In this document: one piece after another, positions 1 through 64,000 of the stretch
How positions within the stretch are numbered: the first letter of the stretch is position 1
How the letters are laid out: every line of letters starts with the position of its first letter
NCBI RefSeq assembly: GCF_024979315.1
Contig: NZ_JANLCK010000005.1
Location: 1 to 64,000 of the forward strand
DNA: 64,000 nucleotides
Direction: 5' to 3'
Origin: Herbiconiux oxytropis
GTDB lineage: Bacteria; Actinomycetota; Actinomycetes; Actinomycetales; Microbacteriaceae
Program-made: the position numbers and the translations under genes
Notes under the pieces: generated by a model
The model's database searches: none
What the model was told of the DNA's origin: nothing
Seen by the model: only the letters and a program-made list of their open reading frames with translations

Positions 1-2520
1 CTGGCGGAGGTTCGAGAGCTGCCCGCCCGGGATCTCGTGCGTGTAGACGCGGCCGGTGGGGCCCGGGAGCCCCGACTCGAACGGCCGGTACACCTGCCGC
101 ACCGCCTCCCAGTACGGCTCGAGGTCCGAGACCGCGGCGAGCGACAGCCCCGTGTCGCGCTCCGTGTGAGCCAGGGCGGCCACCAGAGCGGATGCGCTGG
201 GCTGCGACGTGGTGCCGGCCATCGGCGCACTCGCCACGTCCACGGCATCCGCCCCGGCCGCGCTCGCGGCGAGGAGGGTGGCGAGCTGGCCGCCGGCGGT
301 GTCGTGCGTGTGGACGTGCACGGGCAGGTCGAACTCCTCCCGGAACGCCGTCACCAGTCGCGCCGCCGCGGCCGGGCGCAGGAGCCCCGCCATGTCCTTG
401 ATCGCGAGCACGTGGGCGCCCGCGTCGACGATCTGCGACGCCAGCTCCAGGTAGTAGTCGAGGGTGTAGAGATCCTCGGCGGGGTCGAGGAGGTCGCCGG
501 TGTAGCAGACCGCGACCTCGGCGAGCGTGGTGCCGGTGGCGAGCACGGCGTCGATCGCGGGCCGCATCTGGGACACGTCGTTGAGGGCGTCGAAGATGCG
601 GAAGATGTCGACCCCGGTCGCCGCAGCCTCCTGCACGAACGCCTCGGTGACCTCCGTGGGATACGGGGTGTAGCCGACCGTGTTGCGGCCACGCAGCAGC
701 ATCTGGATCGCGACGTTCGGCAAAGCCCCCCGCAGGGTCGCGAGGCGCTCCCACGGGTCTTCTCCGAGGAACCGGAGCGCGACGTCATAGGTGGCACCGC
801 CCCACGCCTCCACGCTCAGCAGCTCCGGCGTCATCCGCGCCACATACGGGGCGACGGCCACGAGATCGCGGGTGCGCACGCGGGTGGCCAGCAGCGACTG
901 ATGTGCATCCCGCATCGTGGTCTCGGTGACGGCCAGCGGCGTCTGGGCGCGGAGCGCGGCGGCGAAACCGGCGGGGCCGAGCTCGAGCAGCCGCTGCCGC
1001 GAGCCGGCCGGCGCAGTCGCCTGCAGGTCGATCGCCGGCAGCTTGTCGGCAGGCTCCACCGAGCCCACCCGGGCGCCGTGCGGCTGGTTCACGGTGACGT
1101 CGGCGAGCCAGTTCAGGATCTTCGTCCCGCGATCCTTGGACTGGTGCCCGCCGAGCAACTGCGGCCGCTCCTCGATGAACGACGTCGACAGGTCGCCCGC
1201 CATGAAGTCCGGGTCATCGAGAACCCCCTGCAGGAACGGGATGTTCGTCGACACACCCCGAATGCGGAACTCCGCCAGAGCACGCCGCGCACGACGCACC
1301 GCCGCCGGGAAGTCACGACCCCGGCAGGTCATCTTCGCGAGCATCGAATCGAAGTGCGGCGAGATCTGCGCCCCCACGTCAACCGTCCCGCCATCCAACC
1401 GCACCCCCGCACCGCCCGGCGACCGGTACGCCGCGATCTTGCCCGTATCCGGCCGGAACCCCGCCGTCGGATCCTCCGTCGTGATCCGGCACTGCAACGC
1501 CGCACCGTGCAGCACGATCCCGTCCTGCGTCAGCCCCAGATCAGCGAACGTGCTGCCACTCGCGATGAGCATCTGCGACTGCACCAGATCGACATCGGTG
1601 ACCTCCTCGGTGACCGTGTGCTCGACCTGGATGCGCGGGTTCATCTCGATGAACACATGCTTCCCCGCACGCTCCCCCACCGTGTCGACCAGGAACTCCA
1701 CCGTGCCGGCGTTCACATACCCGATCGACTTCGCGAACTTGATCGCATCCGCATGCAGCGCCTCACGCAGCTCATCGCTGATATTCGGTGCCGGCGCGAT
1801 CTCGACGACCTTCTGATTGCGACGCTGCACCGAGCAATCCCGCTCATACAGATGGAACGTCTCACCCGCACCATCGGCCAGGATCTGCACCTCGATGTGA
1901 CGGGGCCGGAGCACCGCCTGCTCCAGGAACATCGTCGCGTCACCGAACGCGCTGTCAGCCTCCCGCATCGCCGCCTCGAGCGCACCCCGCAACTCCTCCC
2001 GGGTCTCGACCCGGCGCATCCCCCGCCCGCCCCCGCCTGCGACGGCCTTCGCGAACACCGGGAACCCGATCTCATCCGCCGCGGCGATCAGCACCTCGAG
2101 ATCGGTCGTCGCCGGCGACGACGCCAGCACCGGCACCCCCGCCGCGATCGCATGCTCCTTCGCCGTGACCTTGTTGCCCGCCATCTCGAGCACATGCTCG
2201 CCAGGACCGATGAACGTGATCCCGTTCTCCGCCGCCGCCTTCGCCAGCTCCGGGTTCTCCGACAAGAACCCGTAACCCGGGTAGATCGCATCCGCCCCCG
2301 CCTCGAGCGCGACCCGGATGATCTCCGACACATCCAGGTAGGCCCGCACCGGATGCCCGACCTCACCGATCTGATACGCCTCATCAGCCTTCAGCCGATG
2401 CATCGAATTGCGATCCTCGTAGGGGAAGACGGCAACCGTCTTCGCCCCCAGCTCGTACGCCGCCCGGAACGCGCGAATCGCGATCTCCCCACGGTTCGCC
2501 ACCAGAATCTTTGTGAACAT
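1..2520 (-). CDS. pyc: pyruvate carboxylase, 3' part beyond the window
   Basis: The minus frame from ATG at 2520 stays open to the window edge and gives about 840 residues. It begins MFTKILVANRGEIAIRAFRA, the classic biotin carboxylase start. An ATP-grasp glycine loop (AVAGGGGRGMRR) lies near residue 165, and the carboxyltransferase motif TTMRDAHQS near residue 533. Full enzymes have about 1130 residues, so the end of the carboxyltransferase domain and the biotinyl-lysine domain lie outside. The enzyme carboxylates pyruvate to oxaloacetate with bicarbonate and ATP, an anaplerotic cytosolic step. An AAAGG ribosome binding site lies 5 nt before the ATG. The gene is divergent from the ParA gene with 75 bp between them. 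Confidence 0.95.
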   Translation of the reverse strand, partial: MFTKILVANRGEIAIRAFRAAYELGAKTVAVFPYEDRNSMHRLKADEAYQIGEVGHPVRAYLDVSEIIRVALEAGADAIYPGYGFLSENPELAKAAAENGITFIGPGEHVLEMAGNKVTAKEHAIAAGVPVLASSPATTDLEVLIAAADEIGFPVFAKAVAGGGGRGMRRVETREELRGALEAAMREADSAFGDATMFLEQAVLRPRHIEVQILADGAGETFHLYERDCSVQRRNQKVVEIAPAPNISDELREALHADAIKFAKSIGYVNAGTVEFLVDTVGERAGKHVFIEMNPRIQVEHTVTEEVTDVDLVQSQMLIASGSTFADLGLTQDGIVLHGAALQCRITTEDPTAGFRPDTGKIAAYRSPGGAGVRLDGGTVDVGAQISPHFDSMLAKMTCRGRDFPAAVRRARRALAEFRIRGVSTNIPFLQGVLDDPDFMAGDLSTSFIEERPQLLGGHQSKDRGTKILNWLADVTVNQPHGARVGSVEPADKLPAIDLQATAPAGSRQRLLELGPAGFAAALRAQTPLAVTETTMRDAHQSLLATRVRTRDLVAVAPYVARMTPELLSVEAWGGATYDVALRFLGEDPWERLATLRGALPNVAIQMLLRGRNTVGYTPYPTEVTEAFVQEAAATGVDIFRIFDALNDVSQMRPAIDAVLATGTTLAEVAVCYTGDLLDPAEDLYTLDYYLELASQIVDAGAHVLAIKDMAGLLRPAAAARLVTAFREEFDLPVHVHTHDTAGGQLATLLAASAAGADAVDVASAPMAGTTSQPSASALVAALAHTERDTGLSLAAVSDLEPYWEAVRQVYRPFESGLPGPTGRVYTHEIPGGQLSNLRQ

Positions 2521-2581
2521 GAAGACCTTTCGGGTGCACACGCGTACAGCGAACAGTTAGGTTCTCCAAGCCTAGTGAAGG

Positions 2582-2587
2582 TAACGT
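2582..2587 (+). promoter_or_regulatory. -10-like TAACGT before parA
   Basis: TAACGT fits TAnnnT and ends 8 nt before the GTG start at 2596, so transcription could begin almost at the start codon. An imperfect dyad, TAGG-9-CCTA, lies just upstream at 2558-2574 in the 75-bp divergent spacer. Assignment is by pattern only. Confidence 0.4.
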
Positions 2588-2595
2588 TGTCGACT

Positions 2596-3405
2596 GTGCA
2601 TGTACTCAGCGTCTCATCCCTCAAGGGAGGCGTGGGCAAGACCACTGTGACGCTCGGGCTCGCGTCCGCAGCGTTCGCCAAGGGCTTGCGCACTCTCGTC
2701 GTCGACCTCGACCCCCAATCCGATGTCTCCACCGGCATGGACATCCGCGTCGCGGGCCACCTCAACGTGGCCGACGTGCTGGCCTCCCCCAAGGAGAAGG
2801 TGGTGCGCGCCGCGATCGCCCCGTCGGGCTGGACGAAGGACCGCGGCGGCAAGATCGACGTGCTCATCGGCTCGCCCTCCGCGCTCAACTTCGACGGGCC
2901 GCACCCCTCGATCCGCGACATCTGGAAGCTCGAGGAGGCCCTCGCCACCGTCGAGAACGAGTACGACCTCGTGCTGATCGACTGCGCGCCCTCGCTCAAT
3001 GCGCTCACCCGCACCGCCTGGGCGGCCTCCGACCGCGTCTCCGTGGTCACCGAACCCGGGCTCTTCTCTGTGGCCGCCGCCGATCGCGCGCTCCGGGCCA
3101 TCGAGGAGATCCGTCGTGGACTCTCCCCCCGTCTTCAGCCGCTCGGCATCATCGTGAACCGCGTGCGCTCCCAGTCGCTCGAGCACCAGTTCCGCATCAA
3201 GGAGCTGCGCGACATGTTCGGCCCGCTCGTGCTGAGCCCCCAGCTCCCCGAGCGCACCTCCCTGCAGCAGGCCCAGGGCGCCGCCAAGCCCCTGCACGTC
3301 TGGCCCGGTGAGGGCGCCCAGGAGATGGCCCGCAACTTCGACCTGCTGCTGGAGCGCGTCATGCGCACGGGGCGAGTCGGCGAATACGCGGAACTCAAGG
3401 CCTGA
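2596..3405 (+). CDS. ParA/MinD-family ATPase, orphan
   Basis: 269 residues starting from GTG (VHVLSVSSLKGG). The deviant Walker A motif KGGVGKTT lies at residues 10-17, DLDPQSD forms switch I, and VLIDCAPS is the Walker B strand. The family are P-loop ATPases that bind DNA or membrane nonspecifically and position cargo such as chromosome origins or protein clusters. No parB and no parS-like site (TGTTTCACGTGAAACA) is nearby, so this is not the chromosomal parAB pair; its cargo is unknown. The frame is open far upstream through sequence antisense to pyc, but homology begins only at the GTG. Tandem hairpins follow at 3421-3479. Confidence 0.9.
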   Translation: MHVLSVSSLKGGVGKTTVTLGLASAAFAKGLRTLVVDLDPQSDVSTGMDIRVAGHLNVADVLASPKEKVVRAAIAPSGWTKDRGGKIDVLIGSPSALNFDGPHPSIRDIWKLEEALATVENEYDLVLIDCAPSLNALTRTAWAASDRVSVVTEPGLFSVAAADRALRAIEEIRRGLSPRLQPLGIIVNRVRSQSLEHQFRIKELRDMFGPLVLSPQLPERTSLQQAQGAAKPLHVWPGEGAQEMARNFDLLLERVMRTGRVGEYAELKA

Positions 3406-3744
3406 GGACTGTTCTGGTCCGGTGAAAGCCGTGCTGCGCGCGGCTTTCACCGCCGACGCCGGTCCCCGCCCGGCGTCGGGGAGCTTGTTCGGCTTCGGTC
3501 GCTAGCGCGGCCGAGGCCTCACCTCGGGTCGTCGAAAAGGCCCAAACACTTTCAGAACGGGCGAATGAGCGCCACCTGCATCTGAGCGACCTCCGACGAG
3601 GTCACCACGCGACGGGCCGTACTCGATGACCCAGAGTGACGGCGAGGCCGCGAAGCGACCTCACCGGAACATGTCGCGCGGCGCCGGGCAGGGACCGGCG
3701 ACGCCTGAGCAGCCGCGCGCCAGCACGGCTGCGAAGCAGCTAGC
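3406..3744. other. 339-bp spacer without a convincing gene
   Basis: This is one of two non-coding stretches over 300 bp. Beyond the tandem hairpins it holds a small CCGAGG-5-CCTCGG dyad near 3508-3524. Short open frames on both strands (for example 3626-3925 and 3552-3872) have arginine- and serine-rich low-complexity translations, lack ribosome binding sites and look like chance frames. The gene on the far side (MerR, ending at 3745) is convergent. Confidence 0.6.
3421..3479 (+). terminator. two tandem hairpins after parA
   Basis: The first hairpin has perfect 11-bp arms, GGTGAAAGCCG (3421-3431) and its complement (3441-3451), with a 9-nt loop. The second has 9-bp arms CCGACGCCG (3453-3461) and CGGCGTCGG (3471-3479). 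They start 15 nt after the parA stop and should end its transcript. There is no U-tract, as is common in high-GC actinobacteria. Confidence 0.6.
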
Positions 3745-4308
3745 TCAGACAGCCTTGCGCGATGCCCGCCGCGCCGCGAGCTCGTCGGCCGGGTCGGTGA
3801 CCACGCTGTCGAGGTCGACGAGGGAGTTCTCGACCTCGCGGAGGACCTTGCCGACGGCGATGCCGAAGACACCCTGGCCGCGGCTGACGAGGTCGATGAC
3901 CTCGTCGTTGGAGGTGCAGAGGTAGACGCTCGCGCCGTCGGACATCAGCGTGGTCTGGGCGAGGTCGTTGATTCCGGATTCGCGGAGCTGGTTGATCGCG
4001 GTACGGATCTGCTGCAGTGAGATGCCGGTGTCGAGCAGTCGCTTGACGAGCTTGAGCACGAGGATGTCCCGGAAGCCGTAGAGCCGCTGCGTTCCGGAGC
4101 CGGCGGCGCCGCGCACGGTGGGCTCGACGAGCGCGGTACGCGCCCAGTAGTCGAGCTGGCGGTAGGTGATGCCGGCGGCACGGGCCGCTACGGCACCGCG
4201 ATAGCCGTTCGCCCCGTCGAGATCGGGCATGCCATCGGTGAACAGGAGACCGAGGTCGTACCGGGAGTCGTCGTCCCGGCCCAGGTTGTCATGACCTGTC
4301 TCGTTCAT
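3745..4308 (-). CDS. MerR-family regulator, Rv1830-like
   Basis: 187 residues from ATG at 4308. This start is preferred over the ATG at 4332 because GGAAGG lies 5 nt before it. A MerR winged helix is seen in the first 100 residues (AARAAGITYRQLDYWARTALVEP, then a GTQRLYGFRDILVLKLVKRLLDTGISLQQI helix pair). In mycobacteria and corynebacteria the order is FHA protein, MerR (FtsR), bifunctional nuclease, MerR (Rv1830 type). Here the FHA protein and both MerR genes are kept, but only 141 bp separate the regulators. The second MerR is linked to cell growth and division control in mycobacteria; that role is carried over by homology. Confidence 0.85.
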   Translation of the reverse strand: MNETGHDNLGRDDDSRYDLGLLFTDGMPDLDGANGYRGAVAARAAGITYRQLDYWARTALVEPTVRGAAGSGTQRLYGFRDILVLKLVKRLLDTGISLQQIRTAINQLRESGINDLAQTTLMSDGASVYLCTSNDEVIDLVSRGQGVFGIAVGKVLREVENSLVDLDSVVTDPADELAARRASRKAV

Positions 4309-4449
4309 CGGGGCCTTCCATCGTGGTGGCACGGGAGACGGATGTCCGTTCCCGCAGTGCTGTCCCCACGCTATCGACCACGACAGTCCGGGGCAACGAC
4401 ATCACCGTTTCGGTGCCCGGCGTGTCGCGATCAGGGGCGGATCGTTACC

Positions 4450-5148
4450 TCACGGCGCGATCTTGCCGAGGGCGGAGCGGATGAGACTGGAGCGCACGAT
4501 CTCGAGCTGACCCGCGATCTCCATCGCCATCTCGGCCACTTTGGCGCGGCTCGAGGGGTCGCGCCGCCTCGCCACAGGCATGAGCGCACTCTCGATCAGC
4601 CCGAGCTCGCGCTCGGCGGCCTGCCGGAACCCGCGCAGGTGCCGCGGTTCGATGCCGGAGCGCTGCAGTTCGACGAGAGCCTTCAGCACCACGAGCGAAT
4701 CCTCGCCGTAGCTGTCGGCCGGCGAGAGAACGGCGGCCGAGAAGGCGTCCTGCACGAGCATGGGGGTGGCCCCGGCTTCCCGGGTGAGGTCGTCGCGGCT
4801 GAGGCGGCGGCCGGTCTGCAGGATCGACGCGCCGTTGGCGACTCCCGTGCCGGGCATGGGCGGGTTCAGCCCCGCGTCGACGTCGGCGAGATACTCCTTG
4901 ATGACCGCGAGCGGCAGGTAGCAGTCGCGCTGCAGGGTGAGGATGAGGCGGAGGCGGCTGAGGTCGTTCTGCGAGAACTTGCGGTAGCCCGAGGGGGTGC
5001 GGGCCGGGTGCACGAGCCCGCGCTCCTCGAGGAAGCGCAGTTTCGAGGGCGTGAGATCGGGGAAGTCGGCGGTGAGTTTGGAGAGCACCTGGCCGATGCC
5101 GAGCAGCGGCGCCGGAGAAGCTCCGGGCGCCGGGGAAGCGGCTGCCAC
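4450..5148 (-). CDS. ftsR: MerR-family regulator, FtsR/Rv1828-like
   Basis: 232 residues from GTG at 5148. The start overlaps the stop of the FHA gene by one base (TAGTG), so translation is probably coupled. A MerR-type winged helix lies near residues 16-90 (IGQVLSKLTADFPDLTPSKL, then ERGLVHPARTPSGYRKFS), followed by a helical effector region. The family includes FtsR of Corynebacterium glutamicum, which activates ftsZ. The symbol rests on motif likeness and on synteny with the FHA gene. Confidence 0.85.
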   Translation of the reverse strand: MAAASPAPGASPAPLLGIGQVLSKLTADFPDLTPSKLRFLEERGLVHPARTPSGYRKFSQNDLSRLRLILTLQRDCYLPLAVIKEYLADVDAGLNPPMPGTGVANGASILQTGRRLSRDDLTREAGATPMLVQDAFSAAVLSPADSYGEDSLVVLKALVELQRSGIEPRHLRGFRQAAERELGLIESALMPVARRRDPSSRAKVAEMAMEIAGQLEIVRSSLIRSALGKIAP

Positions 5149-5624
5149 TACTCTCCCGCTGCGGTCACCACGTCGATGCGCGATGGGTAGAACGTGAGGC
5201 GGAACTTGCCGATCTGCACCTCGGCACCGTCTTCCAGCAGCGCCTCGTCGACGCGCACGCCGGCCACGTAGGTGCCGTTGAGCGAGCCGCGGTCGCGCAC
5301 CGAGAAGGTGTGGCCGTGCCGGGTGAACTCGGCGTGCCGGCGGGAGACCGTGACGTCGTCGAGGAAGATGTCGGCGTTGGGGTGCCGGCCCACCGTGGTG
5401 ACGGTGGTGTCGAGCAGGAACCGGGCGCCGGAGTTGGGGCCGCGACGCACGATCAGCAGGGCCGAGCCCGACGGAAGGGCCGCGATCGACTCGAGCTCCT
5501 CGGCGGTGACACCGCCTTCGAGAGCGGCCAGCTGGGCCGCGAACTCGCCCGTGAGCGACATCGTGGTGTCAGCCCCGGAGGGGGTGACGGGGATGCTCGT
5601 GGTGTGATCGTCGTTCTCGTTCAT
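5148..5624 (-). CDS. garA: FHA-domain regulator of GarA/OdhI type
   Basis: 158 residues from ATG at 5624, with AAGGAGG 11 nt upstream. The FHA fold lies at about 62-147, with the phosphothreonine-binding residues GR (79-80), SRRH (94-97) and SLNGTYV (114-120). The tail HTTSIPV puts a double threonine at positions 8-9, matching the phospho-switch of GarA and OdhI. In those proteins unphosphorylated FHA inhibits 2-oxoglutarate dehydrogenase and controls glutamate metabolism, and phosphorylation by PknB/PknG-type kinases relieves this. It is first in a three-gene run with two MerR regulators. A longer upstream frame is antisense to other genes and was not used. Confidence 0.92.
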   Translation of the reverse strand: MNENDDHTTSIPVTPSGADTTMSLTGEFAAQLAALEGGVTAEELESIAALPSGSALLIVRRGPNSGARFLLDTTVTTVGRHPNADIFLDDVTVSRRHAEFTRHGHTFSVRDRGSLNGTYVAGVRVDEALLEDGAEVQIGKFRLTFYPSRIDVVTAAGE

Positions 5625-5714
5625 CGTCCGGCTGCCCTCCTTGCTCCCTCCAGCGTAGCCGATCAGGCCGCCGCTCCGAGCCGTGATTTCCCTGTCCCGG
5701 CCGTGGGCGTGCCC

Positions 5715-5720
5715 TACACT
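5715..5720 (+). promoter_or_regulatory. -10 hexamer TACACT, leaderless start
   Basis: TACACT ends exactly 6 nt before the ATG at 5727. This is the spacing expected when transcription starts on the start codon. No ribosome binding site is present. Confidence 0.6.
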
Positions 5721-5726
5721 TCCCCC

Positions 5727-6554
5727 ATGCTTCCGTTGATCGCGTCGCTCTGGGTCCTGGCGGCGAGCTGCGTCGTCGTCTGGGTGCTCTCGCTCGTCAC
5801 ACACGAGTACTCCTGGGTCGACCGCATCTGGTCGGTCATCCCCATCGTGTACGTCTGGATCTTCGCCGGGGCGGCCGGCTTCACCGACCTCAGGCTCGAT
5901 CTGCTGGCGGCGGTCGTGACCCTCTGGGGCGCCCGGCTCACCTTCAACTTCTCCCGCAAGGGCGGCTACGCACCCGGTGGGGAGGACTACCGCTGGGCGG
6001 TGCTCCGGGGCCGGATGTCGACGGCGCAGTTCCAGGTGTTCAACCTGCTCTTCATCACGATCTACCAGAGCGTGATCCTGTTCCTGATCACGATGCCCGC
6101 GTACACGATGTTCGAGAACCGAGCCACGCCGTTCAGCGTGCTCGACCTCGTGCTGATCGCCCTGTTCCTGCTGTTCCTCGCGGGCGAGACGATCGCCGAC
6201 GAGCAGCAGTGGCGGTTCCACGAGTGGAAGCGGCGGGAGGTGGCCGCGGGGCGGGAGCCGCGACCCCGCTTCCTGCAGACCGGCCTCTTCCGGTTCTCCC
6301 GGCATCCGAATTTCTTCTTCGAGCAGGCGCAGTGGTGGGTGGTCTTCTTCCTGGGCGCGAGCGCGGCGGGGTCGGTGCTGCAGTGGACCGTCGCAGGCGC
6401 GGTGCTGCTCACCCTGCTGTTCATCGGCTCGACGATCTTCACCGAGAGCATCACCTCGTCGAAGTATCCGGAATACGCCGCATACAAGAAGAGGACGTCG
6501 GCGCTCATCCCCTGGTTTCCCGGAAAGGCGAGCGCCGACGTCCCCGCCGGCTGA
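5727..6554 (+). CDS. DUF1295 / steroid 5-alpha-reductase-like membrane protein
   Basis: 275 residues with about six hydrophobic helices, starting MLPLIASLWVLAASCVVVWV. The C-terminal part carries the family's signature (FRFSRHPNFFFEQAQWWVVF and YPEYAAYKKRTSALIPW), which resembles the NADPH and substrate region of steroid 5-alpha-reductases and isoprenylcysteine methyltransferases. It is an integral membrane protein. The substrate of bacterial DUF1295 proteins is unknown, so a lipid or isoprenoid reductase role is only a guess. It is divergent from the FHA gene and convergent with the aldo/keto reductase. Confidence 0.88.
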   Translation: MLPLIASLWVLAASCVVVWVLSLVTHEYSWVDRIWSVIPIVYVWIFAGAAGFTDLRLDLLAAVVTLWGARLTFNFSRKGGYAPGGEDYRWAVLRGRMSTAQFQVFNLLFITIYQSVILFLITMPAYTMFENRATPFSVLDLVLIALFLLFLAGETIADEQQWRFHEWKRREVAAGREPRPRFLQTGLFRFSRHPNFFFEQAQWWVVFFLGASAAGSVLQWTVAGAVLLTLLFIGSTIFTESITSSKYPEYAAYKKRTSALIPWFPGKASADVPAG

Positions 6555-6580
6555 GCTCAGAGGCCGGGTGACCCGAGCGG

Positions 6581-7411
6581 CTAGTTGACCTCGAGCGGGT
6601 CGCTGCCGTTGCGGCCCTCGGCCCCGCGGTCGAGCGACGCGATGCTGGCGATCTCGGCGGCCGAGAGCGAGAAGTCGAGCACGTCGAAGTTCTCGGCCAT
6701 GCGCTCCTTGTTGTTGCTCTTCGGGATGACGATGTTGCCGACGTCGAGGTGCCAGCGGATGATCGTCTGCGGAACCGACTTGCCGTGGGCCTCCGCGATG
6801 GCGGCGAGCTCGAGCGAGTCGTTGATCCTGCCCTGACCGAGCGGGCCCCACGCCTCGATGGCGATGCCCTTCTCGGCGGCGAAGGAGCGGAGTTCGGCCT
6901 GCTGGAAGTCGACGTGCAGCTCGACCTGGTTGACGGCGGGCACGATCTCGGTCTCGGCGATCAGTCGCTCGAGATGGTCGATGTTGAAGTTCGAGACCCC
7001 GATGGCCTTGGCGCGGCCCGACTCGAGGATCTTCTCGAGCGAGCGCCAGGCATCGATATAGGTGTCCTTCTCGGGGGTGGGCCAGTGGATGAGGTAGAGG
7101 TCGACGTAGTCGGTGCCGAGTCGCGCGAGGCTCTTGTCGAAGGCGGTGAGCGCGTCGGTCTGGTCGTCGTTCCAGAGCTTGGTGGTGATGAAGAGGTCGC
7201 CGCGGTCGATGCCGGACTCCTTGACGGCGTGTCCCACGCCCTCCTCGTTGTGGTAGATCTTCGCGGTGTCGAGGTGGCGGTAGCCGACCTCGAGGGCGTC
7301 GCGCACGATGCGATTGGTCTTGTCGGGATCGACCTTGAACACGCCGAAGCCGAGCTGGGGGATCTGGGTGCCGTTGTTGAGGCCGACCGTGGGGACTGCG
7401 TTTTCCGTCAT
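6581..7411 (-). CDS. aldo/keto reductase
   Basis: 276 residues, the usual length for the family. The catalytic tetrad is D48 and Y53 (HLDTAKIYHNE), K78 (TTKLWN) and H109 (LIHWP). The NADPH-binding tail IPKSNNKERMAEN is present near residues 230-242. Closest in style to 2,5-diketo-D-gluconate reductases (AKR5). It is a soluble NADPH-dependent carbonyl reductase, probably for detoxification or sugar metabolism; the natural substrate cannot be read from sequence. Confidence 0.93.
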   Translation of the reverse strand: MTENAVPTVGLNNGTQIPQLGFGVFKVDPDKTNRIVRDALEVGYRHLDTAKIYHNEEGVGHAVKESGIDRGDLFITTKLWNDDQTDALTAFDKSLARLGTDYVDLYLIHWPTPEKDTYIDAWRSLEKILESGRAKAIGVSNFNIDHLERLIAETEIVPAVNQVELHVDFQQAELRSFAAEKGIAIEAWGPLGQGRINDSLELAAIAEAHGKSVPQTIIRWHLDVGNIVIPKSNNKERMAENFDVLDFSLSAAEIASIASLDRGAEGRNGSDPLEVN

Positions 7412-7418
7412 GCCCTCC

Positions 7419-7424
7419 AGCCTA
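7419..7424 (-). promoter_or_regulatory. -10 hexamer TAGGCT of the aldo/keto reductase
   Basis: On the minus strand TAGGCT ends 7 nt before the ATG at 7411. The GGAGGG between them sits only 1 nt from the ATG, too close to act as a ribosome binding site, so a leaderless or near-leaderless transcript is likely. Confidence 0.5.
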
Positions 7425-7453
7425 TTCCGACGCGCCTCCGGGAGGGCGGGGGA

Positions 7454-7924
7454 TCAGTCGTCCTCGTCGGCCACGAGGCTCTGCACGATGAGATCGAGCA
7501 CGGCCTCCGCGTAGGCGTCGACGGCGCTCTCGGCCTCGAACCGGCGCGGCCGGCCGCGGATCAGAGCGGTCACGACATAGAGCGTGACGTGATCCTCGCC
7601 CGGCTCCCCCGGGAGCTGTTCCGCGGTCAGCGAACGGAAGCCTTCGCGCAGGATCTCGCGCAGCTGATCTTCACGCGGGAGCCACAGCGTGTCGGTGAGG
7701 TCGACCGAGTCGAGCGCCCACTCCGTGGTGCCGTTGAAGCCGATCAGCGTGCCGGAGGGGAACTCGTGCACCTCGGCCGTCATCTCGCTCACGGTGAACA
7801 CCTCGCCCGCGGCGCCCGACTCGCTCGCACGCTCGACGGTCTCGATCACGAAGGCGTCACCCGAGCGCGGATGCCAGCGCAGGCCCGCTGTGCGGAGTGC
7901 CCTGGCGAGTTCGACGGCGATCAT
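7454..7924 (-). CDS. conserved actinobacterial protein, CpaE-like by name
   Basis: 156 residues from ATG at 7924 (MIAVELARALRTAGLRWHP). The middle reads FNGTTEWALDSVD followed by LWLPREDQLREIL, a pattern I know from a Microbacteriaceae family often labelled pilus assembly protein CpaE without real support. No membrane segment, signal peptide or P-loop is visible. The frame is open 41 codons further upstream, but that part is antisense to spacer and reads as low complexity. GATGAT sits 6 nt before the ATG. Function unknown. Confidence 0.75.
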   Translation of the reverse strand: MIAVELARALRTAGLRWHPRSGDAFVIETVERASESGAAGEVFTVSEMTAEVHEFPSGTLIGFNGTTEWALDSVDLTDTLWLPREDQLREILREGFRSLTAEQLPGEPGEDHVTLYVVTALIRGRPRRFEAESAVDAYAEAVLDLIVQSLVADEDD

Positions 7925-7930
7925 CTGCCC

Positions 7931-7936
7931 ATCATC
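7931..7936 (-). promoter_or_regulatory. -10-like GATGAT, leaderless start
   Basis: GATGAT on the minus strand ends exactly 6 nt before the ATG at 7924, keeping A at position 2 and T at position 6 of the hexamer. A weaker match than its counterparts elsewhere in the window. Confidence 0.35.
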
Positions 7937-7981
7937 CCAGCGATCGGCGGACGCGCCGACGCGGAATCCGGGATCGCCCGC

Positions 7982-7987
7982 TAACGT
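7982..7987 (+). promoter_or_regulatory. -10-like TAACGT upstream of the amine oxidase
   Basis: TAACGT fits TAnnnT and would place a start site near 7994, giving a leader of about 47 nt. The leader holds a tandem pair of CCCCGATCG at about 8009-8028. No good ribosome binding site precedes the GTG at 8041. Confidence 0.3.
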
Positions 7988-8040
7988 GGAGGTGATCGGC
8001 CTCCCCGATCGTCCCCGATCGAGAGACGGCACCGCAGACA

Positions 8041-9501
8041 GTGGCAATCGCGCGACGCACCTTCCTGGCGGGGGCCGTCTCGGCCCTCTCGCTCTCGGCG
8101 CTCGCGGCCTGCACCCCCGATGCCCCGCGCCCGGTGCCCTCCCCCTCGATCACCCCGACCGAGCTGCCGACTGGCCCCGTGCCGAACCCCGCCGCCTTCG
8201 CGCGGAGCGCCTGGGCCGACGACCCGTTCTCGCTCGGCTCCTTCAGCACCACTCCCGTGGGAGCCACCCCGGCGTCGCGCACGACGCTCCGGGACACCGT
8301 GGGCGACCGCCTGTTCTTCGCCGGCGAGGCGACCTCGACCGAGTTCCCGGGCACGGTCGTGGGCGCAGCCGCCTCCGGTGAGTCAGTCGCCGCCCGGGTG
8401 GCGGCGGTGGCCGAGCCCGAGGAGCGCATCGGCATCGTCGGAGCCGGCCTCGCCGGGGCGACGGCGGCACGGATCCTGGCCGAGCAGGGCTTCGAGGTGG
8501 TCGTGATCGAGGCGCGGGACCGCGTAGGTGGGCGCATCGACACGCGAGACGACGACGGCTGGCCGTTCCCGGTGGAGCTGGGCTCGGCATCCGTCTCTGC
8601 CGACGGGCTCGAGGAGCTGCTGCGCATCAACGACGTGGGCACGATCACGCTCGATGCCACCCTCGAGGCGCGCACCGCCTCTGGACTCGTCGTGCCGCCG
8701 AGCGCGGTGGGTCCGGATGCGGTGGCGCGGGCGGTGGCCTGGGCCAAGGCGCAGCCGACCGACACCTCGCTCGCCTCGGCCCTCTCGGCGTCGGGCGCCG
8801 AGATGCTGCCCCCCGAGCCGGGCGCCCAGGGCGTGTCGCCCGCCGACGAGCTCGTGCACTATCTCGAGACCACGGTGGCGAGCCGCTACGGCTCGAGCCC
8901 GTTCGAGCTCTCGGCGAGCTACGGGCTCGACCGCACGGGCCTCGTCGACGGCACCGCCCTCGTGGTGGGAGGCCTCGACACCGTGGTGACCGCCTCGCTC
9001 GACGACGTCGACGTGCTGCTCTCGAGCACCGTCATCCGGATCTCCTACAACGACGCGGGCGCAAGCGTGCGCCTGGGCACGGGCGAGTCGCTCTCGATGG
9101 ACCGCGTGGTGGTGACGGTGCCGATAGGGGTGCTGAAGGCAGGCACGATCGAGTTCTCTCCCGAACTGCCCGGGCCCACCGCGGCCGCCATCGAGGAGCT
9201 CGGCATGGGCTCGCTCGAGCAGCTCTGGCTGCGGTTCGACGAGCCGTTCTGGTCGACGGAGGCCACCGTGCTGTCGGTCTTCGACGAGACCTCCGAGATC
9301 GCGGAGTGGATCAACCTGCTGCCGGCTACCGGACAGCCGATCCTGATCGGTCTGACGGCTGCGGACGACGTTCCCGTGGTGCTGAAGCAGAACGATCAGG
9401 AGTTCCTGCAGGCGGCTCTGCAGACCCTCGAGCCGTACCTGGATCCCGCTCTGGTCTCGACACCCTCCCCCACGACGACGCCCACGGGCGGCGACGGCTG
9501 A
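8041..9501 (+). CDS. FAD-dependent amine oxidase, circularly permuted, Tat lipoprotein
   Basis: 486 residues from GTG. The N-terminus has a twin-arginine signal (ARRTFLAG, residues 4-11) ending in a lipobox, LAAC (21-24), so it is probably exported folded and lipid-anchored. Residues 51-123 hold the block that normally closes flavin amine oxidases: WADDPFSLGSFST, then RLFFAGEATS and PGTVVGAAASG. Only after it comes the Rossmann FAD motif GIVGAGLAGATAARIL (131-146) with EARDRVGGRI. The C-terminus stops at LEPYLDPA, just where that closing block should follow. This order is a circular permutation of the monoamine oxidase fold. It should oxidise an amine outside the membrane; substrate unknown. 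The last 176 nt overlap the antisense gene ending at 9326. Confidence 0.85.
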   Translation: MAIARRTFLAGAVSALSLSALAACTPDAPRPVPSPSITPTELPTGPVPNPAAFARSAWADDPFSLGSFSTTPVGATPASRTTLRDTVGDRLFFAGEATSTEFPGTVVGAAASGESVAARVAAVAEPEERIGIVGAGLAGATAARILAEQGFEVVVIEARDRVGGRIDTRDDDGWPFPVELGSASVSADGLEELLRINDVGTITLDATLEARTASGLVVPPSAVGPDAVARAVAWAKAQPTDTSLASALSASGAEMLPPEPGAQGVSPADELVHYLETTVASRYGSSPFELSASYGLDRTGLVDGTALVVGGLDTVVTASLDDVDVLLSSTVIRISYNDAGASVRLGTGESLSMDRVVVTVPIGVLKAGTIEFSPELPGPTAAAIEELGMGSLEQLWLRFDEPFWSTEATVLSVFDETSEIAEWINLLPATGQPILIGLTAADDVPVVLKQNDQEFLQAALQTLEPYLDPALVSTPSPTTTPTGGDG

Positions 9502-10141
9502 CCAGCACGAGCAGTGCCATCAGCCCGGAGAACAGGCCGAGCGCGATGCCCGAGTAGAGCGCGAACTCGAGCGGGCCGCTGACCTGGGCGGGATCGAGGA
9601 AGAAGTAGGGGTACCACCCGACCTCGGCACCGCGGATGAGGGTGAAGACTCCCCAGACCACGGGGAAGGCCAGCACGAAGGCGACCGTGCGCCAGCGCAG
9701 CCGCACCCGGCCCACGCCGATCAGCCAGTCGGCCACCACGAGCGGCGGCAGGTAGAAGTGCAGCACCTGGCTCGGCCAGGGCACGTCGATGCGGTAGTTG
9801 TGGCTGCCGGCCTGCGACACGATGAGGCCGAACACGATGCCGGAGACGACGACGTAGCAGATCGTCATCGCGCGCACGCTCACGAGGAACCGGCCGACGA
9901 CATGGTGCCGCAGGAGCAGCACACCGGAGGCCGCGAGCACCACGACGTTCAGCAGGTTGCTCTGGAACGTGAAGTAGCTGAAGTAGTTGACGGTGGAGAA
10001 CGTGCTGAACCCGAGCACGTAGTCGAAGTCGAACACCAGGGCCACGGCACCGATCGCGGCGATCGCGAGTCGGGCGATGCCCACAGCACGTCGCAACCCG
10101 GCTCCGATCTTTTCGTTCCTTTCGAGGGTAGTCGGTTCCAT
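9326..10141 (-). CDS. Pr6Pr-family membrane protein
   Basis: 271 residues from ATG at 10141 (MEPTTLERNEKIGAGLRR). Six hydrophobic helices follow, with FSYFTFQSNLLNVVVL, HNYRIDVPWPSQVLHFYLPP and GWYPYFFLDPAQ, the recognisable Pr6Pr (FAR-17a/AIG1-like) pattern. The fold is thought to relate to serine-type lipid hydrolases of eukaryotes; the bacterial role is unknown. The last 59 residues are arginine-, proline- and serine-rich and lie antisense to the amine oxidase 3' end, so the natural core probably ends near LLVLVSRRR. Only 31 bp separate its start from the divergent hydrolase, and no ribosome binding site is clear. Confidence 0.82.
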   Translation of the reverse strand: MEPTTLERNEKIGAGLRRAVGIARLAIAAIGAVALVFDFDYVLGFSTFSTVNYFSYFTFQSNLLNVVVLAASGVLLLRHHVVGRFLVSVRAMTICYVVVSGIVFGLIVSQAGSHNYRIDVPWPSQVLHFYLPPLVVADWLIGVGRVRLRWRTVAFVLAFPVVWGVFTLIRGAEVGWYPYFFLDPAQVSGPLEFALYSGIALGLFSGLMALLVLVSRRRPWASSWGRVSRPERDPGTARGSAEPPAGTPDRSASAPRERRPQPSDRSGSAVR

Positions 10142-10172
10142 CCGGACCGACCCGCCGCTCCGAACCACCGGT

Positions 10173-11102
10173 ATGGATCCGGACGCCCTCGAGCAGCTGC
10201 GCGTGCCGACGTCGCTCGGGCCCGTGGCGGTGCGGCTCCTCGTCGCCGAGCAGCGCCCTCGGGAGGACGCCGAGGCCCTCGTGCTCCTGCACGGGGCCGC
10301 GGGGTCGTGGACGACGTGGCTCCCCCTGCTCGAGGAGGCGGAGCGACGCCACACCCTTCCCGGCGACGTCGTGCTGCTCGATCTGCCGGGCTGGGGCGAG
10401 AGCCCGCTGCCGGGGCACGACCGCTCGGTCGACGGCTACGGGCGCGCCGTCGCGGAGGTGCTGCGCTCCCTCGGCTACGAGCGCTGGCGTGCGGTGGGGC
10501 ACTCGCTGGGAGGCGTCATCGCACTCCACCTCGCGGCCATCGAGCCGGCCGCGACGCGCGCGGTGGGGCTGGTCTCCCCCACCACCTTCGGCGTGGCCGA
10601 GGCGTCGAGGCATCCGCTCTGGGGGCTCCGCCTCGTGGCGCCCTACGTGGCGCTCCGGGCCGTGATGTCGGCGATGGCCCGACTGTCGCCCTCCGGCCGT
10701 GCCACCGCGGCCCTGCTCGCCGGGCTCCGCCGGCTGCACCTGCTGCGCGTGGTCTTCGCGCCGCTGTTCGCGGAGCCGTCCCGGGTCTCCGCCGCCGTGC
10801 TCGTGACTCTCGCCGCCGAGGTGCGACCCGTTGCGTTCGCCGCGGCCGCGCGTGCCGCGGCCGCCTACCGGCCGGGTGAGGTGTGGGCGGGCATCCGCTG
10901 CCGGGTGGTCTCGGTGCGAGGTGCACGCGACGTGTTCGTGACCGTGCATGACGACCGGATGCTCGAGCGGACCGTGCCGGGAGCGGTCACGCGGGTGCTC
11001 GGCCGGGCCGGGCACTTCGGCCACATCGAGGCTCCGGGAGACGTGCTCGCGGCGCTCGGGGCGCACGTGCTCACGGGAGAGCCTACGAGGAGTGCTTCCT
11101 GA
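10173..11102 (+). CDS. alpha/beta-hydrolase
   Basis: 309 residues from ATG at 10173. The oxyanion-hole segment VLLHGAAGS precedes the nucleophile elbow VGHSLGG, with Ser111. The remaining triad members are likely Asp253 (RGARDVF) and His281 (GRAGHFGHIE). No signal peptide, so cytosolic. The family covers esterases, haloperoxidases and C-C hydrolases; nothing here fixes the substrate. An upstream ATG at 10077 is antisense to the neighbouring membrane-protein gene and was rejected. The 3' end overlaps the convergent MFS gene by 20 nt. Confidence 0.87.
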   Translation: MDPDALEQLRVPTSLGPVAVRLLVAEQRPREDAEALVLLHGAAGSWTTWLPLLEEAERRHTLPGDVVLLDLPGWGESPLPGHDRSVDGYGRAVAEVLRSLGYERWRAVGHSLGGVIALHLAAIEPAATRAVGLVSPTTFGVAEASRHPLWGLRLVAPYVALRAVMSAMARLSPSGRATAALLAGLRRLHLLRVVFAPLFAEPSRVSAAVLVTLAAEVRPVAFAAAARAAAAYRPGEVWAGIRCRVVSVRGARDVFVTVHDDRMLERTVPGAVTRVLGRAGHFGHIEAPGDVLAALGAHVLTGEPTRSAS

Positions 11103-12597
11103 GGATCCGGCGACCCAGCGCGAAGGTCACGACCGCCGCGACGATGCAGCCCGAGGCGATGAGGAGCAGGGTCGTGAACAGCCCCACGGCAGCCTGCAGG
11201 AGCGGGAACGCGAACACGCCGATCGCGGCCCCCGCCTTGCCTGCCGCCGCCGCGAACCCGGCACCCGCGCCCCGGGAGATCGTGTCGAAGGCCACGGTGG
11301 GCAGGGCGAAGGTGGTGGAGTTCGGGCCCGCGTTCATGAACAGGTTGAAGGCGGCGAAGCCGAGGAACACGATGCCCAGCTGGAGCGCCGAGTCCTGCGG
11401 CAGCAGGAGGCTGAAGGCGAGCACCACGAGCCCCGCCGCCATCACCACGAAGCCGCCGACCTGCATCGTGAGGAGGCCGAGCCGCCGCACGAGGAGGATG
11501 GCCGTGACGAAGCCGATCACGAGGAAGACGTCGAGGAAGGCCGCACCTTCGGTCGAGACGATGTCGGCGCCCACCACCTTGTCGCTGTTCGCGGAGGAGA
11601 TCGCGATCGACGCGATGATCGTGGGGGTGAAGACGCCGACGCCGTAGGTGGCGATGTCCATGAAGAACCAGGGCACGCTCGTGAGCACGGTCGCGCGGCG
11701 GAGCGGCTTCGAGAGCAGCGACCGCTTCGGGATGTCGCGCGGGGCATCCGCAGGGCGCAGCACGCCCGAGATGACGGGAGCGGGCATCGGGAGCGCGGTG
11801 GCCTCGCCGCGGGCGAGGGCAGCCGAGGCGATGCCGGCGGGGGTGTCCGCACGCCGGGTGCCCTCGGCGGGGGTGCCCACGAATGGGGTGTCCTCGAGCA
11901 GGACCTCCTCGATCTCGACCCGGCGGCCGGCGAACACCTGGAGCGCTCGGGCCGCCTCCTCGTAGCGGGCGGTCGAGGCGAGCCAGAGCGGACTCTCCGG
12001 GACGCCGCGGCGGAGGATGACGATGACGACGGCGGGCACGACGCCGGCCGCGAGCATCCAGCGCCAGGCGTCGGGCGAGGGATCGAGCGTGAGCACGAGC
12101 AGCCCCACGAGGGCGCCGAGCAGCTGGCCGACCGCCTGGAAGCTGAAGGCGCCGATGAGCAGGCGCTCGCGGAGACGGCGCGGAGCGATCTCCGAGACGT
12201 AGCTCGCGCTGATCGGGTAGTCGGCGCCGATCCCGACCCCCAGCAGGAAGCGGAAGGCGATGAGCCACCAGACGCCGGGGGCGAGGGCGGAGGCGAGGGC
12301 GAAGACCACGAAGAGAGCGAGGTCGATGCGGAAGGCGAGACGACGGCCGATGCGGTCCGAGAGCGGGCCCATGACGGCGGCACCGAGGATGGCGCCCAGG
12401 ATGGCCGCCGAGCTGATGAGGCCGGTTTCGAGGGGGCTGGTCGACCACTCCGCGACGATGAGCGGGATGGCGACGCCCATGACGAAGAAGTCGAAGCCGT
12501 CGAGCATGATGCCGAGGCACGACAGCAGCCACACCCGGCGATGCCCCGCGCCGAAGCGCAGGCCGTCGAGCAGGTGCTGGATGCGGGATTCGGCCAT
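11083..12597 (-). CDS. MFS transporter, sugar- or phosphate-porter type
   Basis: 504 residues with twelve hydrophobic segments. The loop 2-3 motif GPLSDRIGRR and the RFLLGVGIGADYPIS segment in helix 4 are typical of the phosphate:H+ symporter and sugar porter branches. A long cytosolic loop in the middle (about residues 215-290, rich in A, P, R, E) separates the two halves. It probably moves an inorganic anion or organic acid with protons across the inner membrane. The start at ATG 12597 was chosen over ATG 12615 because CATAAT sits 6 nt upstream. It is convergent with the hydrolase. Confidence 0.88.
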   Translation of the reverse strand: MAESRIQHLLDGLRFGAGHRRVWLLSCLGIMLDGFDFFVMGVAIPLIVAEWSTSPLETGLISSAAILGAILGAAVMGPLSDRIGRRLAFRIDLALFVVFALASALAPGVWWLIAFRFLLGVGIGADYPISASYVSEIAPRRLRERLLIGAFSFQAVGQLLGALVGLLVLTLDPSPDAWRWMLAAGVVPAVVIVILRRGVPESPLWLASTARYEEAARALQVFAGRRVEIEEVLLEDTPFVGTPAEGTRRADTPAGIASAALARGEATALPMPAPVISGVLRPADAPRDIPKRSLLSKPLRRATVLTSVPWFFMDIATYGVGVFTPTIIASIAISSANSDKVVGADIVSTEGAAFLDVFLVIGFVTAILLVRRLGLLTMQVGGFVVMAAGLVVLAFSLLLPQDSALQLGIVFLGFAAFNLFMNAGPNSTTFALPTVAFDTISRGAGAGFAAAAGKAGAAIGVFAFPLLQAAVGLFTTLLLIASGCIVAAVVTFALGRRILRKHSS

Positions 12598-12603
12598 GGC
12601 TGG

Positions 12604-12609
12604 ATTATG
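12604..12609 (-). promoter_or_regulatory. -10 hexamer CATAAT, leaderless start of the MFS gene
   Basis: CATAAT on the minus strand ends exactly 6 nt before the ATG at 12597. No ribosome binding site is present. Confidence 0.55.
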
Positions 12610-12681
12610 GGCCACGTGGGAGAACCGGCGCGAGCCGCACGGGTGAATGACGTGTGAACTCGGCCGCGGAGGCGGCGAGGG

Positions 12682-15600
12682 TCAAAAGCGGGAGGAGGCG
12701 GCCACGGGCGGGAGGGTGCGGGAGAGGAAGGCCGCCTCGGTGCGGGAGGTCGTGCCGGTCTTGCGGAGCACGTTCGACACGTGCACGCTCACGGTCTTGG
12801 CGCTGATGAAGAGGCGCTCGGCGACCTGGCGGTTGCTGAGGCCCTGGGCGATGAGGTCGAGCACCTGGCGCTCGCGGTCGGTGAGCTCGCCGGGCGTGGA
12901 GACCTCGCGGCCGCCGGAGAGTCGCACGATGCCGAGGCGGCGCTCGAGATCGTCGACGGCTGCCACTACCTGGTCGAGGCGGATGCGCTCAGCGGCCGCA
13001 CGGGCTCCGGCCGCGGCGAGGCGCGCACCGTCGCGGTCGCCGGTGCCCGCGAGTGCCTCGGCGTGCCGCAACTGCGCGTAGGGCACGAGCTGCACGGGGG
13101 CGGTCGGCACCTCGGCCGCCCGGACGGCGGCCTCCCACAGCGCGGGGTCGTCGCCCGTTCCGGCGGGCCCGCCGAGCTCGGCCTCCACGAGCGCCCGGTA
13201 GGTGGCAGCCGTGGGCCAGTCGGAGCAGGCTTCGAGCCGCGACCGCAGGAGGCGCTCGGGGGGATCCTCCGCGATGCTCGTGCCGGAGCCGGAGCCGGAG
13301 CCCGTGCCGGTGCCGTCGGCAAGCGGGGCGGGGTCGTCGAGCGCGACGGCGATGCCCGCGGCACGGGCCGTGGCCAGCACGCGGGCCACCGTGGCCGCCA
13401 GCGGGAGGTCGTAGGCGGGGAAGGGGCGGTGATCGGGTTCGAGGAGCACCCGCGACTCGAGCCAGGCGCTGGGGGTGTCGCCCGTGGCGAGGGCGATCTC
13501 GGCGGCCACGGCGGCCAGACCCAGGCGCGACTGGGTGTCGATGCGCAGCTGGCGACCGAGCTCGGCGCGCCAGCCGCGCAGGAGCTGCGCCGCTCGGGGA
13601 GCATCGCCCGACCAGAGCGTGGCCTGCAGCTTCAGCCGGCGGAGGTGGGCGCTGTAGCCGATGGGCGGGTCGAGGTCGAGCGCGCGGTCGAGCAGGTCGG
13701 TGGCCCGAGCGGTCTCGCCCAGACTGAACAGGGGCGCCACGACGTTGGAGGCGAGGGCCGCCCCCGAGGTGCGCTCGACGCCGCGGCGACGCGCGTGCTC
13801 GACGCCCGACTCGGCGACGCGCACGGCGTCGGCGAACGCGCCGAGCTGGTTGAAGGCATCCGACTCGTTGACGAGGTGGCGGAGCACGGCCGAGTCGTTG
13901 CCCTCGGCCAGGCGCCCGGCGAGTGCGAGGTCGGCGAGACCCTCGTCGATCGAACTCGAGAGCACACGCGAGATTCCGCGGATGTTGGCGGCCACCGACA
14001 TGCGCGCGCGGGAGCCCACGGCCTCCGCCTCGGTGAAGGCCGCATCGGCGGTGGCGATCGCCTGGTCGAAGCAGGCCTCGAGCATGAGCCTCGCAGCGAG
14101 CTCGCCGAGCACGTTCGCCCGCAGCACGCTCGCCGTCGGGCCCTCCCCTGCGGCGGGTTCGAGCAGACCGAGCGCCTCACGCAGGAGCTCGATCGAACCC
14201 GTCTGGCCGAGGTTGGCGAGAAAGGAGGCGCGGCCCCGCAGGAGGCGCGCTCGGGCCCCGGGCGCGGTCTCGAGGGCGAGCGCCTCGTCGATGAGCGCCA
14301 CCGCGCGGCCGCTCTCCCCCGCGTCACGCAGCGCGTACGCCGTCTCGGCGAGGAGCTCGACCCTGGTCTGCCCCGCCAGCTCCGCCGCGTCGGCGACCTG
14401 ATCCCAGAGCTCGAGCGCCCGTTCGCCGAGCTGCGCCGCCGTGATGTTGGCGAATGAGGAGCGGGCGACGCGCATGGCCGAGATCGACGAGGTGAAGGCC
14501 GCCCGCAGGTTGTGCGCCGCCATCCAGTGGTACGAGACGGCTGAGGCGTCGAAGCTCGAGGCGTTCTGCCGCTGTTCGAGCGCCTCGGCGTAGGCGGTGT
14601 GGAAGCGCATCCGCTCCCCCGGCAGCAGTTCGTCGTGCACGGCCTCACGCACGAGCGCGTGCCGGAAGCAGTACGACGTGTCGTCGACCACGAGCACCCT
14701 GGCCGCCACGGCCTCGCGCGCGGCGTCATCGAGCACCTCGGCATCGATTCCGGAGGCGGGAGCGAGTGCGGCCACCGAAGCCAGCACCGAGGCGAGCAGC
14801 TCGTGCTCCACGCGCACCCCGCCCGCGGCGAGCAGCCGCACGAGGCGCTGCGCCGATTCGCCGAGGGTCTCGTAGCGCGCGAGCAGCAGGTCGCGGAGGT
14901 TGTCGGGAAGCGAGTCGAGCGACTCGACATCGCACCCCACGATCTCCTCGATGAAGAACGGCACGCCGTCGGTCCGTGTGCAGATGGCGTCGAGCCTCGG
15001 TGCGTCGAGCGCTCGGCCGAGGAGCGTCGTGGTGAGCTGCCGCACCTGGCGGCGGGTGAGTCGAGGCAGCTCGCGCCGGCTCACCCGGCGGTTGCGGTCG
15101 AGCTCCGGGATCCAGCCGCGCAGCCCGTGACCGCGGCGCAGCTCGTCGCTCCGGTAGGTGACCACGAAGAGGATGCGCGCCCGCTCGAGCACCCGCAGCA
15201 GGAACTTGAGCAGGCCGAGGGTGGCCTGGTCGGCCCAGTGCAGGTCTTCGATCACCACGATGAGCGGCCGTGCCCCCGCGACGGTCTCGAGGGCGGTCGC
15301 GACGGCGTCGAACACCCGCTCGGCACTCTGACCCGAACCGGCCCGCGGAGCCTCGGCCGCCCCGGAGGGCCCTGGGAGGTCTGCGAGCTCCGGCACGAGC
15401 ACGGCGAGCGCGTCGCGCACCGGGCCCGCGGCATCGAGCAGAGCGCTGCCGCCGATCTCGGCGACGAGCCCGCGCACGGCCGTGACGATGGGAGCGTAGG
15501 GCGGAGCATCGCGATCGAGGTCGACGCACTGTCCGCGGAGCACGAGCGGGGCCGATCCGGCGACCCGCAGGAACTCCGCCACCAGCCGGGTCTTGCCTAT

Positions 15601-15720
15601 CCCTGCCTCACCGCTCACCACGACGGCGCGGGTCGCCCCGCCCTCCGCCTCGCGCAGAGCGTCGACGAGGGCCTCGAGATCGTTCTCGCGCCCGATGAGC
15701 GAAGGGCTCGTGGCCTGCAT
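12682..15720 (-). CDS. large ATP-binding LuxR-family regulator (LAL)
   Basis: 1012 residues, in the usual range for LAL regulators. An AAA-type ATPase opens the protein: Walker A GEAGIGKT at 37-44 and Walker B LIVVIEDLHWAD near 163-174, with a sensor-like TYRSDELRRGHG. A long alpha-helical TPR-like middle (about 400-900) follows. The C-terminal LuxR helix-turn-helix reads LTDRERQVLDLIAQGLSNRQ near 945-965, then ISAKTVSVHVSNVLRKTGTTSRTEA. Such proteins activate catabolic or secondary-metabolism operons after binding a ligand in the helical part. It starts 2 nt after the 69-aa gene, so the two share an mRNA. A Gly-Ser-Gly-type low-complexity patch sits near residue 810. Confidence 0.93.
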   Translation of the reverse strand: MQATSPSLIGRENDLEALVDALREAEGGATRAVVVSGEAGIGKTRLVAEFLRVAGSAPLVLRGQCVDLDRDAPPYAPIVTAVRGLVAEIGGSALLDAAGPVRDALAVLVPELADLPGPSGAAEAPRAGSGQSAERVFDAVATALETVAGARPLIVVIEDLHWADQATLGLLKFLLRVLERARILFVVTYRSDELRRGHGLRGWIPELDRNRRVSRRELPRLTRRQVRQLTTTLLGRALDAPRLDAICTRTDGVPFFIEEIVGCDVESLDSLPDNLRDLLLARYETLGESAQRLVRLLAAGGVRVEHELLASVLASVAALAPASGIDAEVLDDAAREAVAARVLVVDDTSYCFRHALVREAVHDELLPGERMRFHTAYAEALEQRQNASSFDASAVSYHWMAAHNLRAAFTSSISAMRVARSSFANITAAQLGERALELWDQVADAAELAGQTRVELLAETAYALRDAGESGRAVALIDEALALETAPGARARLLRGRASFLANLGQTGSIELLREALGLLEPAAGEGPTASVLRANVLGELAARLMLEACFDQAIATADAAFTEAEAVGSRARMSVAANIRGISRVLSSSIDEGLADLALAGRLAEGNDSAVLRHLVNESDAFNQLGAFADAVRVAESGVEHARRRGVERTSGAALASNVVAPLFSLGETARATDLLDRALDLDPPIGYSAHLRRLKLQATLWSGDAPRAAQLLRGWRAELGRQLRIDTQSRLGLAAVAAEIALATGDTPSAWLESRVLLEPDHRPFPAYDLPLAATVARVLATARAAGIAVALDDPAPLADGTGTGSGSGSGTSIAEDPPERLLRSRLEACSDWPTAATYRALVEAELGGPAGTGDDPALWEAAVRAAEVPTAPVQLVPYAQLRHAEALAGTGDRDGARLAAAGARAAAERIRLDQVVAAVDDLERRLGIVRLSGGREVSTPGELTDRERQVLDLIAQGLSNRQVAERLFISAKTVSVHVSNVLRKTGTTSRTEAAFLSRTLPPVAASSRF

Positions 15721-15722
15721 CC

Positions 15723-15932
15723 CTACATCGTGCCATCAGCGGCCGACAGCCGCTGAAGCGCCCGGCGGAGCGGATGCCCGGCGCCGTGTGCCCGACTCCC
15801 GGGTGGCGACGCCTGCCCCGCATCGTCCTCCGCCGCGCGCTCCGCGATCATCCGGCGTTGCTCGAGCTCGCGAGCGAACCGCTCCTCCTCGGCCTCGTGC
15901 AGCCACCCGAACGAGAATTCGCTGATCATCAT
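15723..15932 (-). CDS. 69-aa protein upstream of the LAL regulator
   Basis: MMISEFSFGWLHEAEEERFA starts a charged helix that runs to about residue 35 (RELEQRRMIAERAAEDD); the rest is polar and basic. A perfect AGGAGG (15938-15943) lies 5 nt before the ATG, one of the best ribosome binding sites in the window. The stop codon lies 2 nt before the LAL start. No known domain, signal peptide or membrane segment. The location suggests a partner or translational lead peptide for the LAL protein; that is inference. Confidence 0.7.
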   Translation of the reverse strand: MMISEFSFGWLHEAEEERFARELEQRRMIAERAAEDDAGQASPPGSRAHGAGHPLRRALQRLSAADGTM

Positions 15933-15950
15933 GGTGTCCTCCTGGAACGT

Positions 15951-15992
15951 CGATGACCCGAGACTCCTCTCTAAGGAGGTCTCGGGTCATCG
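15951..15992 (-). other. long hairpin in the leader of the 69-aa gene and LAL operon
   Basis: The arms CGATGACCCGAGAC (15951-15964) and its exact complement (15979-15992) pair over 14 bp and continue, after a one-base bulge, through TCCT/AGGA. In the minus transcript the 5' arm contains CCUCCU, which can pair with AGGAG on the opposite arm or with the real AGGAGG 7 nt downstream of the stem. It could end the PadR transcript, attenuate the LAL operon, or hide its ribosome binding site. There is no U-tract. Confidence 0.6.
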
Positions 15993-16033
15993 GGAGGGTT
16001 CCCTATCTCAGGTCACCGGGCACTCGGCCGGGA

Positions 16034-16669
16034 TCAGTCGGCGAGCAGGAGGTAGAGGGCCTTGCGGGCCTCGTCGATCTTCTCGGTCGCCTTCACGCGC
16101 TGCTCGTCGGTGGCCGCGAAGCGGAACTGCTGCACGACCCCCATGAGCTTCGCCACGCTCGCGTGGAACTCGCTGTCGGCGGCCGACTGGCCGGCCGTGG
16201 CCTCCCAGGCCTTCGCGAGCTCTTCGGCGTGCTCGGCCACGTAGGCCCTGCCCGCCTCGGTGAGCTCGAACTCGGTGCGCTTGCCGTCTCCTGTGGAGGC
16301 GATGAGCTCCTCGTCGACGAGCTGCTGCAGCGTGGGGTAGATGGAGCCCGGGCTCGGGCGCCAGACCCCGGCGGTCTTCTCGGCGATGGCCTTGATCAGG
16401 CCGTAGCCGTTGGAGGGCGCATCGGCGAGCAGGGAGAGGATGGCCGAACGCACGTCGCCGCGGTTCGCCCTGCCCCTTCCTCCGGGGCCGCCCGGACCGA
16501 AGCCGGGACCGAAGCCCTGGCCGAAGCCGGGACCGAACCCGCCGAATCCGGGGCCGCCGGATCGGCCGTGGCCGTGATCACGCGGCCCGCGGCCCGTGGG
16601 GAATCCCCGGCCGAAGCCCGCGGGGAAGTGCTGATCGTGCTGGTTGTGCATCTCTGGATGGCGTTTCAT
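16034..16669 (-). CDS. PadR-family repressor with a Gly/Phe-rich N-terminal tail
   Basis: 211 residues from ATG at 16669; the alternative upstream frame runs through the promoter and operators. Residues about 18-66 are glycine-, phenylalanine- and proline-rich (FGPGFGQGFGPGFGPGGPGG). The winged helix follows (AILSLLADAPSNGYGLIKAI, then WRPSPGSIYPTLQQLVDEEL and a DGKRTEFELTEAGRAY wing), and an alpha-helical dimer arm closes the protein. PadR proteins repress detoxification genes and are released by ligands such as phenolic acids. It is divergent from the DyP peroxidase; twin palindromes lie between the two starts. Confidence 0.9.
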   Translation of the reverse strand: MKRHPEMHNQHDQHFPAGFGRGFPTGRGPRDHGHGRSGGPGFGGFGPGFGQGFGPGFGPGGPGGRGRANRGDVRSAILSLLADAPSNGYGLIKAIAEKTAGVWRPSPGSIYPTLQQLVDEELIASTGDGKRTEFELTEAGRAYVAEHAEELAKAWEATAGQSAADSEFHASVAKLMGVVQQFRFAATDEQRVKATEKIDEARKALYLLLAD

Positions 16670-16702
16670 GTCGCATCCGCCTTTCTGTCTGAACGATAAG
16701 CC

Positions 16703-16752
16703 AACGATATATCGCTCTGACCATTCTGTCAATACATCGGCGATATATCGTT
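16703..16752. promoter_or_regulatory. twin CGATATATCG palindromes between padR and dyp
   Basis: Two copies of the perfect 10-bp palindrome CGATATATCG lie at 16705-16714 and 16741-16750, 36 bp apart. They are themselves mirror images when extended: AACGATATATCGC and GCGATATATCGTT. The first lies close to TATCGT (16693-16698, minus), a likely padR -10. The second touches the expected -35 position of the DyP promoter. These are the obvious PadR operators, allowing autorepression and repression of dyp together. Confidence 0.7.
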
Positions 16753-16773
16753 CGAGATCGGGCGATTGCACTT

Positions 16774-16779
16774 TAAACT
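16774..16779 (+). promoter_or_regulatory. -10 hexamer TAAACT of the DyP gene, leaderless start
   Basis: TAAACT ends exactly 6 nt before the ATG at 16786 and is preceded, at the -35 distance, by the second PadR palindrome. No ribosome binding site. Confidence 0.6.
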
Positions 16780-16785
16780 CACCCC

Positions 16786-17742
16786 ATGCACGAAGAATCC
16801 TGGGACCGCACGCCCATCGAGCCGCAGAGCGTCAACGCACCGCTGTCCCGCGCCGCGGTGTTCCTGGTGGTGACGATCGGCGACTCCCCCGAGGCCGCCG
16901 CCCGTGCGCGCTCGGTGATCGCCGACATCGGCGGACTCGTGCGCGCGGTGGGCTTCCGCGACCTCGATGCCCACCTCTCGTGCAACGTGGGCATCGGCGC
17001 CCGCGCCTGGGAGCGCTTCGGGCAGCAGGAGCGCCCGGCGCAGCTGCGCGAGTTCTTCGAGGTGCGCGGCCCCGTGCACACGGCGCCCTCGACCCCCGGT
17101 GACCTCCTGTTCCACATCCGGAGCGAACGCGGCGACCTCACGTTCGAGCTCGAGCGCCTGCTGCTCGACAAGCTCGGCGACGCGGTCACAGTGGTCGACG
17201 AGGTGCAGGGGTTCCGCTACTTCGACGCCCGCGACCTCCTCGGCTTCGTCGACGGCACCGAGAACCCCACCGGCGCCGCCATGGCGCGCTCGTCGCTCGT
17301 GGGTGAGGAGGATCCGGCCTTCGCGGGCGGCAGCTACGTGGTGGTGCAGAAGTACCTGCACGACCTCACGGCGTGGTCCGCGCTCAGCACCGAGCAGCAG
17401 GAGCGGATCATCGGCCGCACGAAGGCCGACAACGTCGAGCTCGACGACGTGCCGGGTGAGCGCAAGTCGCACAAGGCGCTCAACACCATCACCGACGCCA
17501 ACGGCGTGGAGCACGACATCCTGCGCGACAACATGCCCTTCGGCCGGCCGGGCGCGGGCGAGTTCGGAACCTACTTCATCGGCTACGCCCGGGAGCTCTG
17601 GGTGATCGAGCAGATGCTCCGCCACATGTTCGTGGGCGATCCGATCGGCTCCTACGACCGCATCCTCGACTTCTCGACCGCGGTCACCGGCTCCACGTTC
17701 TTCGTGCCCTCGAACGACGTGCTCGAGGCGCTCGACGACTGA
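16786..17742 (+). CDS. DyP-type heme peroxidase
   Basis: 318 residues. The defining GxxDG motif is GFVDGTENP with catalytic Asp156. The proximal heme ligand is likely His229 (ERKSHKALN) and the distal Arg is Arg247 (ILRDNMPFG). No Tat signal, so a cytosolic DyP or one loaded into an encapsulin; no encapsulin shell gene is adjacent and the C-terminus (SNDVLEALDD) lacks an obvious cargo-loading tail. It would reduce peroxides while oxidising dyes or phenolics, consistent with control by a PadR sensor of aromatic compounds. Confidence 0.94.
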   Translation: MHEESWDRTPIEPQSVNAPLSRAAVFLVVTIGDSPEAAARARSVIADIGGLVRAVGFRDLDAHLSCNVGIGARAWERFGQQERPAQLREFFEVRGPVHTAPSTPGDLLFHIRSERGDLTFELERLLLDKLGDAVTVVDEVQGFRYFDARDLLGFVDGTENPTGAAMARSSLVGEEDPAFAGGSYVVVQKYLHDLTAWSALSTEQQERIIGRTKADNVELDDVPGERKSHKALNTITDANGVEHDILRDNMPFGRPGAGEFGTYFIGYARELWVIEQMLRHMFVGDPIGSYDRILDFSTAVTGSTFFVPSNDVLEALDD

Positions 17743-17768
17743 CCGGCGCCGCCCGGGTCCGGCGTCGG
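17743..17768. terminator. hairpin between convergent dyp and monooxygenase genes
   Basis: CCGGCGCCG (17743-17751) and CGGCGTCGG (17760-17768) pair with one mismatch around an 8-nt loop. The hairpin starts right after the dyp stop and ends 4 nt before the opposing gene's stop, so it could end transcription from both sides. Confidence 0.5.
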
Positions 17769-17772
17769 ATGC

Positions 17773-19155
17773 TCAGCGCCCCGCACGGAACCCGTGGCCG
17801 CGGTGCGTGGCGGGCAGGTGCGGCCCGCCCTCCGGGAACAGCCGCTCCCTGAGCGTCGTCGGCGGAGCATCCGGGGCGGCGAGCGGTGCCGCGAGCCCGC
17901 GTTCCCGCAGCACCGGCAGCAGCAGCTCGATCAGGTCGTCGTAGGTGCCGGGGGTCAGGTGCGGCTGCACGAGGTAGCCGTCGACCCCGGTCTCGGCCGC
18001 GAACGCCTCGATCTGGTCGGCGACCTCCTCGGGCGATCCCACGAAGACGCTGCCGTTGATGCCCGTGCGCCGGAAGTTCTCGAGGATGTCGCGCACGAGC
18101 GGCGCGGGCTTCCCGTCTTTGCCGAGGTAGCGCTCGAGGTTCGACTGACCCATCTCGGTGCTCGTCTGCGCGATCGGCCGGTCGGGGTCGAGCGCCAGGA
18201 GGTCGACCCCGGTGTTGCCCGCGTAGATCGCGGCGGCGCCCTCGGGGGTCGAGAGCTCGAGCATCTGCGCGTGCTTCGCCCAGGCCTCCTCGCTCGTCGG
18301 CGCCGTGATGAACAGTGCGCCCACGAGGATTCTGATCGAATCGGCCGGCCGCCCCTCGGCCACGGCGCTCTCGCGGATGCCGGCCACGTTCCGAGCGACC
18401 GTCGCGGGTTCTCCCCCACCCACGAAGACGGCCTCGGCGTTGCGCCCCGCGAACTGTCGGCCGCGGCCGGATGCGCCGGCCTGCACGAGCAGCGGCGTGC
18501 GCTGCGGCGACGGCGGCAGGTTCAGGATGCCGTCGGTGCGGAAATACGGCCCGTCATGGTGCACGAGATGCACCTTCTCCGGGTCGGCGTAGACGCCGGC
18601 CTCCTTGTCGCGCACGAGCGCGTCGTCCTCCCAGGATCCCTCCCACAGCGTGAGGTTCACGTCGACGTAGTCGTCGGCCATGTCATAGCGGAGGTCGTGC
18701 GAGATGAGCTCCTTGCCCATGAGCGCCGCCGCGGTGGCACCGGAGGAACCGGTGACGATGTTCCAGCCCACGCGCCCGTCGGTGAAGTGGTCGAGGGTCG
18801 CGAAGCGGCGGGCGTTGGCGGCCGGCGCCTCGACCGTGGTGGAGGTCGTCACGATGAAGCCGAGCCGCCGGGTGACCGCCGCGAGGGCCGACACGAGAGG
18901 CATCGGGTCGCCCTGCGGCACGCCGCGCCCCTCGCGCACCGCGGCCCCGAGCAGCTCCCCGTCGAGGGCGGGGAAGCCGTAGCTGTCGGCGAGGAAGAGG
19001 AAGTCGAGCCCGGCGGCGTCGAACTTCTCGGCGAGGGCCGTCCAGTGCGAGAGCGTGGTGAACTCCGCCGAGGTGTCTTCAGGGTGCTGCCACGCCGACC
19101 CCACGGTGCCGTTCGGGCCGATGTACTGGAAGATGCCGAAGCTCAGTGCCGCCAT
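17773..19155 (-). CDS. LLM-class flavin-dependent monooxygenase (NtaA/SnaA/DszA family)
   Basis: 460 residues from ATG at 19155 (MAALSFGIFQYIGPNGTVGS). The TIM-barrel family pattern is clear: FLADSYGFP, FIVTTSTTVEAPAANARRFA, DHFTDGRVGWNIVTGSSGA, and the phosphate-binding VQAGASGRGRQFAGR. It uses reduced FMN from a separate reductase and oxygen to cleave C-N or C-S bonds; NtaA, EmoA, SnaA and DszA are relatives. It is the last gene of the run that starts with RidA at 26060, 58 bp after the GGT-like gene. No FMN reductase is present in the window. Confidence 0.92.
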   Translation of the reverse strand: MAALSFGIFQYIGPNGTVGSAWQHPEDTSAEFTTLSHWTALAEKFDAAGLDFLFLADSYGFPALDGELLGAAVREGRGVPQGDPMPLVSALAAVTRRLGFIVTTSTTVEAPAANARRFATLDHFTDGRVGWNIVTGSSGATAAALMGKELISHDLRYDMADDYVDVNLTLWEGSWEDDALVRDKEAGVYADPEKVHLVHHDGPYFRTDGILNLPPSPQRTPLLVQAGASGRGRQFAGRNAEAVFVGGGEPATVARNVAGIRESAVAEGRPADSIRILVGALFITAPTSEEAWAKHAQMLELSTPEGAAAIYAGNTGVDLLALDPDRPIAQTSTEMGQSNLERYLGKDGKPAPLVRDILENFRRTGINGSVFVGSPEEVADQIEAFAAETGVDGYLVQPHLTPGTYDDLIELLLPVLRERGLAAPLAAPDAPPTTLRERLFPEGGPHLPATHRGHGFRAGR

Positions 19156-19213
19156 GCTGCAGTTATCCCACACCCAGTTTTCGGGGGTGTTTCGGCCGTG
19201 CGTCGAGGAGCGC

Positions 19214-20809
19214 TCACGGCAGCAGCACCCCGCCGTCGCTCCGCGGATCTGCTCCCGCGGAGAGTGTTCCGTCAGCCGCCCGCCTGGCGATCATCGAGTG
19301 TCCGGCGTCGGAGTCGTGCATCGAGCCCGCGACGATCCGCAGCCGACCCCGCTCGAGCTCGCTCCGGGTCTCCTCGTCGAGATCGGCCTCGACCATCACG
19401 TAGTCATTGGTCGTTCCCTTGTCGAGGCCTCCCACGATGAAGCGCGGCGCACTGACGGCGGTGGCCGGATCGGCACCCTCGAGCACCCGCAGCACGAGCT
19501 GGGTGTGGATCTGGGACTGCGCCTTGCCGCCCATGGTGCCGTGCGCGGCCACCGTGCCCTCGGCATCCCGCACGATCACCGGCAGGAGTGTGTGCGCCGG
19601 GCGCTTGCCGGCGGCCACCCGGTTCGGAGCGCCCTCCTGCAGCGTGAAGAAGGCCGCGCGGTTGTGCAGCACGAGGCCCGTCGCGGGTTCGAGCAGCAGC
19701 GAGCCGAACGAGTGGAAGACCGACTGGATGAGCGAGATCGCGGTGCCGTCGTCGGCGATCGCGGTCACGGCCACCGTGTCGCCACCGGGCCGCGGGGTCA
19801 CCGGCGAGACGGCGCGCTCCCCCGTGCGGGCACTGGTGACGGCCCGCTCGGCGGCCATTGCCAGACCCTCGGGAGAAAGCGCCCCCTCGACGTCGACGTC
19901 GACCACGAGCGGATCGGCGAGCTCGGCGTCGCGGAGCACGTCACCGCTGTGGAAGAGCTCGGCCAGCACCGCGGCGTCGAGCCGGGTGATGCCCTCGGGC
20001 GAGAGCACCGAGGCCGCACCGAGAGTGCGGAGCATGGTGTAGCCCTGCGAGTTCGGGCCCGCGGTCGACACGTGGAGTCCGTCGACCGAGAGCCCGATCG
20101 GCTCCTCCAGCTGCACGGTGTGCGCCGCCAGGTCGGCCTCCGTCACGGGCACCCCGAGCTCCGCGAAACCTCTCGCGAGGGTCTGCGCGACCTCACCGGT
20201 GTAGTAGGAGCGGAGCCCGTCGCGGGCGAGGGCTTCGAGGGTCGCGGCGAGCGCGGGCTGACGCACGAGGGCACCGGCGGCCACGGGGCGATCACCCTCG
20301 AAGAACATCGCGCGCATGCCGGGGTCGGCCGCGAGGCCCTCCCGGTCGACCTGGAGTGCCTTCGCGAGCCCGGGGCTGACCACCATGCCGTCGCGGGCCA
20401 GCGCGATCGCCGGGGCGAGCACCTGCGCGGCCGACAGGGCTCCCCAGCGCTCGAGGAGCTCGGCCCACCCCGCCACGACTCCCGGCACCGAGACGGTGAG
20501 GGGCCCGGAGACGGGCATCGTCGCGATCGCCTCGAAGAGCTCCTCCACCGGCTGCGCGGAGCCGTAGGCGCCGGAGGAGTTCACGCACGTCTCGACTCCG
20601 TCGGGTGTGCGCACGAGGGCGATGAGGTCTCCCCCGGCGCTGCACATGTGCGGGTAGACGACGGTGAGCACAGCGGCTGCGGCGACGGCCGCGTCGATCG
20701 CGGTTCCGCCCTCGGCCGCGATGCGCCGCGCGGCGTCGACGGCGTCGAGGTGCGGGGCCGCGAGGGCCACGCCGGGGGTCGCCGAAGGCGCGTGGGAGGA
20801 GGGGTTCAT
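19214..20809 (-). CDS. gamma-glutamyltransferase-family Ntn hydrolase
   Basis: 531 residues from ATG at 20809, with GGAAG 6 nt upstream. The substrate-pocket segment AGGDLIALV (near 58-66) and the autocleavage site GGDTVAVTAIADDGTAISLI are recognisable; Thr345 is the likely nucleophile that becomes the new N-terminus. The canonical threonine pair and following His (TTH) are reduced to TV, a divergence from housekeeping enzymes. There is no signal peptide, so it is probably cytosolic, unlike periplasmic GGT. It may remove a gamma-glutamyl or acyl group from the compound brought in by the adjacent ABC transporter. Confidence 0.88.
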   Translation of the reverse strand: MNPSSHAPSATPGVALAAPHLDAVDAARRIAAEGGTAIDAAVAAAAVLTVVYPHMCSAGGDLIALVRTPDGVETCVNSSGAYGSAQPVEELFEAIATMPVSGPLTVSVPGVVAGWAELLERWGALSAAQVLAPAIALARDGMVVSPGLAKALQVDREGLAADPGMRAMFFEGDRPVAAGALVRQPALAATLEALARDGLRSYYTGEVAQTLARGFAELGVPVTEADLAAHTVQLEEPIGLSVDGLHVSTAGPNSQGYTMLRTLGAASVLSPEGITRLDAAVLAELFHSGDVLRDAELADPLVVDVDVEGALSPEGLAMAAERAVTSARTGERAVSPVTPRPGGDTVAVTAIADDGTAISLIQSVFHSFGSLLLEPATGLVLHNRAAFFTLQEGAPNRVAAGKRPAHTLLPVIVRDAEGTVAAHGTMGGKAQSQIHTQLVLRVLEGADPATAVSAPRFIVGGLDKGTTNDYVMVEADLDEETRSELERGRLRIVAGSMHDSDAGHSMIARRAADGTLSAGADPRSDGGVLLP

Positions 20810-20861
20810 GGTGGTCTTCCGTGGATCGAAGGGAGATGGATCAGGTCGGGCCGCGGACTCG

Positions 20862-21572
20862 TCAGGGCGAGGAGCGCCCGAAGTACGCGGCGTGCAGGCT
20901 CTCGTCGTCGGCCATCGCGGCGGCGCTCCCCCCGCCTGAGAGCGTCCCCGTCTCCATGAGGTAGCCGCGATGCGCGATCGAGAGCGCCATGCGGGCGTTC
21001 TGCTCCACGAGCAGCACGCTCGTGCCCTGCGCGTTGACGTCGGCGATGAGCTCGAACATCTGCTTGACCACGAGCGGCGCGAGCCCCATGGAGGGCTCGT
21101 CGAGCATGAGCAGCTTCGGGTGCCGCACGAGGGCTCGGGAGATGGCGAGCATCTGCTGCTCGCCACCGGACAGCGTGGCCGCCACCTGGTGCGCGCGCTC
21201 CTCGAGCACGGGGAAGAGCGCGTAGATGCGGTCGAGCTCGTTCTTCAGGTGGTGCCCGCTCCCCCAGGTGGCGATCTGCAGGTTCTCGAGCACGCTCATC
21301 CGGCCGAAGAGGTGACGGCCCTCCGGCACGAGGCAGAGCCCCGAGCGCACGCGCGACTCGGTGCTCGATCCCGAGATCGTGCGGCCGGCGAACGCCACCG
21401 TGCCCTCCGACTTCGCGAGCCCGGCGACGGCGCGCAGGAGGCTCGACTTGCCGGCGCCGTTGGCACCCACGATCACGACGAGCTCGGACTCGTCGACGTG
21501 GAGCGATGCCCCGGTCACGGCGCGCACGGCGCCGTAGCGCACGCCGAGCCCGTCCACGGTCAAGAGGCTCAT
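20862..21572 (-). CDS. livF: branched-chain amino acid-type ABC transporter ATPase, LivF-like
   Basis: 236 residues. Walker A GANGAGKS (36-43), signature LSGGEQQML, Walker B LLMLDEPSMGLAP and the switch histidine-region VLLVEQNAR identify LivF. The ATG at 21572 overlaps the TGA of the LivM-LivG gene (ATGA), so translation is coupled. With the fused LivM-LivG, LivH and the lipoprotein it forms a complete importer at the inner membrane. The solute need not be an amino acid: this family also carries urea, amides and aromatics. Confidence 0.93.
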   Translation of the reverse strand: MSLLTVDGLGVRYGAVRAVTGASLHVDESELVVIVGANGAGKSSLLRAVAGLAKSEGTVAFAGRTISGSSTESRVRSGLCLVPEGRHLFGRMSVLENLQIATWGSGHHLKNELDRIYALFPVLEERAHQVAATLSGGEQQMLAISRALVRHPKLLMLDEPSMGLAPLVVKQMFELIADVNAQGTSVLLVEQNARMALSIAHRGYLMETGTLSGGGSAAAMADDESLHAAYFGRSSP

Positions 21573-23410
21573 GCGTCGCTCCCCAGGTAGGCCTCGAGCA
21601 CGGCGGGGTTCCGCCGCACCTCGTCGGGGGTGCCGGTGGCGATGACCTCGCCGTGGTCGAGCACCACGATGCGGTCCGACACGCTCATCAGCAGGTCCAT
21701 GTCGTGCTCGATCAGCACCACGTCGGTGCCGGAGTCCCTGATCGCGGTGATCAGCGAGGCCAGTGCCTTCGTCTCCGACTCGTTCATGCCGGCGGCGGGC
21801 TCGTCGAGCAGCAGGAGCTTCGGCCTCGTCATGAGCGCGCGGGCGATCTCGACGCGCCGCTGGGAGTCGTAGCTGAGGGCGGAGGCGCGCCTGGTCCGCT
21901 CGTCCCAGACCCCGGCGAACTCGAGCACGGATCCCGCCTCGGTGAGCGCCCGTGCCTCGTCGTGCCGGTGCCTCGGCAGCCGCAGGGCGAAGGCGGGCAC
22001 CCACCCGCGGAGCCGTTCGTGAGCACCCACCAGCAGGTTCTCGAGCACCGTCATCTGCCAGAACAGCCGCACGGTCTGGAAGGTGCGGGCCACGCCCTTC
22101 ACGCTGACCCGATCCGAGTCGAGACCGTCGATCCGGTCTCCGCGGAAGGTGATGCTGCCACGGGAGGGCTTCGTGACCCCCGAGAGCACGTTCAGGAGCG
22201 TCGACTTGCCCGCGCCGTTCGGGCCCATCAGCCCGAGGATCTCGCCGCGCCGCACCTCGAAGCTCACCGAACCGAGCGCGGTGAGACCGCCGAAGGTGCG
22301 GCCGACCGTGTCGACCACGAGCACGGGGGCGCCCGCCTCGATCGGGTCGGGCTCCAGGCCGGCGGGCGCGGTCCGAGGCTCCGGCCGCTCCACGTCGCCC
22401 CCTGAGCGGGTGAGCTTGAGCTTCCGGGAGACGATCCCCCCCGGCCGCACGATCATGAGCACCACGACGATCAGCGCGAGGAACCCGGTGCGGAACTCCG
22501 GATGCTCCTGCACGATCGTCCAGTCGCGCGCGATCGCCTGGAAGAAGATCCACAGCGTCGCCCCCACGACCGGCCCCCAGAAGGTGCCGGCACCGCCGAG
22601 GATCACGAGACTCAGCACGATGAAGTTGTCTTCGAGCGTGAAGCTGTCGGGATTGATGAACTGCTGCATGTGCGCGAAGAACACACCCGTCACACCGGCG
22701 ATCGAGGCGCCGCAGACGTAGGCGAGCAGCTTGTAGCGGCGGGTGCGGATGCCCATCGAGGAGGCGACGAGCTCGTCCTCCCTGATCGCCACCCAGGCGC
22801 GTCCGACCGGTGAGGCGACGACGCCGGCGAGCGCCACGAGGATGACGACGACCATGGCGAGCACCACGTAGTAGTTGGCCGATGGCGAGGTGAGCTCGAG
22901 GTCGCCGATCGCGAACGGAGGGATGCCGCGGATGCCCACGGAACCGCCGGTCAGGCCGATCCAGTTGATGGAGACCAGCCGCACGATCTCCCCGAAGGCG
23001 AGCGTCATGATGGCGAGGTAGTCCCCGCGGGCCCGGAGCGTGGGGTAGCCGAGGATGCAGCCGGCGATGCCGGCGAGCACGAGGGCCCCGACGAGGCTGA
23101 CCGGGAACAGCCACCACAGGGTGTCGGGGTCGAACCCGAGCTGGTTCACGAAGAGCTGCACCGTGAGGATGGCGGTCGTGTACGCCCCCACGATGAAGAA
23201 GGCGATGAAGCCGAGATCGAGCAGGCCCGTGAGTCCCACGAGGATGTTGAGCCCGCTCGCGAGAGCGATGTAGATCAGCGCGAGGGCGGCGACCCGCACC
23301 CAGCGGTCGCCCGGCAGGATGAAGGGCAGCAGCACCGCCACGAGGGCGAGCACGGCGGGGATCGCGAGGCGGGTCAGGCGGGGCAGCGCCCAGGAGGATT
23401 TCACGATCAT
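21569..23410 (-). CDS. fused LivM permease and LivG ATPase
   Basis: 613 residues from ATG at 23410. Residues 1 to about 330 are a LivM-type permease with the EAA-like region GRAWVAIREDELVASSMGI. A short hydrophilic linker (RSGGDVERPEPRTAPAGLEP) follows, then a LivG ATPase from about 365 with Walker A GPNGAGKS, and LLLLDEPAAGMNE plus VLIEHDMD. The signature region reads LSYDSQRR where LivG usually has PYGxQRR, so a glycine is replaced by Asp. One polypeptide thus supplies one transmembrane and one nucleotide-binding half. It starts 2 nt after livH. Confidence 0.93.
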   Translation of the reverse strand: MIVKSSWALPRLTRLAIPAVLALVAVLLPFILPGDRWVRVAALALIYIALASGLNILVGLTGLLDLGFIAFFIVGAYTTAILTVQLFVNQLGFDPDTLWWLFPVSLVGALVLAGIAGCILGYPTLRARGDYLAIMTLAFGEIVRLVSINWIGLTGGSVGIRGIPPFAIGDLELTSPSANYYVVLAMVVVILVALAGVVASPVGRAWVAIREDELVASSMGIRTRRYKLLAYVCGASIAGVTGVFFAHMQQFINPDSFTLEDNFIVLSLVILGGAGTFWGPVVGATLWIFFQAIARDWTIVQEHPEFRTGFLALIVVVLMIVRPGGIVSRKLKLTRSGGDVERPEPRTAPAGLEPDPIEAGAPVLVVDTVGRTFGGLTALGSVSFEVRRGEILGLMGPNGAGKSTLLNVLSGVTKPSRGSITFRGDRIDGLDSDRVSVKGVARTFQTVRLFWQMTVLENLLVGAHERLRGWVPAFALRLPRHRHDEARALTEAGSVLEFAGVWDERTRRASALSYDSQRRVEIARALMTRPKLLLLDEPAAGMNESETKALASLITAIRDSGTDVVLIEHDMDLLMSVSDRIVVLDHGEVIATGTPDEVRRNPAVLEAYLGSDA

Positions 23411-23412
23411 GG

Positions 23413-24321
23413 TCACACCTTCTGCACTTCGCGGCGGCCGAGGATGCCCTGCGGCCGGAGCCACAGGATGAGCACGAGCACGCCGAAGGCGATCACGTCG
23501 CGGTAGGCGGCGCCCTCGGGCACGTAGGCGGCGGCGAGCTCCTCGGTGAGACCGATCACGAGGCCTCCCACGAACGCGCCAGGGATGCTGCCGATGCCGC
23601 CGAGCACGGCCGCCACGAGGGCCTTGAGCCCGGGGATGAAGCCCATCCCCGCGGCGGCGAAGCCGTATTTCTGGGAGTAGAGGATGCCGGCGAGGGCCGC
23701 CATCACCGAGCCGAGCACGAAGGTGGTGGAGATGACCTTGTCGACGCCGATGCCCATCAGCCTGGCCGCATCGCGATCCTGTGCGGTGGCGCGGATGGCG
23801 CGGCCGATCGGGGTGAACTTCACGAGGGCCCAGAAGGCTCCCGTCGCCACGATCGCCACCGAGAAGATCACGATGTCGATGGGCTGGATGCGGGCACCGA
23901 GAACCTCGAATGCCTCGCCCAGGTCGGGAGCGGGCACGGGAGACTGGGACGCGCCGAACAGGAACGTCCCGACCGCCCGCAGCAGCATCGACACCGCGAT
24001 GGCCGTGATGAGCATCGAGAGGATGGGGGCGTTCCGGAGCGGCTTGTACGCGATCCGCTCCACCAGGAGGCCCACGATCGCGCCCACGACGAGGCCGATG
24101 CCGATGGCCGCCCACTGCGGCAGTGCGGGGCCGGCGAAGTCGGCGCCCGCGATCTGGGTGTTCGCGGCCGCAGCCACGAGCGCACCGAACGCGCCGAACA
24201 TGAAGACCTCGCCGAAGGCGAAGTTGACCATGCCGAGCACGCCGTAGACGACGCTGAAGGAGACGGCCAGCAGGCCGTAGATCCCTCCGACGGCGAGGCC
24301 GTTGATGAGTACCTGGGTCAT
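23413..24321 (-). CDS. livH: branched-chain amino acid-type ABC permease, LivH-like
   Basis: 302 residues with about eight hydrophobic helices. The start MTQVLINGLAVGGIYGLLAV and the segment GRAIRATAQDRDAARLMGI are the typical LivH N-terminus and cytosolic coupling loop. AGGAAAG lies 7 nt before the ATG. It forms the second transmembrane half of the importer with the LivM part of the next gene. A strong hairpin separates it from the upstream binding-protein gene. Confidence 0.94.
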   Translation of the reverse strand: MTQVLINGLAVGGIYGLLAVSFSVVYGVLGMVNFAFGEVFMFGAFGALVAAAANTQIAGADFAGPALPQWAAIGIGLVVGAIVGLLVERIAYKPLRNAPILSMLITAIAVSMLLRAVGTFLFGASQSPVPAPDLGEAFEVLGARIQPIDIVIFSVAIVATGAFWALVKFTPIGRAIRATAQDRDAARLMGIGVDKVISTTFVLGSVMAALAGILYSQKYGFAAAGMGFIPGLKALVAAVLGGIGSIPGAFVGGLVIGLTEELAAAYVPEGAAYRDVIAFGVLVLILWLRPQGILGRREVQKV

Positions 24322-24354
24322 GGGGAGGCTTTCCTCGGGGTGGAGATGAACGGG

Positions 24355-24386
24355 AGCGGCCGGGTGAGTGGGGGCACCCGGCCGCT
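24355..24386 (-). terminator. hairpin between binding-protein gene and livH
   Basis: Perfect 12-bp arms AGCGGCCGGGTG (24355-24366) and CACCCGGCCGCT (24375-24386) with an 8-nt loop. Without a U-tract this is more likely a partial terminator or 3' stabiliser that keeps binding-protein mRNA above permease mRNA, as in other ABC operons. Confidence 0.55.
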
Positions 24387-24412
24387 GTCCGGGAGCGGCC
24401 GTCCGGGAGCCG

Positions 24413-25567
24413 CTACTCGGCCGCCGCCACGAACTCGCCGCCGTCGACCTGGAGGAAGATCAGCTCGCCGAGCCGGTCGCCGCCGTCGTCGAAGGTGATG
24501 TCGCCCGTGACCCCGCCGAAGCCGTCGATGGAGGCCAGGGCCTCGGCCACGGCGGCACGATCGGTGGATCCGGCCTCGGTGATGGCCTCGGCGACCACCA
24601 TGGTGGCGTCGTAGGCGAGGGCCGCCCACGAACTCGGCTCCTTGTCGAACTTCGCCGTGAAGGCGTCGATGAAGGCGGAGGACGCGTCGGTGCCCGCTGC
24701 CGCGGAGAAGGCCGAGTAGACGGTCATCCCCTCGACGGCGTCGCCGCCGAGCGAGACGAGGTCGGGGCTCACGGCGCCGTCGGTGCCGTAGATCGGCAGC
24801 TCGGAGCCGCTCGAGCGCAGCTGCGTCGCGATCTTGGCGGCCTCGGTGTAGAAGCCACCGATGAAGATCGCCTCCGGATCGTCGGCCAGTGCGGTGTTCA
24901 CGATCGTGCCGAAGTCCACGGCGCCGAGCTGGTAGGCCTGCGAGCTCGTGACCTCGCCGCCCGCCTCCTCGAAGGCGGTGCTGAAGGCCTCGGCCACGCC
25001 CTGGCCGTAGTCGTCCTGCTGGTAGAGCACGGCGACCTTCTCCACTCCGCCGTCGGCGACGTGCGTGCCCATCTCGGCGCCCTGGTAGGCGTCGGTGAAG
25101 ACGTCGCGGAAGAAGACGTCGCTCGCACCCGTGAGCTCGGGTGAGGTGACGGCGGAGGCCACGATCGGCAGGCCGCAGCTGTCGTAGACGGGCAGCGCCG
25201 AGAGGGCCACGCTCGAGAAGCTGTAGCCGAGCACCGCGGCGATGGCGGTGTCGTCGCAGAACTGCTGCGCGACCACGGGGCCGTTGGCGGGCGATCCCTC
25301 GTCGTCGGCCGAGACGATCTTCACCTGGCGGCCGTCGATGCCGCCGCCGTCGTTGAGCTCCTCCACGGCGAGGTCGACGCCTTCCCGCATCTCGAGGCCG
25401 TAGCTGGCGAAGTCGCCGGTGAGCGTGGCCGTGTAACCGAGGGCGATCTCGCCCTCGGCGTCTCCGGATCCGGAGTCGGAGCTCGCGCTGCTCGAGCAGG
25501 CCGCGAGCGTGAGCGAGAGCGCGGCGACGGCGGCGAGGGAGGCCGCCGTGGTGGTGCGTCGGATCAT
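24413..25567 (-). CDS. Liv-type substrate-binding lipoprotein
   Basis: 384 residues from ATG at 25567. A signal peptide with lipobox LAAC ends near residue 24, followed by a serine/glycine-rich tether. The periplasmic-binding fold of the LivJ/LivK (Peripla_BP_6) type is shown by EIALGYTATLTGDFASYG, IVSADDEGSPANGPVVAQQF and GVEKVAVLYQQDDYGQG. It captures the solute at the outer face of the membrane. The start lies 1 nt after the RidA stop; an in-frame TTG at 25576 is a weaker choice. The ligand cannot be read from sequence. Confidence 0.93.
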   Translation of the reverse strand: MIRRTTTAASLAAVAALSLTLAACSSSASSDSGSGDAEGEIALGYTATLTGDFASYGLEMREGVDLAVEELNDGGGIDGRQVKIVSADDEGSPANGPVVAQQFCDDTAIAAVLGYSFSSVALSALPVYDSCGLPIVASAVTSPELTGASDVFFRDVFTDAYQGAEMGTHVADGGVEKVAVLYQQDDYGQGVAEAFSTAFEEAGGEVTSSQAYQLGAVDFGTIVNTALADDPEAIFIGGFYTEAAKIATQLRSSGSELPIYGTDGAVSPDLVSLGGDAVEGMTVYSAFSAAAGTDASSAFIDAFTAKFDKEPSSWAALAYDATMVVAEAITEAGSTDRAAVAEALASIDGFGGVTGDITFDDGGDRLGELIFLQVDGGEFVAAAE

Positions 25568-25568
25568 G

Positions 25569-26060
25569 TCAATCAACCGTTTCTATAGTGAGGACGTTCT
25601 CGAAGCAGTGGTTGCCGGCGAGGGCCGCGACGCCGATGGTGGCGCGCCCGCCGAGGCCGGCCTCCTTCCCGAAGAGCTCGAGGAAGAGGTCTGTGGCACC
25701 GCTGGAGATGAGGTGGACATCGGTGAACCCGGGAGCGACGGCGACGTAGTTCAGCGAACCGACGAGGCTCTTCACCCGATCGAGGCTCCCCAGGGCCAGC
25801 CGGATGGTGGCGAGGCAGTTGAGGGCGGTGAGGCGAGCGGCCTCATAGCCCTCGTCGACCGTGACCTCGGCACCGAGGCGGCCCGCGTGGAGCGCGGCGC
25901 CTTCGTGGCCGGGGGCGTCTTCGACGTGACCGGAGAGGAACAGCAGGTTCCCGGTCTTGTGGAAGGCCTTCATCGAGCCGTACGAGAGGCCGTGATACGG
26001 CACGGCCGAGTAGTCCGGAACAGCGAGGCCGAGGTCGGCGGCGCGGGATTCGAACGACAC
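25569..26060 (-). CDS. RidA/YjgF-family protein
   Basis: 163 residues from GTG at 26060, which has GAGGAG 5 nt upstream (MSFESRAADLGLAVPDYSAV). FHKTGNLLFLSGHVE and the closing ATIGVAALAGNHCFENVLTIE match the enamine/imine deaminase subfamily with N-terminal extension. RidA proteins hydrolyse reactive 2-aminoacrylate or other imines, or act in RutC-like steps of catabolism. The usual catalytic Arg of archetypal RidA is not obvious at its position, so enzymatic activity is uncertain. First gene of the Liv operon. Confidence 0.88.
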   Translation of the reverse strand: MSFESRAADLGLAVPDYSAVPYHGLSYGSMKAFHKTGNLLFLSGHVEDAPGHEGAALHAGRLGAEVTVDEGYEAARLTALNCLATIRLALGSLDRVKSLVGSLNYVAVAPGFTDVHLISSGATDLFLELFGKEAGLGGRATIGVAALAGNHCFENVLTIETVD

Positions 26061-26387
26061 GGGTGCTCCTCGGGTGTGGTGCGGGTGGTGGTTGCTAAAT
26101 CGTGACAGCAGGCGCTGGGTGAAGCAACCGAAGGGCAGAGGATTTACGTGGTGGAAACATGATGTAACGTGCGGAATCGGTTGCCGCAGCACGGTCGAGG
26201 TGCTGTTTCCCGCAGGATTCCGGGCCGGATCGACCTCCGTGGGGGTGCCAAGTCGGGCTGCCCGGTGTTTCGGGGGTGTGGCCGCTGTGTAAAAAGATCC
26301 CGGATGGCATCCGATCGGTTTGACAGGGCTTCTCGGCGCTTCCCATCATCAGAGGGCATCCCCCCTCAACGCGATACGGAGACACCC
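26061..26387. promoter_or_regulatory. 327-bp divergent control region of the catabolic island
   Basis: Second spacer over 300 bp. It separates RidA (minus) from the flavin monooxygenase (plus). The half-site GGTTGC occurs three times in alternating orientation: 26090-26095, inverted at 26124-26129, and 26179-26184. Around 26155 there are nested dyads: CAGCA/TGCTG, GCAACCGA/TCGGTTGC and TTAC/GTAA share nearly the same centre. TTGACA (26320-26325) with CATCAT (26344-26349), 18 bp apart, is a candidate promoter for the monooxygenase. No gene is seen. Confidence 0.5.
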
Positions 26388-27698
26388 ATGTTTCATCTCG
26401 GCTGGTTCGTCGGCAACGGGTACAGCGTGCAGTCGTGGAACCGCGACTGGGCCGGCACCGACAACGAGGACTGGTACTCGCCGGCGCTCTACTCCGACGC
26501 CGCCAGGGCCCTCGAGCGAGCCGCCTTCGACTTCATGGTGTTCCAGGACGGCCTCATGGTGCCCGACATCTTCGGCGGCAGCATGGAGGCCGATCTGAAG
26601 TTCGCCCAGGAGATCCCACGCTCGGACCCGACCGCCATGGTGGCGATCCTCTCCCAGGTCACGAAGAACCTCGGCTACATCCCCACCATCTCGACCTCGT
26701 TCTACCCGCCCTTCATGGCGGCCCGGATGCTCACGACCCTCGATCAGCTCTCGAGCGGTCACGCTGGCGGCAACCTGGTGACCTCGGCGAGCGACAGAGC
26801 CGCCCAGAACTTCGGGTTCGACAATCACCACGCCCACGACCTGCGCTACGAGATGGCCGAGGAGTGGGCCGATCTCGTGACGCAGCTCTGGGACTCGTGG
26901 GAGCCCGGATCCGTGATCATGGACACCGAGAAGCACGTCTTCGCCGACTACACGAAAGTGCACCCGATCGAATTCGAGGGCCGCTTCTACTCCTCCCGCG
27001 GTCCTCTCAACACACCGCCCGGGCCCCAGGGCCGTCCCGTCATCTCGCAGGCGGGCGGCTCCCCCGCCGGCCGCGAATTCGGCGCCAGGTTCGCCGACGT
27101 GATCTTCTGCGTGCCCAACGGCCTCGACTCCATGAGGGCCTACCGCGAGGACATCCACCGCAGGATGGAGAAGTACGGCCGGGAGCCGGGCGAGTGCAAG
27201 ATCCTCTTCATGGTCGATCCCGTCATCGGCGAGACCGATCAGGTGGCCCGCGACATCGCCTCCGCCCGCGCCGAGGCCAAGCGGAGCGACGCCTACGTCG
27301 AAGAGCACCTGTCGGTGATGTCGTACTTCAGCGGCATCGACTTCGCCGCCTTCGACCTCGATCAGCCGATGCCCGATCTCGATGGCAAGGTCAACGCCCA
27401 GCAGAGCACGATGGCGCGGTACCAGAAGGATGCCGCGGGCAAGACCCTGCGCGAGCTCGTGATCGAGCACAACATGGTGGCCACGATCGACCTCGTCGGC
27501 AGCCCCGCCACGGTGGCCGCGAAGATGGGCGAGGTCATGGAGGAGGTGGGCGGAGACGGGTTCCTGCTCTCGGGCCCGCTCAACCGCAAGAACATCGCCG
27601 AGATCACCGACGGCCTCGTGCCCGAGCTGAAGCGGCTCGGACTCACCCGGCCGCGCTACACGAAGCCGACCCTGCGGGAGAACCTGCGCGAGTTCTGA
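26388..27698 (+). CDS. LLM-class flavin-dependent monooxygenase (NtaA-like)
   Basis: 436 residues from ATG at 26388 with GGAGA 5 nt upstream. The NtaA/DmoA family pattern is shown by FMVFQDGLMVPDIFGGSMEA, STSFYPPFMAARMLTTLDQL, GGNLVTSASDRAAQNFG and the flavin-phosphate loop ISQAGGSPAGREFGARFAD. It needs reduced FMN from a partner reductase and should oxygenate an N-alkyl, S-alkyl or similar compound. It is divergent from the RidA-Liv-GGT-LLM operon and followed by a convergent LacI gene, so both monooxygenases bracket one pathway. The frame upstream of the ATG is promoter sequence. Confidence 0.92.
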   Translation: MFHLGWFVGNGYSVQSWNRDWAGTDNEDWYSPALYSDAARALERAAFDFMVFQDGLMVPDIFGGSMEADLKFAQEIPRSDPTAMVAILSQVTKNLGYIPTISTSFYPPFMAARMLTTLDQLSSGHAGGNLVTSASDRAAQNFGFDNHHAHDLRYEMAEEWADLVTQLWDSWEPGSVIMDTEKHVFADYTKVHPIEFEGRFYSSRGPLNTPPGPQGRPVISQAGGSPAGREFGARFADVIFCVPNGLDSMRAYREDIHRRMEKYGREPGECKILFMVDPVIGETDQVARDIASARAEAKRSDAYVEEHLSVMSYFSGIDFAAFDLDQPMPDLDGKVNAQQSTMARYQKDAAGKTLRELVIEHNMVATIDLVGSPATVAAKMGEVMEEVGGDGFLLSGPLNRKNIAEITDGLVPELKRLGLTRPRYTKPTLRENLREF

Positions 27699-27705
27699 GC
27701 GACGT

Positions 27706-27780
27706 CAGCGCACCGCGGACCAGACGGTCACGGGTCAGACGGCCGCGAGTCAGACGGCCGCGGGTCAGACTGCCGCGGGA
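27706..27780. repeat. 15-bp tandem repeats across the lacI stop codon
   Basis: Four units of the form CAGACGGCCGCGGGT lie head to tail at 27721-27735, 27736-27750, 27751-27765 and 27766-27780, with a decayed fifth at 27706-27720. Each unit carries TCA, an in-frame stop read on the minus strand, so the lacI stop (27765-27767) is repeated. Copy number could vary without changing the protein. Confidence 0.8.
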
Positions 27781-28790
27781 GCGGCGCCTCGGCCGAGGGT
27801 CGAGGCGCGCGCCCGCAGGTCGATCGTGAACGCCTCCTGCACCTCCTCGGCGGCCGGACCGGGGTCACCGAGGGCCTGCAGCAGCAGGGCGGCGCAGCGC
27901 ACGCCGAAATCGCGGGCGTGCAGGTCGATCGCGGTCACCGGAGGGTCGCACATCTCCATGGCGAGGCTGTCGGCATAGGCCGTGACGAGCACGTCGTCGC
28001 CCACCGAGAGCCCCAGGGCCCTGGCCGCCGACACCGCACCGACAGCCGATCCGTCGGGAGCCGAGATGATGGCATCCGGAGTGGCGCTCGCGGTGAGGAG
28101 CCCGGTCGTGGTGCGCCGCACGTCGTCGGGGGTCGCGCGGCGGGTGGAGTCCTCCAGCAGCGGCTGGATCGCCTGCTCCGCGCACCAGTCGAGGTAGGAG
28201 GCCCGCACCTCGCGGGCCCACGCCGTGGTGGTGGGCGGGGCCAGGAGGGCCGGACGCCGCGCTCCCCGCTCGAGCAGGTGGTCGAGGATGGCGCGCATGC
28301 CGGATGCGTGGTCGGAGTACACCGTGCCCCAGGGCCGGTCCGCTCCGGCGGGAGCGATCTCACCGCTCACCACGGGCATCCGGCTGGCCAGGATGCTGCG
28401 GACGGAGTCGTCGTCGTCCGGCGGATCGATGAGGATGAAGCCGTCGACGTGGGCCCGGCCGGCGTCGCGCGCGCGGCCGCCCGGCACGATCGTGACCGAG
28501 AGCGAGCTCGCGGCCGCCACCTCGACCACACCGAAGAGGAAGTTCATGTAGTAGGCCAGCCCGTTGGTGCTCTCGGGCAGGTAGATGCCGATGGCGCCGG
28601 CCTTGGCCCGGCGGAGGTTGCGGGCCCCGATGTTGACCGCGTAGTCGAGCTCGGCCGCGATCCGGCGCACGCGCTCGCGCGTCTCGTCCGACAGCCGGCC
28701 CGTGCCCGTGAGCGCGAACGAGACCGTGGCCCGCGAGACGCCGGCCGCCCGCGCGACGTCTTCGAGGGTGGTCGGCCTGGAGCGGTTCAC
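27765..28790 (-). CDS. LacI-family transcriptional regulator
   Basis: 341 residues from GTG at 28790. The N-terminal LacI helix-turn-helix and hinge are clear (TTLEDVARAAGVSRATVSFA, then IAAELDYAVNIGARNLRRAK), followed by a periplasmic-binding-like sensor domain (AIGIYLPESTNGLAYYMNFL and VTAYADSLAMEMCDPPVTAI). It is convergent with the monooxygenase gene and is the only regulator in the island, so it probably binds the region 26061-26387 and responds to the pathway substrate. TAGCGT lies 6 nt before the GTG. Confidence 0.93.
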   Translation of the reverse strand: MNRSRPTTLEDVARAAGVSRATVSFALTGTGRLSDETRERVRRIAAELDYAVNIGARNLRRAKAGAIGIYLPESTNGLAYYMNFLFGVVEVAAASSLSVTIVPGGRARDAGRAHVDGFILIDPPDDDDSVRSILASRMPVVSGEIAPAGADRPWGTVYSDHASGMRAILDHLLERGARRPALLAPPTTTAWAREVRASYLDWCAEQAIQPLLEDSTRRATPDDVRRTTTGLLTASATPDAIISAPDGSAVGAVSAARALGLSVGDDVLVTAYADSLAMEMCDPPVTAIDLHARDFGVRCAALLLQALGDPGPAAEEVQEAFTIDLRARASTLGRGAAPAAV

Positions 28791-28796
28791 GCTGTG

Positions 28797-28802
28797 ACGC
28801 TA
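28797..28802 (-). promoter_or_regulatory. -10 hexamer TAGCGT of lacI, leaderless start
   Basis: TAGCGT on the minus strand ends exactly 6 nt before the GTG at 28790. No ribosome binding site. Confidence 0.55.
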
Positions 28803-28855
28803 CCAGCATGCCGCGGCGAGCATGGATCCCGGACGAGTACGAACCCGGAAACGAC

Positions 28856-28879
28856 GAAGGCCGCCCGGAGGCGGCCTTC
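28856..28879 (-). terminator. terminator hairpin of tRNA-Ala
   Basis: Perfect 10-bp arms GAAGGCCGCC (28856-28865) and GGCGGCCTTC (28870-28879) with loop CGGA. It lies 4 nt beyond the CCA end of the tRNA in the direction of its transcription. Confidence 0.75.
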
Positions 28880-28883
28880 TGTG

Positions 28884-28959
28884 TGGTGGACCCGAGGGGA
28901 TTCGAACCCCTGACCCCCTGCATGCCATGCAGGTGCGCTACCAGCTGCGCCACGGGCCC
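28884..28959 (-). tRNA. tRNA-Ala (anticodon GGC)
   Basis: 76 nt on the minus strand including an encoded CCA end. The acceptor stem GGGCCCG pairs with CGGGTCC and contains the G3:U70 wobble pair that identifies alanine tRNAs. The anticodon arm is CCTGC-ATGGCAT-GCAGG, giving anticodon GGC (codon GCC). The T arm is GGGG-TTCGAAT-CCCC. The tRNA reads through into arginine-rich chance frames on both strands, which were ignored. Confidence 0.97.
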
Positions 28960-28963
28960 GGAT

Positions 28964-29006
28964 GCTGAGTGTCTCAGCCTGGGCGTTCTTTCCGCTCTCG
29001 CGGAAA
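28964..29006 (-). other. two small hairpins between rsfS and tRNA-Ala
   Basis: GCTGAG-tgt-CTCAGC (28964-28978) and TTTCCGC-tctc-GCGGAAA (28989-29006) are perfect dyads. The second, just after the rsfS stop, could end the nadD-rsfS transcript. TAACCT on the minus strand near 29016-29021 could be a tRNA -10, in which case both dyads lie in the tRNA precursor leader. Confidence 0.4.
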
Positions 29007-29014
29007 CAACTTGT

Positions 29015-29401
29015 CTAGGTTACTACATCTTCGGAGTGGTTCTGAACACCCGTGAGAGGAACCACGGGGCAGTCCTTCCACAGTCGCTCGAGCGAGTAGT
29101 AGGTGCGGTCCTCCTCGTGGAAGACGTGCACGACGAGGTCGCCGAAGTCGAGCAGCACCCAGCGGCCCTCGGCGAGGCCCTCACGACGGATGACCTTCGT
29201 GCCGGACTCGGCCAGACGGTCGAGGATCTCCTCGGCGATGGCCGTGACGTTGCGCTCGTTGCGACCCGAGGCCAGCAGGAACACATCGGTGAGGGGCAGG
29301 GGGCCCGACACGTCGAGTGCCACGAGGTTCTCGGCCTGCTTGGAGTCGGCCGCGACGGCGGCCAGCTGTGCGATCTCGATCGAATGGGGTGTGGCGCTCA
29401 C
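29015..29401 (-). CDS. rsfS: ribosome silencing factor RsfS
   Basis: 128 residues from GTG at 29401. The RsfS/YbeB fold is shown by VALDVSGPLPLTDVFLLASG, NVTAIAEEILDRL and the GRWVLLDFGDLVVHVFHEED core, with YYSLERLWKDC at the end. It binds ribosomal protein L14 and blocks joining of the subunits during starvation. The place beside nadD is the conserved one in actinobacteria and firmicutes. Confidence 0.95.
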   Translation of the reverse strand: MSATPHSIEIAQLAAVAADSKQAENLVALDVSGPLPLTDVFLLASGRNERNVTAIAEEILDRLAESGTKVIRREGLAEGRWVLLDFGDLVVHVFHEEDRTYYSLERLWKDCPVVPLTGVQNHSEDVVT

Positions 29402-29441
29402 GAAGGCTTTCTTGACAGGGGAAGGAGACCGTCGACGGGAA

Positions 29442-30419
29442 TCAGAAGACCCGGAAGACGAAGACGGCCAGGAGGAGGCTGACGACGCCCACCGCGAGCA
29501 CGCCCGCGGTGACGGCGAGCACGACCGGGGCGTTCGCCCGCGCGCGCTTGGGCGGGGCGATCAGCGAGGTCGAGGACGTGTTCGTGCTGATGGCGCGGCT
29601 CGCGGCCACGGGGGCCACGTCGGAGCCCTGGGTCTCGGTCTCGGAGCGCTCGAGCAGCGCGTCGAGGTCGGTGGCCTCGAGGCCCGAGGCGGGGGCGCCG
29701 AGGGTGCCGAAGCTCGCGGGCAGGTCGATCGATCCGGTGATGATGACCTCGCCCGTCTCGTCGAGCGCCGTTCCGACGTCGTTCGAGCCGGGAACGGTGG
29801 GCAGCACGAGGGCGCTCGTGGTGGAGATCGAGTTCGTGGCCGCATTGTTGCGGAGCGAGATGAGGTCGTCGAACGACGACGGCAGCTGATCGCTCGAGGC
29901 CTTGGCGCGCTCGGCGGGGCTCTGGAACAGCGGGGCGAGCTTCGGCGCGTTGGCTTCCCGCTCCTCGGCCTCGACGTGGGCCGCAGCCTCGGACGTGGGG
30001 TCGACGGTGGCGGCGATCGGAACGTCGATCACCATCTCCTCGACGACGGTCTCGCGCTCCTCGGTGAGGGGCACGATCTCGATGACGGGCTGCACGCGGG
30101 TGGCGTCGTCGACGGAGTCGGTCTCGTCGTCGGAGACGACCTCGGGCACGATGGTGTCTTCGGCCACGTCGTCGGAGTCGTCGACCACGGACTCGGTGGC
30201 GGGCTCGGCGACGAAGGGCCCGGCGGCGACAGGCTCAGCGGCGACGGGCTCGGCGATGACGGGCGCGGCTGCTGCCGGCCCGGTGGCCTCGGCCTTGCGG
30301 GCCGCCTCCGCCTCGTCGGCGGCCTTGGCGTCGGCGTCGCGCTCCTTGCGCGGCTTCTGACGCTCCATCTCGCGCAGCTGACGACGCGTCAGCGGCTGCT
30401 CTCCCTGGGACGAACTCAT
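29442..30419 (-). CDS. single-pass membrane protein of the nadD-rsfS cluster
   Basis: 325 residues. It begins with a conserved basic motif ([20 protein letters not shown]) and continues with a long alanine-, valine- and glutamate-rich disordered region. One transmembrane helix lies at the very C-terminus ([20 protein letters not shown]), so most of the chain is cytosolic and tail-anchored. Such proteins are regularly found between nadD and rsfS in Microbacteriaceae, but their role is unknown. The ATG overlaps the nadD stop (ATGA), which indicates translational coupling. Confidence 0.8.
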
Positions 30420-31045
30420 TCAACACTCCGATATAGATGGTGCTTGGTGATGTACTGAACGACACCGTCGGGTACCAAGTACCACACCGGAAAACCCCGG
30501 CCGACCCGGCCGCGACAGTCAGTGGACGATATCGCTAGCGCAGGAACTTCCAAATAGCTTACGTCCTGGCGCGGCAAAGACGAAATGGCGAAGGTGTGAC
30601 CCGGCCGTGAGACCGCCACGAAATGGGCGAGATCCCACAGCTCGTCGACGTCCTTCCAGTTCAGGATCTGCGCGATCGCGTCGGCTCCCGAGATGAAGAA
30701 GAGGTCGGCATCCGGATGCGCGGCGGCGATGTCGCGCAGGGTGTCGATCGTGTAGGTCACACCGCCGCGGTCGATGTCGACCCGGCTCACGGTGAAGCGT
30801 GGGTTCGACGCGGTGGCGATGACGGTCATCAGATAGCGGTGCTCGGCCGGGGTGACCGGCTGCTTGTGCCATGGCCGCCCGGTGGGCACGAAGACGACCT
30901 CGTCGAGGTCGAACGAGGTCGCAACCTCGCTGGCGGCCACGAGGTGGCCGTGGTGGATGGGGTCGAAGGTTCCGCCCATCACGCCGATTCGCCGCCGGGT
31001 CCGCGCCTGGTCAGGCGTGCCCGTCGCGGGCGGATCGATGCTCAT
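30416..31045 (-). CDS. nadD: nicotinate-nucleotide adenylyltransferase
   Basis: 209 residues from ATG at 31045. [12 protein letters not shown] carries the nucleotidyltransferase HxGH motif (His31 to His34), and [10 protein letters not shown] is the C-terminal ISSTxxR motif. It makes nicotinate adenine dinucleotide from NaMN and ATP in NAD synthesis. It is followed by the tail-anchored protein and rsfS, and preceded at 9 bp by a small membrane protein. Confidence 0.97.
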
Positions 31046-31054
31046 CCGGTCGGA

Positions 31055-31276
31055 CTAGTGATCCGCGCCGGTGCGGTCGGCGTGGCCGTGCACGTCGTGC
31101 GTGGCGGCGTACTTGGCCGACTTCTGCGGGTGCCGGTTCGCGACGTCGCGGTAGCTCCAGGTCACGAAGCCGAGGGCAGCGAAGATGACGGCTGCGATGA
31201 GTCCGAACACGATGGGGTCGAACGGGAGGCTCGCCGGCTCGTCGACGGCCGCGAGGACACTCACCAGAACTGACAT
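31055..31276 (-). CDS. small membrane protein between proA and nadD
   Basis: 73 residues from ATG at 31276, with GGGAGA 4 nt upstream. One transmembrane helix (VFGLIAAVIFAALGFVTWSY) near residues 22-41 is followed by a polar tail ending in a His-rich stretch (THDVHGHADRTGADH). The upstream open frame is antisense to proA sequence. Small proteins of this kind sit between proA and nadD in related genomes; function unknown. Confidence 0.8.
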   Translation of the reverse strand: MSVLVSVLAAVDEPASLPFDPIVFGLIAAVIFAALGFVTWSYRDVANRHPQKSAKYAATHDVHGHADRTGADH

Positions 31277-31340
31277 TGCTTCTCCCAGGATGACGTCGGT
31301 CGGAACGAACTCTCCTACGATACCGCTAACCGGGGCCCGG

Positions 31341-32609
31341 CTACGCCCGGTGCTGCCCCGAGCCGCGCACGAGCCACTTCGTGCTCGTGAGTTCGGGCAG
31401 CCCCATCGGCCCCCTGGCGTGCAGCTTCTGGGTGGAGATGCCCACCTCGGCACCGAAGCCGAACTCTCCACCGTCGGTGAATCGCGTCGACGCATTGACC
31501 ATCACCACAGCCGAGTCGACCTCGTTGAGGAAGCGCTCGGCGTTGCCGAGGTCGTTCGTGATGATCGACTCGGTGTGGTGCGTCGAGTAGCGGCGGATGT
31601 GCTCCATCGCCTCGTCGAGGTCGCGCACGACCCGCACGGCCAGGTCGAGGCTCATGTACTCGGTCGCCCAGTCCTCCTCGGAGGCGGGCACGGCATCCGG
31701 GAACAGGCCGCGGGTGGCCTCGTCGGCGTGCAGCACGACTCCGGCCTCGCGGAGGCGCTCGAGCACCGCGGGCAGCACGCGGGGCGCCGCGGCCTCGTGC
31801 ACGAGCAGGGTCTCGAGGGCGTTGCACACGCTCGGCCGCTGCACCTTGGCGTTGTGCACGATGTCGACGGCCCAGTCGAGGCGCGCCGACTCGTCGAGGA
31901 AGACGTGCACGACACCGGCACCCGTCTCGATCACGGGCACCTTCGACTCGGTCACGACCGTCTCGATCAGCTGAGCGCTGCCGCGGGGGATGAGCACGTC
32001 GACCGCTCCCCTGGCCTGCATGAGCCGCTTGGCGCCGTCGCGCCCGAACTCGTCGATGGTCTGCACGGAGGCGGCCGGCAGTCCGACGCTCGCCAGGGCC
32101 TCCTGGATGAGCGCCACGAGCACGCGGTTGGTGTTCTCGGCGGCCGATCCGCCGCGGAGCACGACCGCGTTGCCGCTCTTGAGCGCGAGCGCCGCGATGT
32201 CGACGGTCACGTTGGGCCGGGCCTCGTAGATGGCGCCCACGACGCCGAAGGGCACCCGCACCTGGTCGATGCGCACGCCGTTCGGGAGGTTGCGGCCCTG
32301 CACGGCCTCGCCCACCGGATCCGTGAGCGCGATGATCTCGCGCACGGCCGCGGCCAGCGAGGCGAGCCTGGCCGAGTCGAGGCGGAGCCTGTCCTGGAGC
32401 GCTTCGGAGAGCCCGTTCTCCCGGCCGTTGGCGAGATCGAGGTCGTTCGCGGGGACGACTTCGCCTGCACTTGTCTCGATCGCGGCGGCGATGGCCTCGA
32501 GCGCGCGGTTCTTCAGGTCGGTGGTGACGGTCGCGAGCACGATCGCAGACTCGCGGGCGCCCTCCAGCTTCTCGTCGAACGACAGGGGCGCCACGGCGGT
32601 CTCAAGCAT
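31341..32609 (-). CDS. proA: gamma-glutamyl phosphate reductase
   Basis: 422 residues. An aldehyde-dehydrogenase fold with catalytic Cys262 in QRPSVCNALET, and the substrate segment GEFGFGAEVGISTQKLHARG near the end. It reduces glutamyl-5-phosphate with NADPH to the semialdehyde in proline synthesis. It lies 165 bp after proB; the gap holds an 83-bp palindromic element. TAGACT sits 6 nt before its ATG, so proA has its own promoter besides any read-through. Confidence 0.97.
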   Translation of the reverse strand: MLETAVAPLSFDEKLEGARESAIVLATVTTDLKNRALEAIAAAIETSAGEVVPANDLDLANGRENGLSEALQDRLRLDSARLASLAAAVREIIALTDPVGEAVQGRNLPNGVRIDQVRVPFGVVGAIYEARPNVTVDIAALALKSGNAVVLRGGSAAENTNRVLVALIQEALASVGLPAASVQTIDEFGRDGAKRLMQARGAVDVLIPRGSAQLIETVVTESKVPVIETGAGVVHVFLDESARLDWAVDIVHNAKVQRPSVCNALETLLVHEAAAPRVLPAVLERLREAGVVLHADEATRGLFPDAVPASEEDWATEYMSLDLAVRVVRDLDEAMEHIRRYSTHHTESIITNDLGNAERFLNEVDSAVVMVNASTRFTDGGEFGFGAEVGISTQKLHARGPMGLPELTSTKWLVRGSGQHRA

Positions 32610-32615
32610 GCGAGA

Positions 32616-32621
32616 AGTCTA
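32616..32621 (-). promoter_or_regulatory. -10 hexamer TAGACT of proA, leaderless start
   Basis: TAGACT on the minus strand ends exactly 6 nt before the ATG at 32609. CTGACG near 32641-32646 is a possible -35. Confidence 0.55.
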
Positions 32622-32685
32622 CTCGCGGCCCGCGGCGGCCCGTCAGTCCGGGCCCGGCCGGCCGGGGTTGGCCACCCCCTCCGCG

Positions 32686-32768
32686 ACTTGACAGAAGGAG
32701 CGCCTAAAGCCGCCGACTTGACACATCTTGTGTCAAGTCGGCGCTCTTAGGCGCAGGAAGTGTCAAGT
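32686..32768. repeat. 83-bp palindromic element between proB and proA (copy 1)
   Basis: The whole stretch is a dyad centred at 32727. The core arms CGCCGACTTGACACA (32711-32725) and its exact complement (32729-32743) flank a 3-nt loop. Going outwards, GCGCCTAA pairs with TTAGGCGC, and ACTTGACA (32686-32693) with TGTCAAGT (32761-32768). A 58-bp relative lies at 52913-52970. Being multi-copy and intergenic it resembles a REP-type element; as a stem it could also stop proB transcription. Confidence 0.8.
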
Positions 32769-32774
32769 GGGGGG

Positions 32775-33617
32775 TCAGTCGGCGGTGGGGACCGCGATGG
32801 CGCCCGTGGGGAGGCGCTCGGTGGGGACGGGCGAGGGCTCGAAGAAGGTGCCGACGGCGGCTCCTGCGAGGGCCTCGGCCACGAGCGACGTGGAGGTGAC
32901 GAGCACCGCCGTTCCGGACGCGGCCGCCAGGCGGGCGGCCGAGACCTTCGTGGCCGCTCCCCCGGTGCCCACCCCGGCCGCGCCGGCGGAGCCGAAGGTG
33001 ACCCCCGCGAGGTCGTCGCCGAGCGGCACATCCGTGATCTTCACGGCGCCGGGCTCCTGCGGCGGACGCGTGTAGAGCGCATCGACGTCCGACAGCAGCA
33101 CGAGCGCGTCGGCGCCCACGAGCTGCGAGACGAGGGCCGCGAGCCGGTCGTTGTCGCCGAACCGGATCTCGTGCGTGGCGACGGTGTCGTTCTCGTTGAC
33201 GATCGGAAGGATGCGAAGACCCAGCAGGCGGTCCATCGCACGCTGGGCGTTGGAGCGGTGTGTGGGGTTCTCGAGGTCGCCTGCCGTGAGCAGCACCTGG
33301 CCGGCCACGATCCCATACCGGTCGAGACTGTTCTGGTAGCGGAAGATCAGCACGTTCTGGCCCACGGCGGCCGCGGCCTGCTGGGTGGCGAGGTCGTGCG
33401 GGCGCGCCTCGAGCTGCAGGAACGGGATGCCCGTGGCGATGGCGCCGGAGGAGACGAGGATGATCTCGGTGCCCGCCGCATGAGCGGTCGCGAGCGCGTC
33501 GACGAGGGGTGCGATCTGGTGGGCGTTGTCTCCACTGATCGACGAGGAGCCGACTTTCACGACCACGCGCCGCGCGCGGGGGATGCCCTCGCGCACGAGC
33601 ACGGCCGTGCGGGTCAC
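32775..33617 (-). CDS. proB: glutamate 5-kinase without PUA domain
   Basis: 280 residues from GTG at 33617, which overlaps the obg stop (GTGA). The amino-acid kinase fold is shown by [45 protein letters not shown] and [11 protein letters not shown], with [15 protein letters not shown] as the nucleotide loop. It phosphorylates glutamate in the first proline step and is normally feedback-inhibited by proline. Many ProB proteins have about 370 residues with a C-terminal PUA domain, which is absent here. Confidence 0.96.
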
Positions 33618-35122
33618 GACTCGTCCTCGGCGTGCCAGAGCCCCGCTTCCTTCTCGCGGACCAGCTCGGCGCGGGCCTCCGACTTCGCGTCCATGAGCTC
33701 GTAGTACTCCTCACGGCGCTGGTTGCTCGTGCGCCGGCGCGGACCGTCGAGACGGGCGTCGGTGCCGCGCGGCGCCGTGATCAGCTCGGCGGTGGAGGTG
33801 AGGGTGGGCTCCCAGTCGAACACGATGCCGTTGCCGGCGCCGATGACCACGGCTGATCCGGAGACGGCACCCGCCTTGAAGAGCTTCTCCTCGACGCCGA
33901 GCTTCGCGAGCCGGTCGGCGAGGAAGCCGACGGCCTCGTCGTTGGTGAAGTCGGTCTGCTGCACCCAGCGCTCGGGCTTCTGCCCGATGATGCGGTAGAG
34001 GTTGCCGTGCGTGCCGCCCTCGACCCTGACGACGAAGCCTGCCTCGTCGACCGCGCGGGGGCGGATCACGATGCGCGCGGGAGCGGGCGCCTCGGCGGCG
34101 ACCTTCCGGGCATCCTCGACCAGCTGGGCGAGCGCGAAGGAGAGCTGGCGCAGACCCTCGTGGCTCGCGGTCGAGATCTCGAACACGCGGTAGCCACGGG
34201 CCTCGAGCTCGGGCTTGACGAAGTCGGCGAGCTCGCGCGCCTCCGGCACGTCGATCTTGTTGAGCGCGATGAGCTGCGGCCGGTCGAGCAGCGGCGTCTG
34301 GCCCTCGGGCACCGGGTAGGCGCCGAGTTCGCCCAGGATGACGTCGAGGTCGCTGATCGGGTCGCGGCCGGGCTCGAGGGTGGCGCAGTCGAGCACGTGC
34401 AGCAGGGCGCTGCAGCGTTCCACATGGCGCAGGAACTCGAGACCGAGGCCCTTGCCCTCGCTCGCGCCCTCGATGAGGCCGGGAACGTCGGCGATCGTGT
34501 AACGGGTGCTGCCGATCTCGACAACGCCGAGGTTCGGGTGCAGGGTCGTGAAGGGGTAGTCGGCGATCTTCGGCTTCGCCGCTGACATCGCCGCCACGAG
34601 GCTCGACTTGCCGGCCGACGGGTAGCCCACGAGAGCGACATCCGCCACCGTCTTGAGCTCCAGCAGCACGTCGCCGGTCCAGCCCTCGGTGCCCAGCAGA
34701 GCGAAGCCGGGGGCCTTGCGCTTGGTGGTCGAGAGGGCGGCGTTGCCGAGACCGCCCTGGCCGCCCTCGGCCACGACGAAGCGCATGCCGGGCTCCACCA
34801 TGTCGATGAGCTCGTTGCCCTCGGTGTCTTTGATGACGGTGCCCACCGGCACGTTCAGCACGAGCTCCTCGCCGTTGGCGCCGGCGCGGTGGTCGCCCAT
34901 GCCGGGCCCGCCGTTCTGCGACGACTGGTGCGGGTGACGGTGGAAGCCGAGGAGCGTGGTGGTGCCGGCATCGCTCACGAGCACGATGTCGCCACCGTGC
35001 CCGCCGTTGCCGCCGTCAGGGCCGGCGAGGGGCTTGAACTTCTCCCGGCGCACCGACACGCAGCCGTTGCCGCCGTTCCCTGCACGCAGATGGAGGGTCA
35101 CGTGGTCGACGAAAGTCACCAT
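33614..35122 (-). CDS. obg: Obg GTPase
   Basis: 502 residues. The glycine-rich Obg fold is at the N-terminus ([20 protein letters not shown]), the GTPase P-loop GYPSAGKS at 166-173, switch and G3 region DVPGLIEGA, and ALNKID as the specificity motif. An OCT domain follows at about 355-430 and an acidic/basic tail closes the protein. It is an essential GTPase of 50S subunit assembly and growth control. The arrangement rplU-rpmA-obg is conserved in bacteria; a terminator separates rpmA from obg here. Confidence 0.97.
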
Positions 35123-35203
35123 TGCGGTTGCCTCACGATCTGTTTCGACGCCGGTCGAGCGGCGCTGCTTCGGAGAGAAGCGGTGCTACGGGGAAAAGAC
35201 GAA

Positions 35204-35234
35204 GCAGGGGCGGGCGAAGAACGCCGGCCCCTGC
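35204..35234 (-). terminator. rho-independent-type terminator after rpmA
   Basis: Arms 35204-35215 and 35223-35234 (12 bp, one mismatch, 7-nt loop). In the minus direction the stem is followed by TTCGTCTTTT, a clear U-rich run and unusual among the hairpins in this window. It should lower obg transcription relative to the ribosomal protein genes. Confidence 0.75.
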
Positions 35235-35256
35235 TCCTGTGCGGTGGTGCGCGAGA

Positions 35257-35517
35257 TTACTCGGCAGCCGCCGCGACGATGTTGACGACCTTGCGGCCGC
35301 CCTTGGCGCCGAACTCGACCGAGCCCGCTGCGAGAGCGAACAGGGTGTCGTCGCCGCCACGGCCGACGTTCACGCCGGGGTGGAAGTGGGTGCCGCGCTG
35401 ACGGACGATGATCTCGCCCGCGCCGACGACCTGGCCACCGAAGCGCTTCACGCCGAGGCGCTGTGCGTTGGAGTCACGACCGTTGCGAGTGGAACTCGCA
35501 CCCTTTTTGTGTGCCAT
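35257..35517 (-). CDS. rpmA: 50S ribosomal protein L27
   Basis: 86 residues with the standard start [20 protein letters not shown] and the block [21 protein letters not shown]27 reaches the peptidyl-transferase centre with its N-terminus; there is no cleavable extension of the firmicute type. It follows rplU at 12 bp. Confidence 0.99.
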
Positions 35518-35529
35518 TAGCCCTGATCC

Positions 35530-35838
35530 TTACTTGATTCCGGTGACCTTGACACGGGTGAGCTCCTGGCGGTGGCCCTGACGCTTCTTGTACCCGGTCT
35601 TGTTCTTGAACTTCTGGATGACGATCTTCGGGCCGCGGAGGTCTTCGAGGACCTCTGCCGTCACCGTGATCTTGGCCAGCGACGGGGCGTCGGAGGTGAT
35701 CTTCTCACCATCGACGAGCAGCACTGCCGCCAGCTCGATGTTGCCGTTCTTGTCGGCCTTGATCCGGTCGAGGGTGACGATGGTGCCGACCTCAACCTTT
35801 TCCTGCCGACCGCCGGCGCGCACAACTGCGTAAACCAA
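35530..35838 (-). CDS. rplU: 50S ribosomal protein L21
   Basis: 102 residues ([20 protein letters not shown], then [21 protein letters not shown]). The start is TTG at 35838: an in-frame stop lies only four codons upstream and no ATG or GTG comes between, so the rare start is forced. The promoter lies about 100 bp upstream and leaves a leader of about 95 nt. Confidence 0.98.
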
Positions 35839-35939
35839 TTTACGTACCTAACTCTTTTAGGGGCCCTCAAAAGCGCAATCTGCAACGCTTGGAAGTCTTG
35901 GCAATCGCGAGAGAGGAACTCTACGCACGCCAGCGACCA

Positions 35940-35968
35940 AGCTTACTCGACGCGGGGATCCCGGTCAA
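35940..35968 (-). promoter_or_regulatory. rplU-rpmA promoter
   Basis: On the minus strand TTGACC (35963-35968) and TAAGCT (35940-35945) are separated by exactly 17 bp, the best sigma-70-type promoter in the window. A start near 35933 gives a leader of about 95 nt before the TTG. An imperfect dyad CTTTT(A)GGGG / CCCT(C)AAAAG near 35852-35871 lies in this leader. Confidence 0.75.
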
Positions 35969-35995
35969 ACCGACTTCGGCGGCCCGACCCGGTGC

Positions 35996-36001
35996 CATAC
36001 T
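35996..36001 (+). promoter_or_regulatory. -10 hexamer CATACT of the DUF4031 gene, leaderless start
   Basis: CATACT ends exactly 6 nt before the GTG at 36008. No ribosome binding site. It lies about 30 bp from the divergent rplU -35. Confidence 0.55.
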
Positions 36002-36007
36002 CGCTCC

Positions 36008-36283
36008 GTGACCGTGTTGATCGACGTGCCGATGTGGCCAGCCCACGGTACCACCTGGGGCCACCTCGTGAGCGACGACTCGCTGGCCGAGCTGCACGCC
36101 TTCGCCGAGCGCGCGGGGCTGCCGCCGCGGAGCTTCGACCTCGACCACTACGACGTGCCGGTGGAGCGCTACGACGAGCTCGTCGCCGCGGGCGCCCTGC
36201 CGGTGAGTTACCGGGATCTCGTGGTGCGCCTTCGCCGGAGCGGCCTCCGCGTGCGTGCGAAGGACCGCCCCGGCAAGGGCTGA
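36008..36283 (+). CDS. DUF4031 protein
   Basis: 91 residues from GTG. The family's opening VLIDVPMWPAHGTTWGHLVSD and the block PPRSFDLDHYDVPVERYDEL are plain, closing with VVRLRRSGLRVRAKDR. It is a small soluble protein found in many actinobacteria; biochemical function unknown. It is squeezed between rplU (divergent) and the RNase E/G gene (convergent, 7 bp away). Confidence 0.88.
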   Translation: MTVLIDVPMWPAHGTTWGHLVSDDSLAELHAFAERAGLPPRSFDLDHYDVPVERYDELVAAGALPVSYRDLVVRLRRSGLRVRAKDRPGKG

Positions 36284-36290
36284 AGGGCGC

Positions 36291-38987
36291 TCAGGCGCCG
36301 TGCGAGGAGTCGGCAGGGGCCGAGGCCGGAGCCGAGACCGCCGCCGTGCTCACGCGGCGGCTGCGGGTGCGGCCCTGGCCGGGCTGCTTGGGCTCGGGCA
36401 GGGCGTCGAGCACCGAGTCGAGCAGCTGGCTCGCCTCGGGCGGGGTCACGCGGGGCGCTCGAGCCGTCTTGGCCACGGGGATGTCGAGGATCGCCGTCGT
36501 GGGGGCGGCTGCCTGCTCGCCCTCGTCGCTCTTCGAGTGGCGCGACTTGCGCCGGCGGGAAGAGGCCGACGAGGCCTTCCCAGCATCCGGAGCCGCCCCG
36601 TCGGACGCGGTCTCGGACCCGGCGGACTCTGATGCGGCTGAATCGGATGCGGCGGCCTCTGATGGGGCAGCGGGCTCGGCCGGGGCGGACGCTCCGACGC
36701 TCGGCTCGGTGACGCCCTCGACCGCGCGGTGGGCGGCAGGGACCTGTGCGTCTCCCGCAGCCCCGGAAGCTGCCGCGATGGTCGACGCGGCGATCTGCGC
36801 GAGCGCGTTCTTCGCGTCGTCGGTGATGGCGTGCGGGGCGACGGCTGCGTGCGAGGTGCCGTTGGACGACCCGCCGCTGCCGCTGCCGCCGCTGCCCGAA
36901 CCGCTGCGGCCACGACGGCCACCGCCGCTCGCGCCCTGGCCGTTGCCGCCGTTGGAGCCGCCGCCCGACGACGGTCCGTTCGACGAACGGTGCTTCACGA
37001 CCGGATCGTGGTGCACGATGATCCCGCGACCGGCACAGGTCTCGCACGGCTCGCTGAACGATTCGAGGAGGCCGAGGCCGAGCTTCTTGCGGGTCATCTG
37101 CACGAGGCCGAGCGAGGTGACCTCGGCCACCTGGTGCTTCGTGCGGTCGCGGCTCAGGCACTCGACCAGGCGCCGCAGCACGAGGTCGCGGTTGGTCTCG
37201 AGCACCATGTCGATGAAGTCGACGACGATGATGCCGCCGATGTCGCGGAGGCGCAGCTGACGGACGATCTCCTCGGCCGCCTCCAGGTTGTTCATGGTGA
37301 CGGTCTCTTCGAGGTTGCCACCCGAGCCCACGAACTTGCCCGTGTTGACGTCGACCACGGTCATGGCCTCGGTGCGGTCGATCACGAGCGAGCCACCCGA
37401 GGGCAGCCAGACCTTGCGGTCGAGGGCCTTCTCGATCTGCTCCGAGATGCGGTACTCGTCGAACGCGTCGCGCTCGCCCTCGTACTTCTCGACGCGGTCG
37501 AGGAGGTCGGGCGCCACGGCGGCGAGGTAGTTCTCGATCGTCGCCTGCGCGTCGTCACCGGAGATGACGAGGCGGTGGAAGTCCTCGTTGAAGACGTCGC
37601 GGACGATCTTGATCAGGAGGTCGGGCTCCGAGTGCAGCAGGTGCGGGCCCTGCTGCTTCTTGACCTGCTCGGAGATGTGCGCCCACTGCGAGGTGAGGCG
37701 GTTGACGTCGAGGGTCAGCTGCTCCTCGGTGGCGCCCTCCGAGGCGGTGCGGACGATGACGCCCACGTTCTCGGGGAGGACCTCCTTGAGGATGCGCTTG
37801 AGACGCGCCCGCTCGGTGTCCGGGAGCTTGCGGGAGATGCCGTTCATCGAGCCGTTGGGCACGTAGACGAGGTAGCGGCCGGGCAGGCTCACCTGGCTCG
37901 TGAGCCGGGCGCCCTTGTGACCCACCGGATCCTTCGTGACCTGCACGAGCACGGTGTCGCCCGACTTCAGCGCGAGCTCGATGCGGCGCGGCTGCGAGCC
38001 GCCCTTCCCGTCGGTGTTGCCGGCGGCCGCGGCCTCCCAGTCGACCTCGCCGGAGTAGAGCACGGCGTTGCGGCCGCGCCCGATGTCGACGAAGGCGGCC
38101 TCCATGCTCGGCAGCACGTTCTGCACGCGGCCGAGGTAGACGTTGCCGATGAGCGAGGCATCCTGTGCCTTGGCCACGTAGTGCTCGACCAGAACGCCGT
38201 CTTCGAGCACGCCGATCTGGATCTTGTCGTTCTTGGCGCGCACGACCATGACGCGGTCGACGGCCTCGCGGCGGGCGAGGAACTCGGCCTCCGTGACGAC
38301 GGGGCGGCGGCGGCCGGCGTCGCGACCGTCGCGGCGGCGCTGCTTCTTGGCCTCGAGACGGGTGGAGCCCTTGATGCGCTGCGGCTCGGTGATGAGCTCG
38401 GGCTCGCGCGGGGTGCGCACCTTGACGACGGTGTTGGCAGGGTCGTTGTCTCCCCCGCGTCCCTCCTCGCCCGACCGACGGCGCGAGCGGCGACGCACGG
38501 TCGACTCGGGGCCCTGCTGGTCGTCACGGCCGTCGTCGTCGCGCGGACCACGGCTGCCGCGGTCACGGCTCGGCCGCTCATCACGCGGAGGCAGCGGCGG
38601 CAGGTCGGGGAGGTCGGGCGCCTGGAAGAACAGCGACGTGGTGCTGAGGGCACGCGCGGCCGGCTTCTCGTCGGCGACCGCCTCGGCGGGGGGCGCCTGG
38701 AACGCGGGGGTGAACGGCGCGAGGCCGGGCTCGTCGTCGTGCCCGTCTGCCGTGAGCACCGCATCCGGCGTCTCGGCGACGCCCTCAGCCTCGCGAGCCG
38801 ACTCGGGCTCGCCCGGGGTCTGGGCGGCGGGGCTCTCGAAGGACGACGGGGGCACGGTCTCGACGGGCACCGACTGCTGCGGCTCGCTCTTCTTCACGCT
38901 CCGGCGACCGCCGAACAGCCGCTTGCGCCGTGCTCCGCCCTCTCCGTTGTTGCCACCATTGTCATTGTCTGAAATTCTCTCCACCAT
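36291..38987 (-). CDS. rne: ribonuclease E/G
   Basis: 898 residues from ATG at 38987, with AGGAG 10 nt upstream. A disordered basic N-terminal arm (1 to about 210) precedes the catalytic core. The S1 domain (VYLGRVQNVLPSMEAAFVDI) is followed by the RNase H-like and DNase I-like parts with the metal-binding aspartates in TVVDVNTGKFVG and IVVDFIDM. The zinc link CETCAG and a long Gly/Ser/Ala-rich C-terminal tail complete it. The core in the middle with arms on both sides is the actinobacterial layout. It processes rRNA and initiates mRNA decay. A longer frame to 39164 crosses spacer and was rejected. Confidence 0.96.
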   Translation of the reverse strand: MVERISDNDNGGNNGEGGARRKRLFGGRRSVKKSEPQQSVPVETVPPSSFESPAAQTPGEPESAREAEGVAETPDAVLTADGHDDEPGLAPFTPAFQAPPAEAVADEKPAARALSTTSLFFQAPDLPDLPPLPPRDERPSRDRGSRGPRDDDGRDDQQGPESTVRRRSRRRSGEEGRGGDNDPANTVVKVRTPREPELITEPQRIKGSTRLEAKKQRRRDGRDAGRRRPVVTEAEFLARREAVDRVMVVRAKNDKIQIGVLEDGVLVEHYVAKAQDASLIGNVYLGRVQNVLPSMEAAFVDIGRGRNAVLYSGEVDWEAAAAGNTDGKGGSQPRRIELALKSGDTVLVQVTKDPVGHKGARLTSQVSLPGRYLVYVPNGSMNGISRKLPDTERARLKRILKEVLPENVGVIVRTASEGATEEQLTLDVNRLTSQWAHISEQVKKQQGPHLLHSEPDLLIKIVRDVFNEDFHRLVISGDDAQATIENYLAAVAPDLLDRVEKYEGERDAFDEYRISEQIEKALDRKVWLPSGGSLVIDRTEAMTVVDVNTGKFVGSGGNLEETVTMNNLEAAEEIVRQLRLRDIGGIIVVDFIDMVLETNRDLVLRRLVECLSRDRTKHQVAEVTSLGLVQMTRKKLGLGLLESFSEPCETCAGRGIIVHHDPVVKHRSSNGPSSGGGSNGGNGQGASGGGRRGRSGSGSGGSGSGGSSNGTSHAAVAPHAITDDAKNALAQIAASTIAAASGAAGDAQVPAAHRAVEGVTEPSVGASAPAEPAAPSEAAASDSAASESAGSETASDGAAPDAGKASSASSRRRKSRHSKSDEGEQAAAPTTAILDIPVAKTARAPRVTPPEASQLLDSVLDALPEPKQPGQGRTRSRRVSTAAVSAPASAPADSSHGA

Positions 38988-39208
38988 CTCTGGTGCACTC
39001 CTTGCCAGCCGGTGGCTCTCGCCTTCCGGCAGGTACTCTCGCGAGCGGGGCCCCGCTGCTGCGGAGCGCCTCGCTGGTTCTCGATTCGCGAGCGCGGTTC
39101 GCGCTCTACCCGTATTCGGGAAGTCATCTAGGCGGCCCCCACGTCGATCGTGGAAACCTTCCACCGATTATCGCACGCATTCCCAGATTGCTCGCTTAGG
39201 GCCCGTGC

Positions 39209-39214
39209 AATAAT
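39209..39214 (+). promoter_or_regulatory. -10 hexamer AATAAT of the VKOR gene, leaderless start
   Basis: AATAAT, preceded by TGC (extended -10), ends exactly 6 nt before the GTG at 39221. No ribosome binding site. Confidence 0.6.
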
Positions 39215-39220
39215 CCGAAC

Positions 39221-39826
39221 GTGCCATCCGTTGAACGCCGTCCGATCGGTCTCGCCCTGCTGCTCATCGTGGCCGGGATCGCCGGCTGGTACGCGGCGTT
39301 CGACCTGACGCTGGAGAAGATCCAGACGCTCATCAACCCGGACTACGTGCCCACCTGCAACATCTCGCCGCTCGTGACCTGCGGGCCCAACATGGCCAGC
39401 TGGCAGGGCTCGATCTTCGGCTTCCCCAACCCCGTGATCGGGGTGGCGGCCTTCGTGGCGCCGGTCGTGGTGGGGGTTGCGATCCTCGCCGGGGCGCGCT
39501 TCGCGAAGTGGTTCTGGGTGCTCTTCAACCTCGGCTTCGCGGCCGGGATCGTGTTCGTCGTGTGGCTGATGACGCAGAGCATCTTCGTTCTCGGCACGCT
39601 CTGCCCCTACTGCATGGTGGTGTGGGCGGTCGTGATCCCGATGTTCTGGTACGTCACGGCGTTCAACCTCAAGGAGGGGCACTTCGGTAACGGCCGGGGC
39701 AGCCGCGAGATCGCAGCACTTCTCTATCCGTGGGTGTGGGTGCTCGTGCTGCTGAGCTACCTCGTGATCGTGGTGATGGCGCAGCTGAGGCTGGACGCCA
39801 TCACCTCGATCTTCTCGACGCTCTAG
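39221..39826 (+). CDS. vitamin K epoxide reductase-family protein (VKOR)
   Basis: 201 residues with about five transmembrane helices. The four redox cysteines are Cys46 and Cys54 (PTCNISPLVTCGPN) and the CxxC pair Cys128/Cys131 (LCPYC). It reoxidises a DsbA-like thioredoxin-fold partner and passes electrons to menaquinone, driving disulfide formation in exported proteins. Neither a fused thioredoxin domain nor a DsbA gene is adjacent. Its stop overlaps the convergent ndk stop in the palindrome CTAG. Confidence 0.93.
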   Translation: MPSVERRPIGLALLLIVAGIAGWYAAFDLTLEKIQTLINPDYVPTCNISPLVTCGPNMASWQGSIFGFPNPVIGVAAFVAPVVVGVAILAGARFAKWFWVLFNLGFAAGIVFVVWLMTQSIFVLGTLCPYCMVVWAVVIPMFWYVTAFNLKEGHFGNGRGSREIAALLYPWVWVLVLLSYLVIVVMAQLRLDAITSIFSTL

Positions 39827-40242
39827 AACCAGAGCGCGAGCTCGCGCGCGGCCGACTCGGGAGAGTCGCTGCCGTGCACGAGGTTCTGCTGCACGGCGAG
39901 GCCCCAGTCGCGGCCGAGGTCGCCGCGGATGGTGCCGGGGGCCGCGGTGGTGGGGTCGGTCGTGCCGGCGAGCGAGCGGAAGCCCTCGATCACGCGGTTG
40001 CCGGCGATGCGGATGGCGACGATGGGGCCGGACTCCATGAACTCGACGAGCGGCTCGTAGAAGGGCTTGCCGAGGTGCTCCTCGTAGTGCGCCGCGAGCA
40101 GCTCGCGGTCGGGCTCGATCATCTTGAGGTCGACGAGCTGGTAGCCCTTGGCCTCGATGCGGCGGAGGATCTCGCCGGTGAGGTTGCGGGCGACGCCGTC
40201 CGGCTTCACGAGGACGAGGGTTTCTTCGACGTACGTGGTCAC
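39823..40242 (-). CDS. ndk: nucleoside diphosphate kinase
   Basis: 139 residues from GTG at 40242 (VTTYVEETLVLVKPDGVARN), chosen because GGAAGG lies 6 nt upstream. The phosphohistidine is His123 in NLVHGSDSPESA. It balances NTP and dNTP pools. It is last in the run ileS-folC-DUF4233-ndk. Confidence 0.98.
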   Translation of the reverse strand: MTTYVEETLVLVKPDGVARNLTGEILRRIEAKGYQLVDLKMIEPDRELLAAHYEEHLGKPFYEPLVEFMESGPIVAIRIAGNRVIEGFRSLAGTTDPTTAAPGTIRGDLGRDWGLAVQQNLVHGSDSPESAARELALWF

Positions 40243-40315
40243 GGTGGTCCTTCCAGGTTGACTGACGGCATTCACCCTAGCGGGCGAGGACGAGTACTCC
40301 GATTCGGCGGGCGCC

Positions 40316-40678
40316 CTACTCCGCTTCGGCCTGCGCGGCCGCCCAGGCGGCTTTCTCACGGTCGATCTGGGCGCCCTTGATCATGGAGTAGATCCAGAGG
40401 CCGATGAAGATCACGGCGATGATGGCGAGGGTGGGCACGAGGAAGCAGGCCGCCACGATCACGCCCTGCAGCCCCCAGCCGAGGGCGTAGCCCCAACGGA
40501 ACCTCAGCAGCACGACGTTCAGCAGCAGCAGCACGCACACGGCCGCGCCGCCGCCGAGGGCGAGCGGGGCCGGCAGCGCCTTGAGCCCGAAGATCACGAG
40601 CGCCGCGAAGAACATCACGACCGCCTCGAAGGTGAGGATGATCGAGGCGAGGCTCTGCCGGACGGAGCCGCCTCTCAC
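40316..40678 (-). CDS. DUF4233 membrane protein
   Basis: 120 residues from GTG at 40678, overlapping the folC stop (GTGA). Four hydrophobic helices (SLASIILTFEAVVMFFAALV, then ALGWGLQGVIVAACFLVPTL) and a charged tail. DUF4233 proteins are found next to folC in actinobacteria; no function is assigned. The long open frame upstream is antisense to folC in another register. Confidence 0.88.
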   Translation of the reverse strand: MRGGSVRQSLASIILTFEAVVMFFAALVIFGLKALPAPLALGGGAAVCVLLLLNVVLLRFRWGYALGWGLQGVIVAACFLVPTLAIIAVIFIGLWIYSMIKGAQIDREKAAWAAAQAEAE

Positions 40679-42174
40679 TTCTCCTCGCCCTTCCAGCCCT
40701 CGGCCGCGGCGCGCGTGATGACCTCGCCCACGAGGGTGATCGACCCCGTCACGAGCACGGCGCCCTTCTCCGAGCCGGAGGCAGACTCGCGGGCGGCGTC
40801 CAGAGCATCCTCGAGCCGCGGCTCCACGAGCACGCGATCCGCCCCCGCGATGCCGACGACGATGGAGGCGAGCTCGTCGGGGTCGATCGCCCGGTCGCTC
40901 GAGGAGCTCGTGATCACGAACTCGGTGACGACCGGATCGAGGGCGCGCACGATGCCCGCCACGTCCTTGTCCTCGAGCACGGCGATGACCGCCACGACCC
41001 TGTCGAAGGTGAAGTACTCCCCCACCGCCGCGGCGAGGGCCGAGGCGCCGCCCGGGTTGTGCGCCGCATCGACGAGCACGGTGGGCTCGATGCCGACCAG
41101 CTGCAGCCGGCCGGGCGAGGTGGCGGTGGCGAAGCCCTCCGTGATGACGTCGTCGGCGATGGCCTGGGTGCCTCCGCCGAGGAACGACTCCACCGCGGCC
41201 ACCGCGACGGCGGCGTTGTGTCCCTGGTGCGCGCCGTAGAGCGGCAGGAAGATGTCGCGGTAGGTGCCGGCGAGGCCCTGCACGGAGACGAGTTGGCCGC
41301 CCACGGCGACCTTCGACTCGAGCAGGCGGAAGGCCTCCCCCTCGACCGCGAAGGTCGACTCGGTGAGCTCGGCGGCGCGCGCGAGCTCGGTGAGCGCCTC
41401 GGCCGGCTGCTGGGCCGTGACCACCTGGGAGGCGGGCTTCACGATGCCGGACTTCGTGCGGGCGATCTCGGCGACGGTGTTGCCGAGCCGTGCCGTGTGA
41501 TCGAGCGAGATGGGGGTGATGACCGCCACTTGGCCGTCGGCGACGTTCGTGGAGTCCCACTCGCCGCCCATGCCGACCTCGATCACGGCGACGTCGACGG
41601 GGGCGTCGGCGAACGAGGCGAAGGCGAGCACCGAGAGGGCCTCGAAGAAGGTCAGCCGCGCCTCGCCGGCGGCCTCGAGCTCGGCGTCGACGAGCTCGAG
41701 GAAGGGCTCGATGTCGCTCCAGTTGGCGGCGAGGGCCTCGTTGGAGATCGGTACGCCGTCGATCATCATGCGCTCGTTCAGGCGCTCGAGGTGCGGGCTG
41801 GTGAAGAGGCCGGTGCGCAGGCCGTGGGCGCGCAGGATGCTCTCGACGATGCGGCTCGTGGAGGTCTTGCCGTTCGTGCCGGTGATGTGGATGACCGGGT
41901 AGGAGCGCTGCGGGTCACCGAGGAGCTCCACGACGCGGCGCGTGGCCGAGAGCCGCGGCTCCGGCGAGGCCTCGCCGAGGCGGGCGAGGAGCGCCGCGTA
42001 GACGGCATCGCCCTGCTCGAGGAACTCGTCGGGGGCGTCGAGGCCGACACGGCCGAACTCGTCGGGCTGGTCGCCCCCGTCGCCGGCCTCGCCGCCTGCG
42101 CCGTTCCGGCCGTCGGTGTCGTCCGGGTCGTCAGCGGGCGGGCCGAAGTCTCCGCCGAAGAAGCTGTCAGACAT
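40675..42174 (-). CDS. folC: folylpolyglutamate / dihydrofolate synthase
   Basis: 499 residues. The Mur-ligase P-loop [15 protein letters not shown], the metal region [11 protein letters not shown] and [17 protein letters not shown], and [12 protein letters not shown] are all present. An acidic, glycine-rich N-terminal extension of about 50 residues is longer than in most FolC proteins. It adds glutamates to folates. It overlaps the ileS stop by 8 nt. Confidence 0.96.
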
Positions 42175-45100
42175 CCTGGGTCACCGTCTTCCGGCTCACG
42201 GCGATCAGCAGATCGTCCTGGTTGGCGTACTTGCCCGCGGGGATGCGGACGAAGTGCTCGGGGGCCGCCGCGGTGATGCCGCCGAGCCACTCCGACGGGA
42301 GCGCCTCGCGGTTCGCGGGGATCGAGGGCGCGGAGGCCGGAGCGTGCACGGTGAAGGTCGTGGCGAGGGTCTCCCCCGCGATGTCGACCGCACCGGATGC
42401 GCTCTCGAGCGCCTCCGCGTCAGCGTCGGAGAAGAGCACGAGGTCGAGCACGATCCGGTCGCTCACGTCGAAGCCTGCCGACTTGCGGGCATCCTGCACG
42501 GCACGGATGGCGTCGCGCGCGAAGCCCTCCGCGGCGAGCTCGGGCGTGATCCGGGTGTCGAGCAGCACGAAGCCGCCGCGCGGCAGCAGGGCCACGCCCA
42601 CTGCGCCGGTCTCGGCCGCGTCTCCCGAGGCCTCGAGGGTGAGTTCGTACTCGCCCTCGAGCAGCTCGATGCCGCCCGCGGTGACGACTCCGTGCTCGAC
42701 CGACCAGCCGTTCGAGCGCGCCGCCTGGATGGCCTTCTGCACGTTCTTGCCGAGGCGGGGGCCGGCGACCCTGGCGTTCACGCTGAGCCGGGAGGAGAGG
42801 CCGTAGTCGGCCGCCGAGCTCTCGGCGAGGGCGACGGTCTCGACGTGCTTCACGTTGAGCTCGTCGCGGAGGATGCCCTCGAACTGCGCGAGCGACTCGG
42901 CGCCGTCGGTGACGACCGTGAGCTTCGCGAGCGGCAGGCGCACGCGGAGGCCGTTGAGCTTGCGCAGCGAGAGCACGGTCGACGAGATCGAACGCACCTG
43001 GTCCATGGTGTGCACGAGCCCGGCGTCGGCCGGGTAGTCGTTCTCGTCTGGCCAGTCGGTGAGGTGCACGCTGCGACCGCCGGTGAGGCCCTTCCAGACG
43101 GCGTCGGAGACGAGCGGGAGGAGCGGCGCGGCCACGCGGGTGAAGGTCTCGAGCACCGTGTAGAGGGTGTCGAAGGCCTGCGTGTCCTCCCCCGACCAGA
43201 AGCGGTCGCGGGAGCGGCGCACGTACCAGTTGGTGAGCACGTCGGCGAAGTCGCGGAGCTTCGCGGCGGCGAGCGTCGCATCCAGAGCCTCGAGATCGGC
43301 GGTCACCGACTGCACGAGCTCCCGCGTCTTCGCGAGCAGGTACCGGTCGAGCACGTCGGTGGAGTCCGTCCGCCACTGGGCGTCATAGCTGTGCTTGCTG
43401 GCGTCGGCGTCCCCGCCGCCGACGCGTGCATGGCCGGCGTCGTCGGCGGCTTCGCCGTCGGCGGCGCCATCCCGGGGCTGATGTTCGGCGGCAGAAACAC
43501 TCGCACTATTCGCATACAGGGTGAAGAAGTAGTACGTGCTCCAGAGAGGGAGGAGCACCTCGCGGACACCCTGGCGGATGCCCTCCTCGGTGACGACGAG
43601 GTTGCCGCCTCGGAGCACGGAGGACGACATGAGGAACCAGCGCATCGCATCCGATCCGTCGCGGTCGAAGACCTCGGAGACGTCGGGATAGTTGCGGAGC
43701 GACTTCGACATCTTCTGGCCGTCGGAGCCGAGCACGATGCCGTGGCTCACGACGTTGGAGAACGCCGGGCGGTCGAACAGCGCGGTCGAGAGCACGTGCA
43801 TGACGTAGAACCAGCCGCGGGTCTGCCCGATGTACTCCACGATGAAGTCGGCGGGGCTGTGGGTGCGGAACCAGTCCTCGTTCTCGAACGGGTAGTGCAC
43901 CTGCGCGAACGGCATGGATCCGGAGTCGAACCACACGTCGAAGACGTCCTCGATGCGGCGCATGGTGGAGCGCCCGGTGGGGTCGTCGGGGTTCGGCCGG
44001 GTGAGCTCGTCGATGAAGGGGCGGTGCAGGTCCGGCTCGCCGTCACGGTTCAACGGCAGGCGGCCGAAGTCGGCCTCGAGCTCGGCGAGCGAGCCGTAGA
44101 CGTCGACCCGCGGGTACTCCGGGTCGTCGCTCTTCCAGATCGGGATGGGCGAGCCCCAGTAGCGGTTGCGCGAGATCGACCAGTCGCGGGCGCCGGAGAC
44201 CCACTTGCCGAACTGCCCGTCCTTGACGTTCTCGGGCACCCACTCGATCTGCTGGTTGAGCTCCTCCATGCGGTCGCGGATGGTCGTGACGCGCACGAAC
44301 CAGCTCGAGACCGCCTTGTAGATGAGCGGGTTGCGGCAGCGCCAGCAGTGCGGGTAGCTGTGCTCGTAGCTGGCCTGGCGGAGGAGCCGCCCCTGGGACT
44401 TCAGCAGCTGCGTGAGCGGCTTGTTGGCGTCGAAGACCTGCAGGCCCTCGACCTCCTTGACGACCGAGAGGAAGCGGCCGCCGTCGTCGACCGAGATGAT
44501 GACCGGGATGCCCGCGGCCTCGCAGACCTTCTGGTCCTCCTCGCCGTAGGCGGGGGCCTGGTGCACGATGCCGGTGCCGTCGGTGGTGGAGACGTAGTCG
44601 GCCACGAGGATCTGCCAGGCGTTCTCGGTGCCGTACTTCTCGGTGTCGGCGTAGTGGTCCCAGAGGCGGTCGTAGGCCACGCCCTCGAGCTCGCGGCCGG
44701 TGACGGTGCGGGTGATCGCGGCGCGCGCATCGTCGGCGGAGTCGTAGCCGAGATCCTTCGCGTAGTTGCCCACCAGGTCGGTGGCGAGCAGGTACTCGGC
44801 GCCGAGCACCGTGAGCGATCCGGTCCCCGTGCCGGGGCTCCCGCCGGTCGCCTCCGACGTCTCCCGGGCCACCTCGGTGTCGGCGGTGCCGTTCGGGCCA
44901 GCGGGCACCACGGCGTACTCGATGCCGGGGCCGACCGCGAGGGCCATGTTGGTGGGCAGGGTCCAGGGCGTCGTCGTCCACGCCAGGGCCCGCACGGCGG
45001 TGAGGCCGAGCGCCTCGGCGCGCGAGCCGACGAGCGGGAACGTCACCGTGACCGTCTGGTCCTGGCGCATCTTGTAGACGTCGTCGTCCATCCGGAGCTC

Positions 45101-45700
45101 GTGGTTCGAGAGCGGCGTCTCGTCTTTCCAGCAGTAGGGCAGCACGCGGTAGCCCTCGTAGGCGAGGCCCTTCGTGTGCAGCTGCTTGAAGGCCCAGAGC
45201 ACGCTCTCCATGAAGGTCGTGTCGAGCGTCTTGTAGTCGTTGTCGAAGTCGACCCAACGGGCCTGGCGGGTGACGTACTCCTGCCACTCCTTCGTGTACT
45301 GCAGCACCGAGCGACGGCTCGCATCGTTGAAGACCTCGATGCCCATCTCCTCGATCTGGCTCTTCTCGGTGATGCCGAGCTGCTTCATCGCCTCGAGCTC
45401 GGCCGGGAGGCCGTGGGTGTCCCAGCCGAAGCGGCGGTCGACCTTCTTGCCGCGCATGGTCTGGAATCGCGGGAAGACGTCCTTGGCGTAGCCGGTGAGC
45501 AGGTGCCCGTAGTGCGGCAGGCCGTTGGCGAAGGGCGGGCCGTCGTAGAACACCCACTCGTCCGAGCCCTCGCGGTTCGCGATCGAGGCGCGGAAGGTGT
45601 CGTCGCCCTTCCAGAACGCGAGCACCCCCTTCTCCACCTCGGGGAAGCTCGGCGAGGGGACGACGGAGGAGAACTCGTCGGAATCTTTGGGGTACGTCAT
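42167..45700 (-). CDS. ileS: isoleucyl-tRNA synthetase
   Basis: 1177 residues from ATG at 45700, with GGAG 4 nt upstream. The HIGH motif is LPHYGH (63-66), and KMSKS lies near residue 660 ([11 protein letters not shown]). Length and the long C-terminal region are those of the eukaryotic-like, mupirocin-tolerant IleRS class found in actinobacteria. A 90-nt patch around residues 740-770 encodes an Ala/Asp/Gly-rich insertion ([20 protein letters not shown]), not usual in the family. A T-box leader precedes the gene. Confidence 0.97.
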
Positions 45701-45931
45701 GATGCTCCTGGACGGGCTGTGTCGGTGTGCTGCCTGTTCCACGAGGACGGCTGCGGGCTCCTGCCCCTCACCGCGGTACCACCTCGCTGACCCGCCGTGT
45801 CTCCACGGCCGGCCGCTCGTTCTTAGGCTGTGACGGGCCCGACCCGTTCGGTTCTACTGAGCTCCCGGGCCAGGGCCCGCTCACCGTTCCTCCGAAGGCT
45901 CCCCGGTGATCGCCGGTTCATCGCCATACAG
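45701..45931 (-). promoter_or_regulatory. translational T-box riboswitch of ileS
   Basis: The minus-strand leader contains the T-box sequence TGGTACCGCGG (45781-45771), which pairs with the uncharged tRNA end. An ATC specifier for isoleucine is visible at 45910-45908 within GGCGATCACCGG. CCTC downstream can pair with the GGAG ribosome binding site before the ATG, as in the actinobacterial class that controls translation rather than termination. No U-tract terminator is seen. Uncharged tRNA-Ile should free the ribosome binding site. Confidence 0.92.
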
Positions 45932-45937
45932 CTCTCG

Positions 45938-45943
45938 ATTCTA
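45938..45943 (-). promoter_or_regulatory. -10 hexamer TAGAAT of the ileS leader
   Basis: TAGAAT on the minus strand would start transcription near 45931, just ahead of the T-box stem I. It overlaps the last codons of the TetR gene, whose stop lies at 45941. No good -35 is visible. Confidence 0.45.
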
Positions 45944-46525
45944 GCCGATCGCGAAGCCGGTCAGCACGGGATGCGCCGCGCGGGCCACGTAGTCGGCGAG
46001 CGGCTCGCGCGCGGGGCCGTCTGCGGCCCAACGACCCACCGCCGCGGCGGCGGCACCCACCACGGCGAGCGCGACGGCACGGGAGCGGAGCGCGGCGTCC
46101 TGGCCCGTGAGCCGGCAGCTGAGGAAGAGCTCGATCGCGTCGGCGTGCTGCAGTGCCCGCGCGAGGCCGGCGGCCCTCAGTTCGTCGTCGATGCCCATCG
46201 TCTCGTGCTGGGTGAGCACGAGCGGCGCCCGGCCGGCGGGGAAGGCCGCAGCAGTGGCGAGGAGGGCCTGCTCCACCGCCTCGAGAGGCGGGGTGGCGTC
46301 GCTCGCCGCTCCCAGCGCATCCGTGAGCGCCTTCAGGCTCGCGTCGAGCTCGACCCAGAGCAGTTCGCTCTTCTGGCCGAAGTAGTTGAAGAAGGTGTTG
46401 CGGCTCACGCCCGCGCGCTGCGTGATCTGCTCGATCGTGGTCTTCGCGTAGCCCTGCTCGAGGAAGAGCTCGGAGGCCGCCTCCTCGAGCATGCCCTGGG
46501 AGGATGCGCGGGGTCGTCCGGCCAT
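45941..46525 (-). CDS. TetR-family repressor
   Basis: 194 residues from ATG at 46525 with AAAGGAGG just upstream (AGRPRASSQGMLEEAASELF). The helix-turn-helix TTIEQITQRAGVSRNTFFNY is typical. The C-terminal ligand domain is alanine-rich. It is divergent from the peptide-type ABC operon with 70 bp between starts, so it probably represses that operon and itself. The direct repeat GATCGCGT in the spacer is a candidate operator. Confidence 0.92.
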   Translation of the reverse strand: MAGRPRASSQGMLEEAASELFLEQGYAKTTIEQITQRAGVSRNTFFNYFGQKSELLWVELDASLKALTDALGAASDATPPLEAVEQALLATAAAFPAGRAPLVLTQHETMGIDDELRAAGLARALQHADAIELFLSCRLTGQDAALRSRAVALAVVGAAAAAVGRWAADGPAREPLADYVARAAHPVLTGFAIG

Positions 46526-46550
46526 CGTCCCCTCCTTTCGTCGTGGCATC

Positions 46551-46584
46551 GATCGCGTGTGCAGAAGCAATAAATAGATCGCGT
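46551..46584. promoter_or_regulatory. GATCGCGT direct repeats between tetR and the ABC operon
   Basis: GATCGCGT occurs at 46551-46558 and 46577-46584, 26 bp apart. The second copy overlaps the -10 hexamer of the ABC operon by one base, placing a bound repressor over both divergent promoters. Confidence 0.45.
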
Positions 46585-46589
46585 ACAAT
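46584..46589 (+). promoter_or_regulatory. -10 hexamer TACAAT of the ABC operon, leaderless start
   Basis: TACAAT ends exactly 6 nt before the ATG at 46596. No ribosome binding site. Confidence 0.6.
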
Positions 46590-46595
46590 AATGAC

Positions 46596-48245
46596 ATGCA
46601 TCGTCGCCCCGCCGCGCTCCTCGCGCTCACCGCCGCCTCCGCTCTCGTGCTCGCCGGCTGCTCCGCCGCCGAACCCGCCGAGACCCCCTCGACCCCCGTG
46701 GCCGGGGGCACGCTCACCTATGCCACCGGTTTCGGCGAGCCCACCTGTCTCGATCCGCACGTGGGCGGCAACATGCCGCAGGCCCTCGTGGGCACGAACG
46801 TGCTCGAGTCGCTCTTCTCGCAGGACGAGGAGGGTGAGATCGTGCCGTGGCTCGCGACCGGCGCGACAGTGTCCGACGACGGGCTCACGGTCGACGTGGC
46901 CCTCCGCGACGACGTGACGTTCACCGACGGCACGCCGTTCGACGCAGCAGCGGTCGTGGCGAACGTCGAGCACATGAAGGATCCGGAGACGGCGTCCTCC
47001 ACCGCCATCCTCGCGCTCGGCAAGGTGGCCGAGGTCACCGCCGTCGACGCCACCACCGCGCGCTTCACACTCTCCGAGCCCGACAGCGCGCTGCAGGAGT
47101 CGCTCGCGCAGACCTGGCTCGCGATGGAGTCGCCGGCCGGCCTCGCCCGAGGCATGGACGAGAACTGTGCGGGCCCCATCGGCACCGGGCCGTTCGTGTT
47201 CACGGAGTGGGTGCAGCAGGACCACGTGACCCTCACCCGCAACGAGGACTGGAACTCCGCACCCGAGGGAGCGGCCCACGAGGGTGCCGCCTATCTCGAC
47301 GAGATCGTCTGGCGCTTCATCCCCGACTCCGCCACGCGCTTCGCCGCGCTGCAGTCGGGCGAGGTCGACGTCATCGACGAGATGCAGCCCGACAACGTCG
47401 TGGCCGTGCAGGAGGCCGCTGCGACCGGCGGTGACTTCGACGTGCTCGTGGGAGCCCTGCCCGGTGCCTCCATCCGGCTCGAGCTCAACTCGGGCTACGC
47501 GCCGTTCGACGACGAGCGCGTGCGGAAGGCGTTCATCCACGCCGCCGACGTGAACCCGGGCATCGAGAGCCTCTTCTTCGGCACCGTCGACCGCTCCTAC
47601 TCGGTGCTGTCGTCGTCGACGCCGTTCGGGGCCTCGTTCGAGAGCGAGTACACGATCGACTCCGACCTCGCCAACGAGCTGCTCGACGAGGCCGGCTGGA
47701 CGGAGCGCGATGCCGAAGGCTACCGGGTGAAGGACGGCAAGCGCCTGACCGTCGACTTCCCGATCTCGACGAACCAGTCCATTCCGGCCGAGGTCTCGCT
47801 GTTCGAGCAGATCCAGGCCACCACGAAGGCCGTCGGGTTCGACGTGCAGCTGCACCCGCTCGACCTGTCGAGCTGGTACGGCGCCCTCGCCGAGTGGGAC
47901 TTCGGGGTGACGAGCGCGATCTACACGAAGAACTCCCCCGACGTGCTGCGCATCCTCTACCACTCCGACAACATCCAGCCCGCTCCGAGCGGCTACCACC
48001 CGAACCACTCGCACGTCTCCATCCCCGAGCTCGACGCGGCGCTCACCGAGGCCGGTCAGACGTCCGACCCGGCCGAGCGGGCCGCGCTCTACGAGCAGGC
48101 GCAGAAGATCCTCGCCGAGGGCGCGTACGTGCTGCCGCTCTACGACCACCTGTCGAAGATCGGCTACTCCACCGACGTGCAGGGGCTGTCGCTGCTGCCG
48201 ACGCTGCAGATCCCGTACTTCGGCGACGCGTGGGTGCAGGAGTAG
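46596..48245 (+). CDS. peptide/nickel-type ABC substrate-binding lipoprotein
   Basis: 549 residues with a signal peptide and lipobox LAGC near residues 19-22. The SBP family 5 fold of DppA, OppA and NikA is shown by LTYATGFGEPTCLDPHVGG, DDVTFTDGTPFDAAAVVANV, IGTGPFVFTEW and PDSATRFAALQSGEVDVIDE. Ligands in this family range over peptides, nickel chelates and sugars. It is the first gene of a four-gene importer operon. Confidence 0.94.
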   Translation: MHRRPAALLALTAASALVLAGCSAAEPAETPSTPVAGGTLTYATGFGEPTCLDPHVGGNMPQALVGTNVLESLFSQDEEGEIVPWLATGATVSDDGLTVDVALRDDVTFTDGTPFDAAAVVANVEHMKDPETASSTAILALGKVAEVTAVDATTARFTLSEPDSALQESLAQTWLAMESPAGLARGMDENCAGPIGTGPFVFTEWVQQDHVTLTRNEDWNSAPEGAAHEGAAYLDEIVWRFIPDSATRFAALQSGEVDVIDEMQPDNVVAVQEAAATGGDFDVLVGALPGASIRLELNSGYAPFDDERVRKAFIHAADVNPGIESLFFGTVDRSYSVLSSSTPFGASFESEYTIDSDLANELLDEAGWTERDAEGYRVKDGKRLTVDFPISTNQSIPAEVSLFEQIQATTKAVGFDVQLHPLDLSSWYGALAEWDFGVTSAIYTKNSPDVLRILYHSDNIQPAPSGYHPNHSHVSIPELDAALTEAGQTSDPAERAALYEQAQKILAEGAYVLPLYDHLSKIGYSTDVQGLSLLPTLQIPYFGDAWVQE

Positions 48246-48303
48246 GCGGGCGAGGAGCTCGCGGCGACGATCGACGGAGTTCCGCCGGTTCCGCCGGCCG
48301 GGG

Positions 48304-48349
48304 CTCCGTCGTCTCCGACCGGGAGGGCGATACTCCGTCGTCTGCGACC
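48304..48349. repeat. 17-bp direct repeat before the first permease
   Basis: CTCCGTCGTCTCCGACC (48304-48320) recurs with one change at 48333-48349. It lies in the 131-bp gap between the binding-protein and permease genes; no strong hairpin is seen. Confidence 0.6.
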
Positions 48350-48376
48350 CGGCCGACCAGGAAACAGGGCGACCGG

Positions 48377-49339
48377 GTGGGATTGCGGCGGGCCGGACGG
48401 ATCGGGCTGCGGGTGCTCGGCGGGGTGTTCGTGCTCTGGGCCGCGGCTACGCTGACGTTCTTCGGGCTGCGGCTCATCCCGGGCGACCCGGCCCAGGCCA
48501 TCCTCGGGGGGCCCGGATCGCAGGCGAGTGCCGAGGCGCTCGCGGCGGTGCGGGCCGAGTACGGGCTCGACCAGTCGATCTGGGCGCAGTACGGGCTCTA
48601 CTTCTCGCGGCTCCTCGGCGGCGACCTGGGGTCGTCGTACTCGCTGCGCACACCGGTCTCCGAGGTGATCGGCGCGCAGATCGGCGGCACGCTGCTGCTC
48701 GCCGTGCTCGCGCTCGCGGTGGCCTGGGCGATCGCGCTCGGGCTCGCGGTGTGGTCGACACGCGGCGGGCGGGTGGCCGGGGTCGTCGGCTCGGGGCTCG
48801 AGATCGTGGCGGCCGCGGTGCCGCACTTCTGGCTCGCGACCGTGCTCGTGCTGATCTTCAGCACGACGCTGCGCTGGCTCCCCGCCGTCTCGACGCAGGG
48901 GCCCGAGGGGCTCGTGCTCCCGGTGCTGACCCTCGCACTTCCGCTCGCCGGGTTCCTCGGGCAGGTCATGCGCGAGTCGGTGCTGGATGCGCTCGACGCG
49001 CCGTTCGTGCTCTCCGCCCGCGCCCGCGGCGAAGGCGAGAGCGGTGTGCGGTGGCGGCACGTGCTGCGGCACGGAGCGCTCCCGGGCATCGCCCTCTCGG
49101 GCTGGGCGTTCGGGTGGCTCATCTCGGGCGCCGTGGTGGTCGAGACGATCTTCGCCAGGCCCGGGCTCGGGCGCACACTGCTGAACGCGGTGCAGCTCCG
49201 TGACGTGCCGCTCGTGATCGGGGTCGTGCTCGTCGTGGCGCTCGGCTACGTGATCATGACGGTGCTGACGGATGCGGTCTCCCGCGTCGCCGATCCTCGA
49301 CTCGCCGTGCGCGAGCGGGAACAGGAGCGGGTCTCGTGA
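48377..49339 (+). CDS. DppB/OppB-type ABC permease
   Basis: 320 residues from GTG at 48377, with AGGAAA upstream. The first helix region (TLTFFGLRLIPGDPAQAILG) is the DppB hallmark. The cytosolic coupling region is FVLSARARGEGESGVRWRHVLRHGALPG. It pairs with the next gene product. Frames that extend further upstream run through the binding-protein gene. Confidence 0.93.
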   Translation: MGLRRAGRIGLRVLGGVFVLWAAATLTFFGLRLIPGDPAQAILGGPGSQASAEALAAVRAEYGLDQSIWAQYGLYFSRLLGGDLGSSYSLRTPVSEVIGAQIGGTLLLAVLALAVAWAIALGLAVWSTRGGRVAGVVGSGLEIVAAAVPHFWLATVLVLIFSTTLRWLPAVSTQGPEGLVLPVLTLALPLAGFLGQVMRESVLDALDAPFVLSARARGEGESGVRWRHVLRHGALPGIALSGWAFGWLISGAVVVETIFARPGLGRTLLNAVQLRDVPLVIGVVLVVALGYVIMTVLTDAVSRVADPRLAVREREQERVS

Positions 49340-50190
49340 CCGCGCTGATCGGGGCCGAGGCGGACGTGCGGGCGCGCGGAGGCGACGGCGGGCGGATGCT
49401 CGGGGCCGCCCAGTGGGTCGCGATCGCGTTCCTCGGGTTGCTGCTCGTGGCCGCCGTGGCGCCCTGGCTGCTCGCCCCCGGCGACCCGCTCGCCATCGAT
49501 CCCGGCGAGGCATTCCTCGCACCGCAGTGGGGGCATCCGTTCGGCACCGACGAGTCGGGGCGCGACATCTACACGCGCGTCGTGCACGGTGCAGCACCCT
49601 CGCTCGTGATCGGCGTGGCCGCCACCGCCATCGGCATCGCACTCGCGCTCGTGCTCGGGCTCGCGGCGGCACTCGGCGGGCGGATCGTGGACTTCGGGGT
49701 GAGCCGGCTGCTCGAAGTGCTGTTCGCCTTTCCGGGGCTGCTGCTGGCGCTCCTCGTGATCACCGTCTACGGTCCGGGAGTCGTGACCTCGACGATCGCC
49801 GTGGGGCTCGCGACGGCGCCGGGATACGCGCGCATCATCCGCTCGCAGACCCGATCCGTCGCCGCCTCCCCGTATGTCGAGGCCGCCGTCGTGCTCGGCC
49901 GCTCGCGCACCCGCATCCTGAGTCGGCACATCCTGCCGAACGCGGTCGTGCCCGTGTTCGTGCTCGTGACGCTCGGGGTCGGCCAGGCCATCGTCTGGGC
50001 GGCCGCGCTCAGCTACCTGGGGCTCGGAGCCGAACCGCCCGCCGCCGAGTGGGGTGCGATGCTCTTCGCCGGCAAGAACTATCTCGCCACGGCGTGGTGG
50101 CTCACGTTCTTCCCGGGGCTCGCGATCGTGCTGAGCGCGGCCGCCACCACGGTGCTCGGTCGGGCACTGCAGAGAAGGAGGCCGCAATGA
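49336..50190 (+). CDS. DppC/OppC-type ABC permease
   Basis: 284 residues from GTG at 49336, overlapping the previous stop (GTGA). HPFGTDESGRDIYTRVVHGA and the coupling region YVEAAVVLGRSRTRILSRHI, closing with LSYLGLGAEPPAAEWGAML, are characteristic of DppC. It completes the membrane channel of the importer. Confidence 0.94.
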   Translation: MTALIGAEADVRARGGDGGRMLGAAQWVAIAFLGLLLVAAVAPWLLAPGDPLAIDPGEAFLAPQWGHPFGTDESGRDIYTRVVHGAAPSLVIGVAATAIGIALALVLGLAAALGGRIVDFGVSRLLEVLFAFPGLLLALLVITVYGPGVVTSTIAVGLATAPGYARIIRSQTRSVAASPYVEAAVVLGRSRTRILSRHILPNAVVPVFVLVTLGVGQAIVWAAALSYLGLGAEPPAAEWGAMLFAGKNYLATAWWLTFFPGLAIVLSAAATTVLGRALQRRRPQ

Positions 50191-52046
50191 GCGGGGGCGA
50201 CGAGACCACGGGAGTCGGAGAGGTGCTCGTGCGGGTCGAGGGCCTGCGGGTCGGATTCGGTGGCGGGCGGAGCGGATTCGGCGCTCGCTCCCGCGCCTCG
50301 GAGCGCGGGCCCGCCGTGGTCGACGGGGTGTCGTTCGAGGTGCGGGCCGGGCGCTCGCTGGCGATCGTCGGCGAGTCCGGGTCGGGGAAATCCGTCACGG
50401 CGCGCGCGCTCGTGGGGCTCGTGGGCCCGGGGTCGTGGGTGACCGCCGACGCTCTCGAGGTCGACGGCATCTCGATGCTCGGCGCCTCCGCGGCCGCCTG
50501 GCGCCGCGTGCGAGGCGGGCGGATCGGGCTCGTGGTGCAGGATGCGCTCGTGTCGCTGGATCCGCTCCGCCCGATCGGGCGGGAGATCGCCGACGCGCTG
50601 CGGCTGCATACGACGCTGTCGGAGGCCGGGAGACGGGCCAGAGTGGAGGAGCTGCTCGAGTCGGTCGGGATGCCGGAGCCGCGCTCGCGGATGCGACAGC
50701 GGTCGGGCGAGCTGTCGGGCGGGCTGCGGCAGCGGGCACTGATCGCCTCCGCGCTGGCCGCCTCTCCCGCCCTGCTGATCGCCGACGAACCCACGACCGC
50801 ACTCGACAGCACCGTGCAGGCGCAGATCCTGGGGCTGTTCGAGACCATCAAGGCTCGGGGCACCGGGCTGCTGTTCATCAGTCACGATCTCGCCGTGGTG
50901 TCGCGGATCGCCGACGACGTGCTGGTGATGCGCGGGGGGCGGGTCGTGGAGGCGGGGACCGTCGAGGCCGTGCTCGGGGATCCTCGTTCTTCGTATACGA
51001 AGGCGCTGCTTCGGGCTGTGCCTGCGGGGGTTGCTCGGGGGGTCTCGCTGGTTGCTCGGGGTGGTTCGCGGGTTGCTCGGGGTGGTTCGCCTGTTGCTCG
51101 GGGTGGGAGCAGTGGGGTGGACATTCCCTCCGAGTCGCGTCCCGCATCGGCTTCGCCGACGCCTGCCAGGCCCACCAGCGCCTCGGAGGGAATGTCCACC
51201 CCACTGCTCCCGGGGTCGGGCGAGGCGCGGGTGACCAGCGCCTCGGAGGGAATGTCCACCCCACTGCTCCCGGGGTCGGGCGAGGCGTGGGTGCTCGAGG
51301 TTGCTGGGGTGTCGAAGACGTTCGGGGGGCTTGGGGGGCGCAAGGCTGTCGACGGGGTCTCGTTGGGGGTGAGGGCTGGGACGACTGTGGGGCTCGTGGG
51401 AGAGTCGGGGTCGGGGAAGACGACCGTGGCGCGGATCGTGCTGGGGCTGACTGCTCCGGATGAGGGGAGCGTGCGGCTGGGCGGGGAGGCGTGGGTTCCT
51501 GGGCGGGAGCGCGATCGGCGGGCGCGGCGGGCTTCGTTGGGGGCCGTCTATCAAGACGCACTGTCGTCGTTCGATCCGCGGTTGACCGTGCAGCAGATCC
51601 TCTCGGATGCACTGAGGGGCCAGGGGTCGGTCGAGGGGCTGCTGGAAGAGGTGGGGCTCGAGGCGCGGGTGGCGTCGGCCCGGCCGCTGCAGCTGTCGGG
51701 CGGGCAGCGGCAGCGGGTGTCTATCGCGCGGGCGCTCGCTCCGCAGCCGAGCGTGATCGTGCTCGACGAGCCGGTCTCCGCTCTCGACGTCTCGATTCAG
51801 GCGCAGATCCTCGACCTTCTCGATGCCCTGCAACGGGAGCGGGGGGTCGCGTACCTCTTCATCTCGCACGATCTGGGAGTCGTGCAGCACATGAGCGATG
51901 AGCTCGCCGTGATGAAGGACGGGCGGATCGTGGAGCAGGGACCTGCGGCCTCGGTGTTCGCCGCGCCTTCGCATGCCTACACGCGGGCGCTTCTGGCCGC
52001 GGCCCCCGTGCTGCGAACCCGGGAGGGGGGCGCCCTGGCCTGGTGA
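50187..52046 (+). CDS. double ABC ATPase (DppD-DppF fusion)
   Basis: 619 residues from ATG at 50187, overlapping the previous stop (ATGA), with GAAGGAG upstream. Half one has Walker A GESGSGKS, signature LSGGLRQR, and LLIADEPTTALD with FISHDLAVV. Half two has GESGSGKT, LSGGQRQR and VIVLDEPVSALD with FISHDLGVV. All ATP-site residues look intact in both. The linker, about residues 280-370, is built from four 7-residue repeats (VARGGSx) and two SASEGMSTPLLPGSGEA blocks encoded by nested DNA repeats. This single chain supplies both ATPase sites of the importer. Confidence 0.93.
   Translation: MSGGDETTGVGEVLVRVEGLRVGFGGGRSGFGARSRASERGPAVVDGVSFEVRAGRSLAIVGESGSGKSVTARALVGLVGPGSWVTADALEVDGISMLGASAAAWRRVRGGRIGLVVQDALVSLDPLRPIGREIADALRLHTTLSEAGRRARVEELLESVGMPEPRSRMRQRSGELSGGLRQRALIASALAASPALLIADEPTTALDSTVQAQILGLFETIKARGTGLLFISHDLAVVSRIADDVLVMRGGRVVEAGTVEAVLGDPRSSYTKALLRAVPAGVARGVSLVARGGSRVARGGSPVARGGSSGVDIPSESRPASASPTPARPTSASEGMSTPLLPGSGEARVTSASEGMSTPLLPGSGEAWVLEVAGVSKTFGGLGGRKAVDGVSLGVRAGTTVGLVGESGSGKTTVARIVLGLTAPDEGSVRLGGEAWVPGRERDRRARRASLGAVYQDALSSFDPRLTVQQILSDALRGQGSVEGLLEEVGLEARVASARPLQLSGGQRQRVSIARALAPQPSVIVLDEPVSALDVSIQAQILDLLDALQRERGVAYLFISHDLGVVQHMSDELAVMKDGRIVEQGPAASVFAAPSHAYTRALLAAAPVLRTREGGALAW
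51031..51114 (+). repeat. 21-bp tandem repeats in the ATPase linker
   Basis: TTGCTCGGGG recurs at 51031, 51052, 51073 and 51094, an exact 21-bp period, encoding the 7-residue unit V-A-R-G-G/V-S-x. The unit length keeps the frame, so copy number can change without breaking the gene. The third base positions here are T-rich for this genome. Confidence 0.85.
51105..51287. repeat. inverted and direct repeats of a palindromic element inside the ATPase gene
   Basis: A 30-bp arm beginning GGGAGCAGTGGGG (51105-51134) is perfectly complementary to 51182-51211, with a 47-nt loop. The second arm is duplicated at 51242-51271 as part of two 54-bp identical direct copies (51174-51227 and 51234-51287, period 60). 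Everything remains in frame. The duplicated unit encodes TSASEGMSTPLLPGSGEA. It looks like an intergenic-type palindromic element that has settled in a tolerant linker. Confidence 0.85.
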
Positions 52047-52103
52047 TGGCCTGCAGATTGTCATACGATCGCGTCATCACTTCTCTACGACAAGGATGTC
52101 GAC

Positions 52104-52865
52104 GTGCCTGCTGCCCCTGCTGCTGATCTGAACGACGTCGTGGCCATCGTGACCGGGGCGGCGAGCGGCCTGGGAGCCGCTGTGGTGGGGCGGTTCCGCT
52201 CACGCGGTGCTCGTGTCGTGGCGGTCGACCTCGATGAGGGGGTGCGAGGGCTCGAGTCCGACGACGGGGTCGTGGCCGTGGTGGGCGACGTGTCGCATCC
52301 GGGAACGGCCGAGGCCGCCGTGGCCGCCGCCCTCTCGCGATTCGGGCGGATCGATGTGCTCGTCAACAACGCCGCGCGGTTCCTGCTGAAGCCGCTTGCC
52401 GAGACCTCGCTCGAGGAGTGGGACGGGCTGATGACCACGAACGTGCGGAGCATGTTCCTGTTCAGCCGGGCGGCGCTGCCCGCGATGGTCGAGCGGGGCG
52501 GGGGCGCCGTGGTGAACGTGACGTCGATCTCGGGCATCGTGGGGCTCGCGAACCAGACGGCGTACGGGGCCACGAAGGGGGCGATCGCGAACTTCACCAA
52601 GGCGCTCGCGATCGAGTACGCCCCCCATGGCATCCGGGCCAACGCGATCGCGCCGGGCACGATCGACACGCCGTTCATCCGGCGCCCTCTCGCCGAATTG
52701 CCCGATCCGGAGGCGGTGCTCGCCGGGATCGCGGCGACGCATCCGCTCGGCCGCATCGCCCAGCCCGAGGAGGTGGCCGACGCGATCGTGTTCCTGGCCT
52801 CCCCCGCCGCCGCCTTCATCACGGGAGTCGTCCTCCCCGTCGACGGCGGCTACACCGCCGCCTGA
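52104..52865 (+). CDS. short-chain dehydrogenase/reductase
   Basis: 253 residues from GTG at 52104, with AAGGA 7 nt upstream. The NAD(P)-binding motif TGAASGLG, the structural motif NNAA, and the catalytic Ser-Tyr-Lys (TSISGIVGLANQTAYGATKG) are all present, and PVDGGYTAA closes the protein. The Asp after the second strand (VVAVDLDEG) favours NAD. Substrate unknown. It follows the ABC operon at 57 bp, perhaps on the same mRNA. Confidence 0.94.
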   Translation: MPAAPAADLNDVVAIVTGAASGLGAAVVGRFRSRGARVVAVDLDEGVRGLESDDGVVAVVGDVSHPGTAEAAVAAALSRFGRIDVLVNNAARFLLKPLAETSLEEWDGLMTTNVRSMFLFSRAALPAMVERGGGAVVNVTSISGIVGLANQTAYGATKGAIANFTKALAIEYAPHGIRANAIAPGTIDTPFIRRPLAELPDPEAVLAGIAATHPLGRIAQPEEVADAIVFLASPAAAFITGVVLPVDGGYTAA

Positions 52866-52912
52866 ACCCGCGCCGCCTCCCCCGCTCGGAAGCCGCCCGC
52901 CCCACTCCGCCG

Positions 52913-52970
52913 ACTTGACAGAAGGTGCGCCCACAAGCGCCGACTTGGCACATCTTGTGTCAAGTGGGCG
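52913..52970. repeat. palindromic element, copy 2 (truncated)
   Basis: This shares the left and central parts of the proB-proA element: ACTTGACAGAAGG, then a GCGCC block and CGCCGACTTGGCACA (52938-52952) opposite 52956-52970 with two mismatches. The loop TCT and spacing are the same. The right outer arm is missing. It lies between convergent SDR and MaoC genes, where the stem could also serve as a terminator. Confidence 0.78.
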
Positions 52971-52981
52971 GGGCGGCGGGG

Positions 52982-53449
52982 TCAGGCGGAGGAGGTGGGG
53001 AGGGCCGCGGCCCGGGTGAGGACGAGGATGTCCATGCGGCCCGACTGGACGGTCTCGCCGCGCTGGTTCTGCAGGGTGAGCTGCCGCTCGACGACCGCCG
53101 TGGTGCCCGAGGAGGTCAGCCGCGTGCCGAGGATCTCGACTCGACAGGTGAGCGTGTCGCCGATGAAGACGGGCGCGGAGAAGCGCCAGGCGTCGATGCC
53201 GAGGAGCGCCACCGCACTGCCTTCGAAGACACCGGTGCGCGCGATCAGCCCCAGGCTGAGCGACGCCCCGAAGAGGCCGGGCACCACGCGCTGGCCGTAG
53301 CGGGTGGAGGCGGCGAACTCCGCGTCGGTGTGCACCTGGTTGTTGTCGTTCGTGAGCGCCGTGAACATCACGAGATCGGTCTCGGTGACGGTCTTGCCGG
53401 GGGTCGTGAACACCTGACCGGGTTCGAAGTCCTCGAAGTAGTGCGTCAC
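52982..53449 (-). CDS. MaoC-like hotdog dehydratase
   Basis: 155 residues from GTG at 53449. A single hotdog domain with the hydratase-2 segment FTALTNDNNQVHTDAEFAAS, where Asp35 and His40 are the expected catalytic pair, and RVVPGLFGASLSLGL. It should hydrate or dehydrate an enoyl-thioester. It lies beside ispG but is transcribed on its own from TAGTCT. Confidence 0.9.
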   Translation of the reverse strand: MTHYFEDFEPGQVFTTPGKTVTETDLVMFTALTNDNNQVHTDAEFAASTRYGQRVVPGLFGASLSLGLIARTGVFEGSAVALLGIDAWRFSAPVFIGDTLTCRVEILGTRLTSSGTTAVVERQLTLQNQRGETVQSGRMDILVLTRAAALPTSSA

Positions 53450-53455
53450 GATGCC

Positions 53456-53461
53456 AGACTA
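53456..53461 (-). promoter_or_regulatory. -10 hexamer TAGTCT of the MaoC-like gene, leaderless start
   Basis: TAGTCT on the minus strand ends exactly 6 nt before the GTG at 53449. No ribosome binding site. Confidence 0.55.
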
Positions 53462-53469
53462 ACGTCGAC

Positions 53470-54621
53470 TCAGACCGTGACGACCTGGGGCGAACCGACC
53501 TCTCCTGCGGGCATCTCGGCGGCGAGCCGGTTGGCCTCCTCGATGAGGGTGGCCACGATCTCCGACTCGGGAACGGTCTTGATGACCTCGCCCTTCACGA
53601 AGATCTGACCCTTGCCGTTGCCCGAGGCGACCCCGAGGTCGGCCTCGCGGGCCTCGCCCGGCCCGTTGACGACGCAGCCCATGACGGCCACGCGGAGCGG
53701 AACGGTCATGCCCTCGAGCCCGTCGGTCACGTCGTTCGCGAGCTTGTACACATCCACCTGGGCACGGCCGCACGAGGGGCAGGAGACGATCTCGAGCTTG
53801 CGCTCGCGGAGGTTCAGCGACTGCAGGATCTGCAGCCCCACCTTGACCTCCTCGGCGGGAGGGGCCGACAGCGACACGCGGATGGTGTCGCCGATGCCCT
53901 CCGAGAGCAGGATGCCGAAGGCCGTCGCGCTTTTGATGGTGCCCTGGAACGACGGGCCGGCCTCGGTGACCCCGAGGTGGAGCGGCCAATCGCCCCGCTC
54001 GGCGAGCAGGCGATAGGCCTTCACCATGATGATCGGGTCGTTGTGCTTGACCGAGATCTTGAAGTCGTGGAACCCGTGCTCCTCGAACAGCGACGCCTCC
54101 CACACGGCGCTCTCGACGAGCGCCTCGGGCGTGGCCCTGCCGTACTTCTGCATGAGCGAGGGCTCGAGCGAACCGGCGTTGACGCCGATCCGAATGGAGA
54201 CCCCGGCCGCGGCGGCCGCGGCCGCGATCTTGCCCACCTGGTCGTCGAACTTGCGGATGTTGCCTGGGTTCACGCGCACGGCCGCGCACCCGGCGTCGAT
54301 GGCCGCGAAGACGTAGTTGGGCTGGAAGTGGATGTCGGCGATCACGGGGATCTGCGACTTCTTGGCGATGATCGGCAGCGCCTCGGCGTCGTCGCGCGAA
54401 GGCACGGCCACGCGCACGATGTCGCAGCCGGAGGCCGTGAGCTCGGCGATCTGCTGGAGGGTCGCGTTGATGTTCGGGGTGGGCGTCGTGGTCATCGACT
54501 GCACGCTCACGGGGGCGTCTCCGCCCACGAGCACCTTGCCCACCTTGATCTGCCGGGACTTGCGGCGGGGAGCGAGGGTCTCGGGCGGGGGCTTGGGCAT
54601 CCCCAAGTTGACTGCTGGCAC
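53470..54621 (-). CDS. ispG: 4-hydroxy-3-methylbut-2-enyl diphosphate synthase
   Basis: 383 residues from GTG at 54621 ([14 protein letters not shown]). The [4Fe-4S] ligands are Cys281 and Cys284 (SCPSCGR) and Cys316 (GCVVNGPGE), with Glu323 as likely fourth ligand. The TIM barrel carries [12 protein letters not shown] and [12 protein letters not shown]. It acts late in the MEP isoprenoid pathway, reducing MEcPP to HMBPP. It forms an MEP cluster with the site-2 protease and dxr. Confidence 0.97.
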
Positions 54622-54627
54622 GGATTC

Positions 54628-54633
54628 AGTCTA
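54628..54633 (-). promoter_or_regulatory. -10 hexamer TAGACT of ispG, leaderless start
   Basis: TAGACT on the minus strand ends exactly 6 nt before the GTG at 54621. It is the same hexamer and spacing as at proA. Confidence 0.6.
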
Positions 54634-54676
54634 GAACCGCTGTCTGAGCGAGCGGTCAGCGCCGGGTGAATTCCCG

Positions 54677-56005
54677 TCAGCCGAAGATGTCGACCGGCTT
54701 CACGATGTCGGCGTAGACCAGCAGTGCGGTCATGCCGCCGAACAGGATGACGACCGCGAAGGTCAGCGGCATGAGCTTGGCCGCGTCGACGGGCCCCGGA
54801 TCCTTGCGCTTGAAGAGCTTGGCGAAGAAGCGCCGGATGCCCTCCCAGGCGGCGGCGACCACGTGCCCGCCATCGAGCGGCGTCAGCGGCACGAGGTTGA
54901 TCACGAACAGCGCGACGTTGAGCGAACCGAGGAGCCCGAGCAGGCTCGCCGCCTTGGCCTCGAGCGAGATGGAATCGAGCGCCGCGATCTCACCGGCGAC
55001 CCGGCCCACGCCGACCACGCTGATGGGGCCGTTGGGATCGCGCTCCCCCGGCCCGAAGGCTGCCTCGGCCACGTCGTAGAGGCGCTGCGGCAGGTTCACC
55101 ACGATGCCGATCGTGTGCACGATGTTGTCGCCCACGAAGGCGGGCACCGAGGTGATGGGCTGCGGCGTGAGCGCCTGGGCCGAGCCCATGCCCACGAAGC
55201 CGACCTCCTCGATGACGGGCGAGCCCGAGGCATCCGTGACCGTCTCGCCCGCGTCGTCGAGCACGTAGCGCTCGGTGAGGAGCGGGGTGAGGGTGAGGTC
55301 GAGCTCCTCGCCGTCGCGCTCCACCACCACGGGCAGGGCGTCGCCCGCGGAGTCGCGGATGATCTCGGTCGACTGCTCCCAGCTCGTGATGGCGGTGCCG
55401 TCGATGCTGACGAGGCGGTCGCCCGGGAGGAGGCCGGCCGCAGCCCCCGGCGACTCCTGGTCGCCCGCCTCACAGGTCTGCCGCTCGCTCGTGGCGGGCA
55501 GCACGCACGCGCTCACGCTGCCGACGGTCGTGGAGGGCTGCAGGGTTCCGAAGCCCACGAGCACGATCGAGAAGAACACCATGGCGAGCACGAGGTTCAT
55601 GAACGGTCCGCCGAGCATCACGATCATGCGCTGCCAGACGGGCTTCTTGTAGAAGGCGCGATCCTCGTCGAGGCCGATGGTGAGCTGGGACTGCGCGCGC
55701 GCATCCGTGACCATCTGCTGGAAGAAGCCCGTGCTGTTGGAGGCCGCGCGCTCGTTCGCACCGCGCGGCGGGAACATGCCGATCATCGAGATGTAGCCGC
55801 CGAGCGGGATCGCCTTGAGGCCGTACTCGGTCTCGCCCTTCACCCGGGAGAACACGGTCGGCCCGAAGCCGATCATGTACTGCGTGACCTTGATGCCGAA
55901 GAGCTTGGCGGGCAGCAGGTGCCCGACCTCGTGGAGGCCGATCGAGAAGGCGACCCCGACGGCGATGATGAGCACGCCGAGCACGAACTGAAGGACCGTT
56001 TCCAC
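54677..56005 (-). CDS. site-2 intramembrane metalloprotease, RseP/Rip1 type
   Basis: 442 residues from GTG at 56005. The zinc motif HEVGH (25-29) lies in the first membrane helix, a PDZ domain at about 175-250 (PGAAAGLLPGDRLVSIDG), and the third zinc ligand in PLTPLDGGH near residue 380. It cleaves anti-sigma factors or other membrane-bound substrates within the bilayer. A location between ispG and dxr is conserved in actinobacteria, including Rip1 of mycobacteria. Confidence 0.95.
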   Translation of the reverse strand: METVLQFVLGVLIIAVGVAFSIGLHEVGHLLPAKLFGIKVTQYMIGFGPTVFSRVKGETEYGLKAIPLGGYISMIGMFPPRGANERAASNSTGFFQQMVTDARAQSQLTIGLDEDRAFYKKPVWQRMIVMLGGPFMNLVLAMVFFSIVLVGFGTLQPSTTVGSVSACVLPATSERQTCEAGDQESPGAAAGLLPGDRLVSIDGTAITSWEQSTEIIRDSAGDALPVVVERDGEELDLTLTPLLTERYVLDDAGETVTDASGSPVIEEVGFVGMGSAQALTPQPITSVPAFVGDNIVHTIGIVVNLPQRLYDVAEAAFGPGERDPNGPISVVGVGRVAGEIAALDSISLEAKAASLLGLLGSLNVALFVINLVPLTPLDGGHVVAAAWEGIRRFFAKLFKRKDPGPVDAAKLMPLTFAVVILFGGMTALLVYADIVKPVDIFG

Positions 56006-56011
56006 ACGGTG

Positions 56012-56017
56012 ACATTA
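56012..56017 (-). promoter_or_regulatory. -10 hexamer TAATGT of the site-2 protease gene, leaderless start
   Basis: TAATGT on the minus strand ends exactly 6 nt before the GTG at 56005. Confidence 0.55.
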
Positions 56018-56113
56018 CCCGCCGCGGCCGCCGGGGCGCTGATGGTTGGCTGTGCGGGGGTTCTGAGCTCGCCCAGCGCCGGATGCGGTGAGCGAAGGCT
56101 CAGGCCCGACGCC

Positions 56114-57199
56114 TCAGACGGCTGCGAGCAGCCGATCGGCCGCGGCCCTGGCCCAGAGCTCGGTCTCGGCGAGGGTCTCCCGGGTGACGGGAGCGGACTC
56201 CGGCTCGAACAGGTCGACCGCGCGCTGCACGGTGTCGACGATGTCGAGGAACCCGATCCGCCCCTCGTGGAAGGCCGCGACGGCCTGCTCGTTGGCCGCG
56301 TTGAAGACCGCCGGGTAGCCGCCTCCGGCCCGGCCGACCTGCTTCGCGAGCGCGACGGCGGGGAATGCCACCTCATCGAGGGGCGCGAACTCCCAGGTGT
56401 GGGATGCCGTCCAGTCGATCGGCACGCCGACCCCGGCCACGCGGGCCGGCCAGTCGAGCCCGAGGGCGATCGGCAGCCGCATGTCGGGCGGGGACGCCTG
56501 GGCGATGGTCGAGCCGTCGGAGAACTCGACCATGGAGTGCACGACCGACTGCGGATGCACCGTGACCTCGATGTCGGAGTAGGGCACGTCGAAGAGGAGG
56601 TGGGCCTCGATGACCTCGAGCCCCTTGTTCACGAGGGTGGCGGAGTTCGTGGTGACGACGAGACCCATGTCCCAGGTGGGGTGCGCGAGCGCCTCGCGCG
56701 GGGTGACGTCGGTCATGGACGCGCGGCTGCGACCGCGGAACGGCCCGCCGGACGCCGTGAGCACGAGCCGCGAGACCTCGGCGGCCGTGCCGGAGCGGAG
56801 CGCCTGCGCGATCGCCGAGTGCTCCGAGTCGACGGGCACGATCTGGCCGGGCGAGGCCGCGCGCTTCACGAGGTCGCCGCCCACGATGAGGCTCTCCTTG
56901 TTGGCCAGCGCGAGCGTGCGGCCGGCCTCGAGCGCGGCGAGGGTCGGACCGAGTCCGACCGATCCGGTGATGCCGTTCAGCACCACGTCGGCCTCGACGT
57001 CGCGCACGAGCTGCTCGGCCTCGAGCTCGCCGAGCCCGGTGTCGTCGACACCGAATTCGGCGGCCTGCGCGTCGAGCCCCTCGCGGTTGCGGCCGGCCAC
57101 GAGGCCCACCACGTCGAACCGGTCGGGGTTCTGCCGGATGACGTCGAGCGCCTGCACGCCGATGGAGCCGGTGGAACCAAGGATGATGACGCGCTTCAC
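56114..57199 (-). CDS. dxr: 1-deoxy-D-xylulose 5-phosphate reductoisomerase
   Basis: 361 residues from GTG at 57199. NADPH site GSTGSIGVQALDVI, metal and substrate residues in VPVDSEHSAIAQAL, and the flexible-loop and fosmidomycin-binding segment TASGGPFRGRSRA. AANEQAVAAF is the typical C-terminal signature. It makes MEP from DXP, the committed step of the pathway. Confidence 0.97.
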   Translation of the reverse strand: MKRVIILGSTGSIGVQALDVIRQNPDRFDVVGLVAGRNREGLDAQAAEFGVDDTGLGELEAEQLVRDVEADVVLNGITGSVGLGPTLAALEAGRTLALANKESLIVGGDLVKRAASPGQIVPVDSEHSAIAQALRSGTAAEVSRLVLTASGGPFRGRSRASMTDVTPREALAHPTWDMGLVVTTNSATLVNKGLEVIEAHLLFDVPYSDIEVTVHPQSVVHSMVEFSDGSTIAQASPPDMRLPIALGLDWPARVAGVGVPIDWTASHTWEFAPLDEVAFPAVALAKQVGRAGGGYPAVFNAANEQAVAAFHEGRIGFLDIVDTVQRAVDLFEPESAPVTRETLAETELWARAAADRLLAAV

Positions 57200-57205
57200 G
57201 CGTTC

Positions 57206-57211
57206 ATCATC
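57206..57211 (-). promoter_or_regulatory. -10-like GATGAT of dxr, leaderless start
   Basis: GATGAT on the minus strand ends exactly 6 nt before the GTG at 57199, retaining A at position 2 and T at position 6. Confidence 0.4.
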
Positions 57212-57248
57212 TCATTGTCCCACCGGCTCCTCCGCTGCACGGGAGTGA

Positions 57249-58244
57249 CTATCCGGCGGCCTGGGTGTCGAGGATGTCGATCACGAAGACGAGGGAGTCG
57301 GTGCCGAGGATGCCGGCTGCGTCGTTCCCACCCGCACCGTAACCCTGGTCTGGCGGGATGACGACGAGCACCTGCGAGCCGACGGTCTGACCGACGAGCG
57401 CGGCGGTGAATCCGGGGATCAGCTGGGCCGAGTTGAGCGTGCGCGGACCGCCTGTGCCCCAGGTCTGGTCGAAGATCGTGCCGGATCCCCAGATCGATCC
57501 CTGATACTGCATGAGCACCTGGTCGCCTGCGGCCACGACGGCTCCGTCGCCCTTCTTGAGCACGGCGATCTGCGTTGTGGTCGGGGCGGCACCCTCCGGC
57601 GTCGTCACGGTGGGGGTGCCGTCATCGGCGAGCGCGACCGTCGGGAAGCCGTCCTGCACGGGCTGGTCCTCGCCATCAGCACGATCGGGCACGATGCTCT
57701 CGATGTCGGCGACCATCACGAGCGCATCTGTGGCCGAGATGCCGAGCGCCTCGTTGCCACCGGCGGCACCGAAGCCGTCGGCCGGAGGGATGACCGAGAC
57801 GACACGGGAACCCTCGTTCACGCACGCGACGGAGTTGACGATACCGGCGATGTACGTGGCGGTGTCGACCGTCAGCGCGAGAGGGGTCTGGCCCTCTTCG
57901 AGGGTCGTGAAGACCTGGTCGCCCGAGGTGGCGTTGTAGATCGTGAAGTCGATCTTGGCGATGTCGCCGAATTCCACCTCGTCGCCATCGCCCTCTGAGA
58001 CGATCGTGCGCTCGGTGCGGTCGACCGTGAGCGGGCCCTGGAACGCCGTCGTGGGGAGGGCGCCGATGTCGCCCGTGACCGTGACGGAGTCGGACGCGCT
58101 GCCGGGCTCGGCGCACTCGTTGACGGGAGCGGCGCCCGCCGTGGGGGTCGACGTCGCCGAGCCCCCGTCGGGGGTCGCGGTGCAGCCCGCGAGCAGGAGG
58201 GTCGCGGCGATGGCTGCTGCGGCGACGGCCGGAATTGAACGCAT
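57249..58244 (-). CDS. lipoprotein with two FKBP-type PPIase domains
   Basis: 331 residues. Signal peptide with lipobox LAGC, Cys21. The second domain (about 220-329) is a clear FKBP: VLMQYQGSIWGSGTIFDQTW, LIPGFTAALVGQTVGSQVLV and PPDQGYGAGG. The first (about 90-185) is degenerate but shows FTTLEEGQTPLAL and SRVVSVIPPADGFGAAGG. It is anchored outside the membrane and should assist folding of exported proteins. GAGGA lies 3 nt before the ATG. Confidence 0.92.
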   Translation of the reverse strand: MRSIPAVAAAAIAATLLLAGCTATPDGGSATSTPTAGAAPVNECAEPGSASDSVTVTGDIGALPTTAFQGPLTVDRTERTIVSEGDGDEVEFGDIAKIDFTIYNATSGDQVFTTLEEGQTPLALTVDTATYIAGIVNSVACVNEGSRVVSVIPPADGFGAAGGNEALGISATDALVMVADIESIVPDRADGEDQPVQDGFPTVALADDGTPTVTTPEGAAPTTTQIAVLKKGDGAVVAAGDQVLMQYQGSIWGSGTIFDQTWGTGGPRTLNSAQLIPGFTAALVGQTVGSQVLVVIPPDQGYGAGGNDAAGILGTDSLVFVIDILDTQAAG

Positions 58245-58286
58245 GAGTCCTCTTCGTTCGTGGATGGGGATCGCGGCCAGTCTTCC

Positions 58287-59567
58287 TCAGTCGCCTTGGG
58301 TCAACCTGGCGACCCGCTGGGAGCGGGCACGATGCGCTGCGAGCGTGACCACGCCGAAGACGCCCGCGACGATGGCCCCCACCACCGCGACGGCGAAGCC
58401 CGCACGGCCGCCGGCGGCGTCGATGAGCACGCCCGCGAGCGCGGATCCGATCGTGACACCCACGCTCATGGCCGTCGAGGGCCAGGCGAGCGCCTCGGTC
58501 AGTCGCCCGCGATCGACCCGCGACTCCACCAGTCCCATGCCGGAGATCAGCAGCGGCGCGGTCACGAGGCCCGCGGCGAACAGTGCCACGGATGCGGCGC
58601 CGATCGAGGGCATCAGGGCGACGGCCGGCACCACGACCGCGTAGGCGAGAGCGGCGACGCCCACCCGGAGCTCGAGGGCTCGGCGCAACCGCAGCAGGCC
58701 GAAGACGAGCGCCGCCACGACGCTGCCGACCGCGAACGAGGCGAGCAGGAGGCCGGCGGCCGCGGGGACGCCCTCCTCGTCGGCGAAGCCCACGGCGGTG
58801 AGGTCGACCGCGCCGAAGACGAGACCGATGCCGAGGAAGAGCGGCACGAGGAGCGCGATGCCGGGCGGGAGCGGGGCGAGGAGTCTGAAGCGGCCGGCCG
58901 ACGGCGCGTGGACCTCTGCCGCCACCGGATGCACGGCGGGCGTTGTCGAGCGCAGCAGGATGAGTGCGGCCATGCCCGCGAGCCCGGCGGTGAGCCCCAC
59001 CGCGAAGCCGAGCACGGGGCTCACGGCGGCGGCGAGCAGGGTCACGACGGGAGGGCCGATGACGTAGACCGACTCGTCGGCCACCGATTCGAGCGAGAAG
59101 GCGGAGTGCCGGTCGTGGCCCGCCGGCAGCAGACTGCTCCAGCGGGCGCGCGTGACCGAGCCGATGTCGACGGTGCTCGCACCGAGGAGGAGGGCGGTGA
59201 CGAACCAGGTCCAGAGCGGCAGCTCGGCCGTGACCGCTCCGAGGAGGGCGAGCGCGGAGACGAGGGTGGCGGCGAACCCGGCCGCGAGGACGCGGCGCTG
59301 GCCCACGCGGTCCATCGCGCGCGACCAGAGCGGGCCGATGAAGGCGGAGCCGATCACCATCACGGCGGCGACCATCGCGGCGAGCGAGAAGCGGCCGGTC
59401 TCCCCTGCCACGAGGAGCACGGCGCCGAGGCTGAGGGTGGAGCGCGGCAGGCGGCCGAGCCAGCCCGCGGTGTAGAACGCTACGGATCCGGGGACCGCGA
59501 AGGCTTCGCGGTAGCCGGCGGCGGGCTGGGCTGCGTTCGGCACGCGGTCCTCGACATCTCTGGCCAC
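58287..59567 (-). CDS. MFS transporter, 12-helix
   Basis: 426 residues from GTG at 59567. Twelve hydrophobic segments; the loop 2-3 motif is SRAMDRVGQRR. The pattern SLESVADESVYVIGPPVV in helix 5 is typical of a Microbacteriaceae group of uncharacterised drug-type exporters. It lies next to a second MFS gene with the same direction, 25 bp away, but the two are unrelated in detail. Substrate unknown. Confidence 0.88.
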   Translation of the reverse strand: MARDVEDRVPNAAQPAAGYREAFAVPGSVAFYTAGWLGRLPRSTLSLGAVLLVAGETGRFSLAAMVAAVMVIGSAFIGPLWSRAMDRVGQRRVLAAGFAATLVSALALLGAVTAELPLWTWFVTALLLGASTVDIGSVTRARWSSLLPAGHDRHSAFSLESVADESVYVIGPPVVTLLAAAVSPVLGFAVGLTAGLAGMAALILLRSTTPAVHPVAAEVHAPSAGRFRLLAPLPPGIALLVPLFLGIGLVFGAVDLTAVGFADEEGVPAAAGLLLASFAVGSVVAALVFGLLRLRRALELRVGVAALAYAVVVPAVALMPSIGAASVALFAAGLVTAPLLISGMGLVESRVDRGRLTEALAWPSTAMSVGVTIGSALAGVLIDAAGGRAGFAVAVVGAIVAGVFGVVTLAAHRARSQRVARLTQGD

Positions 59568-59592
59568 GGCGAAGGCGGGGATTCCCGGCCGG

Positions 59593-60978
59593 CTACTCGG
59601 GTGACGGCTCCATGTTAGCGGCGGCCTTCTCGGGCGCCGGGTTGCGGATGCCCGCGAAGGCCACGAGACCGCCCGCCACGAAGAACACGGCCGTCACGAG
59701 CACCACCCGGTGGAACCCCACGAGATCGAGCACCGCCGTGCCCGCGATGAGGCTCGCGAGCGCCACCGCGATGAGACCGGCCACGCGGGAGACGGCGTTG
59801 TTCACGGCGGAGGCGATGCCCGAGCGCGCGGGATCGATCGCCCCGAGGATGGCTGCGGTGAGCGGTGCGACCGTGATGGCCATGCCGAGACCGAAGACGA
59901 CGACCGCCGGGAGCACCTGGGTGAGGTAGTCGGCGCTCTCGTCGAAGCGCAGCATGAGCAGGAATCCGGCACCGGCCACGAGCGGGCCCACCGTCATGAA
60001 CAGGCGCGGCCCGATCCGCCCGCTCCACCGCCCGAAGAGGCTCGAGAGGCCGATGAGCAGGATGCTCGTGGGGATCATCGCGAAGCCCGCGAGCGTCGCG
60101 CTGTAGCCCGCGACCTGCTGCAGGAAGACGGCGACGCTGAAGAAGCCGAGCGAGAGGGCGCCGTAGATGAGGAAGGTCGAGACGTTGCCCACCGAGAAGT
60201 TGCGCACCCGGAACAGCTCGAGCGGCAGCATCGGCTGCGCGGTGCGGCGCTCGTGCACGAGGAACGCCGCGAGAGCGAGCAGTCCCACCACGAGCGGCAC
60301 GAGCACGACGGGCGAGCCCCAGCCGAAGTTCGCCTGCTCGATGAGCGCGAACACCGGCAGCCCCAGGCCGAGCATGCCGAGCACGGCGCCCGGGTAGTCG
60401 ATGCGCGCTCCCGGCGCGTGGTGCCGATCCGGATCGAGCTTCGTCAGCAGCACGACCGTCACGACGATCGGCAGCACGTTGATGCCGAAGATCAGCCGCC
60501 ACGACACCTGGTCGACGAGCACGCCGCCGAGGATGGGGCCGGCGATGTTCGCGACGCTCGTGAACGCGGTCCAGGTGCCGATGGCGCGACCCTGGGCGGG
60601 ACCGGAGAAGGTCGCGATGATGATCGCGAGCGACGACGGCACGAGGAGGGCGCCCGCGACGCCCTGCAGCGCGCGGGCCACGATGAGGAACTCCACGGTG
60701 GGTGCGAACGCGCAGAGCAGCGACGCCACGCCGAAGCCGACGAGGCCGATCAGCAGGATGCGCTTGCGCCCGTAGACGTCGCTCAGCGAGCCCGCGAGGA
60801 GGATGACGGAACCGAGGGTGATGAGGTAGGCGTCGACGACCCACTGCTGGGTCGACAGCTCACCGCCGAGGTCGCGGCTGATGGCCGGCAGCGCCACGTT
60901 GATGACCGTGGCGTCGAGGAAGGAGACGAAGGCGGCGAGGATGGCGACGACGAGGACGAGCCTCTGCTGCCGCGTCAT
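59593..60978 (-). CDS. MFS drug exporter of the EmrB/QacA (DHA2) family
   Basis: 461 residues from ATG at 60978; a GTG two codons earlier (60984) is possible. The family motifs are SFLDATVINVALPAI in helix 1, WVVDAYLITLGSVILLAGSL in helix 2 and GSLSDVYGRKRILLIG in the 2-3 loop; VARALQGVAGALLVP lies in helix 4. About 13-14 hydrophobic segments are counted. It should export amphiphilic drugs or dyes using protons. It follows the OsmC gene within 10 nt. Confidence 0.9.
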   Translation of the reverse strand: MTRQQRLVLVVAILAAFVSFLDATVINVALPAISRDLGGELSTQQWVVDAYLITLGSVILLAGSLSDVYGRKRILLIGLVGFGVASLLCAFAPTVEFLIVARALQGVAGALLVPSSLAIIIATFSGPAQGRAIGTWTAFTSVANIAGPILGGVLVDQVSWRLIFGINVLPIVVTVVLLTKLDPDRHHAPGARIDYPGAVLGMLGLGLPVFALIEQANFGWGSPVVLVPLVVGLLALAAFLVHERRTAQPMLPLELFRVRNFSVGNVSTFLIYGALSLGFFSVAVFLQQVAGYSATLAGFAMIPTSILLIGLSSLFGRWSGRIGPRLFMTVGPLVAGAGFLLMLRFDESADYLTQVLPAVVVFGLGMAITVAPLTAAILGAIDPARSGIASAVNNAVSRVAGLIAVALASLIAGTAVLDLVGFHRVVLVTAVFFVAGGLVAFAGIRNPAPEKAAANMEPSPE

Positions 60979-60987
60979 GGCCACGGT

Positions 60988-61470
60988 CTAGGCCACGACG
61001 AGTCGCGGCGAATGCCCCACCGGGAAGTTCACCGAGTTGGCGATGAAACACTTCTCGGCGGCCTCGCGGTGGAGCGCGGCGAACTCCTCCTCGGAGGGCG
61101 AGGCCGCACCCTCGGCCACTGCGAGCGTGACGACCGGGTGCAGCTCGGCGCTCGTGAACCGGCCGCCGTCGCCCTGCTGCACCAGGGTGCCGGTCGCGGC
61201 ATCCGTGTACGCCGTCACGACGAGGCCGTGCAGCACCGCCACGTGCAGGAACGAGAGCATGTGGCACTCGGCGAGGGCGGCGAGCAGCAGTTCCTCGGGG
61301 TTCCAGCGGTCGCGGTCGCCGTGGAAGGTCTTGTCGGCCGAGACCTCGATGTCGTGCTTGCCCGCGGCGGTGAGCAGCCCCTGCCGCCCGTAGTCGCGGT
61401 AGTGGCTCGTGCCGGTCCCCCGATTGCCAAGCCACTCGACATCGACGCTGTAGTGATGCTCAGGAGTCAC
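60988..61470 (-). CDS. OsmC-family peroxiredoxin
   Basis: 160 residues from GTG at 61470. The two redox cysteines are Cys69 (ALAECHMLSF) and Cys141 (EKCFIANS), the classic OsmC/Ohr pair. It reduces organic hydroperoxides with lipoyl or other thiols. Divergent from gabT with 51 bp between starts, and apparently cotranscribed with the DHA2 exporter. Confidence 0.94.
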   Translation of the reverse strand: MTPEHHYSVDVEWLGNRGTGTSHYRDYGRQGLLTAAGKHDIEVSADKTFHGDRDRWNPEELLLAALAECHMLSFLHVAVLHGLVVTAYTDAATGTLVQQGDGGRFTSAELHPVVTLAVAEGAASPSEEEFAALHREAAEKCFIANSVNFPVGHSPRLVVA

Positions 61471-61476
61471 CCGGCC

Positions 61477-61482
61477 ATGCTA
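61477..61482 (-). promoter_or_regulatory. -10 hexamer TAGCAT of the OsmC gene, leaderless start
   Basis: TAGCAT on the minus strand ends exactly 6 nt before the GTG at 61470. Confidence 0.55.
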
Positions 61483-61506
61483 ACCCGGCTCGGGCCGAGC
61501 CTGGCC

Positions 61507-61512
61507 TAAACT
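61507..61512 (+). promoter_or_regulatory. -10-like TAAACT of gabT
   Basis: TAAACT ends 9 nt before the ATG at 61522; a transcript would begin with a leader of only about 2-3 nt. No ribosome binding site. Confidence 0.5.
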
Positions 61513-61521
61513 CGAACCACT

Positions 61522-62883
61522 ATGACTGACACCATCGACGCCCCGGTTTACACGGTTCCCCAGGAGCGGAAGGTCGTCACGGCGATCCCCGGCCCGCGGT
61601 CGAAGGAGCTGCACGAACGACGCCTCGCCGTCGTGCCGCCCGGTGTCACGGCAGCGCTGCCCGTCTACGTCGCCAAGGCGAGCGGGGCCGTGCTGGTCGA
61701 CGTCGACGGCAACCAGTTCATCGACCTCGGCGCCGGCATCGGCGTGACCACCGTCGGGCACGCGAACGCGGCCGTGGTCGAGGCCGCGACGGCTCAGCTG
61801 CAGGATCTCACCCACACGCTCTTCACGGTCACCCCCTACGAGGAGTACGTGCGCGTGGCAGAGCTCCTCGCCGAGCACACCCCCGGCGACTTCGCCAAGC
61901 GCACGGTGCTCGTGAACTCGGGTGCGGAGGCTGTGGAGAACGGCGTCAAGATCGCCCGCAAGTTCACCGGCCGCAACGGTGTCGCCGTGCTCGACCACGC
62001 CTATCACGGTCGCACCAACCTCACGATGGCCATGAACTTCAAGGCCGCCCCCTACGCCACCGGATTCGGGCCGCTCGCGGGCGACGTCTACCGCGCGCCG
62101 AACTCCTACCCCTACCACGACGGACTGTCGGGTGCCGAGGCCGCCGCCCGCACCATCAACTACCTCGAGAAGACCGTCGGCGCGGCCGACCTCGCGTGCC
62201 TCGTGGTGGAGCCCATCCAGGGCGAGGGCGGTTTCGTCGTGCCTGCCGAGGGCTACCTGCCCGCACTGCAGGCCTGGTGCACCGAGAAGGGCATCGTCTT
62301 CATCGCCGACGAGATCCAGAGCGGCATGGCCCGCACGGGCGAGTACTTCGCGTCGACCCACTTCGGGCTCGTGCCCGACATGGTGCTCTCGGCCAAGGGC
62401 ATCGCGGGCGGCCTCCCGCTCGCGGGCGTCACCGGCCGCGCCGAGATCATGGACTCCGCACAGCCCGGCGGGCTCGGCGGCACTTTCGGCGGCAACCCGG
62501 TGGCCGCGGCCGCCGCGGTCGCGGTGTTCGAGCAGATCGAGTCGGCGTCGCTCCTCGCGGAGGCCGACCGCATCGGCGCCACGCTCCTCGCTGGATTGAC
62601 GGCGCTGCAGGAGAAGTACGACGTGATCGGCGACGTGCGTGGTCGCGGCGCCATGATCGCGATCGAGCTCGTGGAGCCCGGCACGGCGTCGACCACCAAG
62701 ACCCCGCACGCCGAGGCCGTCAACGCCATCGTGGCGCACTGCGCCCAGAACGGCGTGCTCGCGCTGAACGCCGGCACCTACGGCAACGTGCTCCGGTTCC
62801 TGCCCTCGCTCGCGATCTCGGACGAGCTGCTGCTCGACGCGCTCTCGGTGATCGACGAGGCGCTCGCCCAGCTCTCGGCATGA
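61522..62883 (+). CDS. gabT: 4-aminobutyrate aminotransferase
   Basis: 453 residues. The class III PLP enzyme is shown by NSGAEAVENGVKIAR (PLP phosphate), Asp263 in IADEIQSGMARTG and the Schiff-base Lys292 in LSAKGIAGGLP. The start GPRSKELHERRLAVVPPGV is typical of actinobacterial GabT. It moves the amino group of GABA to 2-oxoglutarate. The stop overlaps the next start (ATGA), so it is translated together with asparaginase. No gabD is in the window. Confidence 0.95.
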   Translation: MTDTIDAPVYTVPQERKVVTAIPGPRSKELHERRLAVVPPGVTAALPVYVAKASGAVLVDVDGNQFIDLGAGIGVTTVGHANAAVVEAATAQLQDLTHTLFTVTPYEEYVRVAELLAEHTPGDFAKRTVLVNSGAEAVENGVKIARKFTGRNGVAVLDHAYHGRTNLTMAMNFKAAPYATGFGPLAGDVYRAPNSYPYHDGLSGAEAAARTINYLEKTVGAADLACLVVEPIQGEGGFVVPAEGYLPALQAWCTEKGIVFIADEIQSGMARTGEYFASTHFGLVPDMVLSAKGIAGGLPLAGVTGRAEIMDSAQPGGLGGTFGGNPVAAAAAVAVFEQIESASLLAEADRIGATLLAGLTALQEKYDVIGDVRGRGAMIAIELVEPGTASTTKTPHAEAVNAIVAHCAQNGVLALNAGTYGNVLRFLPSLAISDELLLDALSVIDEALAQLSA

Positions 62884-63908
62884 GCGACGGGGCCGGCTTG
62901 AGGGGCGGGGCCGGGATGACGGGAGGGGCCGGCATGCCGGGCACCGCCACGATCTCCGAATCGGCGGAACTCGCGGTCGTCGACCGCAGCGGCTTCGTCG
63001 AGTCGCGGCACATCGGCTCGGCCGTGGTGCTGGATGCGTCGGGCCAGGTGGCCATCAGCGTCGGCTCCCCCGCACTGCCGGTCTACCCGCGATCGTGCAT
63101 GAAGCCGTTCCAGGCGCTCGCGGTGCTCGAGTCGGGGGTCTCGCTCGATCCGGTGCAGACCGTGCTCGCGACGGCGAGCCACGCGGCGACGCCCGCGCAC
63201 ATCGAGGTCGTCTCCTCCATCCTGACCGAGGCGGGGCTGCCGGCGTCGGCGCTCGGCTGCCCACCCGACTGGCCGGGCGCCTCGAGCGCGCGCGACGAGG
63301 TCATCCGGGCACATGGTGGCCGTGAGCGCATCTCCATGAACTGCTCGGGCAAGCACGCCGCGATGCTGCTCGCGTGCGTGCGGAACGGCTGGGACACGGC
63401 GACCTACCTCGACCCGGCGCACCCGCTGCAGCAGCGTATCCTCGCCGTCGTCGAGCGGGAGACCGGCTCACCGGTGGCGCACTCGGGCGTCGACGGATGC
63501 GGGGCTCCCGTGCATGCGATGTCGCTCGAGGCGCTCGCGCGAGGCATCGGTCGCATCCGGCGTGCCTCGTCGGGGCCGGCGGCGCACCTCACCTCGAGCA
63601 TCCTGGCGAACGGCTGGGCCATCGACGGCCCCGGCCGGGCGAACACCGTGGTGATCGACCGCCTCGGTGTGGTCGCGAAACTCGGCGCCGAGGGCGTCAT
63701 GGTGATGGCGACGCCCGACGGCTCCTCGGTCGCGGTGAAGGTGCTCGACGGCAGCCTCCGCGCCGCCACCCTCGTGGCCCTCACCCTGCTCGCGCGTCAC
63801 GGCGCCGTCACCGACGCCCAGGTGGCCGACCTCACCCCCGACCTCGACCTCGCCATCCACGGGGGTGCGACGCCCGTGGGCACCATCCGCGTCTCCCCCA
63901 CCCTCTAG
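62880..63908 (+). CDS. asparaginase (PF06089 type)
   Basis: 342 residues from ATG at 62880, coupled to gabT. After a repetitive glycine-rich start (GAGLRGGAGMTGGAGMPG) the family pattern begins: ELAVVDRSGFVESRHIGSAV, YPRSCMKPFQALAVLESGV, MNCSGKHAAMLLACV and GVDGCGAPVHAMSLEALA. It is distinct from the E. coli AnsA/AnsB fold and occurs in actinobacteria and rhizobia. It converts asparagine to aspartate and ammonia. Internal ATGs at codons 13 and 19 could be the real start. Confidence 0.9.
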   Translation: MSDGAGLRGGAGMTGGAGMPGTATISESAELAVVDRSGFVESRHIGSAVVLDASGQVAISVGSPALPVYPRSCMKPFQALAVLESGVSLDPVQTVLATASHAATPAHIEVVSSILTEAGLPASALGCPPDWPGASSARDEVIRAHGGRERISMNCSGKHAAMLLACVRNGWDTATYLDPAHPLQQRILAVVERETGSPVAHSGVDGCGAPVHAMSLEALARGIGRIRRASSGPAAHLTSSILANGWAIDGPGRANTVVIDRLGVVAKLGAEGVMVMATPDGSSVAVKVLDGSLRAATLVALTLLARHGAVTDAQVADLTPDLDLAIHGGATPVGTIRVSPTL

Positions 63909-63931
63909 CGCCCCGCCCACCCTCTAGCGCC
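63895..63931. repeat. tandem duplication of the asparaginase stop context
   Basis: CCCACCCTCTAGCGCCC occurs twice, separated by a few bases, at about 63897-63932. The first copy holds the TAG stop of the asparaginase gene. Beyond it, to the window end at 64000, no gene is seen. Confidence 0.6.
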
Positions 63932-64000
63932 CGCGCCCGCCCGGGTGGATGTGGGGTGGAAGAGGCGGCACGCGGCACAGCAAGCGCACCGACCCGAAGG

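Follow-up and report, generated by a model that had tools for sequence, protein, structure and literature searches.

A circularly permuted flavin amine oxidoreductase-like protein with a Tat-type lipoprotein signal motif and a Pr6Pr neighbour in Microbacteriaceae

The window analysed here, 64,000 nucleotides of a Herbiconiux oxytropis contig, encodes at 8041-9501 a relative of the flavin amine oxidases in which the segment that ends the canonical enzymes precedes the FAD Rossmann motif. Sequence comparison strongly supports a segment order that is permuted, real and widespread. We consider it probable (roughly 0.75) that the product is a circularly permuted, Tat-exported, lipid-anchored FAD redox enzyme in which the amine-oxidase lysine has been replaced and whose likely partner is a Pr6Pr family membrane protein; its substrate handling and the partnership with Pr6Pr are the parts that we infer.

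Gene structure and inverted segment order

The gene is a single open frame on the forward strand with a GTG start and no internal stops. Its features and those of the neighbouring gene are as follows.

8041..9501, + strand: permuted flavin amine oxidoreductase-like protein, 486 aa, GTG start (ORF, Pfam and phmmer)
8041..8112, + strand: Tat-type signal and lipobox (RRTFL ... LAAC), residues 1-24, by motif
8113..8178, + strand: residues 25-46, a Pro/Thr-rich linker modelled with low confidence
8179..8409, + strand: moved block, residues 47-123 (W..DP..GS.S, FFAGEATS, PGTVVGA), in canonical relatives the C-terminal FAD-domain segment
8410..8424, + strand: junction where the old C-terminus runs into the old N-terminus, about 5 aa (in 91 ORFs, 1-7 aa separate the block models)
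8425..8595, + strand: FAD Rossmann segment with GxGxxG, E157 and GGR163-165 (Pfam match, alignment)
8596..9459, + strand: substrate domain and middle FAD-domain segment (Pfam, phmmer, structure alignment)
9220..9222, + strand: codon of Q394, the residue that aligns with K of SMOX and LSD2 and takes the position of the lysine near flavin N5
9460..9498, + strand: Thr/Pro-rich tail that ends the permuted chain, modelled with low confidence
9326..10141, - strand: Pr6Pr family membrane protein, tail-to-tail neighbour (NF038065, E 1.6e-35, 122.7 bits versus a cut-off of 30; the start at 10141 is our choice)

The sequence-only reading placed a GEATS-type block ahead of the Rossmann motif, and this is what homology searches recover. 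The stretches W58-F63, G66-T70, L91-S99 and P103-G108 all lie N-terminal of the Rossmann motif at G131. PF01593 aligns in three matching stretches (E 4.5e-53, 181.5 bits versus a curated cut-off of 19.8), and the order that characterizes this class, Rossmann segment first and GEAT block last, is not the order of the ORF. Against PDB sequences, phmmer paired query residues 126-168, 348-413 and 46-121 with residues 3-46, 264-330 and 404-480 of the spermine oxidase 7oxl, and the matched pieces of LSD2 came in the same inverted order, as had been predicted for a search that treats the pieces separately. The moved block has its own i-Evalue against 7oxl (1.6e-07, 177,635 PDB sequences searched), and since each block is individually significant, a chance motif match was rejected. 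When the family profile was searched against the PDB, the best stretch of each of the best 60 of 143 matches fell in the Rossmann-to-substrate part, and in none did it extend in line into the moved block.

By sequence, the segment that is last in the canonical FAD domain stands ahead of the first and is connected to it by a short linker. The two FAD-domain segments are thus contiguous and the chain end lies in the substrate domain; their placement in three dimensions is predicted by modelling. Across the alignments and clades examined, the cut site falls between the last substrate-domain helix and the W..DP strand. Comparison with six near copies gave dN/dS values of 0.14-0.46, consistent with a gene under selection. 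A scan for sigma-70 promoters found none; a single terminator-like site was seen, within the Pr6Pr gene and on the minus strand.

Predicted structure

AlphaFold2, run with 34 aligned rows, returned one confident fold (pLDDT 86.0, pTM 0.82), in which 43 residues have a pLDDT below 50. Block means of pLDDT over residues 51-120 are 83-96, and the moved block is modelled as strand, strand, helix, strand and helix leading directly into the first Rossmann strand. By a rough estimate, the pTM would hardly exceed about 0.78 if the place of the moved block were also undefined. The top Foldseek match was LSD2 (E 2.3e-21), and VIA-align superposed the model on LSD1 with Z 25.8 and an rmsd of 2.3 over 331 residues (model range 127-473). 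Both aligners presumably keep chain order and would then skip a permuted segment, in keeping with the position of the moved block outside the structure alignments. The predicted contact between this block and FAD, which the sequence-only reading expected, is favoured by homology and by the confident model; it counts against it that the best structural matches leave the block uncovered.

Distribution and stability of the permuted order

The scan of the genome collection retrieved 48 loci, of which 34 (L001-L034) are relatives over most of the protein and 14 match around the Rossmann motif alone. The 34 belong to genera that we take to be Microbacteriaceae, except one 'Corynebacterium-like bacterium'; this placement is shown for the rows in the trees. 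Thirty-three further complete relatives have the same segment order. In all of them, as in the window protein, the chain stops where the block would follow, extended at most by a short tail that is often rich in Thr and Pro. The remaining gene (L031) is cut by a contig end and was excluded from alignment A1, which holds the window protein and 33 rows (34 in total).

Permuted matches were found in at least 100 of the 299 genomes of a Microbacteriaceae sample, with E-values from 7e-205 to 6e-85 among the matches listed. All but one of these 100 span nearly the whole profile (the match in G221 covers 1-308 only); canonical enzymes in the family sample match at about 131-466, with a best E of 1e-60. 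Outside the family, permuted (1e-61 to 1e-145) and canonical (up to 3e-67) scores overlap, and segment order was therefore read gene by gene. Permuted genes were detected in four genomes of an order sample of 396 that lie outside the family, in 10 of a class sample of 394 outside the order and in four of a phylum sample of 396 outside the class; these samples overlap one another and include Microbacteriaceae members. The permuted order was confirmed in all 18 genomes. The arrangement is thus stable among homologues, and together with the segment order read from the sequence this recurrence upholds the interpretation as a circular permutation.

Models of the moved, Rossmann and middle blocks were built from A1 and used to classify ORFs by block order, giving 91 permuted and 30 canonical ORFs and no mixed ones (82 and 26 after removal of identical cores). 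One permuted relative (L122, in G635) has a moved block without its W..DP..GS.S first part and is either degenerate or cut further back. In a Microbacteriaceae lineage of small genomes (L090-L094; 1.3-1.8 Mb, one of 2.5 Mb; 77-93% complete), the permuted gene and the lysine are kept, and no Pr6Pr gene was found in the 0.3-2 kb of downstream flank covered. In Pseudomonadota, two of 148 genomes matched at E 1e-40, both with canonical genes, a cut-off that weaker permuted copies would escape. Six genomes reached through L035-L038, L041 and L046 gave no match at 1e-30, an empty answer that carries no weight.

Export signal

The N-terminus was earlier described as a Tat lipoprotein signal, and the twin arginine, the hydrophobic stretch and the lipobox cysteine that would make up such a signal are all present. 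R5, R6 and C24 are invariant in the 34 rows of A1. The combined twin-arginine and lipobox pattern occurs in all 59 distinct main-clade Microbacteriaceae proteins and in 71 of the 82 distinct permuted proteins overall; among canonical proteins it occurs in three of 26, and the twin arginine, alone or with a lipobox, in seven of 26. These motifs suggest that the protein would be exported folded by the Tat system and anchored to lipid at Cys24.

In clade C, six of the eight rows have a twin-arginine signal and no lipobox. Four permuted proteins from two other families (L086-L089) show no convincing export signal, keep the lysine and are probably cytoplasmic. Permutation and lipid anchoring are therefore separable. 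Canonical Tat-type flavin amine oxidases (for example L101, L116 and L119) share with the window protein the twin-arginine signal and the same homologous blocks but, unlike it, have the Rossmann block first and the counterpart of the moved block last. By eye, the N-terminus of the canonical Haloarcula protein L139 also resembles a twin-arginine signal.

FAD-binding residues and the missing lysine

Residue counts were made over 43 permuted and 26 canonical rows picked for diversity. The FAD shell is nearly invariant: GxGxxG, GGR and G95 are present in 69 of 69 rows, E157 in 68 and E96 in 67. With the members of PF01593 (LSD1/LSD2, spermine and polyamine oxidase, MAO), the window protein shares the FAD Rossmann motif, E157, GGR, the GEAT block and the fold of the aligned part; it differs from them in segment order, in the glutamine at the lysine position and in its export signal with a lipobox.

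The lysine near flavin N5, which we take to serve oxidation in classical amine oxidases, is replaced by Q394. It is present in all 26 canonical rows and in 19 of the 21 permuted rows outside the main clade (the other two have R), and it is absent from 18 of the 22 main-clade Microbacteriaceae rows, the window protein included. The replacements are varied (S, R, Q, T, V, L and N). All four main-clade rows that keep the lysine have a Pr6Pr neighbour, so lysine loss and Pr6Pr pairing are not one event. Given this loss, the name 'amine oxidase' used in the sequence-only reading is doubtful and should be held back. The position of F102, presumably that of the aromatic cage, is variable; it is rarely aromatic in canonical rows too and therefore decides little on amine oxidation.

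Linkage to Pr6Pr

The Pr6Pr gene lies on the opposite strand at the tail of the permuted gene in 93 of 100 genomes, with aligned ends -49 to 1034 bp apart. In the window, the two frames overlap at their 3' ends by 176 bp (9326-9501). Of the seven genomes without adjacency, two (G176 and G206) have contig ends within 350 bp of the gene, one (G044) has its Pr6Pr match on another contig, 67 bases from its start, and four (G289, G219, G038 and G251) belong to a reduced-genome lineage. From the other side, 92 of the 93 strongest Pr6Pr matches (E < 1e-40) are adjacent to a permuted gene, the exception being that of G044. Locus by locus, Pr6Pr was found beside 66 of the 68 main-clade loci read (counting distinct genes, 57 of 59). 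It was missed at L025, where the flanks are present, and at L031, where the contig ends inside the gene.

In the flanks of the other permuted loci (0.3-3 kb downstream covered), Pr6Pr was found in none of 23, and the flavoprotein can therefore exist without it. No Pr6Pr gene was seen beside the canonical genes that were fetched. Weaker paralogues of Pr6Pr occur widely (a match at 1e-8 in 253 of 299 genomes), and in at least seven genomes a second, weaker Pr6Pr lies within 3 kb of the flavoprotein (G191:C106, G076:C1, G102:C4, G025:C2, G212:C7, G139:C3 and G277:C135). Genes arranged tail to tail do not form an operon, and their conserved adjacency does not prove that they function together.

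Pr6Pr is the sole neighbour conserved across many genera. The aldo/keto reductase, DUF1295, MerR, FHA and alpha/beta hydrolase genes and the 7454-8047 protein were rejected as partners, being found mainly at Herbiconiux loci; the few matches elsewhere are an aldo/keto reductase at L018 and L089 and an MFS protein at L018. The 7454-8047 gene (- strand) lies upstream, on the strand opposite to the flavoprotein, has no Pfam or NCBIfam match and is conserved beside it only in Herbiconiux-type loci. In clades A and C, no shared neighbour matched two or more other loci, clade C being covered in part (L109 and L113 were referenced to the wrong ORF). In the outer part of the main group, neighbour sequences are shared only among L090, L091 and L094.

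Fold and candidate function of Pr6Pr

We know of no function for Pr6Pr (NF038065), and no paper naming the family was found in the literature searched. Across 36 aligned rows, neither T58 nor H128 varies; in a wider set, in which some rows are incomplete, the threonine is present in 64 of 67 and the histidine in 65 of 67. The model (pLDDT 88.2, pTM 0.86) predicts a bundle of about six long helices. Its best VIA match was TMEM164 (Z 13.0, rmsd 3.7, 185 aligned residues, 10% identity; next row Z 8.7), although for helical bundles a Z below about 13 may mean little. Foldseek ranked TMEM164 31st (E 0.79) and gave nothing at E < 0.001. A search of PDB sequences with the Pr6Pr profile returned a single match (E 1.9). 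When the 36 members were scanned against Pfam, TMEM164 matched one member (E 0.31), and the AIG1 family was not among the best 25 of 32 families.

ADTRP has six predicted transmembrane helices and the active residues T47 and H131 (PMC8123165), AIG1 uses T43 and H134 (PMC8123165), both enzymes have an active-site threonine (PMC11139994) and TMEM164 takes arachidonate from PC and passes it to lyso ether PE (PMC10474074). With its conserved T58 and H128 and its predicted bundle of about six helices, Pr6Pr resembles the AIG1/ADTRP threonine hydrolases; on the other side stand the lack of a useful sequence match in Pfam and the identity of 10% to TMEM164. The T/H pair, the TMEM164-like model and the chemistry of ADTRP, AIG1 and TMEM164 together point to a lipid hydrolase or acyltransferase, which we put forward as a reasoned lead and not as a result.

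Origin of the permutation

Trees were built from sequences rearranged to the canonical order, with 69 rows in the first and 74 in the second, from which the canonical L097 (a long branch) and its neighbour L133 were left out and to which seven canonical rows were added. Permuted proteins fall in several groups. That of the window protein, with rows of families f1, f35, f37, f80 and f121, had support of 99/98 in the first tree and 87/97 in the second. The 69-row tree requires four changes of order; well-supported branches force at least two of these, a result in favour of repeated events or of a reversal. The 74-row tree requires three, only one of them forced, with low support at the deepest fork (14/82). 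A single permuted clade was not rejected by the AU test on either tree (p 0.185 and 0.258). Within Actinomycetota, this permutation may have more than one origin. Most simply, the permutation would have come first, and the lysine would have been lost later and repeatedly.

Duplication or fusion had been suggested as the route. In a non-exhaustive search among ORFs derived from profile hits, none carried the moved block twice; an intermediate with the block at both ends was accordingly set aside, and the suggested route was not borne out. A mobile-element origin was also rejected. Phages gave no match; 11 plasmid records matched, none covering 80%, and the two that were read are canonical. Three loci from a viral-contig collection (L143-L145) are all canonical-order amine oxidase genes.

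Proposed function and alternatives

With the FAD shell intact and the lysine replaced by glutamine, the chemistry is most likely other than classical amine oxidation, and at the outer face of the membrane the flavoprotein would carry out a different FAD-dependent reaction, either a dehydrogenation or an electron transfer. An ordinary exported amine oxidase, its segments merely reordered and oxidizing amines outside the cell, is a somewhat improbable alternative: the strong PF01593 match speaks for it, as does the retention of the lysine by the Cryobacterium rows and by most permuted rows outside the main clade, but this protein has Q394 and most of the main clade lacks the lysine. It is a little less likely still that the protein is a catalytically dead FAD binder with a structural, sensory or chaperone role. 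The many residues that replace the lysine and the poorly conserved substrate domain would fit such a role, whereas a nearly invariant FAD shell and a WLRFDEPFW core strongly conserved in A1 argue against it.

Two further readings concern the permutation itself. In a domain-swapped dimer, the moved block would complete the FAD site of the neighbouring subunit instead of that of its own chain; a junction of only 1-7 residues and the confident fold of the monomer model make this improbable. Nothing was found that speaks for swapping, although a monomer model would not reveal it. That the order reflects an assembly error, a frameshift or a fusion of two genes in one genome has a negligible chance of being true, since its recurrence in the family sample and in 18 genomes outside the family refutes an artefact.

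For a circularly permuted, exported FAD redox enzyme, Pr6Pr would be the likely partner, and we tentatively suggest that it acts on acyl esters of lipids or of the wall, as a hydrolase or an acyltransferase, and that its substrate or its product is handled by the flavoprotein. On an equally tentative, broader view, the lineage would have given up amine oxidation to serve at the outer face as the redox half of a two-gene membrane system, of which Pr6Pr would be the other half, a bacterial AIG1/TMEM164-like acyl hydrolase or acyltransferase, the two forming a hitherto unrecognized lipid- or envelope-modifying pair of Microbacteriaceae with a permutation of perhaps more than one origin.

Significance

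The lysine loss and the conserved Pr6Pr neighbour go beyond the sequence-only reading. No title on a permuted amine, monoamine or polyamine oxidase appeared among the literature matches listed, from a search that had most subscription papers outside its range. The permuted domains described in PMC11334425 are FMN-bind domains only. As a natural permutation across a multi-segment FAD domain, the present case implies that the widely studied monoamine oxidase/LSD1 fold would tolerate being cut anew at the point where the chain passes back out of the substrate domain into the FAD domain. The permuted order is relevant to enzyme engineering and to annotation that presumes domain order, and the tight link to the flavoprotein is a concrete handle on the role of this uncharacterized Pr6Pr group.
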